NCBI GenBank assembly: GCA_945877405.1
Contig: CAMCSA010000004.1
Coordinates: 1 to 64,000, forward strand
Length of the DNA stretch: 64,000 bases
Source of the DNA: an uncultured Erysipelotrichaceae bacterium
GTDB taxonomy: Bacteria > Bacillota_I > Bacilli_A > Erysipelotrichales > Erysipelotrichaceae
Reading direction: 5' to 3'
Each line of letters begins with the position of its first letter. The stretch's first letter is position 1. The notes under the pieces are model-generated. The model was not told the origin of the DNA and did no database searches. It saw only the letters and a program-made list of their open reading frames with translations. Of this stretch, positions 1 to 64,000 are shown piece after piece. Position numbers and translations under genes: made by a program.

Positions 1-65
1 CATCATTTTGGATTTTTTGGGTAATAAGTCATACAGAACCCCAAAGATGAAAGGAGGTAGAACCT

Positions 66-1040
66 ATGGGAACACCAGATAAAATCTTCAAGGATTACTT
101 CAAGCAGCCTCATGTAGTGGCTTCCGTTGCTGAAATGGTACTGTTCAACCGAAATCAGTGCATTGATGAAAATGATGTCAGCATTCTTGACAGTGTTCAG
201 ACAAAGATTGATCGTACAGGTAACAGACATAAGGAACTCATCCGTGATGTTCACTCGCGTATTTTTCTGCGTGAGAATAACATCAACTGTGCCATTCATT
301 TCAATCTGGAGCTGATGGCATATCTGGATACTGCCATGGTAGTACGGACAATGGAATATGATATCAATACCCTGATTGTGCAGATCCGTCGCATCGCATC
401 GAGAATGGAACGGACAGGACAGGTTGAGAATGCAGAAACCGTAAACTTTCTGACACAGCTTCCTCATGTGCTCCAGCTTGAACCGTGTATTACGTGCGTG
501 GTAAACTTGAGTAAGCAGAAGTGGGATGGATATTTCAGCTGTGATGATCTGTATCATCCAAGGTTGAAAGCAGAAGATATCCATCCGACAACAAGCGGAA
601 ATCTTCTGGTCATCGACCCTCATACAATGAGCGATGAGCAGCTTGACCTGCTGATTCCAGAACTCAAGCTTCTGTTTCTGATTGTAAGATATCAGACACA
701 GGAGCACGCACAGCAGCTTCGTGAACTGCTGGAAAACTCTGAGCTGAGAATCGGTAAGGAGATGGCAAGAGTCATCTCTACCATTCTCAATCGTAAGATC
801 AAGATTCCAAAGAAGGGAGAAACAGTCATCATGTGTGAAGCAATGAGAGTCATTACAGAAAACATCAAGGCTGAAGTCAGAGCTGAAATCAAGAATGAAG
901 TTAAGGCTGAAGGTATTCGGATCGGCAGATTTGAGATTGTGGCAGAACTGTACCGCGATCATACATTAAGTGCAGAAAAGGCTGCTGCCAAGCTGAATAT
1001 GCCTGTTGAACAGTTTCTTGCAAGAATAAAGATGTGCTAG
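66..1040 (+). CDS. Rpn family (PD-(D/E)XK) recombination-promoting nuclease / putative transposase
   Basis: 324-aa ORF with SD aaaggagg; N-terminus GTPDKIFKDYF..., motif RDVHSRI...MVVRTMEYD and a C-terminal short HTH-like LSAEKAAAKLNMPVEQFLARI resemble YhgA/Rpn-type proteins. Confidence 0.7.
   Translation: MGTPDKIFKDYFKQPHVVASVAEMVLFNRNQCIDENDVSILDSVQTKIDRTGNRHKELIRDVHSRIFLRENNINCAIHFNLELMAYLDTAMVVRTMEYDINTLIVQIRRIASRMERTGQVENAETVNFLTQLPHVLQLEPCITCVVNLSKQKWDGYFSCDDLYHPRLKAEDIHPTTSGNLLVIDPHTMSDEQLDLLIPELKLLFLIVRYQTQEHAQQLRELLENSELRIGKEMARVISTILNRKIKIPKKGETVIMCEAMRVITENIKAEVRAEIKNEVKAEGIRIGRFEIVAELYRDHTLSAEKAAAKLNMPVEQFLARIKMC
831..1040 (+). CDS. Possible intragenic small protein (RpnS-like C-terminal product, 69 aa)
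   Basis: Internal in-frame ATG (MCEAMRVITEN...) preceded by agaagggaga about 11 nt upstream; hypothetical. Confidence 0.3.
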   Translation: MCEAMRVITENIKAEVRAEIKNEVKAEGIRIGRFEIVAELYRDHTLSAEKAAAKLNMPVEQFLARIKMC

Positions 1041-1049
1041 TCAGTTTGG

Positions 1050-1082
1050 AAGGAGAATTCACTCTCCTTCCATCTTTTTTTG
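1050..1082 (+). terminator. Intrinsic terminator of the Rpn gene
   Basis: ggaaggaga-attcac-tctccttcc followed by atcttttttt. Confidence 0.8.
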
Positions 1083-1084
1083 AA

Positions 1085-1356
1085 TTCTGTTTCTGATTGT
1101 AAGATATCAGCCGCAGGAGCACGCACAGCAGCTTCGTGAACTGTTGGAAAACTCTGAGCTGAGAATCGGTAAGGAGATGGCAAGAGTCATCTCTACCATT
1201 CTCAATCGTAAGATCAAGATTCCAAAGAAGGGAGAAACAGTCATCATGTGTGAAGCAATGAGAGTCATTACAGAAAACATCAAGGCTGAAGTCAGAGCTG
1301 AAGTCAAAGATGAAGCTAAGGCTGAACATGTGTTTTGTGTTAACGATACCAGATGA
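1085..1356 (+). pseudogene. Duplicated, truncated 3' cassette of the Rpn gene
   Basis: Same reading frame as the copy in 66-1040 (ENSELRIGKEMARVISTILNRK...), then diverges to HVFCVNDTR*. Confidence 0.7.
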
Positions 1357-1580
1357 TACGCTGTCAGAACGAGTTCCTGGTCTTGTTTGGATCAAGAATT
1401 TCGTTATTTCTCTGGATGATTCCTTCCTGGAACAACTACATCACTGTACAGTCTTCATTGAAGCTGACCTGTATGAATGGTATGATGGAAATCAGAGATG
1501 AATGATCTGCAGATCAGAGTCATTCAATGAAAGCAGTACCTGGAAAACAATGATCCAGGTACAGGAAGAGAGGAAAAAAC

Positions 1581-3803
1581 ATGCCAATACAATATCATTC
1601 CAGTACAAAAACATTTCATCTGTACAATGATTCCATCAGTTACATTTTCATGATTCTGGAAAACGGTACTCCTGGTCAGCTTTACTATGGATCCAGGTTA
1701 TCGGATAAAGAAGATTTCAGCGAACTGCTGGAAATGAAAAGAAGAGCCAATGCACCATGTACCTATGAAGGAAACCTTCTATTTTCTCTGGAACATCTGA
1801 AACAGGAATACCCGTTGTATGGACATGGTGACCTGCGTTATCCTGCATGTTCCATACAGAAGGAAAATGGAAGCTATATTTTTGAATTCCAGTATGTATC
1901 CCATTCCATATACAAGGGAAAAAATAGAATAAAAGGGCTTCCTGCAATCTGGTGTGAAAACAGCGATGATATGGAATCTTTGGAAGTTGTACTGGAAGAT
2001 CAGCGGACAGATACACAACTGACACTGTACTATACCATCTGTACACACCTTCCTGTCATAGCCCGTCATGCTCTCATTCTTCACAATGGGCAATCATCCA
2101 TTACATTACAGCGTATGATGAGCTGTAATGTTGATCTGATTGATGATGCATGGGATATGATACAGCTTTCCGGTGCCTGGAGCAGAGAACGTCATGTATC
2201 CAGTACACCATTAAGACCAGGTGTACAGTCAGTTTATTCCATGCGTGGGCATTCTTCTGCGCAGTTCAATCCATTCCTTGCCCTGAAAAGGAAAGAGTGC
2301 AGTGAAACTGCAGGAGAGTGCATGGGCTTTACCCTTCTTTACAGCGGCAGTTATCTTGCACAGGTGGAAGTAGACAACTACCATGTCAGTCGTGTTCAGT
2401 TAGGAATTCATCCGGACTGTTTCGAATGGACATTACAGCAGGGAGAATCCTTTGAAACACCTGAAGCAGTATATGTTTACAGTGAGCATGGGCTTAATGG
2501 CATGAGTCAGGCATTCCATAAACTGTTCAATCATCATCTTGTCCGTGGTACATACCGACTTCAGGATCGACCGATTCTAATCAATAACTGGGAAGCAACC
2601 TACTTTGACTTTGATGAAGAAAAGATCGTCAGGATTGCTGAAACAGCTGCTAAAGCAGGGATAGAACTGTTTGTTCTGGATGATGGATGGTTCGGTAACA
2701 GAAATGATGATCATCGAGGATTAGGTGACTGGTATGCAAATGTGTCAAAACTGCCACATGGGATTGCAGGATTGTCAGAAAGAATACATGCGATCGGTAT
2801 GAAATTCGGTTTATGGATTGAACCAGAAATGGTCAATATGGATTCTGATCTGTATCGTGCTCATCCGGAATGGGTCATGATCGATCCGGATTACGTACCA
2901 TGTCATGGCAGAAATCAGTATGTCCTTGATTTTTCCAGAAGAGAAGTTGTTGATCACATTTTCAACATGCTTGATCATGTACTGGATGGTGCAGATGTCA
3001 ACTATATCAAATGGGATATGAACCGTACGATGAGTGAAGTCTATTCCCGCAGCCATTCATCGGATCGCCAGGGCAGAGTCATGCATGAATACATCCTTGG
3101 CGTATATGATCTTTATGAAAGACTCATGCAGAAGTATCCGGATATCCTGTTTGAATCATGTGCAAGTGGAGGAAGCCGATTTGATGCAGGTATGCTGTAT
3201 TATGCCCCACAGGCATGGACCAGTGATAACTCGGATGCCATTGAAAGACTGAAGATTCAGTATGGTACTTCCTTTGTCTATCCTCCATCCTGTATGGGAG
3301 CACATGTATCTGCTGTTCCAAATCACCAGGTATTCCGTAACACACCACTTAACACAAGAGCCAATGTTGCCTTTTATGGTGCCTTTGGTTATGAACTGGA
3401 TTTATCAAAGCTGAGTGATGAGGAAAAGGAAGAAGTCAGACAGCAGGTTGCATTCATGAAAAAATACAGACATGTATTTCAATATGGAACATTCTACAGG
3501 CTTTCTTCACCGTTTGAATCGAATGAAACAGTATGGATGAGTGTCAGTGAAGATCGCTCAACTGCAATCGTCGGCTATTATCGCGTACTGAATGAAGTCA
3601 ATGTCGGTTATCGCAGAGTCAGACTGGCAGGACTGGATGAAAATGCTGTATACACAATTAACGGCACAGATCAGGCAACAGATGGCAGAGAGCTGATGAA
3701 AGCCGGACTTGTGATAAGTGATTATACAAGTGGTGAGAATGGAGAGACATACAACGGCAGAAACGGTGATTTCATTTCACGTCTGTATGTGCTGGAATCA
3801 TAA
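1581..3803 (+). CDS. Alpha-galactosidase, GH36
   Basis: 740 aa; motifs DDGWFGNRNDDHRGLGDW, IKWDMNR, ESCASGGSRFD, QAWTSDNSDAIERLKIQYG. Confidence 0.95.
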   Translation: MPIQYHSSTKTFHLYNDSISYIFMILENGTPGQLYYGSRLSDKEDFSELLEMKRRANAPCTYEGNLLFSLEHLKQEYPLYGHGDLRYPACSIQKENGSYIFEFQYVSHSIYKGKNRIKGLPAIWCENSDDMESLEVVLEDQRTDTQLTLYYTICTHLPVIARHALILHNGQSSITLQRMMSCNVDLIDDAWDMIQLSGAWSRERHVSSTPLRPGVQSVYSMRGHSSAQFNPFLALKRKECSETAGECMGFTLLYSGSYLAQVEVDNYHVSRVQLGIHPDCFEWTLQQGESFETPEAVYVYSEHGLNGMSQAFHKLFNHHLVRGTYRLQDRPILINNWEATYFDFDEEKIVRIAETAAKAGIELFVLDDGWFGNRNDDHRGLGDWYANVSKLPHGIAGLSERIHAIGMKFGLWIEPEMVNMDSDLYRAHPEWVMIDPDYVPCHGRNQYVLDFSRREVVDHIFNMLDHVLDGADVNYIKWDMNRTMSEVYSRSHSSDRQGRVMHEYILGVYDLYERLMQKYPDILFESCASGGSRFDAGMLYYAPQAWTSDNSDAIERLKIQYGTSFVYPPSCMGAHVSAVPNHQVFRNTPLNTRANVAFYGAFGYELDLSKLSDEEKEEVRQQVAFMKKYRHVFQYGTFYRLSSPFESNETVWMSVSEDRSTAIVGYYRVLNEVNVGYRRVRLAGLDENAVYTINGTDQATDGRELMKAGLVISDYTSGENGETYNGRNGDFISRLYVLES

Positions 3804-3824
3804 ATGTTTCATCGTAACAGTCAG

Positions 3825-3857
3825 AAAACAGGGAATGGAAATTTTTCCTGTTTTTTG
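3825..3857 (+). terminator. Intrinsic terminator after alpha-galactosidase
   Basis: aaaacaggga...ttcctgtttttt. Confidence 0.75.
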
Positions 3858-3886
3858 TATGAACTTGTATGGATACATGATTTGTT

Positions 3887-4049
3887 GCAGATAATCCTAA
3901 GAATTATCTGCATCCATGCACAGAATCGTACATATAAACCGGTTTGAGAAAGGATGTTTCCATCCGTATCATAATAACCATCACAGGGGAGCAGGAATCA
4001 ACCAGGCCTCTTCCCTGTGATGAATCAAAGATGCAGATCCGCATCTTTA
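3887..4049 (+). promoter_or_regulatory. Structured leader with four consecutive hairpins upstream of an SSB-like gene
   Basis: GCAGATAAT/ATTATCTGC (3887-3911), GGATG/CATCC (about 3953-3966), ATCACAGGG/CCCTGTGAT (3980-4021), AAAGATGC/GCATCTTT (4028-4049). Confidence 0.45.
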
Positions 4050-4063
4050 CGGAAAGGAGATTT

Positions 4064-4351
4064 ATGAATTCCTGTTTTATCGTAGGGCATATTGATGAAA
4101 TGCCTGTCAATGATACTTCTTCTGTAAATACCAGATGCCTGATGAAGGTCAGTTGTAACAGATCTTATGCAGAAGCGGATGGTACATATGTTCAGGATGT
4201 GTTTTCAGTCCTGTTATGGAGAGGAGTTGCGGAAGAAACATGTAACTGCTGTAATCGGGGTGATCCGATTGCGGTAAAAGGCAGACTGATCATGGAAAAT
4301 AATAACCCATTGATCGTCGCAGAACAGGTATCTCTGCCTGCCGGATTCTGA
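4064..4351 (+). CDS. Short single-stranded DNA-binding (OB-fold, SSB-like) protein
   Basis: 95 aa from ATG after ggaaaggagattt; MNSCFIVGHIDEMP...FSVLLWRGVAEE...GDPIAVKGRLIMENN resembles SSB. Confidence 0.6.
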   Translation: MNSCFIVGHIDEMPVNDTSSVNTRCLMKVSCNRSYAEADGTYVQDVFSVLLWRGVAEETCNCCNRGDPIAVKGRLIMENNNPLIVAEQVSLPAGF

Positions 4352-4643
4352 ATACCCCTCTGCAGAATTTTGCATATTTGTATCCTTCAAATCAAAATAT
4401 TTCCTTCTGCAGAATATGCCACCATGGATGATCCTTCTATCTGGCTTCTCTTCATTCTTTTCTCTCTAGCATGAAACTCCTTTGAATGATAGATCCATTT
4501 ATCACTGAAATTCTGAGTTTTCCATAATCGTTTAGTATGTTGTACATCAGGATCAAGACCTTCAAACACCCTCCAATTTCCCGTTTCAGTGGTAATCCTT
4601 ACACATTTCATGTTAGAATGTTTCCGTTTGAGGAGGATCATCC

Positions 4644-6041
4644 ATGGCTTTTGATTCATTAAGTGAAAGACTGAATAAGGCGATGCGCAATGTTGTCGGT
4701 AAGGGTACGCTGACCGACGCCAATATGGAAGATATGCTGAAGGAAGTGCGTATTGCATTGCTGGAAGCCGATGTCAATTATAGAATTGTAAAACAGTTCC
4801 TGGAAGATGTCAGAGAAAAGGCAAGAGGACAGAATGTTCTCAGCTCTGTTGAACCAGGAGAACAGCTTGTCAAGATCGTACACGATCAGATCATTGAGCT
4901 GCTTGGTGATGAAGATGCAACTGTTGCTTTTAAAGAAACAGGCATCACTGTCATCATGCTTGCAGGTCTGCAGGGTACAGGTAAGACAACATCCGTTGCA
5001 AAAATTGCAAATTATTTTAAAACAAAAGAAAACAGAAACCCGCTGCTGATTGCAGCAGACGTCATTCGTCCAGCTGCGATTGATCAGCTGAAAACACTTG
5101 GTCAGGAAATTGATTGTGAAGTGTTCAGTTTAGGAACAGACCATCCGGCTGTTGAAACTGTCAAGGCGGGTATGGAATATGCCCGTGCGAATGGCTTTGA
5201 TACGGTATTCATTGATACTGCAGGTCGACTGCACATTGATGAAGAACTGATGAACGAACTCAAGGAAATCAATACACTTGTATCACCTGATGAAATCCTT
5301 CTGACAGTTGATGCAATGACAGGTCAGGATATCGTCAATGTTGCCAAGGCATTCCAGGAAGCATTACCATTAACAGGTCTTGTTGTGACCAAGTTTGATG
5401 GTGACTCCCGTGGTGGTGGTGTTCTTTCTGTCAAGAAGATCACAGGTGTTCCGATCAAGTTCGTCGGTGAAGGTGAAAAGATCGGGGATATGAACCGCTT
5501 CTATCCTGAACGTATGGCGGATCGTATTCTTGGAATGGGTGATATTGTAACTCTTGTTGAGCAGGCACGGGAAAAGCTCGACATGGAAGAAAACCAGAGA
5601 CTTGCAGAACGCATGCTTGCTGGTACATATACACTCGATGACATGCTGAAGCAGTTTGAGCAGATCCAGAAGCTTGGCTCATTTGGAGGTATCATGAAGA
5701 TGATGCCTGGTATGGGCCAGTATGCTGATATGCTGGACGAGAATAAAGCCAATGGCTCCATGAAGAAGACAAAGGCGATCATCCAGTCCATGACAGCATA
5801 TGAAAGAGAACATCCGGAAAAACTGCGTGGTACGATGAAGAAACGTATTGCGAAAGGTTCTGGAACAAAAGTGGATGATGTCAATCGTCTAATCAACCAG
5901 TTCAACCGCATGAAAAAGACAGTCGGCGCTCTTGGTGCAATGAATCGTGCAGGAACACTGAACGAGGAATCCCTGTCCAGAATGGCTGAGAATGCTACAA
6001 AACAGGTTGAAATGCTGAAAAAAGGCAGACGTTTCCGTTAA
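4644..6041 (+). CDS. ffh: Signal recognition particle protein Ffh
   Basis: GLQGTGKTTSVAKIA, DTAGRLHIDEELM, methionine-rich M domain. Confidence 0.97.
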   Translation: MAFDSLSERLNKAMRNVVGKGTLTDANMEDMLKEVRIALLEADVNYRIVKQFLEDVREKARGQNVLSSVEPGEQLVKIVHDQIIELLGDEDATVAFKETGITVIMLAGLQGTGKTTSVAKIANYFKTKENRNPLLIAADVIRPAAIDQLKTLGQEIDCEVFSLGTDHPAVETVKAGMEYARANGFDTVFIDTAGRLHIDEELMNELKEINTLVSPDEILLTVDAMTGQDIVNVAKAFQEALPLTGLVVTKFDGDSRGGGVLSVKKITGVPIKFVGEGEKIGDMNRFYPERMADRILGMGDIVTLVEQAREKLDMEENQRLAERMLAGTYTLDDMLKQFEQIQKLGSFGGIMKMMPGMGQYADMLDENKANGSMKKTKAIIQSMTAYEREHPEKLRGTMKKRIAKGSGTKVDDVNRLINQFNRMKKTVGALGAMNRAGTLNEESLSRMAENATKQVEMLKKGRRFR

Positions 6042-6052
6042 TTTACAACAAT

Positions 6053-6093
6053 AAGCACCTGTCAAGTAAAAAAGCTTGACAGGTGCTTTATCT
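6053..6093 (+). terminator. Intrinsic terminator / intercistronic hairpin after ffh
   Basis: gcacctgtcaag-taaaaaag-cttgacaggtgc tttat. Confidence 0.7.
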
Positions 6094-6135
6094 TGTCATA
6101 TACTCATACCTGTTGAAAGAGAGGTATTTTCAATT

Positions 6136-6423
6136 ATGGCAGTTAGACTTCGTCTGAAGAGAATGGGTGCCAAGAAGGCTCCTAGATATCGTATCGTTGC
6201 AGCTGATGCACGTTCCCCAAGAGATGGTAGAGACATCGAAGTTGTAGGTTATGTAAATCCTACAACAGAACCTGCAGAAGTAACAATCGATTCTGAAAAG
6301 GCTCTGAAGTGGCTCAGAAATGGTGCTCAGCCATCTGATACAGTTCGTAACTACCTTTCCGCAGCTGGTGTCATGAAGACATTCCACGAGGAAAAGGCAG
6401 CAAAAAAAGCTGAGAAGAAGTAA
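6136..6423 (+). CDS. rpsP: 30S ribosomal protein S16
   Basis: [42 protein letters not shown]. Confidence 0.97.
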
Positions 6424-6426
6424 TTT

Positions 6427-6678
6427 ATGGCAGAACTCGATCAAGTCCTTCTTGGTCTTGTCAGACCGATGGTTGAAGAACCTGAAAGTCTTGAAGTCAG
6501 AGAAATGGACAGTTCCAATCCGCGTGAGGTTGTTCTGCATGTATATGCAAAGAATGATGATATTGCACGTCTGATTGGAAAAAAGGGTGCCATGGCTTCC
6601 GCACTTCGTCAGGTCATGTCCGTTGCTTCTCATACGGATAACAAGAAAATCAGCATCAAATTTGAACAGATCGACTGA
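6427..6678 (+). CDS. khpA: KH-domain RNA-binding protein KhpA
   Basis: Short KH protein with RLIGKKGAMASALR, located after rpsP. Confidence 0.88.
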   Translation: MAELDQVLLGLVRPMVEEPESLEVREMDSSNPREVVLHVYAKNDDIARLIGKKGAMASALRQVMSVASHTDNKKISIKFEQID

Positions 6679-6683
6679 AGGTA

Positions 6684-6714
6684 AGCATTTCCTGGAAAAA
6701 GGAGATGCTTTTTC
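6684..6714 (+). terminator. Intrinsic terminator after khpA
   Basis: agcatttcc tggaaaaa ggagatgct ttttctttt. Confidence 0.6.
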
Positions 6715-6849
6715 TTTTGGTATGAACTTTCTGGTAAGCATTACATAGTGTGTAACAGTGATGTGCCAGTATCATTCAAAAATTATGTCAATAAAAGCAT
6801 GAGTATATGTCAGGAAATGATATGATATAGAAAAACAGGGAGTGGACAT

Positions 6850-7131
6850 ATGAAAACGAAAATCATCGCAGGAACTTTGGGTATTGCAGCTGCAGCACTG
6901 GCAGTATACAGTTATATGATACTGCCAGATACAGTAGCAGTTCAGATTGGCGTGGATGGACAGGTTTCCAATACGATGCCTAAACTGTTTGCGGTGGCAT
7001 TACCACTTGTGATCACACTTGGTGGATGTGGTGTAACTGTATTTGGAAAAAAAGAATCGAAAGGCAAAGGAATTGTTCTATCTGTTGTCGGGATTGGTGT
7101 CATGATTGTGACAATTCTGTTCAACCGATGA
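6850..7131 (+). CDS. DUF1648-like small membrane protein
   Basis: 93 aa, two or three TM segments, LPDTVAVQIGVDGQVSNTMPK. Confidence 0.6.
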   Translation: MKTKIIAGTLGIAAAALAVYSYMILPDTVAVQIGVDGQVSNTMPKLFAVALPLVITLGGCGVTVFGKKESKGKGIVLSVVGIGVMIVTILFNR

Positions 7132-7193
7132 TGGCTTTTGATTTTACTGGTTGTTGTGGCATAATAATGCAGGTTACAGGAGAATAGAAATTC

Positions 7194-7700
7194 ATGAAAT
7201 ATATCAGAATCGGAAAGGTGATCAATACACATGGCATCAAAGGAGAAGCAAAGATCTACAGCTATTCTGACTTTGATGATGAAAGATATGTCAAAGGCAA
7301 TACGGTATGGATGAAACATGGTGAGGAAATGATTCCTTTAACAGTAAAGACATATCGGGTTCACAAAGGATTCCCGCTTGTCAGCTTTGAAGAACTCAAG
7401 GATATCAATGCTGTGGAGCCATACCGCAATTGCGAACTGTACATCACAGATGATATGAGAGAAGAGTTGGAAGAAGGCTATTATTATGATGAGCTGGAAG
7501 ACCTGGAAGCTTTCGATCAGGATGGTAACAGACTGGGTGTTACAGTAGGAATTGAAGAAACAAACGGTGCACAGGATAATCTGCGTATTGCGATGGATAA
7601 CGGCAGATCTTTCCTTGTTCCATACATCGATGAATTCATTGAAGAAGTTGATCTGGATCATAACAGAATTGTGATCAACATGCAGGAAGGACTGTTATGA
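7194..7700 (+). CDS. rimM: 16S rRNA processing protein RimM
   Basis: IRIGKVINTHGIKGEAKIYSYSDF; position before trmD. Confidence 0.93.
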   Translation: MKYIRIGKVINTHGIKGEAKIYSYSDFDDERYVKGNTVWMKHGEEMIPLTVKTYRVHKGFPLVSFEELKDINAVEPYRNCELYITDDMREELEEGYYYDELEDLEAFDQDGNRLGVTVGIEETNGAQDNLRIAMDNGRSFLVPYIDEFIEEVDLDHNRIVINMQEGLL

Positions 7701-8425
7701 AGATTACAGTACTGACACTGTTTCCTGATATGTATCACGATTTTCTGCATACTTCCATTATCGGCAGGGCAATTGAAAGAGGCCTTGTGGAAGTGGAATG
7801 TGTACAGATCCGTGATTTTGCAACGGACAACTACAGGCATGTGGACGATCGCCCGTTTGGTGGTGGTAAGGGGCAGGTCATGAAATGTCAGCCGATTCTG
7901 GATGCACTGGACAGTGTGAAAACAGAAAACAGTCATACAGTCATGATGTCACCGCTTGGCACAACCTTTGATCAGAAAAAGGCCAGGCAGTTTGCTGAGA
8001 TGGATCATCTGATTCTTTTATGCGGTCACTATGAAGGTATTGATGCAAGAGTCAATCAGCATATGGATGAAATGATTTCCATAGGAGATTATGTATTGAC
8101 TGGTGGAGAAATCGCATCGATGGTTGTCATGGATGCAGTGATCCGTTTATTAAAGGGAAGTATTACAGAAGGCAGTGCAGATGATGAATCGTATGAAAAC
8201 GGACTGCTGGAATACCCGCAATATACCCAGCCTGCAGACTACAAAGGCGACCGTGTCCCGGATATTCTTTTATCTGGCCACCATGCAAAGATCGAAGAAT
8301 ACCGCATCGAACAGTCACTTCTGATAACATATGAAAAAAGACCTGATCTGTTTGAAAAGCATGTTTTTACACCACAGGAAGAAAAAATACTGAAAAGACT
8401 GAAAAAAGAAGGGAAAATTCAGTAA
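7697..8425 (+). CDS. trmD: tRNA (guanine37-N1)-methyltransferase
   Basis: MKITVLTLFPDMYHDFLHTSIIGRA, GHYEGIDARV, SIGDYVLTGGE. Confidence 0.97.
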   Translation: MKITVLTLFPDMYHDFLHTSIIGRAIERGLVEVECVQIRDFATDNYRHVDDRPFGGGKGQVMKCQPILDALDSVKTENSHTVMMSPLGTTFDQKKARQFAEMDHLILLCGHYEGIDARVNQHMDEMISIGDYVLTGGEIASMVVMDAVIRLLKGSITEGSADDESYENGLLEYPQYTQPADYKGDRVPDILLSGHHAKIEEYRIEQSLLITYEKRPDLFEKHVFTPQEEKILKRLKKEGKIQ

Positions 8426-8493
8426 AAGTACACGATCTTGTACAGTGATATTGAAGCGTTGCGTGTATAACAGATGCACAGGAGGTAGCACCT

Positions 8494-8754
8494 ATGTGCA
8501 TGTCACAACAGGAAGTACGCAATACGATTCATCGGATTACAGTATCCAGAATCAGTGCAGGGGATGATTCCTATTCACCATATGAGTGGAATATGCTGGA
8601 AGAAGCCTATATCAGCCATGTACCATCGGCGGTGTGTGCTGGTATGATGGATGTGGAACAGTCGGAAGTGGATCAGATTTATCAGTTATTTTCGATCCAG
8701 GCAGCTTTATCAGGCTTGCAGCAATATCTGAATCAGCCTGCAGTTACGCAATAA
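8494..8754 (+). CDS. Hypothetical protein (86 aa)
   Basis: Good SD caggaggtagcacct; no recognised domain. Confidence 0.5.
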   Translation: MCMSQQEVRNTIHRITVSRISAGDDSYSPYEWNMLEEAYISHVPSAVCAGMMDVEQSEVDQIYQLFSIQAALSGLQQYLNQPAVTQ

Positions 8755-8774
8755 ACAGCTTTACAGACAACTCC

Positions 8775-8820
8775 TTTAGCATTCCATTGATCTGCAGTGG
8801 ATCTATGAAAGGAGTTTTCT
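8775..8820 (+). terminator. Intrinsic terminator
   Basis: aactccttt...aaaggagttttctttg. Confidence 0.65.
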
Positions 8821-9007
8821 TTGGGCCGAAAGATCAGATCAGCTTCAAACATATTTATACGGGGTCACCATCTTTGCTGAACACAACAACATCAGTCATC
8901 GATCATGCACTCGTGCAGTGATTCTGCACTTTTTTACGTTGCCTGAAAGGCTTGAAAGTGGTATAGTTTACAGGATACCATGGCAAAATAGGGGGAAGAT
9001 TACGCAT

Positions 9008-10384
9008 ATGGAAAAAACATTTGAAAAAATCGTAAATCATGCGAAAACAACAGGTTTTGTATTTCAGGGATCTGAAATCTACGGTGGCTTAAGCAATACA
9101 TGGGATTTCGGCCCTTATGGCGTAATGCTCAAGGACAATATCAAACGTGCATGGCAGAAGAAGTTCATACAGGAAGACCCGAATAACGTGGAAATCCAGG
9201 CTGCCATTCTCATGAATCCAAAGGTATGGGAAGCTTCAGGTCATCTGAAAGGTTTCTCTGATCCTTTAATGGACTGCAAGCAGTGTAAGACAAGACACAG
9301 AGCAGACCAGCTGATTGAAAACTGGTCGAATGGAACAGTTAACCCGGAAGGCTGGTCCAATGAAAAGATGGAAGAATTCATTAAAGAAAACAACATTCCA
9401 TGTCCTGACTGCGGATCTCATGACTTTACAAATATCCGTCAGTTCAATCTGATGTTCAAGACTTTCCAGGGAACACTGGAAGATGCAAAGAATACAATCT
9501 ATCTGCGTCCGGAAACAGCGCAGGGTATGTTTGTTGACTTCAAGAATGTACAGCGTGCATACAGAAAGAAGCTTCCATTTGGAATCGGCCAGATCGGTAA
9601 GTCTTTCCGTAATGAAATCACACCTGGTAACTTCATTTTCAGAACAAGAGAATTTGAACAGATGGAAATGGAATTCTTCTGTGCTCCAGGTACAGATGAT
9701 GAATGGTTCCCATACTGGAGAAAGTTCTGCATGGACTGGATTCTTTCCTTAGGCGGAAATCCGGAAAATCTGCGTTTCAGAGACCATGAAAAGGAAGAAC
9801 TTTCGTTCTATTCCAAGGGAACAACGGATATTGAATACCGTTTCCCATGGGGTTGGGGCGAACTGTGGGGTATTGCAGACCGTACAGATTACGACCTGAC
9901 ACAGCATCAGGAAACATCCGGTAAGGATATGACTTACCTGGATCCGACAACAAATGAAAAGTATCTGCCATATGTCGTTGAACCGGCTGTTGGTGTTGAA
10001 AGACTGTTCTTCATGTTCTTTACAGATGCATATGATGAAGAAACACTGGAAAGCGGCGATACAAGAATCGTCATGCATTTCCATCCTGTACTGGCACCTG
10101 TCAAGGCTGCTATCTTCCCTTTAAAGAAGAAGAACCACAGTGAAAAGGCACAGGAAATCTACAGATCTTTGTCCTATGATTTCCAGTGCGCTTATGATGA
10201 TGCAGGTTCCATCGGCAAACGTTACAGAAGAATGGACGAAGTCGGTACACCTTACTGCATCACTGTAGATGATCAGACACTCCAGGATGGTACAGTTACC
10301 ATCCGTCATCGTGACACGATGGAACAGGAACGAATGACCATCGAAGAAGTACGTGCAAAGATTCTGAAGGAAATCCGTTTCTGA
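9008..10384 (+). CDS. glyS: Glycyl-tRNA synthetase (class II, single chain)
   Basis: ATG at 9008: [38 protein letters not shown]. Confidence 0.96.
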
Positions 10385-10406
10385 TCAGAAAACAGACAGG
10401 AGGAAC

Positions 10407-12164
10407 ATGGCAAGACTGGAAAAGGCAGAAATAGACCGGATCCGTAATGGTGCTGATATCGTGGATGTCATATCCCACTATACCAGTGTGCAGAAGCATG
10501 GTCGTCAATACAGATGTATCTGCCCGTTTCATGATGACCATGATCCGTCTTTGAAGATCAATACGGAACGTCAGATTTATAAATGTTTTGTATGTGGGGC
10601 AGGCGGAAATGTCTTTACCTTCGTACAGAACTTTGAAAAGGTTTCCTTTGTGGAAGCAGTTGCTGCAGTGGCACAGATTACAGATCAGCCACTGTCCATC
10701 AATCCTTCCGCATTTGTAAAACCTGCAGATCCACACATCGAAACCATTCATAAAGTGCTGGATGAAACAATCCGTTATACCACTTACCAATTGGACAGTG
10801 CGGAAGGTACTGCGGCTAAGGAATATCTGGAAAAAAGAGGACTGGATAAAGCAATCCGGGAAACATTTCAGATCGGCTTCAATCCTTCCGGTAACTCCTT
10901 AAGCAGATATCTTTCCGCAAAAGGGTATACACAGGAACAGATGTGTGATGCCAATGTCGCCAATCTGTATGGCGGCAGATTATCGGATGTATTTGATGGA
11001 AGAATCACATTCCCGATTCATGATGCTTCAGGCAGACCAATCGGTTTTTCTGCAAGATCCATGGATCCGCAGAATCCATCCAAGTATGTCAATACAAATG
11101 AAACCGATGTATTCCATAAAGGAAACATCGTATACAACTACCATCGTGCCCGCACGCAGGCACGTCATGAAGGAAAGATCTATGTGTGTGAAGGTGTGAC
11201 CGATGTCATTGCTTTTGCACGTGCAGGTATTACCAATGCGGTATGTACCCTTGGTACAAGCTGTACCGCAGCACAGATCGCCTTACTGAAAAAGTCTGCT
11301 GCGCGGATTGTGTTCTGCTATGATGGCGACCATGCCGGTCAGGCAGCGACATTCCGTGCTGGAAGGATGGCAGTGGAAAGCGGATGCGAAATATCGATTG
11401 TTGTCAATCAGACGGGTAAGGATCCGGATGAGATCATTGCTTCAGATGGACCGGAAGGTCTGCAGAATCTTGTTTCAAAAGAAATGTCATGGATGGAATT
11501 CGTACTTTCCTATCTTGTCAGTGAAACGAATATGAACAGCTATCTTGATAAAAAAGAGATGGCTGAAAAGGCAATGGTTGAAATCAATCGTCTGAGCGAT
11601 CCGATGGAGCGTGAATATTTCACATCACAGCTTTCAAAACTGACCGGATTACCGCTTAAGGCAAAAAGTGAGCAGAGAAGCATACCTGTATTACCAAAAG
11701 GCAGTGCACCTGCGATTGTACCGGATGGACTCATCAATGCGGAAGATCAGATTCTTTCGATGATGCTTATATCCAATGAGGCGGTAAGGCGGTTTGAAGA
11801 ACAGATCGGATATCTGATCACCCGTGAGGGTCAGATGCTGGCAATGATGATCATTGACGATGTTCATACAAAAGGGTCATGTGATCCGGCGTCCTTAATG
11901 GACCAGAGTGAAGATGAATCGTTGCGGTCACGACTTGTTTCCATTGCATCTGATCATGAATGGATGAATGAATATGATGCTTCAAAAATGGATGGTGCCA
12001 TGCGTGCCATTAAAATCAGGCTGCTGGATGATGAAGCATCCCAATATCGGGACCAGCTCACGCAGGCTTTAAATGGAACTTCCATGGCAGTGCTCATGCA
12101 GAAATACAATGAGTGTCTGAACATGAAGCGGAAGCTGATTGAGCAGGAAAACAGAGCAGAATGA
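10407..12164 (+). CDS. dnaG: DNA primase
   Basis: [34 protein letters not shown] zinc motif; [21 protein letters not shown]. Confidence 0.96.
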
Positions 12165-12180
12165 AGGAGGAAGAAAGAAT

Positions 12181-13491
12181 ATGGAAATCGAAGAAACAGA
12201 AAAGAAGACTTCCACAAAGAAGACCTCTAAGGCAACTGGCAGAAAGAAGAATGAAAAGAAGCCGGAAGCCAAAATTGCAACAACCGGGGCAGATGGTGTC
12301 AAGACTCTGGAACAGTTGAAGCAGGACTATATTGAGACCTATCGTAAGGATGGCGTCATCTATCAGAAGGATATCATGGCTTCTTTGGAAAAGCTTGACT
12401 GTTCAGATGATGATATCGATGCATTATGGGACTGGTTCCGTGATAATGATATCGATGTATCGGAAGATGATGATATCGTAGAGCTTTCTCAGGAAGGACT
12501 GGATCTGCTTGAGGATGAAGAGGAAGATGTGGATCTTGATGATGTGGATGACATCGATGCCCCTAGAGGAGATGATCTGGATGGGCTTGGTGATGATGAA
12601 GATGATATCATCATCAAAGGTGCCAAAAAGCGTCCGGAAGTACATTCTACAACGGTATCTCTGAATGATCCGGTCAAGATGTATCTGAAGGAAATCGGTC
12701 GTGTACCACTTCTGAAACCGGAAGATGAACCGGAAATTGCTAAAAGAATTGAAGCAGGTGACAAAGAAGCGAGAGATATTCTGATCTCTTCCAATCTGAG
12801 ACTTGTTGTATCCATTGCGAAAAAATATGTTGGAAGAGGCATGCTTTTCCTGGATCTGATTCAGGAAGGTAATATGGGTCTTGTCAAGGCAGTTGAAAAA
12901 TTCGACTACCGTAAGGGATTCAAGTTCTCCACATATGCGACATGGTGGATCCGTCAGGCAATTACACGTGCCATTGCGGATCAGGCCCGTACAATCCGTA
13001 TTCCTGTTCATATGGTTGAAACCATCAACAAGCTGACACGTATTCAGCGCCAGCTTGTACAGGAACTCGGCAGAGATCCGACTGCAGAAGAAATCAGTGC
13101 CAAGATGGATGGCATCTCTCCTGAAAAGGTAAGAGAAATCCAGAAGATCGCACTGGAACCAGTATCTTTGGAAACACCGATCGGTGAAGAAGATGATTCT
13201 CATCTTGGTGACTTCATCGAAGACAAGAATTCCCTGTCCCCGGATCAGTATGCATCCAACCAGCTTCTCAAGGATGAAATCAACAATGTTCTTTCCGGAT
13301 TAACAGAACGAGAAGAAAAGGTACTCCGTTTAAGATTCGGTCTGTATGATGGACGTACAAGAACGTTGGAAGAAGTCGGTAAGGAATTCAATGTCACACG
13401 TGAACGTATCCGTCAGATTGAAGCAAAGGCTCTGCGTAAGCTCAAGCATCCGACACGTTCCAAGCGTCTTAAGGATTTCTTTGACAAGTAA
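12181..13491 (+). CDS. rpoD: RNA polymerase primary sigma factor
   Basis: [57 protein letters not shown]; start ATG 12181 after ggaggaagaaagaat. Confidence 0.97.
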
Positions 13492-14141
13492 TGGCTAACA
13501 TTCGTCTTGTCAGGATTGCTTCCATGGTAAAAAAAGGCATGATCACAGCCGATATCGGCACAGATCATGCTTTTCTTCCGATCATGCTTGTGGAAAATGG
13601 AACCTGTGAAAAAGTATATGCATGTGATGTGGCCAAAGGTCCATTACAGGCAGCAAAAGCCAATATTGCAGCCAGAGGGCTGTCCTTAAAAATCACAACC
13701 ATTCTGACAGATGGACTATGTGATGTCCCAGAGGATACGCAATGTGTTGTGATTGCTGGAATGGGTTATCAGACTGCAAAAGGAATTCTCGAAAGAGCAC
13801 AGGCAAGGCTGGATGATTTACAGCAGATTATTGTGGAAGTCAACCGTGATACGGTATCCATGCGCAGATGGATCAGTGAACATGGTTATACAATTGTGAA
13901 TGAAACCTATGTATATGATCGTGGTCATGATTATGTAACCATTGATTTCAATACACAAAAACATGAACCTTACAGCACCCAGGATCTGTATCTTGGACCT
14001 GTGCTGAAAAAGACAGGAAAAGATGAATATGCTGACTTTCTGAAAAGAAGGGCAGAAAAAATCCGTTATATTCTGTCTGTTTCAGCAAATGGAAATCCTT
14101 CTTTAACGGAAGAGCTTTCCATCATTGAATCATTTTTATAG
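13491..14141 (+). CDS. trmK: tRNA (adenine22-N1)-methyltransferase
   Basis: GMITADIGTDHAFLPIMLVENG; position after rpoD. Confidence 0.9.
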   Translation: MANIRLVRIASMVKKGMITADIGTDHAFLPIMLVENGTCEKVYACDVAKGPLQAAKANIAARGLSLKITTILTDGLCDVPEDTQCVVIAGMGYQTAKGILERAQARLDDLQQIIVEVNRDTVSMRRWISEHGYTIVNETYVYDRGHDYVTIDFNTQKHEPYSTQDLYLGPVLKKTGKDEYADFLKRRAEKIRYILSVSANGNPSLTEELSIIESFL

Positions 14142-14170
14142 AATAATATGCAAAAGCAGGAGGTAGAGGT

Positions 14171-15544
14171 ATGCGTGAAAGACAGTCAGATATGCTGCAG
14201 GGAAGTGTCGTAAAACCGATTCTTCTGTTTTTCTTTCCAATTCTGTTCGGATCTTTGTTTCAGCAGCTGTATAACACTGTTGATGCAATGGTTGTCGGTA
14301 ACTTTGTCGGTAAGGAGGCACTTGGTGCCGTAGGTGGAGCTACTGCAACATTTATTGAATTGTGCGTCGGTTTTGTCCTTGGACTTTCTTCTGGAGCAAC
14401 CGTAGTCGTTGCACAGTATTATGGATCACGTGAAGTGGAAGGGGTACGGAAAGGTGTATCATGCGCGATGTTTCTTGCGATCAGCCTTGGTATTGTCATG
14501 AGTGCGGCTGGTATCTTCTTTGCACCGAAAATATTACAGATTCTGAATGTACCAGCAGAAATCTATCCATACTCTTTAACCTATATGCGTATTTATCTGG
14601 CCGGTATGATCCCATTACTCATCTACAACAATGGAGCAGGTATATTAAGAGCCATTGGTGATTCCAAGCGACCATTGTATTTCCTGATTGCTTCGGCATT
14701 AACCAACATCGTACTGGACCTGTTATTTGTTGTGGTATTCCATATGGGTGTAGCAGGAGTAGGTCTTGCGACTGTGATTGCTCAGGTCGTAGCATGTGCA
14801 TTAACCATGTATACACTTGGTACAACAGATGATATCTATCGTTTCCGCATCTCTGAAATGACACTTGATCAGGCTGTATTCAAACGGATTCTGATCATTG
14901 GTATTCCAATGGGATTACAGTCATGCATGTATGCCTTCTCCAATCTGTTTGTACATCGTGGCATCAATGCCTATGGTACAGATACAGTAGCTGCCAATAC
15001 TGCCTTTGGTAGAATTGATGCTCTGTTTTGGAACAGCTCCAATGCCTTGGGGCAGTCGTGTCTTACTTTCTGTGGTCAGAACTTTGGTGCAGGCAATATT
15101 AAAAGAGTGCGCAAGGGAATCCGTACCGGTATCATCATGTATATCATCGGTGGAGCAGCGATTGCCGGATTCCTATATATGTATGGCAGTGTCTTCTTCC
15201 ATCTGTTTACATCTGATACCAATGTCATTGATATTGCGGTATCCATCATGCGTTTCCAGTGCCCGTTTTGGATCGTATTCTCCTTTGTGGAGATACTGTC
15301 CTGTTCCTTACGTGCATGTGGAGATTCCCTGATTCCAATGATGATGACTACCTTGGTCATGGGTGTATTCCGTATTAGCTGGATTCTGTTCTATCCGGCA
15401 ACAGATCTCTTTGATACACTCAGATGTTATCCGATATCCTGGTCCTTGCTTGCAGGTTTATACATCATCTATTACCTGCAGGGAGGATGGCTGAAACGGT
15501 GCCTCAAACAGAAAGAAAAGCTGATCGAGGCAAATCGGGCTTAA
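14171..15544 (+). CDS. MATE family efflux transporter
   Basis: 457 aa polytopic; QLYNTVDAMVVGNFVGKEALGAVGG. Confidence 0.93.
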   Translation: MRERQSDMLQGSVVKPILLFFFPILFGSLFQQLYNTVDAMVVGNFVGKEALGAVGGATATFIELCVGFVLGLSSGATVVVAQYYGSREVEGVRKGVSCAMFLAISLGIVMSAAGIFFAPKILQILNVPAEIYPYSLTYMRIYLAGMIPLLIYNNGAGILRAIGDSKRPLYFLIASALTNIVLDLLFVVVFHMGVAGVGLATVIAQVVACALTMYTLGTTDDIYRFRISEMTLDQAVFKRILIIGIPMGLQSCMYAFSNLFVHRGINAYGTDTVAANTAFGRIDALFWNSSNALGQSCLTFCGQNFGAGNIKRVRKGIRTGIIMYIIGGAAIAGFLYMYGSVFFHLFTSDTNVIDIAVSIMRFQCPFWIVFSFVEILSCSLRACGDSLIPMMMTTLVMGVFRISWILFYPATDLFDTLRCYPISWSLLAGLYIIYYLQGGWLKRCLKQKEKLIEANRA

Positions 15545-15553
15545 TGGCTTACA

Positions 15554-15587
15554 GAGAAGGTCAGATCTTTGATCTTCTTTTTTTAAT
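15554..15587 (+). terminator. Intrinsic terminator after MATE gene
   Basis: gaaggtcagatc tt tgatcttctttttttaa. Confidence 0.65.
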
Positions 15588-15641
15588 AGCAGTTATTTAT
15601 CTGAAAAGATCTGCACCATCTGATTGATGATGTATAATGGT

Positions 15642-15995
15642 GTTAGAGTCCGCTGAAAAAGGCCATTCAGAGTCCGGCAAAAAGGGCCATTTTCAGTCCA
15701 TTGATTTGGGCCATTGATTATATGACGTTGCTTATCATGGCTTCGTTATTCCACGATCCACTTGACAGCCAGGCACCGCCTCCCTGCACCCTCAAAAGCG
15801 CTCCGCTGGCGAAAATAAAGCCCCTTGGCAACACCGGAGCACACAAGTGTAGCAGGGAGGCCCCTAGCTTTCAAGCGGCTTTCGCGGCATAAGCTCGCCA
15901 TTGATAAGAAAGTATGTTTCGTTTTGGCCCTTTTCAGTGAGCCAAAAATGGCCCTTTTTGGTGCACTATATTTGGCCCTTTTTGCCGGACTCTAA
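15642..15995. mobile_element. Non-autonomous IS/MITE-like element (IS21-like end repeats)
   Basis: Left TTAGAGTCCGCTGAAAAAGGCCATTCAGAGTCCGGCAAAAAGGGCCA; right TTTGGCCCTTTTTGCCGGACTCTAA; three inverted AAAAAGGGCCA-type repeats near each end; no transposase ORF; flanking TAATGG at both ends. Confidence 0.75.
15778..15861. other. GC-rich hairpin core of the element
   Basis: GCCTCCCTGC (15778-15787) pairs with GCAGGGAGGC (15852-15861); inner GCTCCG/CGGAGC (800-805/835-840). Confidence 0.6.
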
Positions 15996-16068
15996 TAATG
16001 GATACAGAAAAAACTTCTATGTAGCAATTTTGGATTACGTAACATGCAGAATCAGAAACACATATTCA

Positions 16069-16154
16069 AAAGACTGAAACCATTACTGATCACATCGTAT
16101 GAAGGCTTTGTATACAATGCTTTGTGTGATGATCGTAACAGACTTTCAGTCTTT
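16069..16154. other. Long imperfect hairpin in convergent intergenic region
   Basis: AAAGACTGAAA / TTTCAGTCTTT perfect 11-bp outer stem with inner ATCACA/TGTGAT. Confidence 0.5.
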
Positions 16155-16217
16155 ATACACTGAATATAAAATAGATCCGGTATGTATCTCATACCGGATA
16201 TTGTCTTTCATGCAAAA

Positions 16218-16243
16218 TAAAACTCCGTCAGTGACGGAGTGAT
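16218..16243 (-). terminator. Intrinsic terminator of rpsT
   Basis: minus strand: actccgtca c tgacggagt ttttatttt. Confidence 0.8.
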
Positions 16244-16268
16244 ATTACCTTACAAGATGTATGGTTGA

Positions 16269-16535
16269 TTAAGCCTCAATGGAGTTAACCAGCTTAGCGA
16301 GTCTGGACTTCTGACGAGAAGCATAGTTCTTCTTCTTGATAGAAGATACAACTGCCTTATCGAGGCACTTGTTTGCTTCGTTATATGCCTTGACAGCTGC
16401 TTCCTTGTCCTTTGCTTCTACTGCAGCGAGAACCTTCTTGATTGCTGTCTTGAGTTCGCTCTTCTGTCCGGCCTTAGCAGTCTGTCTTTTGAGATTTGTC
16501 AGAGCACGCTTCTTCTGGGACTTGATATTTGCCAT
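16269..16535 (-). CDS. rpsT: 30S ribosomal protein S20
   Basis: MANIKSQKKRALTNLKRQTAKAGQKSELKTAIKK. Confidence 0.96.
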   Translation of the reverse strand: MANIKSQKKRALTNLKRQTAKAGQKSELKTAIKKVLAAVEAKDKEAAVKAYNEANKCLDKAVVSSIKKKNYASRQKSRLAKLVNSIEA

Positions 16536-16653
16536 GAGTACACCTCCTGTCTTATTAGCAGAACCATTTTAACAAAGCACATTCCAAAATGCAATGAAAA
16601 TCCAAATTTCGCACAATTTCCTGTATAATAGAACCATTGTGAAGGAGGAAGTT

Positions 16654-17592
16654 ATGCAAAATACACGAATCATGTTTTTTGGAACACCGGAATTTGCCGT
16701 GAGAATTCTGGAAACACTTGTCAAGGATGGATATGATGTCATCGCTTCAGTATCCCAACCGGATCGACCGGTGGGAAGAAAGAAGATCATTCAGCCAACA
16801 CCTGTCCATGCCTGCAGTTTAGAACATGGCATTCCATGCCTGCAGCCGGAAAAGCTATCCGATCTTAAAGATGAGATTACTGCTTTATCACCGGATCTGT
16901 TTCTGACATGTGCCTATGGGCAGTTCATTCCTTCTTCGATTCTATCCATTCCAACCAAAGGATGCCTGAATGTTCATCCATCCTTATTGCCGAAATATAG
17001 AGGTGGAGCACCGATCCAGCATGCTGTCATGAATGGGGATACAGAAACAGGTGTATCCTTAATGGAAATGATTGCGAAAATGGATGCAGGGCAGGTATTT
17101 GCCTGCTATCATACCCACATCGGGGAGGATGAAACTTTCTCACAGCTTAATGAAAGACTGATGGATATCTCATGTCAATTGATTCATGAGCAGCTTCCAT
17201 TGTATTTGAAGGGGGAACTGAAAGGTACACCACAGGATGAAAACAAGGTTGTACTTGGACTTAATATTACAAAGGAAGAAGAAAGAGTTTCTTTTGAAAC
17301 AGAAGATATCCATGCCATCTATAACCACATCAGAGGTCTGATTGAATGGCCGATTGCCTATGGCATGCTGGAAGGGAAAAGAGTCAAGTTCTGCAGTGTT
17401 TCAAAGGAAGTCAAGGAAGTAAATCAACAGCCAGGTACCGTGCTTGGCTTTGATCAGGATTCCATGCTTGTTGCGTGCAGGGGTGGTATTCTGCATGTAC
17501 ATATGATTCAGATGGAAGGAAAGAAAAAAATGGATGCCCATGCATTCGGCAATGGATATGGGCATGAAGTAACAGGAAAGGTGTTTGAATGA
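16654..17592 (+). CDS. fmt: Methionyl-tRNA formyltransferase
   Basis: [43 protein letters not shown]. Confidence 0.96.
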
Positions 17593-19400
17593 TTGATCAG
17601 AAGCATATACGTAATTTTTGTATCATAGCCCATATCGACCATGGCAAATCCACATTGGCAGATCGTATTCTGGAAATGACGGAAACCGTTCAGCAGCGTG
17701 ACATGAAGACACAGCTTCTGGATGATATGGAACTGGAAAGAGAAAGAGGCATTACAATTAAACTCAATGCCGTACAGCTTTCCTATCACGCAAAAAATGG
17801 AGAAGAATATCTGTTTAACCTGATTGATACACCAGGTCATGTTGACTTCTCCTATGAAGTATCCAGATCTCTTGCGGCATGTGAAGGGGCAGTGCTTGTT
17901 GTGGACAGTACACAGGGGGTACAGGCACAGACATTAGCCAATACATATCTTGCTTTGGATAATAACCTGGAAATTATTCCTGTCATCAACAAGGTGGACA
18001 TGAATAATGCTCAGCCGGATCATACAAAGCAGGAAATTGAGGATATCATCGGACTTGACTGTTCTATGGCACCATTGATTTCCGCAAGAAGCGGTCTGAA
18101 TGTGGATCAGGTGCTTGAGCAGATTGTTGAAAACATACCTTGCCCAAGTGGTGATCCGGATGCACCATTACAGGCACTTGTCTTTGACTCCTTCTATGAT
18201 CCATATCGAGGTGTCATTGCATTAGTCAGAATCCGGGAAGGTTCCTTAAAAGTAGGAGATCATATCCGTTTTATGGAAACCGGTGCGGAATATGAAGTGC
18301 TGGAAGCCGGTATCCGCAATCCGAAAGAAGTCAGATTGAATGAACTGATGTGTGGGGATGTCGGATGGTTTGCAGCAAGCATAAAGGATATCCATGATGT
18401 CCTTGTTGGTGATACTGTTACAAATGTGGATCATCCTGCAGATGCACCACTGGAAGGTTATCGTAAGATGAATCCGATGGTTTACTGTGGTCTTTATCCA
18501 AGTGATGCAGCAAAATATCAGGATCTTCATGATGCTTTGGATAAACTGCAGTTAAACGATGCTTCCTTACAGTATGAGCCGGAAACATCACAGGCATTAG
18601 GATTTGGTTTCCGTTGTGGATTCCTTGGTTTATTACATATGGATGTCATTCAGGAAAGACTGGAAAGAGAATACAATCTTGACCTGATTGCCACAGCACC
18701 AAGTGTCATCTATCATGTCTATCTTTCTGATGGCACGATGCTGGAAATTGATAACCCTGCCAAGATGCCGGATGCATCCCGGATCAAACGGATTGAAGAG
18801 CCGTATGTTCGTGCTTCCATCATGGTTCCGGATGAATATATCGGAGCTGTCATGGAGTTATGTCAGAACAAACGTGGTATCTATAAGGATATGCAGATCC
18901 TGGATACAGGCAGAAATTCCATCATCTATGAGATGCCGTTATCGCAGATCATCTTTGATTTCTTTGATCGACTCAAGTCATGTTCCAAAGGCTATGCCTC
19001 TTTGGACTATGAACTGATCGGATACAGAGAAGAAGATCTCATCCGTATGGATATTCTGCTTAATGGAGAACCGGTCGATGCCTTATCCATTATTGTTCAC
19101 AGATCCGATGCCTACTATCGTGGATCTGCGATTACATCCCGCTTAAAGGAACTGCTTCCACGTCAGCAGTTTGAAATCCCTGTTCAGGCAGCAGTAGGAG
19201 GAAAAGTCATTGCCCGTACAAACATCAAGGCATTACGTAAGAATGTCCTTGCCAAGTGTTATGGTGGTGATATTTCCAGAAAGAAGAAGCTGCTGGAAAA
19301 ACAGAAAGAAGGAAAGAAGAGAATGAAGGCAGTAGGCTCAGTTGTCATTCCACAGGAAGCCTTCATGGCAGTTCTCTCAATGGATGATGACAAACACTGA
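17589..19400 (+). CDS. lepA: Elongation factor 4
   Basis: [22 protein letters not shown]; LepA C-terminus. Confidence 0.97.
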
Positions 19401-20490
19401 ACCATGCACACATCTGTACATCCATGTACCATTCTGTGCCCATATATGCAGTTATTGTGATTTTGTTCATATCATGTATCACAAAGAAACCGTTGAACAG
19501 TGGCTTTCTGCAATCCGCAAGGAAATGGAACATGCATGTATTCCGGATACCTTGGAAACCATCTATATCGGTGGGGGAACGCCAACAGCTTTGGAAGCGG
19601 AACAGCTGGATGATCTGTTATTTTTGATCGATCCATACGCAAAACACGTTCAGGAATATACGATTGAAATCAATCCGGAAACACTGGATGCAACAAAGGC
19701 AGCTGTGCTGAGAATACATGGTATCAATCGTGCTTCCATCGGGTTTCAAAGTTCCGATCATAATCTGCTTTCCTTAATGGGAAGAAATCATACGATGGAA
19801 ACCATGCATACATGCATGCATCTGTTAAGAAGGGTTGGGATTACAAACATCTCTTTGGATCTGATGTATTCTCTTCCTGGTCAATCGATGGCCCAGCTGC
19901 AGCAGTCACTCTTTGATGCATTATCCCTGAAACCGACTCATATGTCTCTGTATTCTCTGACCATTGAAGAAAACACTGTTTTTAAAAAGAAAGGATATGA
20001 GCATCTGGATGAAGACAGTGAGGCAGATATGTATGAATGGATTGTGGAAACATTGCATGCCAAAGGCTATCACCAGTATGAAGTATCCAACTTTGCTTTA
20101 GATGGTTACTGGTCCAGGCATAACATCGGTTATTGGCAATATGATGATTTCATTGGAATCGGAGCTGGAGCTTCCGGAAAGGAAAACGGCAGCCGCTATG
20201 ACCATGTTAGATCAGTTCAGGCCTATATCAAGGATCCATGTAACAGACAGCTGATACCATTAAGCATGGAAGATCAGATGTTTGAAAGTCTGATGATGGG
20301 AATCCGGATGAAAGAAGGAATGGATCTGGCTGTTTTTGAAAAACGGTTCGGGGAATCCTTTGAGCACCATTATGGAACCGTGTTAGCGGGAATGCTGGAA
20401 CAGGGATATATGGAAATTGTGGATGGCAGATTACGTGCCAGTGAAAAAGGTTATGAAATCATGAATTCCCTGCTGGTGGAATTCCTGTAA
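19384..20490 (+). CDS. hemW: Heme chaperone HemW-like radical SAM protein
   Basis: [17 protein letters not shown]; downstream of lepA. Confidence 0.9.
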
Positions 20491-20512
20491 GAAACGGAAA
20501 GGAAGAAAAAAC

Positions 20513-20893
20513 ATGTCAAAACTCAAGAAATCCAATGTGAAAAAGAAAACCGGTCGAGCACTGGAACATCAGATGGCAATTGAAGCTGAGGAAGCAAGAA
20601 AAGCAGAAGAGCTTGAAAAAAAGAAGAAGCGCTCCCGTGATTTTACAAACAATACGATGGATGCGGTATTCCCGATCTATACGATGTTATGCGCTATTCT
20701 TGGCTTCCTGTTTGCACAGCTTGGTATCTTTTCTCTGATCGGTATTGTTCTTGGAATCATCGGTTTACGTCGCTACAAGGAAAAGAAAAAAGACAAGTTC
20801 TTTTATCTGACGCTTGTTTCCCTTGGTGTATGTATATTCTGTGGCGGTTACTGGATTATTGCGATCGGTTATATTATGATTCAGGGCTTGTAA
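20513..20893 (+). CDS. Small membrane protein with charged N-terminus
   Basis: 126 aa; KSNVKKKTGRALEHQMAIEAEEARKAEELEKKKKR then two TM segments. Confidence 0.55.
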   Translation: MSKLKKSNVKKKTGRALEHQMAIEAEEARKAEELEKKKKRSRDFTNNTMDAVFPIYTMLCAILGFLFAQLGIFSLIGIVLGIIGLRRYKEKKKDKFFYLTLVSLGVCIFCGGYWIIAIGYIMIQGL

Positions 20894-20996
20894 ACCACAC
20901 TTTGTGGTGTTAAAATAATACAGCTTTCAGTCTGGGAAAAAACGGACCTCAACGTATTCCTCGGGCTGGATGACACAAAAAGAAAGAGGTAATGAA

Positions 20997-21263
20997 ATGT
21001 TAACAAAGGAAACAAAGGCTGAAATTGTACAGAAGTACGGCAGAAAAGAAGGCGACACAGGTTCTGCAGAAGTACAGGTTGCTCTTCTGACAGCACAGAT
21101 CAACGCATTAACAGAACACATGAAGGCTAACAAGAAGGACTATGCATCCAACCGTGGTCTTCTGAAGATGGTTGGTCGTAGAAGATCTCTTCTTGAACAC
21201 CTCAAGAATGAAGACATCAACCGTTACAGAACACTCGTTCAGTCACTGGGTCTGAGAAAGTAA
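20997..21263 (+). CDS. rpsO: 30S ribosomal protein S15
   Basis: [31 protein letters not shown]. Confidence 0.97.
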
Positions 21264-21279
21264 GCAATTACACATTCAC

Positions 21280-21312
21280 AAAAATGTCGAAGAAACTCTT
21301 CGGCATTTTTAG
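21280..21312 (+). terminator. Intrinsic terminator after rpsO
   Basis: aaaaatgtcgaaga aac tcttcggcattttta. Confidence 0.85.
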
Positions 21313-21350
21313 TTATGTCAATGTATAATAGTCGAAAGGAGCTTACTGTC

Positions 21351-22052
21351 ATGTCGTTTATTGAATTCAGAGATGTTACAAAGGATTACAGAATAGGGGA
21401 AGTTGTGATTCATGCACTCAGTGGTGTCAATTTTGCTCTGGAAAAAGGACAGTTTGTCATTATTGCCGGTGCTTCTGGTGCCGGTAAAAGTACCATTCTC
21501 AATATTCTTGGTGGGATGGATACATCAACTTCAGGCCATATTCTTGTAGATGGCAGACGAATCGATGATTTTAATGAAAAACAGCTGACGGATTACCGTC
21601 GATATGATATCGGCTTTGTGTTTCAGTTCTACAATCTGGTGCAGAATCTGACAGCACTGGAAAATGTCGAACTGGCAACTGAAATATGCAAAGATCCATT
21701 GGACCCGGCAACCGTATTACAGCAGGTCGGGCTGGAAGAAAGAATGCGTAATTTTCCATCACAGTTATCTGGTGGTGAACAGCAGAGAGTTGCCATCGCA
21801 AGAGCCCTGGCAAAAAACCCGAAACTGTTATTATGCGATGAACCAACTGGTGCGCTTGACTATGTTACCGGTAAGCAGATTCTCAAACTGTTACAGGATA
21901 CATGCAGAAAGACCGGTATGACCGTCATTGTTATCACACATAACCTTGCAATATGTCCGATGGGGGATCGTGTGATTAAAGTCAAAAGCGGAAAGATTGA
22001 ATCCGATGAGCTGAATGAACATCCACAGGATGTCAGCACGATCGAGTGGTAA
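21351..22052 (+). CDS. ABC transporter ATP-binding protein (MacB/LolD type)
   Basis: [31 protein letters not shown]. Confidence 0.95.
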
Positions 22053-22056
22053 GGCT

Positions 22057-25000
22057 ATGAATCAGACACGTAAGAAAGATATCCTGCGTCTGATCCGCAA
22101 TACAAGGGGCAGATTCTTTGCCTTATCTGCCATCATCGCCATCGGTGTCGCTTTTTTTGTCGGTGTATCCGGAGCCGGATACATGATGGGAAAAAATGTT
22201 GACCGATACATGGAAGAAACAGGATTCCGTGATATTGTCGTGTATTCCGATTATGGATTTGATGAAGAGGATGTATCGGCAATCTCGATGATCTCTGGTG
22301 TCAAGGCTGCGGAAGGATCACGGTTTGTCGATGCCTTTGCATCAGATGAAGAAACTTCAAGAATTGTCAGAATCCATGAATATGATGAAGAATCTCAGAT
22401 CAACCAGGTTGTATTAACAGAAGGCAGAATGCCGCGTAATAAAAATGAGGTTGTTGCGGAATATGGCACCAATCTGTTTTATCGTTATACCATCGGTTCA
22501 ACGGTGACCTTATCCCGTCCGGATGATGATCTGGATGAATATCTGAATGTGGATACGGTAACCATTGTAGGACTTGTAGATACGCCTGCCTATATCAATT
22601 CCACAAAAGAAACAAGCACACTATCCAACCAGTACATCAAAAGCTATCTGTATATTCCATCCGATGCCTTCAGCATTGATATCGACATGGAAGTCAATGT
22701 CATTACGGAAAAGGGAAGTTCTCTGTATGCTTTTGGTGATGCATATGAAGAATATGTATCTGAAATCCGGGATGATCTTTCCAACATCGGTATCGTTCAG
22801 GCACGACACAGAAGTGATTCCATCATTGAAGAAGCAGAAAAGGAATATGAAAAGGGACTTGCTGAATATGAAGAAGCCCTTGAAAAATACAATACGGGCA
22901 TTGAAGAAGGCAGGCAGAAGTTATCTGATGCCCAAAAGGAAATCACAGATGGGCAGTCTCAGATTGCATCCGGCAAGCAGAAGTTAATCGATTCGCAGAA
23001 TACCCTCAACAATGAATATGCCACAAATAAACAGAAGATTGCGGATGGACTGGTTGCATTGGATGCAGCCCAGAAACAACTGGACATGCAGAAGGCAAAT
23101 CTTGCAGAAGCGGATGCCTACATGCCGATGATTGAAGCGGCAGTGCAGTTTTATGATCTTCTGGATCTGCTGAGTAAAGATGAAACACTGCAGCAGGCAA
23201 TGGAAGCAAATGAGCAGATTGCACAGATGGTTGAAAACCTGAAGGCATTCGGAATTGAAATTGATACAGCACAGCTGATCAAAGATCTGCAAAATGCAAT
23301 CGAAAAACAGCTTGTTTCTATATTAAATAAAAATGGTGTGGAAGCCTCTACCTTATCGGATGTCAGAAATCTCATCACAACTTACAAAGATGGAAAGGTG
23401 CAGATTGAGCAAGGGCAGAAACAGATCGATGAAAACAGAACAGCACTGCAGCAGGCATCTGCTACCCTGGAGTCATCCATTTCGGATGGTCAGAAACAGA
23501 TTGATGCAGGCTGGCAGGAAATCAGAGACAATGAAGCAGCCCTGGTGAGTGGGCAAAGTGAAATTGATTCGGGTTGGCAGGAAATCAGCACGCAGGAAGC
23601 AGAAGGAAAACGGCAGCTGGATGAAGCAAAAGAAAAGCTTGATAAGGCAAGACAGGATATCGATGATATTGCGTCCAATACATGGACGGTTCTGGATCAT
23701 TCGATGAACTATGGCATTGCAACCTATACTGGTTCCATTGAACAAATGGAAGCCATCGGCAGTATATTTCCGGTATTCTTCTTCCTTGTATCTGCACTTG
23801 TGTGTCTGACAACCATGACACGCATGATTGATGAGGAAAGAGGACAGCTTGGTATCATGCGTGCCCTTGGCTATACGCAGATGCAGTGTGCGATGAAATA
23901 TCTGATCTATGCGGTATCCGCAACACTGATCGGATGTATCCTTGGTGCTGTGATCGGTACGCTGACTTTTCCGATCATCATCTATGAATGCTGGCGGATG
24001 TTGTATATTGAACCGCCACTACACATATATGTGCCTTGGACTCTGATTCTGCAGGCTACAGTATCCTTCCTGCTTGTCATGGCTGGTACGACATTATATG
24101 TCAGCCACAATTCCATGAAGGAAGTACCATCTCAGCTGATGCGTCCGGCAACCCCAAAGCTTGGCAAGAGTACCTTTATTGAAAAGATCGGTTTCATCTG
24201 GAATCATCTCTCCTTTACATGGAAGGTTACAATCCGTAATCTGATCCGCTATAAACGTCGTTTTATCATGACGGTGATCGGTGTTGGAGGCTGCTCGGCA
24301 TTACTTGTCATCGGTTTTGGGATCCGTGATTCCATTGATCAGATGGTAAAACTGCAATTCGATGATATTCTGCATTTTGTAGGTACGGCAACACTCAATA
24401 AAGATATTACTTCTTCACAGGAAAAACAGGTCATTGCGGAAACGGAAGCAATGGAAGAAGTAGATGAAGTCGTCTTTGCTTCTGGCTATTCTGGTATTGT
24501 CAGTTATGGTGATGAATCCATTACAACAAACATGCAGATCTTTGCAGATGATGCTGAGATTGCTAAGCTTTATGATCTGCGTACAAGAAAAGGGCATAAA
24601 CCGTTAAGCATATCTGAGGGTATTGTCATCTCGGAAAAGATGAGTGAAGATATGGGTGTTAGTGTTGGTGACAGTGTTACGATTGAATCAAAAGCAGGAG
24701 TCAGAAAGTCAGTGAACATATCCGGTATCTGTGAAATGTACATTGAAAACTATGCCTTCCTGTCAGCTGATACATATGAATCCTTATTTGGTGTAAAGCC
24801 TGTGGATAATACACTGTTTGTATTATGTAATGAAGACTCCATGGGTGTACAGAAGATGCTTGCATCCAACCCACATGTTAATTCCATATCCTTCATGGAT
24901 TCTCAGATTGACAGCTTTAATACAATGATCAAGGCACTGGATCTGATCATCATCGTTCTGATTGTTTCTTCGCTTGCTTTAGCATTTGTTGTACTTGGTA

Positions 25001-25338
25001 ATCTCATGAATATCAATATCTCGGAACGTCAGCGTGAGATTGCAACGCTGAAAGTGCTGGGATTTAGAAAAAAAGAAGTGCAGTCGTACATCTATAAGGA
25101 AAACAATGTTCTGACATTCTTTGGTGCCTTGTTTGGCTTACCGCTTGGTATTGCGTTGCATCATTGGATTATGAAAGACCTGCAGTTCTCCTATGTCATG
25201 TTCGGAGTGGATGTCATGCCGTTATCACTTTTCCTGTCTGTCATTCTGACGCTTGCCTTCGGTGTGATTGTCAATCAGCTGATGAAAAAGAAACTTTCAG
25301 CCATTGAAATGGTGGAAAGCCTGAAGAGTGTGGAATGA
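22057..25338 (+). CDS. FtsX-like ABC transporter permease with large coiled-coil extracellular domain
   Basis: Two FtsX permease modules flanking glutamine/alanine-rich coiled coil (GQKQID, SGQSEIDSGWQEI). Confidence 0.92.
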   Translation: MNQTRKKDILRLIRNTRGRFFALSAIIAIGVAFFVGVSGAGYMMGKNVDRYMEETGFRDIVVYSDYGFDEEDVSAISMISGVKAAEGSRFVDAFASDEETSRIVRIHEYDEESQINQVVLTEGRMPRNKNEVVAEYGTNLFYRYTIGSTVTLSRPDDDLDEYLNVDTVTIVGLVDTPAYINSTKETSTLSNQYIKSYLYIPSDAFSIDIDMEVNVITEKGSSLYAFGDAYEEYVSEIRDDLSNIGIVQARHRSDSIIEEAEKEYEKGLAEYEEALEKYNTGIEEGRQKLSDAQKEITDGQSQIASGKQKLIDSQNTLNNEYATNKQKIADGLVALDAAQKQLDMQKANLAEADAYMPMIEAAVQFYDLLDLLSKDETLQQAMEANEQIAQMVENLKAFGIEIDTAQLIKDLQNAIEKQLVSILNKNGVEASTLSDVRNLITTYKDGKVQIEQGQKQIDENRTALQQASATLESSISDGQKQIDAGWQEIRDNEAALVSGQSEIDSGWQEISTQEAEGKRQLDEAKEKLDKARQDIDDIASNTWTVLDHSMNYGIATYTGSIEQMEAIGSIFPVFFFLVSALVCLTTMTRMIDEERGQLGIMRALGYTQMQCAMKYLIYAVSATLIGCILGAVIGTLTFPIIIYECWRMLYIEPPLHIYVPWTLILQATVSFLLVMAGTTLYVSHNSMKEVPSQLMRPATPKLGKSTFIEKIGFIWNHLSFTWKVTIRNLIRYKRRFIMTVIGVGGCSALLVIGFGIRDSIDQMVKLQFDDILHFVGTATLNKDITSSQEKQVIAETEAMEEVDEVVFASGYSGIVSYGDESITTNMQIFADDAEIAKLYDLRTRKGHKPLSISEGIVISEKMSEDMGVSVGDSVTIESKAGVRKSVNISGICEMYIENYAFLSADTYESLFGVKPVDNTLFVLCNEDSMGVQKMLASNPHVNSISFMDSQIDSFNTMIKALDLIIIVLIVSSLALAFVVLGNLMNINISERQREIATLKVLGFRKKEVQSYIYKENNVLTFFGALFGLPLGIALHHWIMKDLQFSYVMFGVDVMPLSLFLSVILTLAFGVIVNQLMKKKLSAIEMVESLKSVE

Positions 25339-25616
25339 ATCATACTTATATCATTGAATGTGAGGATGGGACATTGTATACAGGCTGGACAAACAATCTT
25401 GAAAAAAGATTTGAGGCACATTGTACAGGCAAAGGAGCAAAGTATACGAAAAGCCATAAACCAAAAGCCATCGTCTATGAAGAATCCTTCGATACAAAAG
25501 AGGCTGCCATGGCACGAGAGTATCAGATCAAACACATGTCACGAAAACAGAAACTTGATCTGATTGCCTCTTATCAGATATTGGAAGAAGCAGGTACAGA
25601 AGATGCAGGTCTTTGA
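25335..25616 (+). CDS. GIY-YIG nuclease family protein
   Basis: HTYIIECEDGTLYTGWTNNLEKRFEAHCTGKGAKYTK. Confidence 0.93.
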   Translation: MNHTYIIECEDGTLYTGWTNNLEKRFEAHCTGKGAKYTKSHKPKAIVYEESFDTKEAAMAREYQIKHMSRKQKLDLIASYQILEEAGTEDAGL

Positions 25617-25654
25617 AACGGGAACTTCCTGCATCATAAACAGATTTAATTACA

Positions 25655-25692
25655 ACATGGACTGTATGCACAGATCCATGTTTTTTCTGTTT
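25655..25692 (+). terminator. Intrinsic terminator
   Basis: aacatggact...agatccatgttttttct. Confidence 0.65.
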
Positions 25693-25779
25693 GAATAGGG
25701 TTTCAATTGTGGTATAATCCCTATGTTTACGAAAATGTGAAATAGTGAGATATTTGGAAATAAAGGAAAAGTAGAAAAA

Positions 25780-28020
25780 ATGACAAAGTTTGAAAAAAGC
25801 TGGGAATTCCATGGCAGAACACTGACTGTGGAAAACGGCGAAATCGCAAAACAGGCAGGAGGATCCGTTGTTGTACGTTATAACGATACAGTGGTTCTCT
25901 CCACAGCTACAGCCTCCAATCAGGCAAAAGATACGGATTTCTTTCCGTTGACTGTTCTTTATAACGAAAAGATGTATGCAGCAGGTAAGATCCCTGGAGG
26001 ATTTCTGCGCAGAGAAGGCAGACCTAGTGAACATGCAACTCTGACAGCACGTCTGATCGACAGACCGATCCGTCCGTTATTTGCAGAAGGATTCCGTAAT
26101 GAAGTACAGATTGTCAATACGGTTCTTTCCTGTGATCCGGATGCAAGCAGCGAAATGGCATCCCTGTTTGGTTCATCCCTTGCATTATGTGTATCGGATA
26201 TTCCATTCAATGGTCCTGTTGCTGGGGTTGTCGTCGGTAAGGTTGATGGACAGCTTGTATGCAATCCATCTGTTGAGCAGCTCAAGCGTGCAACACTCAA
26301 CCTGACAGTAGCCGGTACAAAAAATGCAATCAACATGGTTGAAGCAGGTGCCAAGGAAGTCAGTGAAGAAGAAATGCTGGAAGCACTGCAGTTCGGTCAT
26401 GACTGCATTCGGGAACTGTGTGCAATTCAGGATGAAATCATCTGCGAATGTGCAAAGCAGAAGATGGAAGTCGTTCTGTATCAGATTGATCCGGCTATCA
26501 CATCCTATATTGATGAACATGGTGCACAGGCAATCAGAGAAGCTGTATCCATCAAGGGTAAGCTGGAACGCTATGGTAAGATTGACGAACTGACGGAACA
26601 GATGGTCAATGAAATCGGTGCCATGGAATATGAAAATGACGCAGCGCGTGACAAGGCAATGAAGCAGGCTCATGAATACTGCGTAGAAGTAGAAGCAGGT
26701 GAAGTCAGAAGACTGATTTCTGAAGACAAGGTAAGACCGGATGGAAGAGCTCTGGATGAATTACGTCCTTTGGATTCTCAGGTTGACCTGTTACCAAGAG
26801 TACATGGTTCAGCAATGTTCACACGTGGTGAAACACAGGTCATGTCCATTACAACACTTGGTCCATTATCTGATGCACAGATCATTGATGATCTGACAAC
26901 AGAAACAGAAAAGAGATTCATGCATCAGTACAACTTCCCACCATTCTCCGTTGGTGAAGTCGGCAGAATGGGAAGCCCAGGTAGAAGAGAAATCGGTCAT
27001 GGTGCCCTTGGTGAAAGAGCACTGGCACAGGTTCTCCCGACTGTAGAAGAATTCCCATATGCAATCCGTACATGTGCAGAAGTTCTCGAATCCAACGGTT
27101 CTTCTTCTCAGGCATCCATCTGTGCAGGTACAATGTCCTTAATGGCAGCCGGTGTTCCGATTAAGAAGATGGTAGCAGGTGTAGCGATGGGTCTGATCAC
27201 CGTTGGTGATACGTATTCCATTCTGACTGATATTCAGGGTATGGAAGACCACTATGGTGATATGGACTTTAAGGTTGCAGGTACAAGAGATGGTATCTGT
27301 GCTCTGCAGATGGATATCAAGGTAACAGGTATCTCCATGGATATCATGCGTGAAGCCCTGGCTCAGGCATACAAAGGCAGAATGCAGATCCTCGATAACA
27401 TGGAAACAGCAATCAGTGCACCAAGAGATCACCTGTCTCCATATGCACCGAAGTTTGAACGTCTTGTTATCCCGGTTGATAAGATCAGAATCGTCATCGG
27501 TAAGGGTGGCGAAACAATCGATAAGATCATTGCTGCATGCAATGACATCAAGATTGATATCGATGATGATGGAAACTGCGTACTGTACCACATGGATCAG
27601 GAAATGCTGGATCGTGCAAAGAACATGATTCTTGATCTGATTCGTGAAGCTAAGGTCGGCGAAGAATTCGATGCAACTGTTACAGAAGTACGTGAAAGCT
27701 TTGCTTTCGTCAATCTGTTCGGTTCTACAGATGGACTTCTGCATGTATCTCAGTTGAAATGGGAAAGAGTTGGTGACATCAAGGATGAAGTCCATGTCGG
27801 TGATGTTGTCCATGTCAAGGTCATTTCCATTGATGAAGGTGGAAAGATCAAGGTTTCCGCGAAGGAATGCATGCCGAAACCGGAAGGCTATACAGAACCA
27901 AAAAAGCCGATGCGTCCTCAGCATGGGGCAAAGGGAGACCGCTTTGAAAAGCGTGAACCTCGCCAGTCCGGCAATGTAGAAAAAAGAGTATTCCGTCGTA
28001 AGGAAGAACCACAGGAATAA
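25780..28020 (+). CDS. pnp: Polyribonucleotide nucleotidyltransferase
   Basis: Full-length PNPase with KH and S1 domains. Confidence 0.97.
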   Translation: MTKFEKSWEFHGRTLTVENGEIAKQAGGSVVVRYNDTVVLSTATASNQAKDTDFFPLTVLYNEKMYAAGKIPGGFLRREGRPSEHATLTARLIDRPIRPLFAEGFRNEVQIVNTVLSCDPDASSEMASLFGSSLALCVSDIPFNGPVAGVVVGKVDGQLVCNPSVEQLKRATLNLTVAGTKNAINMVEAGAKEVSEEEMLEALQFGHDCIRELCAIQDEIICECAKQKMEVVLYQIDPAITSYIDEHGAQAIREAVSIKGKLERYGKIDELTEQMVNEIGAMEYENDAARDKAMKQAHEYCVEVEAGEVRRLISEDKVRPDGRALDELRPLDSQVDLLPRVHGSAMFTRGETQVMSITTLGPLSDAQIIDDLTTETEKRFMHQYNFPPFSVGEVGRMGSPGRREIGHGALGERALAQVLPTVEEFPYAIRTCAEVLESNGSSSQASICAGTMSLMAAGVPIKKMVAGVAMGLITVGDTYSILTDIQGMEDHYGDMDFKVAGTRDGICALQMDIKVTGISMDIMREALAQAYKGRMQILDNMETAISAPRDHLSPYAPKFERLVIPVDKIRIVIGKGGETIDKIIAACNDIKIDIDDDGNCVLYHMDQEMLDRAKNMILDLIREAKVGEEFDATVTEVRESFAFVNLFGSTDGLLHVSQLKWERVGDIKDEVHVGDVVHVKVISIDEGGKIKVSAKECMPKPEGYTEPKKPMRPQHGAKGDRFEKREPRQSGNVEKRVFRRKEEPQE

Positions 28021-28031
28021 GTGATTAAATA

Positions 28032-28060
28032 CAGGAGATTCTGTTTGAATCTCCTTTTAC
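28032..28060 (+). terminator. Intrinsic terminator after pnp
   Basis: aggagatt ctgtttg aatctcctttta. Confidence 0.75.
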
Positions 28061-28238
28061 AATAGGAAAACAAACAGAATAATATGGTTTGTTTTCTGAA
28101 CATCTTACTGTTTCAGCTCACATGGAAATGTATGAATGTAACCAGTCCTGTACATTTTTTGTTACAACCGCAGACGGGGTGCATTTTCTGATCATGTGAA
28201 ACATGATAGAATAACAGCGTCATAAAGGAAGCAATGAT

Positions 28239-28901
28239 ATGAGAATGAGAAAGAAGAAGTGGGCTGATCCATATCTGGAAGCTCACCAGGATTATATTTT
28301 TGAAAATCCGATCGATTATAAGGGAAAGTGGAAACAGATTCTGAACTGTGAAAGACTCCATCTTGAAATCGGTATGGGAAAAGGATCCTATCTGATTCAG
28401 ATGGCATCCATGTATCCGGATGAAGGATGGATTGGTATGGAAAAGGACAGAAGTGCAGCTGCAGTTGCAGCCCGGGCAAAACTGGAAGGCGATGGCAATA
28501 CATCCAACAACAGAATGATTGCCGGGGATGCAAGAAACATTCTGGACTGGTTTGAAGATGGGGAAGTGGATGTCATTCATCTGAATTTTTCCGATCCATG
28601 GCCTAAGAAAAAATATCAGAAAAGACGTCTTTCTTCCTCTGAGTTTTTGAAAATCTACCGCACGATTCTATCGGAGCATGGTCAGATTCTGATGAAGACA
28701 GACAACCAGGACCTGTTTGAAGATTCCGTTCTGTATTTTCAGGAAAACGGGTTTATTCTGACTGATTTTTCTGTCAACTATCGCAGAAATGAACATCCGG
28801 AAGATGCCATCACAGAATATGAATCCAAGTTCATGGCAGAAGGTATGCCGATTTATCGCCTATGTGCAGTTGATACACAGAAAAACGGAGATCTGAGATG
28901 A
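28239..28901 (+). CDS. trmB: tRNA (guanosine46-N7)-methyltransferase
   Basis: LHLEIGMGKGSYLIQMASMYPDEGWIGMEKD, NFSDPWPKKKYQKRRL. Confidence 0.95.
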   Translation: MRMRKKKWADPYLEAHQDYIFENPIDYKGKWKQILNCERLHLEIGMGKGSYLIQMASMYPDEGWIGMEKDRSAAAVAARAKLEGDGNTSNNRMIAGDARNILDWFEDGEVDVIHLNFSDPWPKKKYQKRRLSSSEFLKIYRTILSEHGQILMKTDNQDLFEDSVLYFQENGFILTDFSVNYRRNEHPEDAITEYESKFMAEGMPIYRLCAVDTQKNGDLR

Positions 28902-29608
28902 AACGGATGATCATTGCGCTGCTTTCCATGCTGATGCTGTGTGGATGCACGCAGTATGATTCCATCGATCTGCAGGGCAGACTGCAGGAACAGATTGATG
29001 CAGCACAAAGCTGGCAGGTCAGTGAAGCAACCAATTCCAAACCGTTTTATTCATATTACCTGCCTAGGGATATCGGAAGGTTTGAATCTACTGCTTCCGG
29101 GAATCTGTTCTGTATCGATGGGGTAAGAGTGGCGATGTCACTCAATACAGCTGCCATCATCAATACAATACTGTATCCATCCAAACTAGAAAAAACAGTG
29201 GAACTGACTGGCAAGACAAGAGTTGGCTATATGGAAAGTGAATACACGGACATCAATGGTGATGCTCATGCGTTTCAGGCTGCGATCTTTGATCTTGGCA
29301 ACACATATGCTGTAGGGTTTGTCAGTGATACGGTTCTTTTGCAGGCAACATGTACGGCATTACAGACAGGTTTCATCGCTGGACGTATGCTTCAGATTGC
29401 ACGCAGCCTGACCGTCAATACGGATCAGATTGTGACATATTATTCCAATCAGGTTCCGGAAATCAGTAATCAGGAAAAGGTGGAACTGTTTGATACACAG
29501 GCACCGGAAAACGGGAGAATTGAAGAACTGTTTGAAGATCATACAAGGATTGATTCCATTCCATCAGTTGACAATCAGACGCAATCGACTGAAAAAAGTA
29601 GCGATTAG
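28898..29608 (+). CDS. Predicted lipoprotein
   Basis: Signal peptide with lipobox MLMLCGC; 236 aa. Confidence 0.65.
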   Translation: MKRMIIALLSMLMLCGCTQYDSIDLQGRLQEQIDAAQSWQVSEATNSKPFYSYYLPRDIGRFESTASGNLFCIDGVRVAMSLNTAAIINTILYPSKLEKTVELTGKTRVGYMESEYTDINGDAHAFQAAIFDLGNTYAVGFVSDTVLLQATCTALQTGFIAGRMLQIARSLTVNTDQIVTYYSNQVPEISNQEKVELFDTQAPENGRIEELFEDHTRIDSIPSVDNQTQSTEKSSD

Positions 29609-29693
29609 CAGGACATATAAGGTATAATAAGTCATGATGTATGTTCGAAAATGATTCAATACATATGATATTGAAAGGAGTTAATAAATAACC

Positions 29694-30620
29694 ATGCTGA
29701 AGAAATTACAGAATCTGTTATTTGAAGAAGACGAAGACGATTTTGAAGAAGAGGAAGAGGAAATTGTTTCTTTACGTCCACAGCCACGTCCGAAAAAGGA
29801 AACAGTGCAGGTAAAACCTGCAGCTGCACCAAAGCCTGTAGAAACTGTTGAAACGGAAAAACCGAAGCAGTCCATGCAGAGAATAGATCTGACTCAGCCA
29901 GTTGAAACCGTCAAGCCAAGAAATGTGGAACCGGTAAAACCTGTACGGGTTGAAACAGCAAAACCAGTAAAGGTTGAAACAGTCAGACCAAAGCCGATCC
30001 AGGAAGTCAGCACACCTTCTGAATCACTGTTTGTGGATGATACACCAGCTCCAGTTACACCAAAGCCAAAGAAGCTTGGCATTACGGTGGATGATGTACC
30101 AGCACAGGCAAAACAGCCTGAACCAAAGCCTGCACATACTTCTGCAGTCCGTCCTTCCATCACGCCAAAACAGGCAAAGAAGGAACCGGTCAGAAATGAT
30201 GCAGGGTATGTATTCAGACCTGTCATCTCTCCGATTTTTGGTGTGGATGAAAAGGATCTGCATGCCTTAAAGACAACAACAAACAAAATCAGTGAAGTGG
30301 AAAAGCAGAAAACAAACGGTGTACGACCACAGATCATTTCGCCGATTTATGGTGCTGAAAGTGATAACGCAGCAAGCAATACAAAGGTTGCCCCGGAACC
30401 ATCCGCAAGACGTGAAACTGTTGTTTCTCAGCCTCGATCTAGATCCATGGAAGATACGATTCCTGAATTCTCTTTAGATGATATTCTGAAGGTCAAAGAT
30501 GAGGAAATAAAGAAGGGGGCTGAAAGAAAGGCTACAGCCATGCCTGCTTTCCCGGATCTTGATTTTGACGATGATGAAGATGACAAGACGATTCTCATCA
30601 AAAGAAGTGATGTGAAATAA
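29694..30620 (+). CDS. Hypothetical disordered protein with VETVKP repeats and duplicated RPxISPI(F/Y)G motif
   Basis: 308 aa; acidic N-terminus, repeats (VETVKP, VETAKP, VETVRP), motifs FRPVISPIFG and VRPQIISPIYG. Confidence 0.75.
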   Translation: MLKKLQNLLFEEDEDDFEEEEEEIVSLRPQPRPKKETVQVKPAAAPKPVETVETEKPKQSMQRIDLTQPVETVKPRNVEPVKPVRVETAKPVKVETVRPKPIQEVSTPSESLFVDDTPAPVTPKPKKLGITVDDVPAQAKQPEPKPAHTSAVRPSITPKQAKKEPVRNDAGYVFRPVISPIFGVDEKDLHALKTTTNKISEVEKQKTNGVRPQIISPIYGAESDNAASNTKVAPEPSARRETVVSQPRSRSMEDTIPEFSLDDILKVKDEEIKKGAERKATAMPAFPDLDFDDDEDDKTILIKRSDVK

Positions 30621-30621
30621 T

Positions 30622-31950
30622 ATGACAGGAACACCTGTATATTACTTCATCGGCATCAAAGGCACAGGCATGTCTTCCTTAGCGTGCATGCTCAAAGACC
30701 TTGGCTATGAAGTGTGCGGATCCGACCTTGCAAAACATTTCTTTACGGAAGATGTTCTTGTGGAAAGAAATATTCCGATCTATGAATTTGATCCTGCCAA
30801 TATCAAAGATGGCATGCATGTCATCATCGGAAATGCATTTTTAGAAGATTTCCCGGAAGTAGTTGCCGCAAGAAGCAACCCGACATGTATCTGTGAAAGA
30901 TACCATGAATTCCTTGGTACATTCCTGCAGAAATACAGACTCGTATCGATTGCAGGCTCCCATGGTAAGACTACAACAACCGGTATGCTGGCATCCGTCA
31001 TGAAGGAATTTGGTGAAACCGGATGGCTGATTGGAGATGGCACAGGTCATCTGAGCCAGGATACACAGTATTTCTGCCTGGAATCGTGTGAATTCCGCAG
31101 GCACTTCCTTGCTTATCATCCAGAATATGCCATCATCACCAATGTGGAAATCGATCATGTTGACTACTTTAAGGATGAAGCCGATTATCGCAGTGCCTAT
31201 GAGCAGTTCATTCCGAATGTATCAAAGGCAGTTGTCATCTATGGTGAGGACAGCCAGGCTCGTATGCTTGATTTTTCAGGCAGGAAGCATTACTGGTATG
31301 GCCTTGAAGAAAATGATGACATTCAGGCAGTCAATGTTGAAGAAACAGAAAACGGCATGCATTTTGATGTGAAGTTTGAAGGCAGGATGTATGCCCACTT
31401 CGATCTGCCGTTTGTCGGTCATCATCTGCTTCTGAATTCTCTTGCGGTCATCGGTATCTGCATTCTGGAAGGTGTTGATCCATCCTTAATTGAAAAGGGA
31501 CTGTCTTCCTTCCAGGGAGTCAAGAGAAGATTTGCAGTGGAAAAACATGGAGATAGCATCTTTGTGGATGACTATGCACATCATCCAACAGAAGTAGCAG
31601 TCACGATTGATACTGCCCGCAGACGTTTCCCGAATCAGAAGCTGATTGCGATCTTTAAACCACACAGGGCATCACGCGTTCTGTATTTTGCGGATGATTT
31701 TGCTTCCGCATTGTCCAAAGCAGATGAAGTATATCTTTGTGAGTTTACTTCCATTGATGACAAGCAGGATGGAACTGATATTGATATCACATATCTTGCA
31801 GACAAGATCCCAGGATCACAGATTCTGAGTGAAGATCGCACTGGTGCAAAGGTACTGGCTGAAAAAGCTCCTGCATGCTATCTGTTCATGTCAAGTAAGG
31901 ACATCTATGGTCTGGCTGAGCAGGTCAAGGAAGAAATTGACAGAAAATGA
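30622..31950 (+). CDS. murC: UDP-N-acetylmuramate--L-alanine ligase (Mur ligase family)
   Basis: YFIGIKGTGMSSLACMLKDLGYEVCGSD, AGSHGKTTTTGMLA, DDYAHHPTEV. Confidence 0.9.
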   Translation: MTGTPVYYFIGIKGTGMSSLACMLKDLGYEVCGSDLAKHFFTEDVLVERNIPIYEFDPANIKDGMHVIIGNAFLEDFPEVVAARSNPTCICERYHEFLGTFLQKYRLVSIAGSHGKTTTTGMLASVMKEFGETGWLIGDGTGHLSQDTQYFCLESCEFRRHFLAYHPEYAIITNVEIDHVDYFKDEADYRSAYEQFIPNVSKAVVIYGEDSQARMLDFSGRKHYWYGLEENDDIQAVNVEETENGMHFDVKFEGRMYAHFDLPFVGHHLLLNSLAVIGICILEGVDPSLIEKGLSSFQGVKRRFAVEKHGDSIFVDDYAHHPTEVAVTIDTARRRFPNQKLIAIFKPHRASRVLYFADDFASALSKADEVYLCEFTSIDDKQDGTDIDITYLADKIPGSQILSEDRTGAKVLAEKAPACYLFMSSKDIYGLAEQVKEEIDRK

Positions 31951-31956
31951 AACAAT

Positions 31957-31988
31957 GAAGAAGATTGAGTCAGATTCGATCTTCTTTT
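31957..31988 (+). terminator. Intrinsic terminator after murC
   Basis: gaagaagattgagtcagattcgatcttctttttg. Confidence 0.75.
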
Positions 31989-32052
31989 TGTATCATCTTT
32001 TCATATGTGAATGAAACTGTCATAATAGTTGCTGGAAGGTAAAAAAAAGAGT

Positions 32053-32910
32053 ATGAAACAGAACAGAAAAACAACATGGATTACACTGGCTCTGATCTGC
32101 TGCCTTGTTCTTGTGGCAGTCGGTCTGTATCTGAATATGAAACCACAGCAGGATCGGGTACATGTACCAGATAATCATTCCTCTATTGCATCTGTAGTAG
32201 AACCTGAACCGGAGCCTGACTATGGTCCTGAAAATGCTGCCTACTATAAGAAGTATTTTGAAGATAACCGTGCAATCAACCCTGATTATATCGGCACTGT
32301 CTTTTTTGACAGTAACCTCATCAACCAGCCTGTTGTGCAGTGTCTGGATAACAGCTATTATCTGCGACGTAACTGGCAGACACTGGAATATGATGAAGCC
32401 GGTGCAAATTTCATGGATTACGAGTGTAGAAATGACAGTCAGAATATCATCATCTATGGTCATTATGCCTATCCATCCTATGATCCATCCAGAAAACTGC
32501 GCTTTACACCTCTTGCACAACTGCTGCAACCTGAAAACTATAAAGCAAATAAAACCGTTTATCTGCTGCTGGAAAATGAGATTCGTGAATATGTGATCTG
32601 CTCGGTGTATTTTACGGATCTGATCAGTTCGGATGGCGTGTATTACACACAGTATGAAGAGCAGTATAACCTGGCTGATTTCTATGAAGATTACTTCAGT
32701 ACATATCATGATCGGGTCAAAAGCAAGCAGTTATATGAAACAGGCGAAGATTTCAGCTATGCAGATCATCTGCTGACATTGCAGACATGCGTGGAAAACC
32801 GTCCGGATCAAAGAGAAATCATTGTCTGCAGACAGGTGAACATATATCCGATTACAGATCGGTGTGATTTTGCAATGCGTGAAATGATTGACAGTGAAAG
32901 AGCAGGTTGA
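32053..32910 (+). CDS. Class B sortase
   Basis: N-terminal TM; NIIIYGHYAYP, LTLQTCVENRPDQREIIVCRQV (catalytic His/Cys/Arg). Confidence 0.88.
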   Translation: MKQNRKTTWITLALICCLVLVAVGLYLNMKPQQDRVHVPDNHSSIASVVEPEPEPDYGPENAAYYKKYFEDNRAINPDYIGTVFFDSNLINQPVVQCLDNSYYLRRNWQTLEYDEAGANFMDYECRNDSQNIIIYGHYAYPSYDPSRKLRFTPLAQLLQPENYKANKTVYLLLENEIREYVICSVYFTDLISSDGVYYTQYEEQYNLADFYEDYFSTYHDRVKSKQLYETGEDFSYADHLLTLQTCVENRPDQREIIVCRQVNIYPITDRCDFAMREMIDSERAG

Positions 32911-32912
32911 TC

Positions 32913-33668
32913 ATGGTGGAGCATGATACGTTAGCCCGGACTGTGACCAAGGCAGGAATGATTCTTTTGGAAAACGGGGCAGAAACAAACAGGGTGGAAG
33001 ATACGATGCAAAGACTGTGTAAGGCTTATGGAGCAACAATTGTGGATACCTATGCAACACCGACTCTGCTGATTGTATCGTTTACACTGAATGGACAGCT
33101 TGTCCATAATATCAAACGCATTCATATTCAATCTACCAATCTGGCACGTATTGATGCGGTCAATTCTTTATCCAGGCAGGCATGTGCAGGACTATTGTCA
33201 TGCCAGCAGCTGGATGAAAAACTGGATGAGGTCAAGGCATACAGACCATATTCCATTCCAGCAAGAATTCTTGGTGCATCTGTATGTACATTCGGATTTG
33301 CTCTGTTTTTCCATGGAACATTGCCGGATGCCATCTGTTCCTTTGTCATTGGTGCAGTTGTTCAGGCATTTATGATCATGCTGAACCGGTATCATATTTC
33401 TGCCGTGTTCCGGAATATCCTTGGTGGGGCATTGCTCAGTGGCCTGTCAGTCACAGCTTCCAGATTCATTCCGGTAACAGGCAGTACGGTATCCATATCC
33501 GTTCTCATGCTGCTTGTACCAGGACTGGCAATCACAAATGCAATCCGGGATTCGGTGAATGGGGATCTTGTAGCGGGTCTAGCAAGAGGGCTGGAAAGCA
33601 TACTGACAGCCATTTCCATTGCGGTAGGAAGCGGCTTTATTCTTCTGTTACTGGGAGGTGGCTTATGA
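32913..33668 (+). CDS. Threonine/serine exporter ThrE family, N-terminal subunit
   Basis: GMILLENGAETNRVEDTMQRLCKAYG; DUF1212-type. Confidence 0.9.
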   Translation: MVEHDTLARTVTKAGMILLENGAETNRVEDTMQRLCKAYGATIVDTYATPTLLIVSFTLNGQLVHNIKRIHIQSTNLARIDAVNSLSRQACAGLLSCQQLDEKLDEVKAYRPYSIPARILGASVCTFGFALFFHGTLPDAICSFVIGAVVQAFMIMLNRYHISAVFRNILGGALLSGLSVTASRFIPVTGSTVSISVLMLLVPGLAITNAIRDSVNGDLVAGLARGLESILTAISIAVGSGFILLLLGGGL

Positions 33669-34099
33669 GTGGACTGTACGCTTTTCTTGCCTCCCTTGGC
33701 TTTGCGGTACTGTTCAATGTGCCGAAAAACCGGTTATTCTATGCAGGACTGGCAGGGGGAATCGGAGGAAGTGTTTATGGATTTGCATTGTATTGTGGCA
33801 GCAGTGAAACCATTGCTTTATTATATGCTTCCATATCTCTTTCTATGGTTTCAGAAATCATGGCGCGTCTTCTGCGCTGTCCATCGACGATGTTTCTGAT
33901 CAGTGCACTGATTCCATTTGTTCCAGGTGGTGGAGCATATTATACCGTTCTTTCCATCATTGAAAAAAACAATGAGCTGGCTTTACACTATGGTCTTTCT
34001 GTCATAGCACAGGCTGGGGCAATTGTCCTTGGCTGTGTTCTTGTCACGGGGGCATTTGCCATGATCAGATCATTTGAAATCCATCGCCACAAGGCTTGA
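33665..34099 (+). CDS. Threonine/serine exporter ThrE family, small membrane subunit
   Basis: MSGLYAFLASLGFAVLFNVPKNRLFYAGLAGGIGG; overlaps preceding ORF by 4 nt. Confidence 0.88.
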   Translation: MSGLYAFLASLGFAVLFNVPKNRLFYAGLAGGIGGSVYGFALYCGSSETIALLYASISLSMVSEIMARLLRCPSTMFLISALIPFVPGGGAYYTVLSIIEKNNELALHYGLSVIAQAGAIVLGCVLVTGAFAMIRSFEIHRHKA

Positions 34100-34165
34100 A
34101 ACCGTTTACATTTTAGAGGATAATATAGATGTATTGATTCCTTTAACTGAAAGACAGGTGAAAAT

Positions 34166-35494
34166 ATGAGATTTGTAGATCTGATTGAAAAGAAGGCAGA
34201 TGGTTTTTCGCTTTCAAAAGAAGAAATTGAATTCATGGTAAATGGCTTTACGGATGGTTCCATTCCAGACTATCAGATGAGTGCGATGATGATGGCAATT
34301 CTGCAGAAAGATATGAATGATCAGGAAACAGCAGATCTTACCATGGCAATGATGCATTCTGGTGAAGTTGTGGATCTTTCTGATCTGCCTGGTGTCAAAC
34401 TCGATAAACATTCCACTGGAGGCGTAGGAGATACGACAACACTTGTTGTCGCACCGCTTGTTGCTTCCTGTGGTGGTACGGTTGCGAAAATGAGCGGGCG
34501 GGGCCTTGGCCATACAGGCGGCACACTGGATAAACTGGAATCCATTCCTGGTACGGATGTGGAAATACCACTGGATCAGTTCAAGAATATTGTACGTCAG
34601 TGTGGTGTAGCGGTAATCGGGCAGTCAGCAGATCTGGACCCTGCAGATAAGAAGATGTATGCATTACGTGATGTTACCGCAACGGTACGCTCCATTCCAT
34701 TAATTGCATCATCCATCATGTCCAAAAAACTGGCAAGTGGGGCAGATGGCATTGTTCTGGATGTCAAAACCGGAACAGGTGCGTTTATGCGTACGGTTGA
34801 AGAAGCAAAGCGGCTTGCAAAAACAATGGTATCCATCGGTGTGTTGACTGGCAAAAAGGTAACGGCACTCATCACAGATATGAATCAGCCGCTTGGTAAT
34901 GCAGTTGGAAATGCATTGGAAGTCAAAGAAGCAGTGGAACTGTTAAGTGGAAAGATTGCAGAAACGGATCCGTTATTTCAGGTATGCATGCTTCTTGGAA
35001 GTCATATGCTGATGATGGCTGGGATTGCAGAAGATGCAAAGACAGCAGAAACAATGCTGAAGGAAAGGATTGCAGATGGCAGTGGGCTGAAACGTCTGCA
35101 GCAGATGATTTCACTACAGGGTGGAGATGCCTCTTACCTGACGGTTGAAAACATGGAACAGCTGACAGATGTCAGAAAGCGGATGGATGTTGCTGCCTTA
35201 TGTGATGGTTATGTTTCTTCCATGATGGCAGAAAAGATCGGTACGGCGGCTCAGATGCTAGGAGCAGGAAGAGCAGTCAAAACCGATGTCATAGATCCTT
35301 CTGTAGGACTTGTCATGAAGGTCAGATGCGGGGATTATGTTCATAAAGGGGATCCGTTATGTACACTGTATGTCAATGATGAGACGCATCTCAAACAGGT
35401 ACAGAAACTGCTGTATGAAGCAATCCGTATCTCAGAAGTCAGACAGCAGGTCAATCCGATGATTCATGCGATCATTACTGCTGAAGACTTATAA
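34166..35494 (+). CDS. pdp: Pyrimidine-nucleoside phosphorylase
   Basis: MRFVDLIEKKADGFSLSKEEIEFMVNGFTDGSIPDYQMSA, KHSTGGVGDTTTL. Confidence 0.95.
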   Translation: MRFVDLIEKKADGFSLSKEEIEFMVNGFTDGSIPDYQMSAMMMAILQKDMNDQETADLTMAMMHSGEVVDLSDLPGVKLDKHSTGGVGDTTTLVVAPLVASCGGTVAKMSGRGLGHTGGTLDKLESIPGTDVEIPLDQFKNIVRQCGVAVIGQSADLDPADKKMYALRDVTATVRSIPLIASSIMSKKLASGADGIVLDVKTGTGAFMRTVEEAKRLAKTMVSIGVLTGKKVTALITDMNQPLGNAVGNALEVKEAVELLSGKIAETDPLFQVCMLLGSHMLMMAGIAEDAKTAETMLKERIADGSGLKRLQQMISLQGGDASYLTVENMEQLTDVRKRMDVAALCDGYVSSMMAEKIGTAAQMLGAGRAVKTDVIDPSVGLVMKVRCGDYVHKGDPLCTLYVNDETHLKQVQKLLYEAIRISEVRQQVNPMIHAIITAEDL

Positions 35495-35501
35495 GGAAAT
35501 C

Positions 35502-35524
35502 AAAAGGGCCGATGGCCCTTTTAT
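35502..35524. terminator. Bidirectional terminator between convergent genes
   Basis: aaaagggcc gat ggcccttttatcat. Confidence 0.75.
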
Positions 35525-36000
35525 CATAGTTCTCTCAATTTTTCCAGAATGGTGCGTGCTTCCTGTTCACTCAGATACTGAATTCCTTTTTTTGGGTCTC
35601 TGCGCAGGATGATCGCAACACCGCGTGCACTTGGATCACGATCTGCCAATACCGCAAGGGAATCATCATAACGCTGACTTGGTGTCTGCGATGCATTGTA
35701 GATGATGCGATATTCACTGCCTAAAGAAGGCATGGAAAGTTCAATCAGTTCGCGGTGATCATTGTATGGATCATCAAACTGTTCCCGGATGATTTTGTTT
35801 GTTTCAAAGAAAATCGTGTCAATGTAATGTTCGGAAGTATGATGGACATCCACTGTCTTTTTCGTACTGTCCGTATAGTATGTACGCATGACCAGTGACC
35901 CTTTGCAGATGATCGGACTGGAAGATCCATAGAAGGCAACAGTAAATACTTTATGAATGCTGTAATCAAACGGATAGTAATAAGACCTTGTTTCTGACAT
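35524..36000 (-). CDS. Hypothetical protein (158 aa)
   Basis: MSETRSYYYPFDYSIHKVF...; start chosen at Met14 of the ORF, preceded by acaggagaaaaacg. Confidence 0.65.
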   Translation of the reverse strand: MSETRSYYYPFDYSIHKVFTVAFYGSSSPIICKGSLVMRTYYTDSTKKTVDVHHTSEHYIDTIFFETNKIIREQFDDPYNDHRELIELSMPSLGSEYRIIYNASQTPSQRYDDSLAVLADRDPSARGVAIILRRDPKKGIQYLSEQEARTILEKLREL

Positions 36001-36080
36001 CGTTTTTCTCCTGTTAATAATATAAGACAAACACGACAATGAATCAAGTTGCGTGTATAATAACAGGCGGAGAATCAGAT

Positions 36081-36770
36081 ATGAATATCACAGTGGAAAA
36101 AAGAGTGGAAGGTGCAAAGAAAGCAGTCGGCCTGACGGTCATGATTGATGTGTTCCGTGCCTTTACACTGGAAGCATATGCCTTTGATCAGGGATGTGAA
36201 AAGATCATTCTTGTATCATCCATTCATCAGGCATTTGCTTTAAAACAGAAGCATCCTGAATATGTTCTGGTTGGAGAAAGGGATGGTGTCAGGATTGAAG
36301 GATTTGACTTTGGAAATTCTCCTTCGATCATACGATCCGTGGATCTGAGTGGTAAGACACTTGTGCATACAACAACCAATGGTGTAAGTGGAATTCATCA
36401 TGCAAAGCACGCTTCTTCCATTGTAACAGGTGCATTTGTCAATGCGGCTGCTACTGTCCGTTATATAAAGAATCAGAATCCTGCAACCGTAAGCCTTGTT
36501 GCGATGGGATGGAAAGAAAGAGATACGGAAGAAGATCTGTTATGTGCAGAATATATGAAGAGTTTATTACAGGGAAGAAAGATGGAAGATATCGATGAAA
36601 GACTTCAACAGTTACGTGATCAGGAAGGAAAGAAGTTCTTCAATCCAGCTACCCAGGATATTTTTCCAGAAGCGGATTTTTCTGCCTGTATTGCCAGAGA
36701 TATTTTTGATTTTGCGATCGTGATTGAAAGAGGAGAAGAATATGATACAGCCAGATGCATCCATGCATAA
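36081..36770 (+). CDS. 2-phosphosulfolactate phosphatase family protein (ComB-like)
   Basis: TVMIDVFRAFTLEAYAFDQG, HTTTNGVSGI. Confidence 0.85.
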   Translation: MNITVEKRVEGAKKAVGLTVMIDVFRAFTLEAYAFDQGCEKIILVSSIHQAFALKQKHPEYVLVGERDGVRIEGFDFGNSPSIIRSVDLSGKTLVHTTTNGVSGIHHAKHASSIVTGAFVNAAATVRYIKNQNPATVSLVAMGWKERDTEEDLLCAEYMKSLLQGRKMEDIDERLQQLRDQEGKKFFNPATQDIFPEADFSACIARDIFDFAIVIERGEEYDTARCIHA

Positions 36771-37536
36771 AAAGTATTTCTTTTTTGATATTGATGGAAC
36801 ACTGACAGATGATGCAACCCATCTGATTGTACCAAGTGCCCTGGCGACACTGCATCAGTTACAGGACAATGGACACTTTGTGGCAATTGCGACAGGAAGG
36901 GCACACTATAAGGCAATGTCTTTTGCCAGAAGTATCGGTATTGACAATCTTGTGTGTGCAGGAGGCGGATGTCTTGTAAGAAACGGACAGATCATGGAAT
37001 CACTTTCCTTACCACATGATCAGGTTGTTTCCGTGCTGGAACATGCAGAAGAAGATCAGATCGGATGGCTCGTCATGACAGATGACAGTGATGAAGTGAC
37101 GATGAAGGACTTCCGGTTTCTGGAAACGGCCGGGTTCAGAAAAGAGCTGACGACGTACCATTACGATCCATCTTTTGATTTCCACGATCCTCATCCTGTA
37201 TACAAGTTCTATCTTGCCTATACAAAGGAAATGGAAAAGGATCTGCCATGGATCAATGAGATGGGAAGATTGAGGATGACTGCAGATTACTGCATCTATC
37301 AGTACGATGAAAAGAAAAAGGGCATTGAGATGATGATGGATCATCTGCAGGCACCATATGAAGATGTTGTCGTCTTTGGCGATGGCATGAATGATCTTGT
37401 TATGTTTGATCCAAAATGGACAGGCATTGCGATGGGAAATGGTGAAGAACAGCTCAAAGCCAAGGCGGATTATGTTACGGATACAAACGTCAATGACGGG
37501 ATTGAAAAAGCATGCAGAAGATTCGGCTGGATCTGA
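36742..37536 (+). CDS. HAD-superfamily (Cof-type) hydrolase
   Basis: YFFFDIDGTLTDD, VVVFGDGMNDLVMF. Confidence 0.93.
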   Translation: MIQPDASMHKKYFFFDIDGTLTDDATHLIVPSALATLHQLQDNGHFVAIATGRAHYKAMSFARSIGIDNLVCAGGGCLVRNGQIMESLSLPHDQVVSVLEHAEEDQIGWLVMTDDSDEVTMKDFRFLETAGFRKELTTYHYDPSFDFHDPHPVYKFYLAYTKEMEKDLPWINEMGRLRMTADYCIYQYDEKKKGIEMMMDHLQAPYEDVVVFGDGMNDLVMFDPKWTGIAMGNGEEQLKAKADYVTDTNVNDGIEKACRRFGWI

Positions 37537-37589
37537 TAAAAACTGCATTTCCATCATTGTCAACAGGCAGGAAGTATGGTAATATTCTA

Positions 37590-37660
37590 CCTGCGCAAAT
37601 GATGCGTATCGCTGTTCCGCTGACAGAAAAATGGTCATGAGCAGTTAGATCAATTTGACA
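37590..37660 (+). promoter_or_regulatory. Putative L19 leader (ribosomal protein autoregulatory element)
   Basis: tgttccgctgacagaaaaatggtcatgagcagttaga immediately upstream of rplS resembles remembered L19-leader sequence. Confidence 0.4.
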
Positions 37661-37682
37661 GATGTGTAAAGGAGAAAAGAAA

Positions 37683-38030
37683 ATGGATTTAAGTCTGGTT
37701 GAAAAGATTACAAGAGAACAGCTCCGTACAGACATTCCTGCTTTCAAAGTAGGTGACACTGTAAGAGTTCACGTTCGTATCAAGGAAGGTGCTAAGACAC
37801 GTATTCAGATGTACGAAGGTGTTGTTGTTGACAGAAACAACGGCGGCATCGGTGCTACATTCACAGTTCGTAAGATCTCATCTGGTGTTGGTGTACAGAG
37901 AACATTCCCTGTTCATTCCCCAATCATCGATAAGATTGAAGTAGTACGTCGTGGTAAGGTCAGAAGAGCTAAGCTCACATACCTCAAGGGCCTGTCCGCT
38001 AAGAACGCTCGTATCAAGGAAGATCGTTAA
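37683..38030 (+). CDS. rplS: 50S ribosomal protein L19
   Basis: [56 protein letters not shown]. Confidence 0.97.
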
Positions 38031-38040
38031 TCCGGATTCT

Positions 38041-38078
38041 GAAAAGGAAGTGGTGAACCATACTGCTTCCTTTTTTTC
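38041..38078 (+). terminator. Intrinsic terminator after rplS
   Basis: aaaaggaagtggtgaaccatactgcttccttttttt. Confidence 0.8.
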
Positions 38079-38185
38079 TATATTTCTTAACCTTTTCTTA
38101 ATATGCTGTTTTGTAACCGGTTACGTATGGCTGTAAACCAAATCTTTCCTTTGCATAAAAGAAAACGTGCTATAATTTATGAACT

Positions 38186-38917
38186 ATGGAAAAGAAAAAT
38201 AACGACATCAATGAAACACAGGTCATGCAGACGCTGACGGATGCAGATGAATATGAAGATGCATACGATACGCAGGAATATGACTTTGAAGATGATCTGA
38301 ATGAAACATCCGTACTGGAAAGACTGACGGACCCGGATCTGGATGAAAAAGTCAGAAAGAACGATAAAAAACCACAGAAGACTTCTGCCTTCAAAGAGGT
38401 ACTCGGATTTCTGAAAGATCTTGCCATTTCCATGGTAGTCATTCTTCTGATCTGCAACTTTATTGTCCGCCCGGTTCGTGTGTATGGTGATTCCATGTAT
38501 CCGACGCTTCTGGATGGATCAATCGGTTTCTCCAATGTCATCGGGTTCAAGACAAAAGAACTGAAAAGATTTGATATTGCGATCATCTATGTGGAAGAAA
38601 AAAATGAATATCTTGTCAAACGTGTGATCGGACTGCCTGGAGAAACGCTGAGTTATCGTTATGGTCAGCTGTATATCAATGGGGAAGTGGTTGATGAACC
38701 GTTTTTGGATCAGGCATATGTGGAACAATGTGGACAGTATTTCATGTCAGATGTTTCTGAAATCACACTTGGTGATGATGAATACTATTGCCTTGGGGAT
38801 AACCGTCCTGCTTCTTCAGATTCACGTTATTATGGTCCGTTCAAAAAGGAACAGATCCGCTCGAAAGGCGTACTTGTTCTGTGGCCGTTTTCTGATTTCG
38901 GCCTGCATACATGGTAA
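38186..38917 (+). CDS. lepB: Signal peptidase I
   Basis: VYGDSMYPTLLDG, VKRVIGLPGETL, YYCLGDNRPASSDSRYYGP; long acidic cytoplasmic N-terminus. Confidence 0.95.
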   Translation: MEKKNNDINETQVMQTLTDADEYEDAYDTQEYDFEDDLNETSVLERLTDPDLDEKVRKNDKKPQKTSAFKEVLGFLKDLAISMVVILLICNFIVRPVRVYGDSMYPTLLDGSIGFSNVIGFKTKELKRFDIAIIYVEEKNEYLVKRVIGLPGETLSYRYGQLYINGEVVDEPFLDQAYVEQCGQYFMSDVSEITLGDDEYYCLGDNRPASSDSRYYGPFKKEQIRSKGVLVLWPFSDFGLHTW

Positions 38918-38973
38918 TGACTCTGCTGATGATGCAGAGTTTTTGTTTGCTTTTGGGAAATGAATCAGCCATA

Positions 38974-39990
38974 ATGAGGAATATGAGTGAGAAAATACAG
39001 ATCAGAGATCTTCGTGGAACCCCTTATCAGAATGGATGTCTTTCCGGCAGTTATTTTCGTGACAGAGTCAGAATTGAAGTGGATGATGTTGCTTCCTTCA
39101 TGCATGATTTTCCAGACTGCTGTAAGCAGATGCAATATCAGATGGCACAGCTGAAAAACGATGTTCCGTCCTATTATGAAGAAACCATCGGCAAAGCAGA
39201 TGGACTTGGAATCGACCGGGATGTTTATATGATGCTCATGCATCCGGAAATCATGCAGGAAGGACATGAATCATGTACGACGATCATGGTTAGAAATGCG
39301 GATGAAACGTTTTCACTCTGTCATAATGAAGATGACATCTACCGCAAAGGCAATCTTGCCTTTGTCAGAGTTTTTACAGAAGATGGATGGTTTATCACAA
39401 ATGACATGTACAACATGCCATTTGGCAATGGCATACTGATCCATGAAAGCGGACTGGTCAGATCGATTAACTACTGTTATGATACAGGTCATTCTGGTAT
39501 ATCCAGATACTATTGTCAAAGACATATTGCTGGGGCAGGAACAGTGAATGATCTGAAAACAAAAGCAATGGAAATGACACCTGCTACCGGATTCAATGTC
39601 AATGTGATTGATCCTGCCTGCCACAGCGGGCAAAGCATTGAAGTACGATCCGATGGGATCTTCTGCAGGGATGTATCATCTTTTCTTGTTCATACAAATC
39701 ATTACATGTATGGTCTTCAGGAAAACATGTATTGTCAACAGCCAGGTGGCAACAGCATCTTCCGCTATGATGCTGTCATGAAGCAGATGAAAAAACATAC
39801 AGAATGGACAGTGGAAATGATGAGTGGAATTCTGGATCAGCATACGGATGATCCAATGACTTCTATCTTTCAATGTCACAGTGATGATAATCGTACACTG
39901 TTTCGATTCTGTTATGATGGATCGCTTCAGAAATCAGAATTCATTGAATATGAGCATGGTAAAACGTTCACCATGCAGGAGGGTATATGA
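38974..39990 (+). CDS. C45-family (acyl-CoA:6-APA acyltransferase-like) Ntn hydrolase
   Basis: GTPYQNGCLSGSYF..., HESCTTIMVRNADETFSLCHNED. Confidence 0.75.
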   Translation: MRNMSEKIQIRDLRGTPYQNGCLSGSYFRDRVRIEVDDVASFMHDFPDCCKQMQYQMAQLKNDVPSYYEETIGKADGLGIDRDVYMMLMHPEIMQEGHESCTTIMVRNADETFSLCHNEDDIYRKGNLAFVRVFTEDGWFITNDMYNMPFGNGILIHESGLVRSINYCYDTGHSGISRYYCQRHIAGAGTVNDLKTKAMEMTPATGFNVNVIDPACHSGQSIEVRSDGIFCRDVSSFLVHTNHYMYGLQENMYCQQPGGNSIFRYDAVMKQMKKHTEWTVEMMSGILDQHTDDPMTSIFQCHSDDNRTLFRFCYDGSLQKSEFIEYEHGKTFTMQEGI

Positions 39991-40865
39991 GTACAAACAC
40001 GATTAACTGGTATCCAGGTCATATGGAAAAAGCAAAACGACAGATGATGGAAAGACTGAAGGCTGTCGACATGGTGATTGAAGTCAGGGATGCAAGAATT
40101 CCGGATGCAAGTACCAATCCGATGCTTTTATCCATGGTGCAGAATAAACCAAGAGTCATCATTCTTTCCAAATGTGACATGGCAGATCCCGTGATGACTG
40201 AAGCATGGATCCAAAAACTGAACAGTGAATCTACACTGGCGATTGCTTTGGATCTGATGCATGATCCTAAAAGTGGTAAGAAACTTGTTCAGGCATGCCT
40301 GCAGATCATGAAACCAAAGCGCGATAAGCAGATTGCCCGTGGCATCCGACCACGTGCCATTCGTGCCATGGCAGCAGGTATTCCAAATGTCGGCAAATCC
40401 ACACTGATCAACCGTATTGCCGGTAAGAATACCGTCAAGGCAGCAGATCGGCCAGGTGTAACAAAATCACTGACATGGATTCATGCGGATCCGCAACTGG
40501 ATCTTCTGGATACACCAGGTGTATTATGGCCGAAGTTTGATGATCCACGTACCGGTACTGTTCTTGCCATACTGGGTTCCATCAATGATGAGATTCTGGA
40601 TCGACGCATGATTGCCATGGATGCCATTCATATCATTCAGGATTATTATCCAGGGTATCTGGAAAACCTGTATGAAAGTGGAGAAGTCAATCCCAATGGC
40701 ATGCTGAAGGCAATTGCTGAAAAAAGGCATATTCTCAAAGAAGAAGGGCAACTGGACACAAGACAGGCTGCCATTACTTTCCTGATCGACTTACGTCATG
40801 GAAAACTTGGCAGATTCACATTGGAGAAACCGTATGACGAAACAGAAGAAGACAAAGATCTGTGA
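39987..40865 (+). CDS. rbgA: Ribosome biogenesis GTPase RbgA/YlqF
   Basis: NWYPGHMEKAKRQM, GIPNVGKSTLINRI circularly permuted GTPase. Confidence 0.95.
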   Translation: MSTNTINWYPGHMEKAKRQMMERLKAVDMVIEVRDARIPDASTNPMLLSMVQNKPRVIILSKCDMADPVMTEAWIQKLNSESTLAIALDLMHDPKSGKKLVQACLQIMKPKRDKQIARGIRPRAIRAMAAGIPNVGKSTLINRIAGKNTVKAADRPGVTKSLTWIHADPQLDLLDTPGVLWPKFDDPRTGTVLAILGSINDEILDRRMIAMDAIHIIQDYYPGYLENLYESGEVNPNGMLKAIAEKRHILKEEGQLDTRQAAITFLIDLRHGKLGRFTLEKPYDETEEDKDL

Positions 40866-41463
40866 CAATACATATGAAATGCAGTACTGGAGTGAAAACT
40901 GTCTGATCACAGGGATTGATGAGGCAGGAAGGGGACCGCTTGCCGGACCGTTATCCGTAGCTGGTGTTGTTTTTCCTGTCGGGTATCATAATGAAGAAAT
41001 CTATGACTCCAAGTCACTCAGCGAAAAGCAGAGAAACAGGTTGTATGATATCATCATTCATGATGCATTATGGTATGAAATCATGGAAGTGGATGAAGCG
41101 ACCATTGATCGATACAATATCCTGGAAGCAGATCGGAATGCCATGAGAAAAATAGCCCTGGATAGCCCAGGAAATGTGATTTTGACAGATGCAATGAAAC
41201 TGGGAATCGATCGACCTGTGATTGATCTTGTCAAAGGAGATCAGAAATCAATCTCCATCGCAGCAGCTTCCATTCTTGCCAAAGTGACAAGAGATCGCAT
41301 CATGGAAATGTATGATGGCATGTATCCACAATATGGTCTTGGCAGAAATAAAGGCTATCCGACGAAAGCACACATGGAAGCCATTGATGTGTATGGCATC
41401 ACACCGATTCACCGCAGAAGCTTTGGACCTGTAAAAGCAAAGCAGATTTCGTTTGATTTCTGA
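40834..41463 (+). CDS. rnhB: Ribonuclease HII
   Basis: GIDEAGRGPLAGPLSVAGVVFP, YDSKSLSEKQR, AASILAKVTRDRIM. Confidence 0.96.
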   Translation: MTKQKKTKICDNTYEMQYWSENCLITGIDEAGRGPLAGPLSVAGVVFPVGYHNEEIYDSKSLSEKQRNRLYDIIIHDALWYEIMEVDEATIDRYNILEADRNAMRKIALDSPGNVILTDAMKLGIDRPVIDLVKGDQKSISIAAASILAKVTRDRIMEMYDGMYPQYGLGRNKGYPTKAHMEAIDVYGITPIHRRSFGPVKAKQISFDF

Positions 41464-41523
41464 CAAAAAAAGTATGATTTCAGATTTTTTCCTGTATTAA
41501 CAGTATACAGGAGGATTTCTGAT

Positions 41524-42270
41524 ATGAATCAAAGAGAATACCTTGCCGATCTAGCTTACGTACACAGTGGGCAATGGCCACGGATTGCGGATGCGATCAG
41601 TAAAAAACAGATGCCATACCATTGTATGAAACACGAAAACTATATCACCATTGCAGACACAGAGTACCCGGAGTGTCTGCGGAAACTGCGGTTTCCACCA
41701 TGGGTGCTGTTTTATGAAGGTGATATCAGTCTTCTGAAAAGACCGATGATGACCATTGTCGGGTCCCGTGAACTGAGTTCCTATGGGAAGCAGATGAGTG
41801 AGATGGCTGCTTCCATTCTGCAGGAAAAGTATGTCATTGTTTCCGGTCTTGCCAAAGGGGCAGATGCGGTTGTGGCAGAAACGACACTGCGTTGTGGTGG
41901 AAAGACAATTGCGGTGATTGGCAGTGGGCTTGGAACACATTATCCAAGTGAAAATGAGATGCTGTATGAACAGATCAGTAAGAATGGACTGATCTTAAGT
42001 GAGTATCCATATGCAACAGGTGTCAGAAAGCACCATTTCCCATGGCGTAACCGGATTCTTGCCGGACTTGGAGAAAGCCTGATCGTAACCCAGGCAAAGG
42101 AACACAGTGGAACAATGATTACCGTCAATGAGGCACTCAATCTTTCCAAGGATGTTTACTGTATTCCATATCCGATGGATGATGTCAATGGTGGTGGATG
42201 CAACAGGCTGATTGAAGAAGGAGCCGGAATGATTTACTGCAGACAGCAGTTACGCGATCTGCTTGGGTAA
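41524..42270 (+). CDS. dprA: DNA processing protein DprA
   Basis: MTIVGSRELSSYGKQM, VSGLAKGADAVVAE, FPWRNRILAGL. Confidence 0.93.
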   Translation: MNQREYLADLAYVHSGQWPRIADAISKKQMPYHCMKHENYITIADTEYPECLRKLRFPPWVLFYEGDISLLKRPMMTIVGSRELSSYGKQMSEMAASILQEKYVIVSGLAKGADAVVAETTLRCGGKTIAVIGSGLGTHYPSENEMLYEQISKNGLILSEYPYATGVRKHHFPWRNRILAGLGESLIVTQAKEHSGTMITVNEALNLSKDVYCIPYPMDDVNGGGCNRLIEEGAGMIYCRQQLRDLLG

Positions 42271-42349
42271 AAAGCAGGTGTTTACAGCTTGCATGTTTTC
42301 GTATAAGCTATAACACGGTATTTATGAAAAGTAAGAAGGAGGATTTGTT

Positions 42350-44539
42350 GTGAAGAATCTTGTTATTGTAGAGTCTCCGTCTAAATCCAAAACAATCGGA
42401 AAATATCTGGGAACGGACTATCTTGTCGTTTCCAGTAAAGGGCATATTCGAGACCTTGCGATCAAAGGAAAGGATGGATTGGGCGTTGATATTGAAAATG
42501 ACTTTGCCCCGATCTATGAGATCAGCAAGGATAAGGTGACAACAGTCAAAGAGTTGCAGAAGCTTGCTGAAAGAGCGGATTATGTATATCTGGCAACCGA
42601 CCCGGACCGCGAAGGAGAAGCCATCAGCTGGCATCTGGCACAGGAACTTGGACTTGATGAAGATGCGATTGATCGCGTCACATTCCATGAAATTACAAAA
42701 AATGCGGTACAGCAGGCATTCAGCCAGCCACGTGCGATTGATATGGATCTTGTCCATTCCCAGGAAACAAGAAGAATTCTGGATCGAATCATCGGTTTCC
42801 GTCTTTCCAAACTGCTCAAGTCTAAAATTAGTTCCAAATCCGCAGGCAGAGTACAGTCCGTGGCATTAAAGCTGATTGTTGAAAGAGAAAAGGAAATCAA
42901 TGCCTTTGTTCCACAGGAATACTGGAGCATTGATGGTGTATTCAACAAGGATGGAGAGTCATTCAATGCCTCTTTAGCAAAAGTGGATGGCGAAAAGGTC
43001 AATATCGAAAACAAAGAGCAGGCACAGGCAATTCTGGAAAGATGTCAGGGTGATTTCATTGTATCTGCAATCCGCTCCTCCAGAAGAAACCGTTCCCCAC
43101 GACCACCATTTATCACATCCACCCTGCAGCAGGAAGCAAGTACAAAGCTCTCCTTCTCTGCCAAAAGGACGATGTCCATTGCACAGAAACTGTATGAAGG
43201 AATTGATGTCGGGAATGGAGAAGAAGGTCTGATCACATATATGCGTACCGACAGTACAAGACTGTCAGACGTATTTGTAAGTGCGGCAAGAACACAGATT
43301 ACAGAGCGGTATGGCAAGGAATACCTTGGTACATATACAATCCGTAATGATGAAGGTGCACAGGATGCTCATGAAGCAATTCGTCCTACCAATCTTGCCT
43401 ATACACCAGAAAGAGTCAAGGAATATCTCAGCAGTGAACAGTACAGGCTGTATCGGATGATCTATGCCCGTGCGGTTGCTTCATTGATGGCACCAGCTGC
43501 CTATAACCAGGTTTCCATTTCTCTGGAAAGAAACGGATGCGTTTTTTCCGCAACTGGAAGTACACTGGATTTTGACGGATATCTGAAAGTCTATGGTGAT
43601 TATGATTCCTCCAAGGATGTCATTCTTCCATTGTTGAGCGAAGGGGAAGTACTGAAGGATGCTGTGATCACACCAAACCAGCATTTTACAGAACCGCCAT
43701 CTCGTTATACCGAAGCAAAACTGATCAAGGCATTAGAGGAAGATGGAATCGGAAGACCTTCCACGTATGCGATGATCATTGATACCATTCAGATCAGAGG
43801 CTATGTCACATTGGATCGTGTATCTGAAAAATCCCGTACAAAGGTATTCAGACCGACCGATCAAGGCATCCTGACAACAGAAAAACTGGATGAGTATTTC
43901 TCTTCCATCATCAATGTAGACTACACAGCACAGATGGAACAGACACTGGATGAAATTGCAGAAGGAAAACAGGAAGAAGTCACAACACTGCGTGACTTCT
44001 ATGACAGATTTACACCACTGTTGGATAAGGCATATCAGGACATGGAAAAGATTGCACCGGAAAAAACAGGTGAAACATGTCCGGAATGCGGTGGAGATCT
44101 TGTCTACCGCAATGGCCGGTTTGGCAGATTCATTTCCTGTTCCAATTTCCCGAAATGCAAATATACGGCACAGATGGAAAAGGAAGGAAAGGAAAAACCG
44201 GAACCGACTGGAAAGATGTGTCCGGAATGCGGCAGTGAACTGCTGAAAAGAAAGTCACGCTTCGGTTCCTTCTTTTTAGGATGCTCAGGTTTCCCGAAGT
44301 GTACTTACATGGAAAATCTGGATGGAGAAAGAATCTATTCCAGAAAGGAAAAGCTGAAGATGAAGGAGGAAGCACAGACTGCAGGGCTTGAAGACAGTGA
44401 AGAAAAGCCAAAGAAAAAGTCGACAAAAAAAGCTTCCACCACAAAGAAAAAGACAACGACAACAAAAAAGAAGACTTCTACGTCGACAAAAAAGAAAACA
44501 ACAGTGCGGAAGAAGAAAACGGATGAGGTGGCTGAATGA
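42350..44539 (+). CDS. topA: DNA topoisomerase I
   Basis: [18 protein letters not shown]; zinc-ribbon C-terminus; Lys/Thr-rich tail. Confidence 0.97.
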
Positions 44540-45834
44540 GAAGAGTCAAGGTAATCGGAGCAGGACTGGCTGGTTGTGAGGCTGCCTGGCAGCTGGCACA
44601 AAGAAACATTCCTGTATCCTTGTATGAAATGAAGCCTGTGAAGTATTCACCAGCTCACCATAGTGAAGGATTTGCAGAACTGGTATGTTCCAATTCACTG
44701 CGCTCGGATGCATTAACAAATGCAGTCGGACTGCTCAAGGAAGAGATGAGAATGATCGGATCTGTGATCATGGAAGCTGCGGAAGCTACGAAGGTTCCAG
44801 CAGGCAGTGCACTTGCGGTGGATCGTGAAAAGTTCTCACAGTATGTCACAGAAAAAATCACATCGAACCCGATGATTGAAGTGATTCATGAAGAAATCAC
44901 TGAGATTCCGGATGGCCCTGTAATCATCGCAACCGGTCCGTTAAGCTCAGATGCCATCTCTAAAGCAATCGGCAGGCTGATTGATGAAAAGTACTGTTAT
45001 TTCTATGATGCTGCGGCACCGATTGTTACCGCTTCTTCCATCAATATGGATATTGCCTATCGCAGATCCCGCTATGATAAAGGAGAAGCGGACTATATCA
45101 ACTGTCCGATGGACAGATCACAGTTTGATGCGTTTTATGAAGCACTGATTACTGCAGAAACTGCAGAAGTACATGGCTTTGAAGATGAAAAGGTATTTGA
45201 AGGCTGTATGCCGTTTGAAGTCATGGCAAAGCGTGGCAGAAATACGCTGTTATTCGGCCCGATGAAACCGGTTGGTCTCAACCGTCCGGATGGATCAAGA
45301 CCATATGGTGTTGTCCAATTGAGACAGGATAATGCGGAAGCATCTTTATACAACGTCGTCGGATTTCAGACCCATCTGAAGTGGGGTGAGCAGAAACGGA
45401 TTCTGCAGATGATTCCAGGACTGGAAAACTGTGAAATCGTACGGTATGGCGTCATGCACAGAAATACATATATCAATTCACCTGTCTGTCTGAAGGAAAC
45501 ATATCAGTACAAAAACAGGGACGATCTGTTTTTTGCCGGGCAGATGACCGGGGTGGAAGGCTATATTGAAAGTGCTGCCAGTGGTATGCTTGCCGGTATC
45601 AACATGGCACATGTATATCATGGCCGCCAGCCTGTCACGCCAGGTCCGGAAACAATGATCGGTGCAATGTCGCATTATATAACCCATGCTGATCCAGCTC
45701 ATTTCCAGCCGATGAATGCCAACTTCGGTATCTTCCATCTGAAAAATGATGTGAAGAAAAAGGATCGTAAATCAGCCTATGCACCACAGTCCATTTCCAT
45801 CATTCAGGGATTCATCGATAATGGAAAACTATGA
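44536..45834 (+). CDS. trmFO: Methylenetetrahydrofolate--tRNA-(uracil54-C5)-methyltransferase
   Basis: [33 protein letters not shown]. Confidence 0.96.
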
Positions 45835-46756
45835 TGAAATGCTGGGAAAGTTCCTGGATGCCATGGCGCTGAAACGCACTGGCTCAAAAGATACGCAGGA
45901 TGCGTATCGAAGGGATCTTTCCCGTTTTCTTTCCTGGCTGCAGGCAGAAAGCATTACATCCTTAAATGATGTCACAACTGCAGATATCGCAGCATATCTT
46001 TCTCTGTTGCGTAAAGGCAAGATTGGAGGAAAGCCGTTATCCAATGCTTCCTATGACAGAAATCTGTCTGCTTTGAAGTCCTTTTACCGCTATGCATGCA
46101 GATCACTTGGCATCATGAATAACCCGGTTGCCAGATTTCATGGGGCTAAAATCGGCAGGCATCTTCCGGAATATCTGAGCTTTGATCAGATGGAGGCGGT
46201 ACTGGATACATTTGATCTGACTGATCCGGTTGGGGTAAGAAATCGGGCGATGATTGAAGTGATGTATGCATGTGGATTACGTGTATCAGAATGTGCAACA
46301 CTGAAGATAGAAGATCTGCATTTTGAGCAGAACTGCCTGATTGTACTTGGTAAGGAATCCAAGGAAAGAATGGTCCCTTTTTACCCACGATGCAGACAGC
46401 TGCTGGAACATTATATGCAGATTGATCGACCAACCATCATGAAACAGCAGAAGGAACATGGAATCGTATTTGTCAATCAGAAAGGCAAGCCGATTTCGAC
46501 AAGAGCCATTCAGCAGATTGTGGAAAAGGCAGGAGAAGATGCAGGTATCGGCATTCATCTGCATCCGCATATGATCCGCCATTCCTTCGCAACACATCTA
46601 ATCAATAATGGTGCGGATCTGCGTGTCGTACAGGAACTGCTTGGACATGAAAATCTTTCTACGACACAGATCTATACACATGTGGATGAAGCACATCTGA
46701 GAAAGGTTGTGGAAATGGCACATCCATATGCAGGAAAGAACAAAGATAAAAAATAG
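45821..46756 (+). CDS. XerC/XerD tyrosine recombinase
   Basis: R-H-R-H-Y catalytic set: [48 protein letters not shown]. Confidence 0.94.
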
Positions 46757-46772
46757 CCCGCCAAAGGGTGAG

Positions 46773-47822
46773 CTATTGTGATAGCAGTGTCAGATCACAG
46801 GCTTCCTGTACATCGAAAGCTTCAAAATAGGTATTTTCCAGAGGGATCCACTTCTGCCTGAAATCTTCAAGCAGGTCCGGATTCCTTTTTGCGATTCTTT
46901 CAATCTGTCTTTCAGGATCAATATCAACAAAGATCGAGCAGTCATAGTATTTCCGTAACGATGGATACATGGAATAGGAACCTTCGATCACGGTCATATG
47001 CGTATTGGTCAGGTGAATCAGATCTGAGGAAAGAGAGAAGGTGGAACAGTCAAACCAGTGATAGCTGACAGGTTTTCCTTTCTGTAATGGCTGCAGTACT
47101 TCTTCTTCCAGTCTTTCCCGATCAAAGTTACCTCCAGGCTGGCTGTAGCGTTCCGCTGTTCTTTGATGTTTCTGCAGATAGAAATCATCAACATGGATCA
47201 AAGATGCACCATAGATGTCTTTGAGAAAGACGCCAAGTGTTGTCTTGCCTGCACCACAATGTCCATCAATCGCAATGACCATGTGATCTTTTCTGTGCTG
47301 ATCGATATACAGTAAGACAGGAATATAAGGTACATAGTCTTTATGGATGACCCTGTAGGCTGGATGGTATGTATTTCTATAAGATGCAGAATGGCTGATT
47401 GGCAGATATGTACCATCTTTCCAGTCCTGAATCCACGCCAGGGAAGCATTCTGATCAAATGGGGTTTTACCATCTGTGATCATCTGTTTTAGCACTGTCA
47501 GTTTTTCTTCCAGTGCCACAATGGCATATGGCTCCTTACGTGCAGATATGCTGAAAAGGGAAGCAAGGGTATCAGCTGACATGCCTTCATCCAGAATGGA
47601 AAGATACAGCCGGACATAGTTACCGTCTAATGGTTCGATGGAAAATGAAGTACATGGCTGTAATGATGTATATTCACTGATGATCCTTTCCTTACAGGCA
47701 TGTATATCATCAACAAAATGACCGCATCCAAAACAGCTCTGATACAGTGCTTTACATATATCCTGAACAGTGGAGGATGGATACTTCACAAGAAGGTTGT
47801 TAATGAAGTTTTCTGTGTTCAT
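46773..47822 (-). CDS. Two-domain protein: unknown N-terminal domain fused to uridine kinase-like P-loop domain
   Basis: AIDGHCGAGKTTLGVFL Walker A; HVDDFYL; N-terminal about 165 aa with CFGCGHFVDD motif. Confidence 0.8.
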   Translation of the reverse strand: MNTENFINNLLVKYPSSTVQDICKALYQSCFGCGHFVDDIHACKERIISEYTSLQPCTSFSIEPLDGNYVRLYLSILDEGMSADTLASLFSISARKEPYAIVALEEKLTVLKQMITDGKTPFDQNASLAWIQDWKDGTYLPISHSASYRNTYHPAYRVIHKDYVPYIPVLLYIDQHRKDHMVIAIDGHCGAGKTTLGVFLKDIYGASLIHVDDFYLQKHQRTAERYSQPGGNFDRERLEEEVLQPLQKGKPVSYHWFDCSTFSLSSDLIHLTNTHMTVIEGSYSMYPSLRKYYDCSIFVDIDPERQIERIAKRNPDLLEDFRQKWIPLENTYFEAFDVQEACDLTLLSQ

Positions 47823-47914
47823 ACATGTATTGTACTATAAAACAGTTGAAAAGCTTTCCCCATTTCTGCAACGTTTGTACTACAATATAGATAAGAAAAA
47901 TCCGGAGAAGTATC

Positions 47915-48103
47915 ATGTCAGAAATTTTTAAAAACGACCAGGCCTATCGTGAAAAGGCCAGAAGGATCATGGAGAATGATCCTGTCATGATCATGTCATT
48001 AAGCCATGAAGCACATTATCTGTATGAACAGGGAATGATTTCAGAAGCCTGTTATCAGGAAATCTATGAAATGTCCCGCAGATATGCTTCTGAAAAGAAA
48101 TGA
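47915..48103 (+). CDS. Hypothetical small protein (62 aa)
   Basis: SD ggagaagtatc; followed by a terminator hairpin. Confidence 0.5.
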   Translation: MSEIFKNDQAYREKARRIMENDPVMIMSLSHEAHYLYEQGMISEACYQEIYEMSRRYASEKK

Positions 48104-48111
48104 CATTGTCG

Positions 48112-48143
48112 AAACATGGGGTGATGCTCCATGTTTTCTTTAT
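48112..48143 (+). terminator. Intrinsic terminator
   Basis: aaacatgggg tgat gctccatgttttcttt. Confidence 0.7.
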
Positions 48144-48208
48144 GTGGAACCCACGCAATCATTTCGTGAAGTATGATATTTTACAGATAAGAAGGATAGA
48201 ATGACAAT

Positions 48209-49015
48209 ATGTTTGAAGAACAGTTCAGAAGTGTGAAACGAAAACATCCTCTGATTCACAGTATAACCAATCTTGTGACGATCAATGATGTTGCCAATAT
48301 GATTATTGCCTGTGGTGCATCCCCGATTATGGCGATTGCACCGGAAGAAGTACAGGAAATCACTGCCATCGCAGATGGTCTTAACATCAATATCGGTACA
48401 TTACAGGAAAAAACGGTAGAAGCCATGCTTCTTTCCGGTTTCACAGCAAACATGAAAGGAATTCCTGTCATCCTGGATCCGGTTGGCGTGGGTGCATCAT
48501 CATTCCGGAAGCGGACTGTCCATCGGCTTTTTCAGGAAATCCGGTTTTCTGCGATCAAAGGAAATGCGGCTGAAATCCGATGCCTGTTGGAAGAAAGTGG
48601 AGAGATGAAAGGCGTGGATGGAGCAGAAGAAGGAACAATGGAATCATTTGTGTCTATTGCCATCAGTCTTTCAAAGAAAACCGGGTCGGTTGTGATCATG
48701 AGTGGTGAAACGGATATCGTAACAGATGGAAGCAGAACATGTATGATTACAAATGGGCATCCGATGATGAAAGATGTCAGTGGAACAGGATGCATGTTAT
48801 CAGGAATGATCACATCATTCTGTGCAGCAGACAGCCATCATCTGTTTGAGGCGGCTTGTGCAGCAGTCATGACGATGGGAATTGCCGGTGAGAAAGCATC
48901 TGAAGCCATGTTGCCATCCATGGGTAACGCCACATACAGAACACGCATCATTGATGCAGTCTATACAATGAAGGAAACAGATTTCAAGGAGTCAGTCAGA
49001 TATGAAATGCAGTAA
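48209..49015 (+). CDS. thiM: Hydroxyethylthiazole kinase
   Basis: PLIHSITNLVTINDVANMIIACGASPIMA, DPVGVGAS, DVSGTGCMLSGMI. Confidence 0.96.
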   Translation: MFEEQFRSVKRKHPLIHSITNLVTINDVANMIIACGASPIMAIAPEEVQEITAIADGLNINIGTLQEKTVEAMLLSGFTANMKGIPVILDPVGVGASSFRKRTVHRLFQEIRFSAIKGNAAEIRCLLEESGEMKGVDGAEEGTMESFVSIAISLSKKTGSVVIMSGETDIVTDGSRTCMITNGHPMMKDVSGTGCMLSGMITSFCAADSHHLFEAACAAVMTMGIAGEKASEAMLPSMGNATYRTRIIDAVYTMKETDFKESVRYEMQ

Positions 49016-49643
49016 GGAAATGATGCGTTTATACGCAGTAACGGATCGCTGTTGGACAGAAAAAACAACATTATACGAGCAGATTGAACAGGCTCTGCAG
49101 GGTGGCGTGACATGTGTGCAGTTAAGAGAAAAGAATATGGATGAGCAGACCTTCATCAAAGAGGCAATGGAAATCAGGGAATTATGCCATGCCTATCATG
49201 TGCCGCTCATCATTAACGATCGGGTGGAAGTTGCTTTGAAAGCAGGAGCAGATGGCATCCATGTAGGCCAGGATGATCTTTCGGTAGAGCAGGTCAGAAA
49301 GCTTGTCGGTAATGATATGATTATTGGCGTATCTGCCCATAATCCAGATGAGGCCATGGAAGCAGTAAAAGGTGGAGCCGATTATCTGGGAACAGGTGCT
49401 GTCTTTGGTTCTACAACCAAAAACAATGTGACAACACTGTCCTATGATACTTTGAAAGCCATAACTGCCTGTGTGGATGTTCCGATTGTTGCGATTGGTG
49501 GAATCAATGAAACCAATATTGAAAAGCTGAAAGGAAGCGGTGTGGATGGAGTTGCTGTTGTCAGTGCCATCTTTGCCGCAAAGGATATCAGAAAACAGTG
49601 TGAAAAACTCAAAGCACTGTCTGAAAGGATGATCGAAGGATGA
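49002..49643 (+). CDS. thiE: Thiamine-phosphate synthase
   Basis: LYAVTDRCWTEKTTLYEQIEQALQGGVTCVQLREKNMDE. Confidence 0.96.
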   Translation: MKCSKEMMRLYAVTDRCWTEKTTLYEQIEQALQGGVTCVQLREKNMDEQTFIKEAMEIRELCHAYHVPLIINDRVEVALKAGADGIHVGQDDLSVEQVRKLVGNDMIIGVSAHNPDEAMEAVKGGADYLGTGAVFGSTTKNNVTTLSYDTLKAITACVDVPIVAIGGINETNIEKLKGSGVDGVAVVSAIFAAKDIRKQCEKLKALSERMIEG

Positions 49644-50290
49644 GTGTGCAGTGTGTCATCTTTGACTTTGATGGAACACTGTTTGATTCGATGTATGTAT
49701 GGAAAGATGTCGGAAGAAAATATCTGAACATGTTTCACATCACACCATCAGATGATTTTGAACAGATCATTTCAAGCATGACTCTTCAGCAGGCAGCAGA
49801 ATATGTACAGCATCATTATCTGACTCATCAGTCAGTAAACCAGATCATGGATGGAGTCAGCAGAATTGTTGCGGAAGATTATGCATCCCATATATTACCA
49901 GCCAAAGGTGTACCACAGTTGCTGGCAGAACTTGCAGGGATGAACGTCCGAATGGTCATCGCAACTCTTTCTGAGCAAAAGCATGTGATTGCCGCATTAC
50001 AAAGATGTCATCTGGATTCCTATTTTATGGATATCATCACTGCAGAAGATGTTCCATCTGGCAAACAGTCAGCACAAATCTATGAAAAGGCAATGGCTGC
50101 AGCAGGTGGAAGAAAGGATCACACAATCGTCGTAGAAGATGCATACTTTGCCGCAAAGACAGCACACGATGCAGGCTTTACGGTAGTTGGTGTATATGAG
50201 CAGAATGAAACAGAACATGAAAAGATGAAGGAAATCTGTGATCTGTATGTAGAAGATTTATCGAAATGGAAAACAGGGGAGGTATTATGA
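49640..50290 (+). CDS. HAD-superfamily phosphatase within thi operon
   Basis: CVIFDFDGTLFDSMYVWKDVG; overlaps thiE and thiD. Confidence 0.92.
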   Translation: MSVQCVIFDFDGTLFDSMYVWKDVGRKYLNMFHITPSDDFEQIISSMTLQQAAEYVQHHYLTHQSVNQIMDGVSRIVAEDYASHILPAKGVPQLLAELAGMNVRMVIATLSEQKHVIAALQRCHLDSYFMDIITAEDVPSGKQSAQIYEKAMAAAGGRKDHTIVVEDAYFAAKTAHDAGFTVVGVYEQNETEHEKMKEICDLYVEDLSKWKTGEVL

Positions 50291-51081
50291 AACTGAAAAC
50301 AGCATTAAGTATTGCCGGATCTGACAGCTCGGGAGGAGCAGGGATCCAGGCGGACCTGAAGACAATGATCGCAAATGGTGTCTATGGAATGAGTGCGATC
50401 ACTGCATTGACTGCGCAGAACACAACAGGTGTTGCAGCAATCATGGAGGTGACACCACAGTTTCTTGCACAGCAGATTGATGCGGTATTTACCGATATCA
50501 GACCGGATGCGGTAAAGATCGGTATGGTATCAGACAGCAGTCTGATCAATGTGATTGCGGAAAGACTGTGTTTCTACAAGGCAGAAAACATTGTTGTAGA
50601 CCCTGTGATGGTGGCAACTTCAGGCAGTGCATTAATGAAGACAGATGCTGTTGAAACATTAATTAAAAAACTGCTTCCTTTATGTACGGTTGTTACTCCG
50701 AATATTCCGGAAGCTGAAGTACTTTCAGGAATGAAAATTGAAAATGTCGAAGATATGGAAAAAACAGCCATGACAATCCATGATCATTATCATTGTGCTG
50801 TTCTTGTCAAAGGTGGTCATTTCATCAATGATGCCAATGATCTGTTATGTGATGATGCGGGAATGACATGGTTTTATGGGAAAAGGATTGATAATCCGAA
50901 TACTCATGGAACAGGCTGTACACTGTCTTCTGCAATTGCCAGTTATCTGGCGAAGGGATATGATCTGAAAGAAAGCATCCAAAATGCAAAAGAGTATCTT
51001 TCCGGTGCACTTTCTTCCATGCTTGATTTAGGGCAGGGCGCTGGTCCTATGGATCATGGATATACACTCAAAACCAGATAA
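50287..51081 (+). CDS. thiD: Hydroxymethylpyrimidine (phosphate) kinase
   Basis: ALSIAGSDSSGGAGIQADLKTMIANGVYGMSAITALTAQNT. Confidence 0.96.
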   Translation: MKLKTALSIAGSDSSGGAGIQADLKTMIANGVYGMSAITALTAQNTTGVAAIMEVTPQFLAQQIDAVFTDIRPDAVKIGMVSDSSLINVIAERLCFYKAENIVVDPVMVATSGSALMKTDAVETLIKKLLPLCTVVTPNIPEAEVLSGMKIENVEDMEKTAMTIHDHYHCAVLVKGGHFINDANDLLCDDAGMTWFYGKRIDNPNTHGTGCTLSSAIASYLAKGYDLKESIQNAKEYLSGALSSMLDLGQGAGPMDHGYTLKTR

Positions 51082-51141
51082 AAAACTGACGTACTCCCCA
51101 TGGGGTGAAGTCCAAGGTTTTCTGGTCTGATATTTGTGAAT

Positions 51142-51178
51142 GACATCTGATTTTTCAGGAATCAGATGTTTTTTTGTA
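51142..51178 (+). terminator. Intrinsic terminator after thiD
   Basis: acatctgatt tttcagg aatcagatgttttttt. Confidence 0.85.
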
Positions 51179-51228
51179 TGATCTGTGGAAAAACCGGTAA
51201 TAACAATATACGAAGGGAGGTATTTTAA

Positions 51229-51792
51229 ATGCCTGAAAAATCATCATTACAAAATCGCATTATGACACCACAGATTATCAAAAACTCGATTCATGAAGTA
51301 AGACCAGCAGATGTGACGATTGTACGTGTATTCTTTTCCAGACCACAAACAATTCAGAAACTGCTTCAGATCGTGATGGATGATGTGAGTCTGCAGGTTG
51401 TCAACTGTATGAATGGAAGAAAGTACCTGCGCAGTGATCATTCGGTTGGATCTGCGGATCTGATCGTTCATACAGCGGATGGAAGAATCTTTGATGTTGA
51501 ATTCAATGAATCTAACGCGCGTACTGCACATACACTGTATATCCATGTTGGAAACCTTGCGGATAACCTGTATGTGTCAGATAGTTTACTGCAGAAGGAA
51601 ATCAAGGCTATGTGCATTGTATTTGCCAGCTACGTTCCTTATGATTTGAAGGAGCCAGAACCGGTCAGAAACGGATTTGCGATCAGGTTTATTACGCCAG
51701 ACAGTAAAAATACAAATACTGGACTTGGAATTCTGTATCATGACCTTTATGAATCGGATCCAAAGAAGATGGTGATTCCAGAATTCAGATAA
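51229..51792 (+). CDS. PD-(D/E)XK nuclease family transposase (Rpn-like), N-terminal part ended by in-frame TAA
   Basis: SADLIVHTADGRIFDVEFN catalytic-like motif; frame continues across a single TAA into 51799 ORF. Confidence 0.75.
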   Translation: MPEKSSLQNRIMTPQIIKNSIHEVRPADVTIVRVFFSRPQTIQKLLQIVMDDVSLQVVNCMNGRKYLRSDHSVGSADLIVHTADGRIFDVEFNESNARTAHTLYIHVGNLADNLYVSDSLLQKEIKAMCIVFASYVPYDLKEPEPVRNGFAIRFITPDSKNTNTGLGILYHDLYESDPKKMVIPEFR

Positions 51793-51834
51793 CGGGCAAT
51801 GGAACTCAAAATGACAGAAGGAGGCAGATTAGTT

Positions 51835-52143
51835 ATGGAAATGACACTCAGAGATTACATCGATGAACTTTTAAAACAGAATGCAACAGTGGAAGAAGAA
51901 CGTATAGCGGATAGAAAGAGATTTGAAGAAGAACGTTCCATGGACAGAAAGAACTACGAAGAAATCAAAGAAAGATACGAAGCAGAAAGAAAGAGATTCG
52001 AAGCAGTAAGTAATCATCTGAATACTGTTGTTATCAATCTGATTGAGCTCGCCAAGACGGATAAACAGATTGTAAGTCGTCTTGGATTATCGCAGAACTT
52101 GCTGGATGAGATCAGAGAAGAACTGAAGTTATCACTCAGCTGA
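51835..52143 (+). CDS. C-terminal Rpn cassette, copy 1 (RpnS-like candidate, 102 aa from ATG 51835)
   Basis: aaggagg (51818-51824) 10 nt before ATG; coiled coil plus LIELAKTDKQIVSRLGLSQNLLDEIREEL; alternative ATG at 51799. Confidence 0.6.
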   Translation: MEMTLRDYIDELLKQNATVEEERIADRKRFEEERSMDRKNYEEIKERYEAERKRFEAVSNHLNTVVINLIELAKTDKQIVSRLGLSQNLLDEIREELKLSLS

Positions 52144-52249
52144 TCATTCTAAAAATGGACTGATATACAGGGTTCATCACAGGCTGCTGGTCCCTGTATG
52201 CTATGAATAAGCAATGGAACTCAAAATGACAGAAGGAGGCAGATACGTT

Positions 52250-52537
52250 ATGGAAATGACACTTTTGGATTACATCCATGAACTTAAAAAGAAGAATGGA
52301 ATGATAGAAGAAGAACTTTCAGCGAATAGAAAGAGATTTGAAGAAGAACGTTCCATGGACAGAAAGAACTACGAAGAAATCAAAGAAAGATACGAAGCAG
52401 AAAGAAATAGCCTGAAAACGGTTGTTTTCAATCTGATTGAGCTCGCCAAGACGGATAAACAGATTGTAAGTCGTCTTGGATTATCGCAGAACTTGCTGGA
52501 TGAGATCAGAGAAGAACTGCAGTTGTCACTTAGCTGA
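52250..52537 (+). CDS. C-terminal Rpn cassette, copy 2 (95 aa from ATG 52250)
   Basis: Same internal aaggagg-N10-ATG; near-identical C-terminus to copy 1; alternative ATG at 52214. Confidence 0.6.
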   Translation: MEMTLLDYIHELKKKNGMIEEELSANRKRFEEERSMDRKNYEEIKERYEAERNSLKTVVFNLIELAKTDKQIVSRLGLSQNLLDEIREELQLSLS

Positions 52538-52588
52538 TCATTCTAAAATGAACTGGTATGAGGGAATATGCAGAACCTGTAAAAGGGC

Positions 52589-52616
52589 TTGCATATTTAT
52601 CGGACTATGATAAAAT
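52589..52616 (+). promoter_or_regulatory. Predicted pyr operon promoter
   Basis: TTGCAT - 16 nt - TAAAAT. Confidence 0.6.
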
Positions 52617-52626
52617 CATTTGGAAG

Positions 52627-52670
52627 AAAAAAGGACATTGATTCAACATGTATTCAGTTTCCTTTTTTTT
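52627..52670 (+). promoter_or_regulatory. Putative attenuator upstream of pyrB
   Basis: AAAAAAGGA (52627-52635) pairs with TCCTTTTTT (52660-52668) within T8 run; between promoter and pyrB ATG. Confidence 0.5.
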
Positions 52671-52689
52671 GAAAAAACGGGAGGGCATT

Positions 52690-53595
52690 ATGAACAAGTA
52701 TTCACTTCTTTCCATGCACGACTTATCTGTAGAGGAAATCAATGCAATTCTCGACGATGCTTTATTATTTGATAATTCCTGTTCGGATTGGCAGTTACCT
52801 CAGTCAAAAGCTCTGGTCGCCAATCTTTTTTTTGAAGCTAGTACGAGAACACATTATTCATTTGAAAGTGCCGAACTGCAGCTTGGCTGTAAGGCGGTTG
52901 ATATTGCCACACAGGCATCATCCATTACAAAGGGTGAATCACTGTATGATACAATCCGTACCCTGGAAGAGGCTGGTTATGACATGTTTGTCATCCGCCA
53001 CAGTACAGAACGTTATTATGATGAACTGAAGACAATCGACAAACCGATTCTTAATGCTGGAGATGGTGCAGCGGATCACCCGACGCAGTGTCTTCTGGAC
53101 CTGCTTACAATGAAGCAGGAATTCGGCAGTTTTGAAGGACTGAAAGTCATGATTGCCGGTGATATTCTGCACAGTCGCGTAGCAGCATCTAATAAATATG
53201 CATTGGAACTGCTTGGTGCTGAAGTGCGTTTTGCCGGTCCTGCAGAGTGGGCAAGAGAAGGTTATCCGACTGTAGATTTTGATGAATACTTACCGGAAGC
53301 TGATGTTGTCATGATGCTGCGCATTCAAAAGGAAAGGGGAGCAACATTATCTGGTGTTGCGGATGGTGATTACCTGAGTACATACGGGCTGACAAAGGAA
53401 AGATACGCAAGAATGAAGAAAGGTGCCATTGTCATGCATCCAGCACCTGTCAACCGTGGTGTGGAAATCGACAGTGATCTTGTGGAAGCAGATCGTAGCA
53501 GAATCTTCAAGCAGATGGCCAATGGTGTTCTTGTGCGTAAGGCAGTCATCAAGCGTGGCTTTGGTTATGCACCATTTGGGAGCGAAAACAAATGA
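52690..53595 (+). CDS. pyrB: Aspartate carbamoyltransferase
   Basis: LFFEASTRTHYSFESAELQLG; ATG 52690 after gggagggcatt. Confidence 0.96.
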   Translation: MNKYSLLSMHDLSVEEINAILDDALLFDNSCSDWQLPQSKALVANLFFEASTRTHYSFESAELQLGCKAVDIATQASSITKGESLYDTIRTLEEAGYDMFVIRHSTERYYDELKTIDKPILNAGDGAADHPTQCLLDLLTMKQEFGSFEGLKVMIAGDILHSRVAASNKYALELLGAEVRFAGPAEWAREGYPTVDFDEYLPEADVVMMLRIQKERGATLSGVADGDYLSTYGLTKERYARMKKGAIVMHPAPVNRGVEIDSDLVEADRSRIFKQMANGVLVRKAVIKRGFGYAPFGSENK

Positions 53596-54860
53596 AAAGA
53601 CTCATCCGTAATGCGAAGGTTCTCTATCATGGAGAACTTGTTGAAAAAGAAGTTCTGTTTGATGAAACCCAGATTCTTAAGATCGACGATCACATCGATA
53701 CAGATGCTCAAGTCATAGATGCTGAAGGGAATGCTGTATTACCAGGACTTGTTGATGTGCATGTTCACTTCAGACAGCCTGGAAGAGAAGCTAAGGAAAC
53801 AATTCATACCGGTTCTCTGGCAGCTGCACATGGTGGATTTACATCCGTCTTTGCAATGCCGAATGTTATTCCTTCGCCAGATGATGCAGACATCATGAAG
53901 GATTATCTGAAACTGATTGAAAAGGAAAGTGTAATCCATACATATCCATACGGAACCATAACCCGTAATGAAGCAGGCAAACAGCTTTCTGATCTTGATG
54001 GAATGAATCAGCTGGGTGTCAGATGGTTCTCAGATGATGGGGTTGGTATGAACAACCAGGATCTGATGAAACAGGCATTGCTGTATTCTAAAGAACATGG
54101 CTGTATCATCGCATGTCATACAGAAGATCTTGCCTTCAGAAAACCAGGTGCATCCGTACATGAAAGTGCCTATGCAGCTCAACATGGATGGATCGGGATT
54201 CCGGATGAATGTGAAAGTGCTCCACTCATTGCGGATCTGAAAACGGAAAAGGAAGTCAACGGCAGATATCATGCCTGCCACATTTCTTCTTCTCAGTCTG
54301 TGGAAGCACTCAGACAGGCAAAACAGGCAGGCCTGGATGTCAGTGGAGAAGTGACTGTACATCATCTGCTTCTGGAAAATACGGATGTCAAAGGTCCGAT
54401 GTGGAAGATGAATCCACCATTACGTACTCATGCTGATCGGATGTCATTAATTGAAGGGCTGGAAAGCGGCGCATTGGATTTCATTGCCAATGACCATGCA
54501 CCTCATACTGCAGAAGACAAGAATACGACAATGGATAAGGCAGCATTTGGAATAGTATCCATTGAAACAGCATTCCCTCTTCTGTACACGGAATTTGTTC
54601 ACAATACGAAGCGCTGGACACTGCAGCAACTGATTGAATGGATGAGTGAAAAACCTGCCGCAAGATTCGGACTTGAAAAAACAGGCAGAATTGAAGAAGG
54701 CTGGAAAGCTGACATGTTTATTGCGGATCTGAATACAACAGATCGGATTGATCCATCCACATTTTATTCCAAAGGTAAGAATACACCTTTTATCGGATGG
54801 GAAACATGTGCGAAAATAAAGGAAACGATAGTCGATGGTAAGACTGTCTGGAAGGAGTGA
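53592..54860 (+). CDS. pyrC: Dihydroorotase
   Basis: LPGLVDVHVHFRQPGREAKE, NDHAPHTAEDK. Confidence 0.96.
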   Translation: MKRLIRNAKVLYHGELVEKEVLFDETQILKIDDHIDTDAQVIDAEGNAVLPGLVDVHVHFRQPGREAKETIHTGSLAAAHGGFTSVFAMPNVIPSPDDADIMKDYLKLIEKESVIHTYPYGTITRNEAGKQLSDLDGMNQLGVRWFSDDGVGMNNQDLMKQALLYSKEHGCIIACHTEDLAFRKPGASVHESAYAAQHGWIGIPDECESAPLIADLKTEKEVNGRYHACHISSSQSVEALRQAKQAGLDVSGEVTVHHLLLENTDVKGPMWKMNPPLRTHADRMSLIEGLESGALDFIANDHAPHTAEDKNTTMDKAAFGIVSIETAFPLLYTEFVHNTKRWTLQQLIEWMSEKPAARFGLEKTGRIEEGWKADMFIADLNTTDRIDPSTFYSKGKNTPFIGWETCAKIKETIVDGKTVWKE

Positions 54861-54865
54861 ACGGA

Positions 54866-55948
54866 ATGAATACAAGATATCTTGTACTGGAAGATGGCAG
54901 CTATTATGAAGGTTATGGTTTCGGATCTGATGAATATCAGATCGGAGAACTTGTCTTTAATACATCCATGACCGGTTATCAGGAAATCCTGACGGATAAT
55001 TCCTACTGCGGTCAGATTGTCATGATGACATATCCTCTGATCGGTAACTATGGCATCAACCGCGATGACAATGAATCCGTACGTCCATATGTATTCGGCT
55101 TTGTTGTCAAAGACTGCTGTGATGAACCAAGTAATTTCAGAGTTGAGGAAACACTGGATGAGTATCTCAGAAATGTACATATCCCTGGCATTTATGGGGT
55201 TGATACAAGAGCGATCACAAGAAAGATCCGCTCCATCGGTACATTAAAGGCTTCCTTCTGTAACACGGAAGAAGAAATTCCTTCTCTTGTGGAAACACTG
55301 AAAGCTGCAGATTTCCTGCATGATCAGGTTGCACGTGTATCCACAAAGAATGTGTATCCGATCCCAGGCAGAGGAAAGAAAGTCGTTGTCATGGACTTCG
55401 GCATCAAGCTTTCCATTTTAAGAGAACTTGCCGCAAGAGATCTGGATCTGATTGTTGTACCTTATGATACGGATGCATCAACCATTCTCAACTATCATCC
55501 GGATGGAGTGTTCCTTTCCAATGGTCCTGGTGACCCATCTGATCTGACTGGCGTGATTGAAACAGTTCAGAAGCTGATCGGTAAGGTGCCGATGTTTGGA
55601 ATCTGCCTTGGTCATCAGCTGATCAGTCTTGCCTGTGGTGCGAAAACCTATAAGCTCAAGTTCGGCCATCGTGGCGGAAACCATCCGGTTGTCAATCTTT
55701 CAACCGGCAAGGTGGATATCACATCACAGAACCATGGCTTTGCGGTAGATATTGAATCTTTAAAAAATACGGATCTTGAAATGAGCTATCGGGCATTGAA
55801 TGATGGAAGTTGTGAAGGGGTACGTCACACAAAGGCACCATGCTTTGCAGTGCAGTTTCATCCGGAAGCAAATGCAGGTCCACAGGATTCCAATTACCTG
55901 TTTGATGAATTCATCACATTAATGGAAGGGGAGAAAGCAAATGCCTAA
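54866..55948 (+). CDS. carA: Carbamoyl-phosphate synthase small subunit
   Basis: [36 protein letters not shown]. Confidence 0.97.
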
Positions 55949-58900
55949 GCGTAAGGATATACATAAGATCATGGTCGTAGGCTCCGGTCCGATTGTCATC
56001 GGTCAGGCAGCTGAATTTGACTATGCAGGTTCCCAGGCCTGCGCAGCACTGCGTGAAGAAGGATATGAAGTCATTCTGATCAACTCCAATCCGGCTACGA
56101 TCATGACGGACTCCACCATTGCAGACCGCGTCTATATCGAACCATTGACACTGGATTCTGCCAAAAGAGTCATTTTCAAGGAAAGACCGGATGCGATTCT
56201 TGGTTCTCTTGGTGGTCAGACTGGTCTCAACCTTGTTGTTGAACTGGCGGAAGATGGAATTCTGAATGAATTTGGTGTTGAAGTACTAGGTACAAACATC
56301 GAAGCCATCAACCGTGCAGAAGACAGAGAAATGTTCCGCTCCTTAATGCAGGACCTGCATGAGCCAATTCCCGAATCTGCCATCTGTCATTCCATTGAAG
56401 AAGCGGTGGAATTTGCGGAAAGAGAAGGATATCCGCTTGTTGTTAGACCTGCCTATACATTAGGTGGTACAGGTGGTGGATTTGTCCATGATGAACAGGA
56501 ATTAAGAGCCATTGCGGATTCTGGTATCAAGATGTCTCCAGTCAACCAGATTCTTGTAGAACAGTCCATTGCCGGATTCAAGGAAATTGAATATGAAGTC
56601 ATGCGTGACTCCAACGATAATGCGATTGTTGTATGTAACATGGAAAACCTTGATCCGGTTGGTATTCATACAGGTGACTCCATCGTCGTTGCCCCTGTTC
56701 AGACATTAACAGACCGTGAAAATCAGATGCTCCGTAATGCATCTCTTAAGATCATCAGAGCCCTTGGTATCTGTGGTGGCTGTAATGTACAGCTGGCACT
56801 GGATCCTAAGAGTTTCAAATATTATGTCATTGAAGTAAATCCACGTGTATCCAGATCTTCTGCACTTGCATCCAAGGCAACTGGTTATCCGATTGCACGT
56901 ATTTCTGCAAAACTTGCAGTTGGACTGACACTGGATGAAATCATCAATCCGATTACAGGTACATCCTATGCATGTTATGAACCTGCAATTGACTATATCG
57001 TATGCAAGTTCCCAAGACTTCCATTTGACAAGTTCCCGAATGGTGACAGACGTCTTGGTACACAGATGAAGGCGACTGGTGAAGTCATGTCCATCGGCAG
57101 AACATTTGAAGAAGCATTCCTGAAGTCTGTCCGTTCCCTTGAAATCAAGGTGGATCATATCGAAAAGAAGGATCTCAAACAGCTGGATGAACAGCAGCTG
57201 TACCTGAAGATCAAGGAAAGAGACGACGAAAGAATCTTTGCGATCGCTGAATGGATGAGAAAAGGATATGATCTGGAAAGAATCCAGAAGCTGACAAATA
57301 TCGACAACTGGTTTTTGAAGCATATTCATAGAATCATTGATCTGGAAACAGAAATGAAAGAACATCCGATGGATCTTGGCTTATTAAAGAAACTGAAGAT
57401 GTATGGATTTGCGGACAGCTATATTGCTTCTGCATGGGGCATGAAGGAATTTGATCTGTATGCATTACGGAAAGAGAATGGCATCATGCCTGTCTACAAG
57501 ATGGTAGATACATGTGCTGGTGAATTCGTCTCCGAAACACCATACTTCTATTCCACATATGAAAAGGAAAATGAATCCGAAGTATCGGATCGTAAGAAGA
57601 TCATCGTATTGGGTTCAGGTCCGATCCGTATTGGTCAGGGTGTTGAATTTGACTATGCAACGGTTCACTGCATTGAAACGCTGCATAATGAAGGATATGA
57701 AGCCATCATCATCAACAACAATCCGGAAACCGTATCAACGGACTTCTCCATTTCAGACAAGCTGTATTTTGAACCGCTCACAACAGAAGATGTCATGCAT
57801 GTCATTGATCTGGAACAGCCGATTGGTGTCATCGTACAGTTTGGTGGTCAGACTGCCATCAACCTTGCGGCAAGCCTGGAAGAACATGGTGTCACAATTC
57901 TTGGTACAAGTCTGGATGCGATCAACAAGGCAGAAGACAGACATGAATTTGAAACAATGCTCGATCAGCTTGGCATTCCACAACCGGAAGGCATGACAGC
58001 CTATACGGTAGAGGAATCCCTTGAAATTGCTCATAAGATCGGTTATCCGGTACTCGTCAGACCTTCTTATGTCCTTGGTGGAAGAGCAATGGAAATCGTT
58101 AATGATGATGAGGAACTGAAGGTTTATATGGCTACAGCCGTACAGGAAATCTCTCATGATTCACCGATTCTTGTTGACCGTTATGTCCTTGGTAAGGAAT
58201 GCGAAATTGATGCGATTGCGGATGGTAAGAATGTATATATTCCAGGTGTGATGGAACATATCGAAAGAGCCGGTATTCATTCTGGTGACTCCTTCTCCGT
58301 ATATCCGACTCAGACATTAAGTGACAATGTCAAAAAGACAATTATTGACTATGGTGAAAGAATCGGTAAGGGATTCGGCTTTGTAGGCCTTTACAATATT
58401 CAGTTTATTGTAGATAAAGATGAAAAGGTTTATGTACTAGAAGTCAATCCAAGATCTTCTCGTACGGTACCATTCCTTTCCAAGATTACTGGTGTACCGA
58501 TGTGTACGATCGCTACAAAAGCAGTTCTTGGGCAGTCCATTGAACAGCAGGGTTATACACCAGGCTATCATAAAGAAGATGCAGGCCATGTTTATGTCAA
58601 GGCACCGGTATTCTCTTTTGCCAAGCTGAGAAGTGTTGATACGGTGCTTGGTCCGGAAATGAAATCTACTGGTGAAGCACTTGGATGTGATACGACTTTT
58701 GAAAAGGCACTGTATAAGGCATTAATCGGCTCTGGTGTACAGATCCCTCACTATGGAGCAGCTCTGATTACTGTCGCAGATGGTGATAAGGAAGAAGCTC
58801 TTGGTATCGCAAGAAGACTGTATTCCATCGGTTATGGCTTATATGCAACAGCTGGTACAGCAAAGTATTTCCGTGAACATGGTCTGTTTGTCCATGATGC

Positions 58901-59146
58901 AAAGAAAATTTCCGAATCCAGTGAAGATGAGGATGTTCTGGATATCATCCGCAAGGGTAAGGTATCCTTTGTGGTCAATACAATTGATAATGCCCAGAAG
59001 AATTCTTCACTTGATGGATTCCTGATCCGCAGAGTCTCTGCAGAAAACAACATTTCCTGCATGACTTCTCTGGATACATGCAATGCACTGTGTGCAGTAC
59101 TGGAATCATTGAGCTTCTCAATGATATCCATGAATGAAATGGGGAA

Positions 59147-59150
<4 letters not shown>
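55941..59150 (+). CDS. carB: Carbamoyl-phosphate synthase large subunit
   Basis: 1069 aa with duplicated ATP-grasp halves. Confidence 0.98.
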
Positions 59151-61489
<2,339 letters not shown>

Positions 61490-61490
<1 letters not shown>

Positions 61491-62152
61491 TGGAAGACTA
61501 CAAGAAGGAATTTGTGTCATTCATGCTGGATGCAAAGGCTCTGAAGTTCGGTGATTTCACACTGAAATCAGGCAGAAAGAGTCCGTTCTTCATGAATGCA
61601 GGTGCCTATGTCACAGGCAAGCAGCTTCATGAACTTGGCAGATACTATGCCAAGGCAATCCATGATAACTTCGGTCTTGATTTTGATGTTCTGTTTGGAC
61701 CTGCCTACAAGGGTATTCCATTAGCTGTTGTTACTGCACTTGCGATTGATGAGCTGTATGGTAAGGAAGTCCGTTACTGCTCCAACCGTAAGGAAATCAA
61801 AGACCATGGTGATACAGGTATTCTGCTTGGCTCCAAGCTCAAGGATGGAGATCGTGTCATCATGATTGAAGATGTTACGACTTCCGGCAAGTCCATGGAA
61901 GAAACAGTTCCGATTGTCAGAAGCCAGGCAGATGTTGAAATCAAAGGTCTGATTGTTTCCCTGAACAGAAATGAAAAGGGTAAGGGCAACAAGACAGCAC
62001 TTTCTGAAATTGAAGATCTGTATGGATTCAAGGCTGCTGCAATTGTTTCCATGCCTGAGGTTGTTGAAATCCTCAAGGAAAGAGATGCACTCGATGCAGA
62101 TCTGCTGTCCCGTATTGATGCATATTATGCAGAATACGGTGCAACAGAATAA
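61490..62152 (+). CDS. pyrE: Orotate phosphoribosyltransferase
   Basis: FTLKSGRKSPFFMNAG, VIMIEDVTTSGKSMEETV. Confidence 0.97.
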
Positions 62153-62174
62153 GATTCTGTGCTAAAATAAGTTT

Positions 62175-62236
62175 CGGGAATGAAGTGCTCCCAAGGGTAA
62201 AACCTGAACCGCTGATACAGGCTGATGACTTCTACG
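62175..62236 (+). promoter_or_regulatory. Fluoride riboswitch (crcB motif) candidate
   Basis: cGGGAATGAAGTGCTCCC AAGGGTAAAACCTGAACCGCTGATACAGG CTGATGACTTCTACGA; stem GGGA/TCCC, pseudoknot GAAGT/ACTTC, 3' CUGAUGACUNCUAC signature. Confidence 0.8.
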
Positions 62237-62271
62237 ATCAATTTTGGTCGTGGTCATCAGTCTTTTGTTTT
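62222..62271 (+). terminator. Riboswitch expression-platform terminator
   Basis: CTGATGAC...GTCATCAG followed by TCTTTTGTTTT; 5' arm overlaps aptamer 3' strand. Confidence 0.75.
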
Positions 62272-62281
62272 AGGAGGAGTT

Positions 62282-63484
62282 ATGATTATTTCACTTGGTA
62301 TTGTATTATTGGTTGGCCTGATCCTGGCATCTTTGATCGAAAAGCTGAAACTGCCCAGAATTGTCGGTATGCTTGCAGCAGGAATTCTGTGTGGACCTTA
62401 TGTATTGAATCTTCTGGATCCTTCCATCCTTTCTATCTCAGCAGATCTGAGAAAGATCGCACTGGTTATCATACTGATCAAGGCAGGGCTGTCTTTGAAT
62501 CTTGCTGATCTCAAACAGGTTGGCAGACCTGCAGTGTTGATGTCTTTTCTGCCTGCTGTGTTTGAAATCATAGGCTATGCAGTACTTGCACCGATACTGT
62601 TTCAGATCGACTTTGCTGAAGCACTGTTATTGGGAAGTGTTCTTGCGGCTGTATCGCCTGCCGTTGTTGTACCACGGATGGTTCAGTTAATGGAAACAGG
62701 GTATGGAACAGAAAAAAGCATTCCCCAGATGATTCTTGCCGGAGCAAGCTGTGATGATATATTTGTCATCGTGTTATTCAGTGCTTTTCTTTCCATGAAT
62801 CAGGGCGGTACTTTTGAAGTAGGGCAGTTATTGGATGTACCGGTATCCATCGTACTTGGATTATTGCTTGGTGCACTGATCGGGTATTTGATCTGGATGT
62901 TTTTTGAAACAATGCACGCAAAAGGAAATACCATTCGTAACAGTATGAAAGTCATCATCATTCTTGGTGTATCGTTTCTTCTGATCGGTGTGGAAAATGC
63001 ACTGGCTGGAATTGTTGCGGTATCGGGATTACTGGCTGTTACCGCAATGGCAGTGGTACTTAAGCTCAAGTGTATTCCTTCCGTTTCGACGCGTTTATCA
63101 CAGAAATTCGGGAAGATCTGGTTATGTGCAGAAGTAGTTCTGTTTGTTCTTGTTGGTGCAGCAGTGGATATCCGCTATATGGCAAATGCCGGCATGATGG
63201 CAGTACTGCTGATTTTTGGGGCACTTGTATTCAGAACGGGTGGTGTATGGTTATGTTTGGCAGGTACAAAACTGAACAGAAAAGAAAGACTGTTCTGTGT
63301 CATGGCGTATCTTCCTAAAGCAACAGTGCAGGCAGCAATCGGGGCAGTACCTTTAGCTAACGGTCTTTCCTGTGGAGATCTTGTATTATCTGTTGCGGTA
63401 CTGGCAATTGTCATCACAGCACCAATCGGTGCATTCCTGATCGACTACTTCCATCCAAAACTGCTGGAAAAAAGTGCTGAATAA
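62282..63484 (+). CDS. Cation:proton antiporter (CPA family)
   Basis: 400-aa polytopic protein; KLPRIVGMLAAGILCGPYVL, ALLLGSVLAAVSPAVVVPRM; start ATG 62282 after aggaggagtt. Confidence 0.88.
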   Translation: MIISLGIVLLVGLILASLIEKLKLPRIVGMLAAGILCGPYVLNLLDPSILSISADLRKIALVIILIKAGLSLNLADLKQVGRPAVLMSFLPAVFEIIGYAVLAPILFQIDFAEALLLGSVLAAVSPAVVVPRMVQLMETGYGTEKSIPQMILAGASCDDIFVIVLFSAFLSMNQGGTFEVGQLLDVPVSIVLGLLLGALIGYLIWMFFETMHAKGNTIRNSMKVIIILGVSFLLIGVENALAGIVAVSGLLAVTAMAVVLKLKCIPSVSTRLSQKFGKIWLCAEVVLFVLVGAAVDIRYMANAGMMAVLLIFGALVFRTGGVWLCLAGTKLNRKERLFCVMAYLPKATVQAAIGAVPLANGLSCGDLVLSVAVLAIVITAPIGAFLIDYFHPKLLEKSAE

Positions 63485-63671
63485 ACGATAGATTTTTACA
63501 CTGGGATTAATGGAATCTTCATTTGAAAATGCTGGATATTTGTATGGTTAAGGTTTTTTTGGATGTATGAGTCTGATTTTTAGACTGTGCTGATCGAAAA
63601 TATATCATATCTGCAAAAATGTGGTGTGTAACTTTTCTGCCTATCTGTAAAAATTGGTGGTATGATAAACA

Positions 63672-63762
63672 CGTAAAAGGGGCGTACCTCACGAAGGTAA
63701 GTCCCGAAGTAATAGTGATGGTCGCTAAAACTTGTTTGGAGACTAGTTAGCGGCCATTTTTA
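63672..63762 (+). ncRNA. Predicted small antitoxin RNA of a type I toxin-antitoxin locus
   Basis: -10 TATGAT (63661), 5' hairpin GGGGC-G-TACCT-cacga-AGGTA-A-GTCCC, terminator ATGGTCGCTAA...TTAGCGGCCATTTTTAT. Confidence 0.65.
63718..63762. terminator. Terminator overlapping both antitoxin RNA 3' end and toxin stop codon
   Basis: ATGGTCGCTAA (63718-63728) / TTAGCGGCCAT (63747-63757) then TTTTAT. Confidence 0.7.
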
Positions 63763-63851
63763 TGATCTACGATAAAAACAGTGATCGTGATCCCAAGTGA
63801 CAGGGAAGCAAGCACCAGAGAAATGATGCTGACAAATAAATCAACGCTCAT
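63747..63851 (-). CDS. Holin-like type I toxin, 34 aa (not in ORF track)
   Basis: MSVDLFVSIISLVLASLSLGITITVFIVDHKNGR*; single TM with charged tail; SD aaaggaggg 7 nt upstream. Confidence 0.75.
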   Translation of the reverse strand: MSVDLFVSIISLVLASLSLGITITVFIVDHKNGR

Positions 63852-64000
63852 AATGCAGCCCTCCTTTCTGGAGGAAAATGATTCAGACTGAACAGTCAGA
63901 TGGATGGTTATTCATTTTTATGTCTATCTGATATACATTGTGGTATTATATACATGAAAAAGGACGTACCTCACGAAGGTAAGTCCCAAAAGATAGCAGT

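Follow-up and report, generated by a model that had tools for sequence, protein, structure and literature searches.

Has an Rpn-type toxin-antitoxin locus that carries a stop codon between its nuclease and its antitoxin region lost its toxin, or does it now work as a set of separate genes? This question is raised by a locus at positions 51229-52548 of the window, the whole stretch of 64,000 nucleotides that was analysed. An earlier note on this DNA had described the locus as an Rpn-type nuclease gene split by one in-frame stop, with its C-terminal cassette duplicated. It had suggested that the antitoxin or dimerisation module may be kept and multiplied and the nuclease half translationally separated. 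Its coordinates for the ORFs, the TAA, the internal ATGs and the repeat were every one correct on re-reading (Table 1).

Table 1. Coordinates of the features at the rpn locus, as positions in the window
Feature	Position	Strand	Basis or remark
Terminator-like hairpin upstream of the locus	51142..51170	+	13-bp stem and T run
Rpn-type PD-(D/E)XK nuclease half, 187 aa, ending in TAA	51229..51792	+	ORF, profile match, structure model
In-frame TAA between nuclease and RpnS-like cassette	51790..51792	+	ordinary residue there in relatives
RpnS-like cassette copy 1, 114 aa (start ATG 51799) or 102 aa (start ATG 51835)	51799..52143	+	colinear with Rpn profile
Shine-Dalgarno GAAGGAGG, copy 1, formed by the E-G-G codons, 10 nt 5' of ATG 51835	51817..51824	+	
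Inter-cassette inverted repeat ATACAGGG/CCCTGTAT	52165..52199	+	read from sequence
RpnS-like cassette copy 2, stand-alone, 107 aa (start ATG 52214) or 95 aa (start ATG 52250)	52214..52537	+	
Shine-Dalgarno GAAGGAGG, copy 2, 10 nt 5' of ATG 52250	52232..52239	+	

The first ORF is of Rpn type, as had been claimed, and the TAA interrupts what was once a continuous reading frame. The 187-aa product matches a profile built from 20 Rpn relatives, gathered via genome searches and with the window left out (hhalign 98%, E 4.5e-14). Directly after the TAA, the same frame reads CGG GCA ATG GAA CTC AAA ATG ACA GAA GGA GGC. The alignment to the profile crosses the stop without a gap, and when the 30 residues that follow are joined on, with the stop written as X, the score goes up from 53.9 to 69.3 bits, a value that was reached by none of 300 shuffled versions of these residues (best 59.7). 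Thus, the TAA sits within one ancestral Rpn frame. The colinear continuation of the profile past the TAA also places the cassette in the Rpn family and not in an unrelated one. Single open rpn frames occur in three paralogues in the same genome and in most relatives; the window locus encodes no full-length RpnL, the TAA standing between the nuclease and its RpnS domain. Direct scans of the locus with Pfam, NCBIfam and PADLOC gave no meaningful match. The window protein falls below the cut-off of PF12784 (PDDEXK_2, PD-(D/E)XK nuclease family transposase), whereas the intact relatives L010, L022 and L099, with which it aligns, exceed that cut-off.

Orthologues in related genomes had been proposed as a means of telling whether the TAA is recent. 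The comparison succeeded in part: most relatives are unsplit, and relatives have an ordinary residue at the position of the TAA, but a close orthologue of the locus was found in none of the 69 other genomes of the genus, nor among the viral contigs, genome contigs, plasmids and phages searched, so the comparison gives no date.

The internal start is where the family has its RpnS start. Because a Shine-Dalgarno sequence could conceivably arise by chance from the codons for T-E-G-G, the site was examined across the family. Met is present at the aligned internal-start position in 62 of 64 Rpn sequences, mostly relatives. The strength of the Shine-Dalgarno at these sites, the window's own included, was compared with that of synonymous recodings drawn from each gene's own codon use. 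It lies above the synonymous expectation at 57 of the 62 sites and at 30 of 34 non-redundant ones (<70% identity; p 8e-9). The other internal Mets of the same genes (465) have no such bias (p 0.23), and a Shine-Dalgarno of -9 kcal/mol or lower is found at 68% of the boundary sites versus 1.3% of these controls. The codon-level comparison supports the view that the internal start is under selection across these Rpn genes, and together with the near-invariant Met it indicates that RpnS starts are functional in the family. The internal starts at the window locus, which the earlier note had picked out by their Shine-Dalgarno and ATG, are very probably real.

The C-terminal cassette is indeed present a second time as an ORF of its own, with the same Shine-Dalgarno and ATG. 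The repeat spans approximately 340 nt overall and is 89-90% identical: 51796-51995 matches 52211-52410 with 90% DNA identity and 51976-52154 matches 52370-52548 with 89%, far above chance. Copy 2 is also directly preceded by a TAA (52208-52210) and is without one 7-residue segment of copy 1, a single in-frame difference of 21 nt. The model of copy 1 has one long helix and two short ones (helices 7-84, 88-95 and 99-109). Foldseek with the RpnS model returned nothing meaningful and no match to RpnAS. A cassette on its own has no significant match to the Rpn profile, as expected of a variable tail, and neither cassette matches the DUF4351 model (PF14261, stand-alone rpnS).

A second copy of the locus is found in the same genome on another contig, near a tRNA-like sequence (G000:C8:27406-28300; here the C8 copy). 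The stretch common to the two copies starts within the upstream hairpin. They share a 638-nt tract without a single difference, the TAA among it (51355-51992 in the window), and their flanks have diverged. The 5' part of the C8 copy has frameshifting indels and a stop, such that a complete nuclease half is not encoded. The RpnS frame there, of 107 aa, is open and mosaic, resembling copy 1 at first and copy 2 after that. The sharp borders of identity suggest recent gene conversion, although an assembler artefact is possible, so the TAAs of the window and the C8 copy are not independent evidence. The genome also has three intact Rpn paralogues on other contigs (L013-L015, on C18, C27 and C28) with near-identical nuclease parts; their coiled-coil tails differ in length, as expected of hypervariable RpnS regions.

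Among known systems, the RpnL/RpnS toxin-antitoxins (COG5464) come closest to this arrangement. Zhong et al. 2023 (PMC10327210) described intragenic RpnS proteins in E. coli and C. difficile that act as antitoxins, as well as separate downstream rpnS genes in E. coli (rpnE-ypaA and rpnC). In E. coli, the length of the long-helix region sets the pairing of RpnL with RpnS (PMC10327210). Like these systems, the window locus has a PD-(D/E)XK nuclease domain with a variable helical C-terminal tail, an intragenic RpnS start with a ribosome binding site at the domain boundary, and an extra stand-alone rpnS downstream. The duplicated cassette is thus an arrangement of a type already known from that work. 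Unlike those systems, the window locus has a stop that blocks full-length RpnL, its nuclease residues are partly degenerate, and the difference between its cassettes is one of 7 residues, as against the four-residue repeats described there. The text of Zhong et al. 2023 (PMC10327210) used here does not describe a locus that keeps both cassettes but has its long form abolished by a stop.

The nuclease half matches 5 of 10 near-invariant family positions, compared with a median of 95% for 29 relatives. This count is the joint lowest among 30 family members, tied with one other. A 12-residue loop is missing. An AlphaFold2 model of this half (pLDDT 74.5) has PD-(D/E)XK-like secondary structure, and Foldseek gave weak matches only, the best of them mostly PD-(D/E)XK nucleases. 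As in RpnA-D (YhgA-like/Transposase_31, PMC5350276), the three acidic residues are present: by alignment D28, D77 and E91 are the equivalents of D11, D63 and E82 of RpnA. Unlike in those proteins, N93 stands at the position of Q84 (mostly Q or E in relatives), L103 replaces the near-invariant R at the position of R94, and the nuclease product is without a tail. Kingston et al. 2017 (PMC5350276) found that the RpnA mutants D11A, D63A, E82A and Q84K are inactive, that Q84A and R94A lose recombination and keep toxicity, and that RpnD without its last 45 residues is weaker but not dead. These mutant data indicate that residual activity of the nuclease half is possible, and since its D-D-E residues are kept and its 187-aa frame is intact, it need not be dead.

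We consider it somewhat probable (about 0.62) that the locus is an Rpn toxin-antitoxin system which a nonsense mutation has deprived of its long form, with RpnS cassettes still in place. A nonsense codon would have arisen in the linker between the nuclease and RpnS domains, so that RpnL is no longer made. The gene would now give a tail-less nuclease fragment and, from its own ribosome binding site at ATG 51835, RpnS. A partial tandem duplication would have produced the second, stand-alone RpnS at ATG 52250, and duplication or gene conversion would have spread the arrangement to the second locus. Family membership, the single ancestral frame, the conserved internal start, the duplication and the spread to a second locus are established at the level of sequence comparison. 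RpnS is presumably produced at the locus, the tail-less nuclease would have little or no activity, and the cassettes may be leftover or spare antitoxins that possibly still neutralise related Rpn proteins. Loss of the long form is supported by the degenerate nuclease half and by the C8 copy, which is also without the long form and has RpnS open. It is opposed by the retained D-D-E residues, by the intact frame of 187 aa, and by a relative that is split at the same boundary (described below). We find it likelier, and more economical, that the toxin was lost and the antitoxin cassettes survived than that a two-gene system was separated on purpose. The frame, the start and the duplication bear out in part the idea that the antitoxin module was kept and multiplied while the nuclease was separated, but they do not show that the split is maintained; decay of the long form that left the cassettes behind fits the data equally well or better.

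An alternative that we regard as doubtful is that the stop made an ordinary two-gene system of tail-less nuclease and RpnS, to which comes a further RpnS whose helix differs in length. Translation of the parts as separate genes would set the ratio of the products and the second copy would widen antitoxin specificity. The genes would then be maintained, with the cassettes in reserve as antitoxins to the nuclease half or to other Rpn toxins, be they of the cell or of incoming elements, which we likewise find doubtful. The intact nuclease frame with its D-D-E residues fits such a split, as do the three of three cassettes that are open with Shine-Dalgarno and ATG kept. The 7 residues by which the cassettes differ lie in the long helix, the region that determines pairing by length in E. 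coli (PMC10327210). Furthermore, in one relative (L017, G094:C1:646866-647561) an independent frameshift has split the gene exactly at the nuclease/RpnS boundary, with a TAA two bases ahead of the RpnS ATG and both halves open. However, the other rpn breaks in the survey fall elsewhere in the gene. Clustering of breaks at the boundary was considered as proof of a functional split and rejected, as 2 of approximately 8 independent breaks lie there (estimated p ~0.06), not a significant concentration. The nuclease's binding partner helix is gone, which would leave RpnS without a partner for pairing of the RpnA type. In addition, the nuclease is broken in the C8 copy, and dN/dS between the two window cassettes is 0.66.

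It is also possible, though in our view improbable, that there has been neutral decay only, the whole locus being a recent pseudogene that has had too little time for the cassettes to break. In a neutral simulation with 29 changes, the cassette frame was still open in 28% of the copies, and for this reason we did not accept that the open frames of the cassettes prove selection. The frameshifted C8 nuclease fits decay as well, and so does the lack of a relative in the genus genomes and in the viral contigs, genome contigs, phages and plasmids. On the other hand, Shine-Dalgarno, ATG and frame survive in all three cassettes despite the in-frame 21-nt indel, and each of the three cassette pairs has a dN/dS below 1 (0.34 and 0.55 for the comparisons with the C8 copy). 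These ratios, set against the proportion of neutral copies that stay open, do not demonstrate selection on the cassettes. Finally, an assembly or sequencing error, with a TAA that is not real or a repeat copied between contigs by the assembler, has very little to recommend it: the assembly is in 86 contigs and a sharply bordered tract of identity, exactly 638 nt long, is the pattern of a repeat filled with one consensus, but the flanks differ, each copy is embedded in a long contig (75 and 62 kb), and the window's second cassette is a third sequence with its own preceding TAA.

Loss of the long form with cassettes surviving, the reading that we prefer, is also supported by the recurrence of downstream RpnS copies in other genomes. 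Stand-alone RpnS copies occur 3' of rpn genes in G043 (two loci), G046, G117, G042, G105 and G386, and those in G043 start just 5' of the Shine-Dalgarno, like the copy in the window. Candidate orphan RpnS loci in G095, G096 and G105 were rejected, all being at contig ends. Several other arrangements were seen in the survey. In L037 (G386:C1, reverse strand, ~2329-3202), three stand-alone RpnS-like copies lie in tandem behind an rpn gene; in the first of them, the one examined for this, an SD-like GGAGGTGG precedes the ATG. L056 (G044:C44:30515-33138) has three full or near-full rpn genes in tandem with tails that are 83-93% alike. Several Rpn matches in G117 and G283 have a single in-frame TAG.

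The surroundings of the locus were also analysed. A scan of the locus for sigma-70 promoters found no site on the + strand, and an Rfam search of 44000-60000 returned nothing. The thi genes upstream (window 48209-51081) have relatives in only 7 of the 69 other genus genomes, and relatives of thiD are scattered across gut Bacillota; this patchy and scattered distribution suggests horizontal transfer. An empty thiD-pyrB site was sought in relatives and the idea rejected: thiD is present in 7 other genus genomes, with pyrB never adjoining.

By itself, the locus is of modest interest, being an Rpn gene that has lost its long form. More useful is what the comparison of relatives gave: in related Bacillota, the RpnS start, with its Met and its Shine-Dalgarno encoded by E-G-G, is conserved more than the protein sequence requires, and free-standing copies of RpnS have arisen repeatedly. 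Beyond E. coli and C. difficile, the codon-level test extends the gene-within-gene antitoxin to a broad group of Bacillota, and the loci found here provide concrete cases for asking whether RpnS copies are spare antitoxins.
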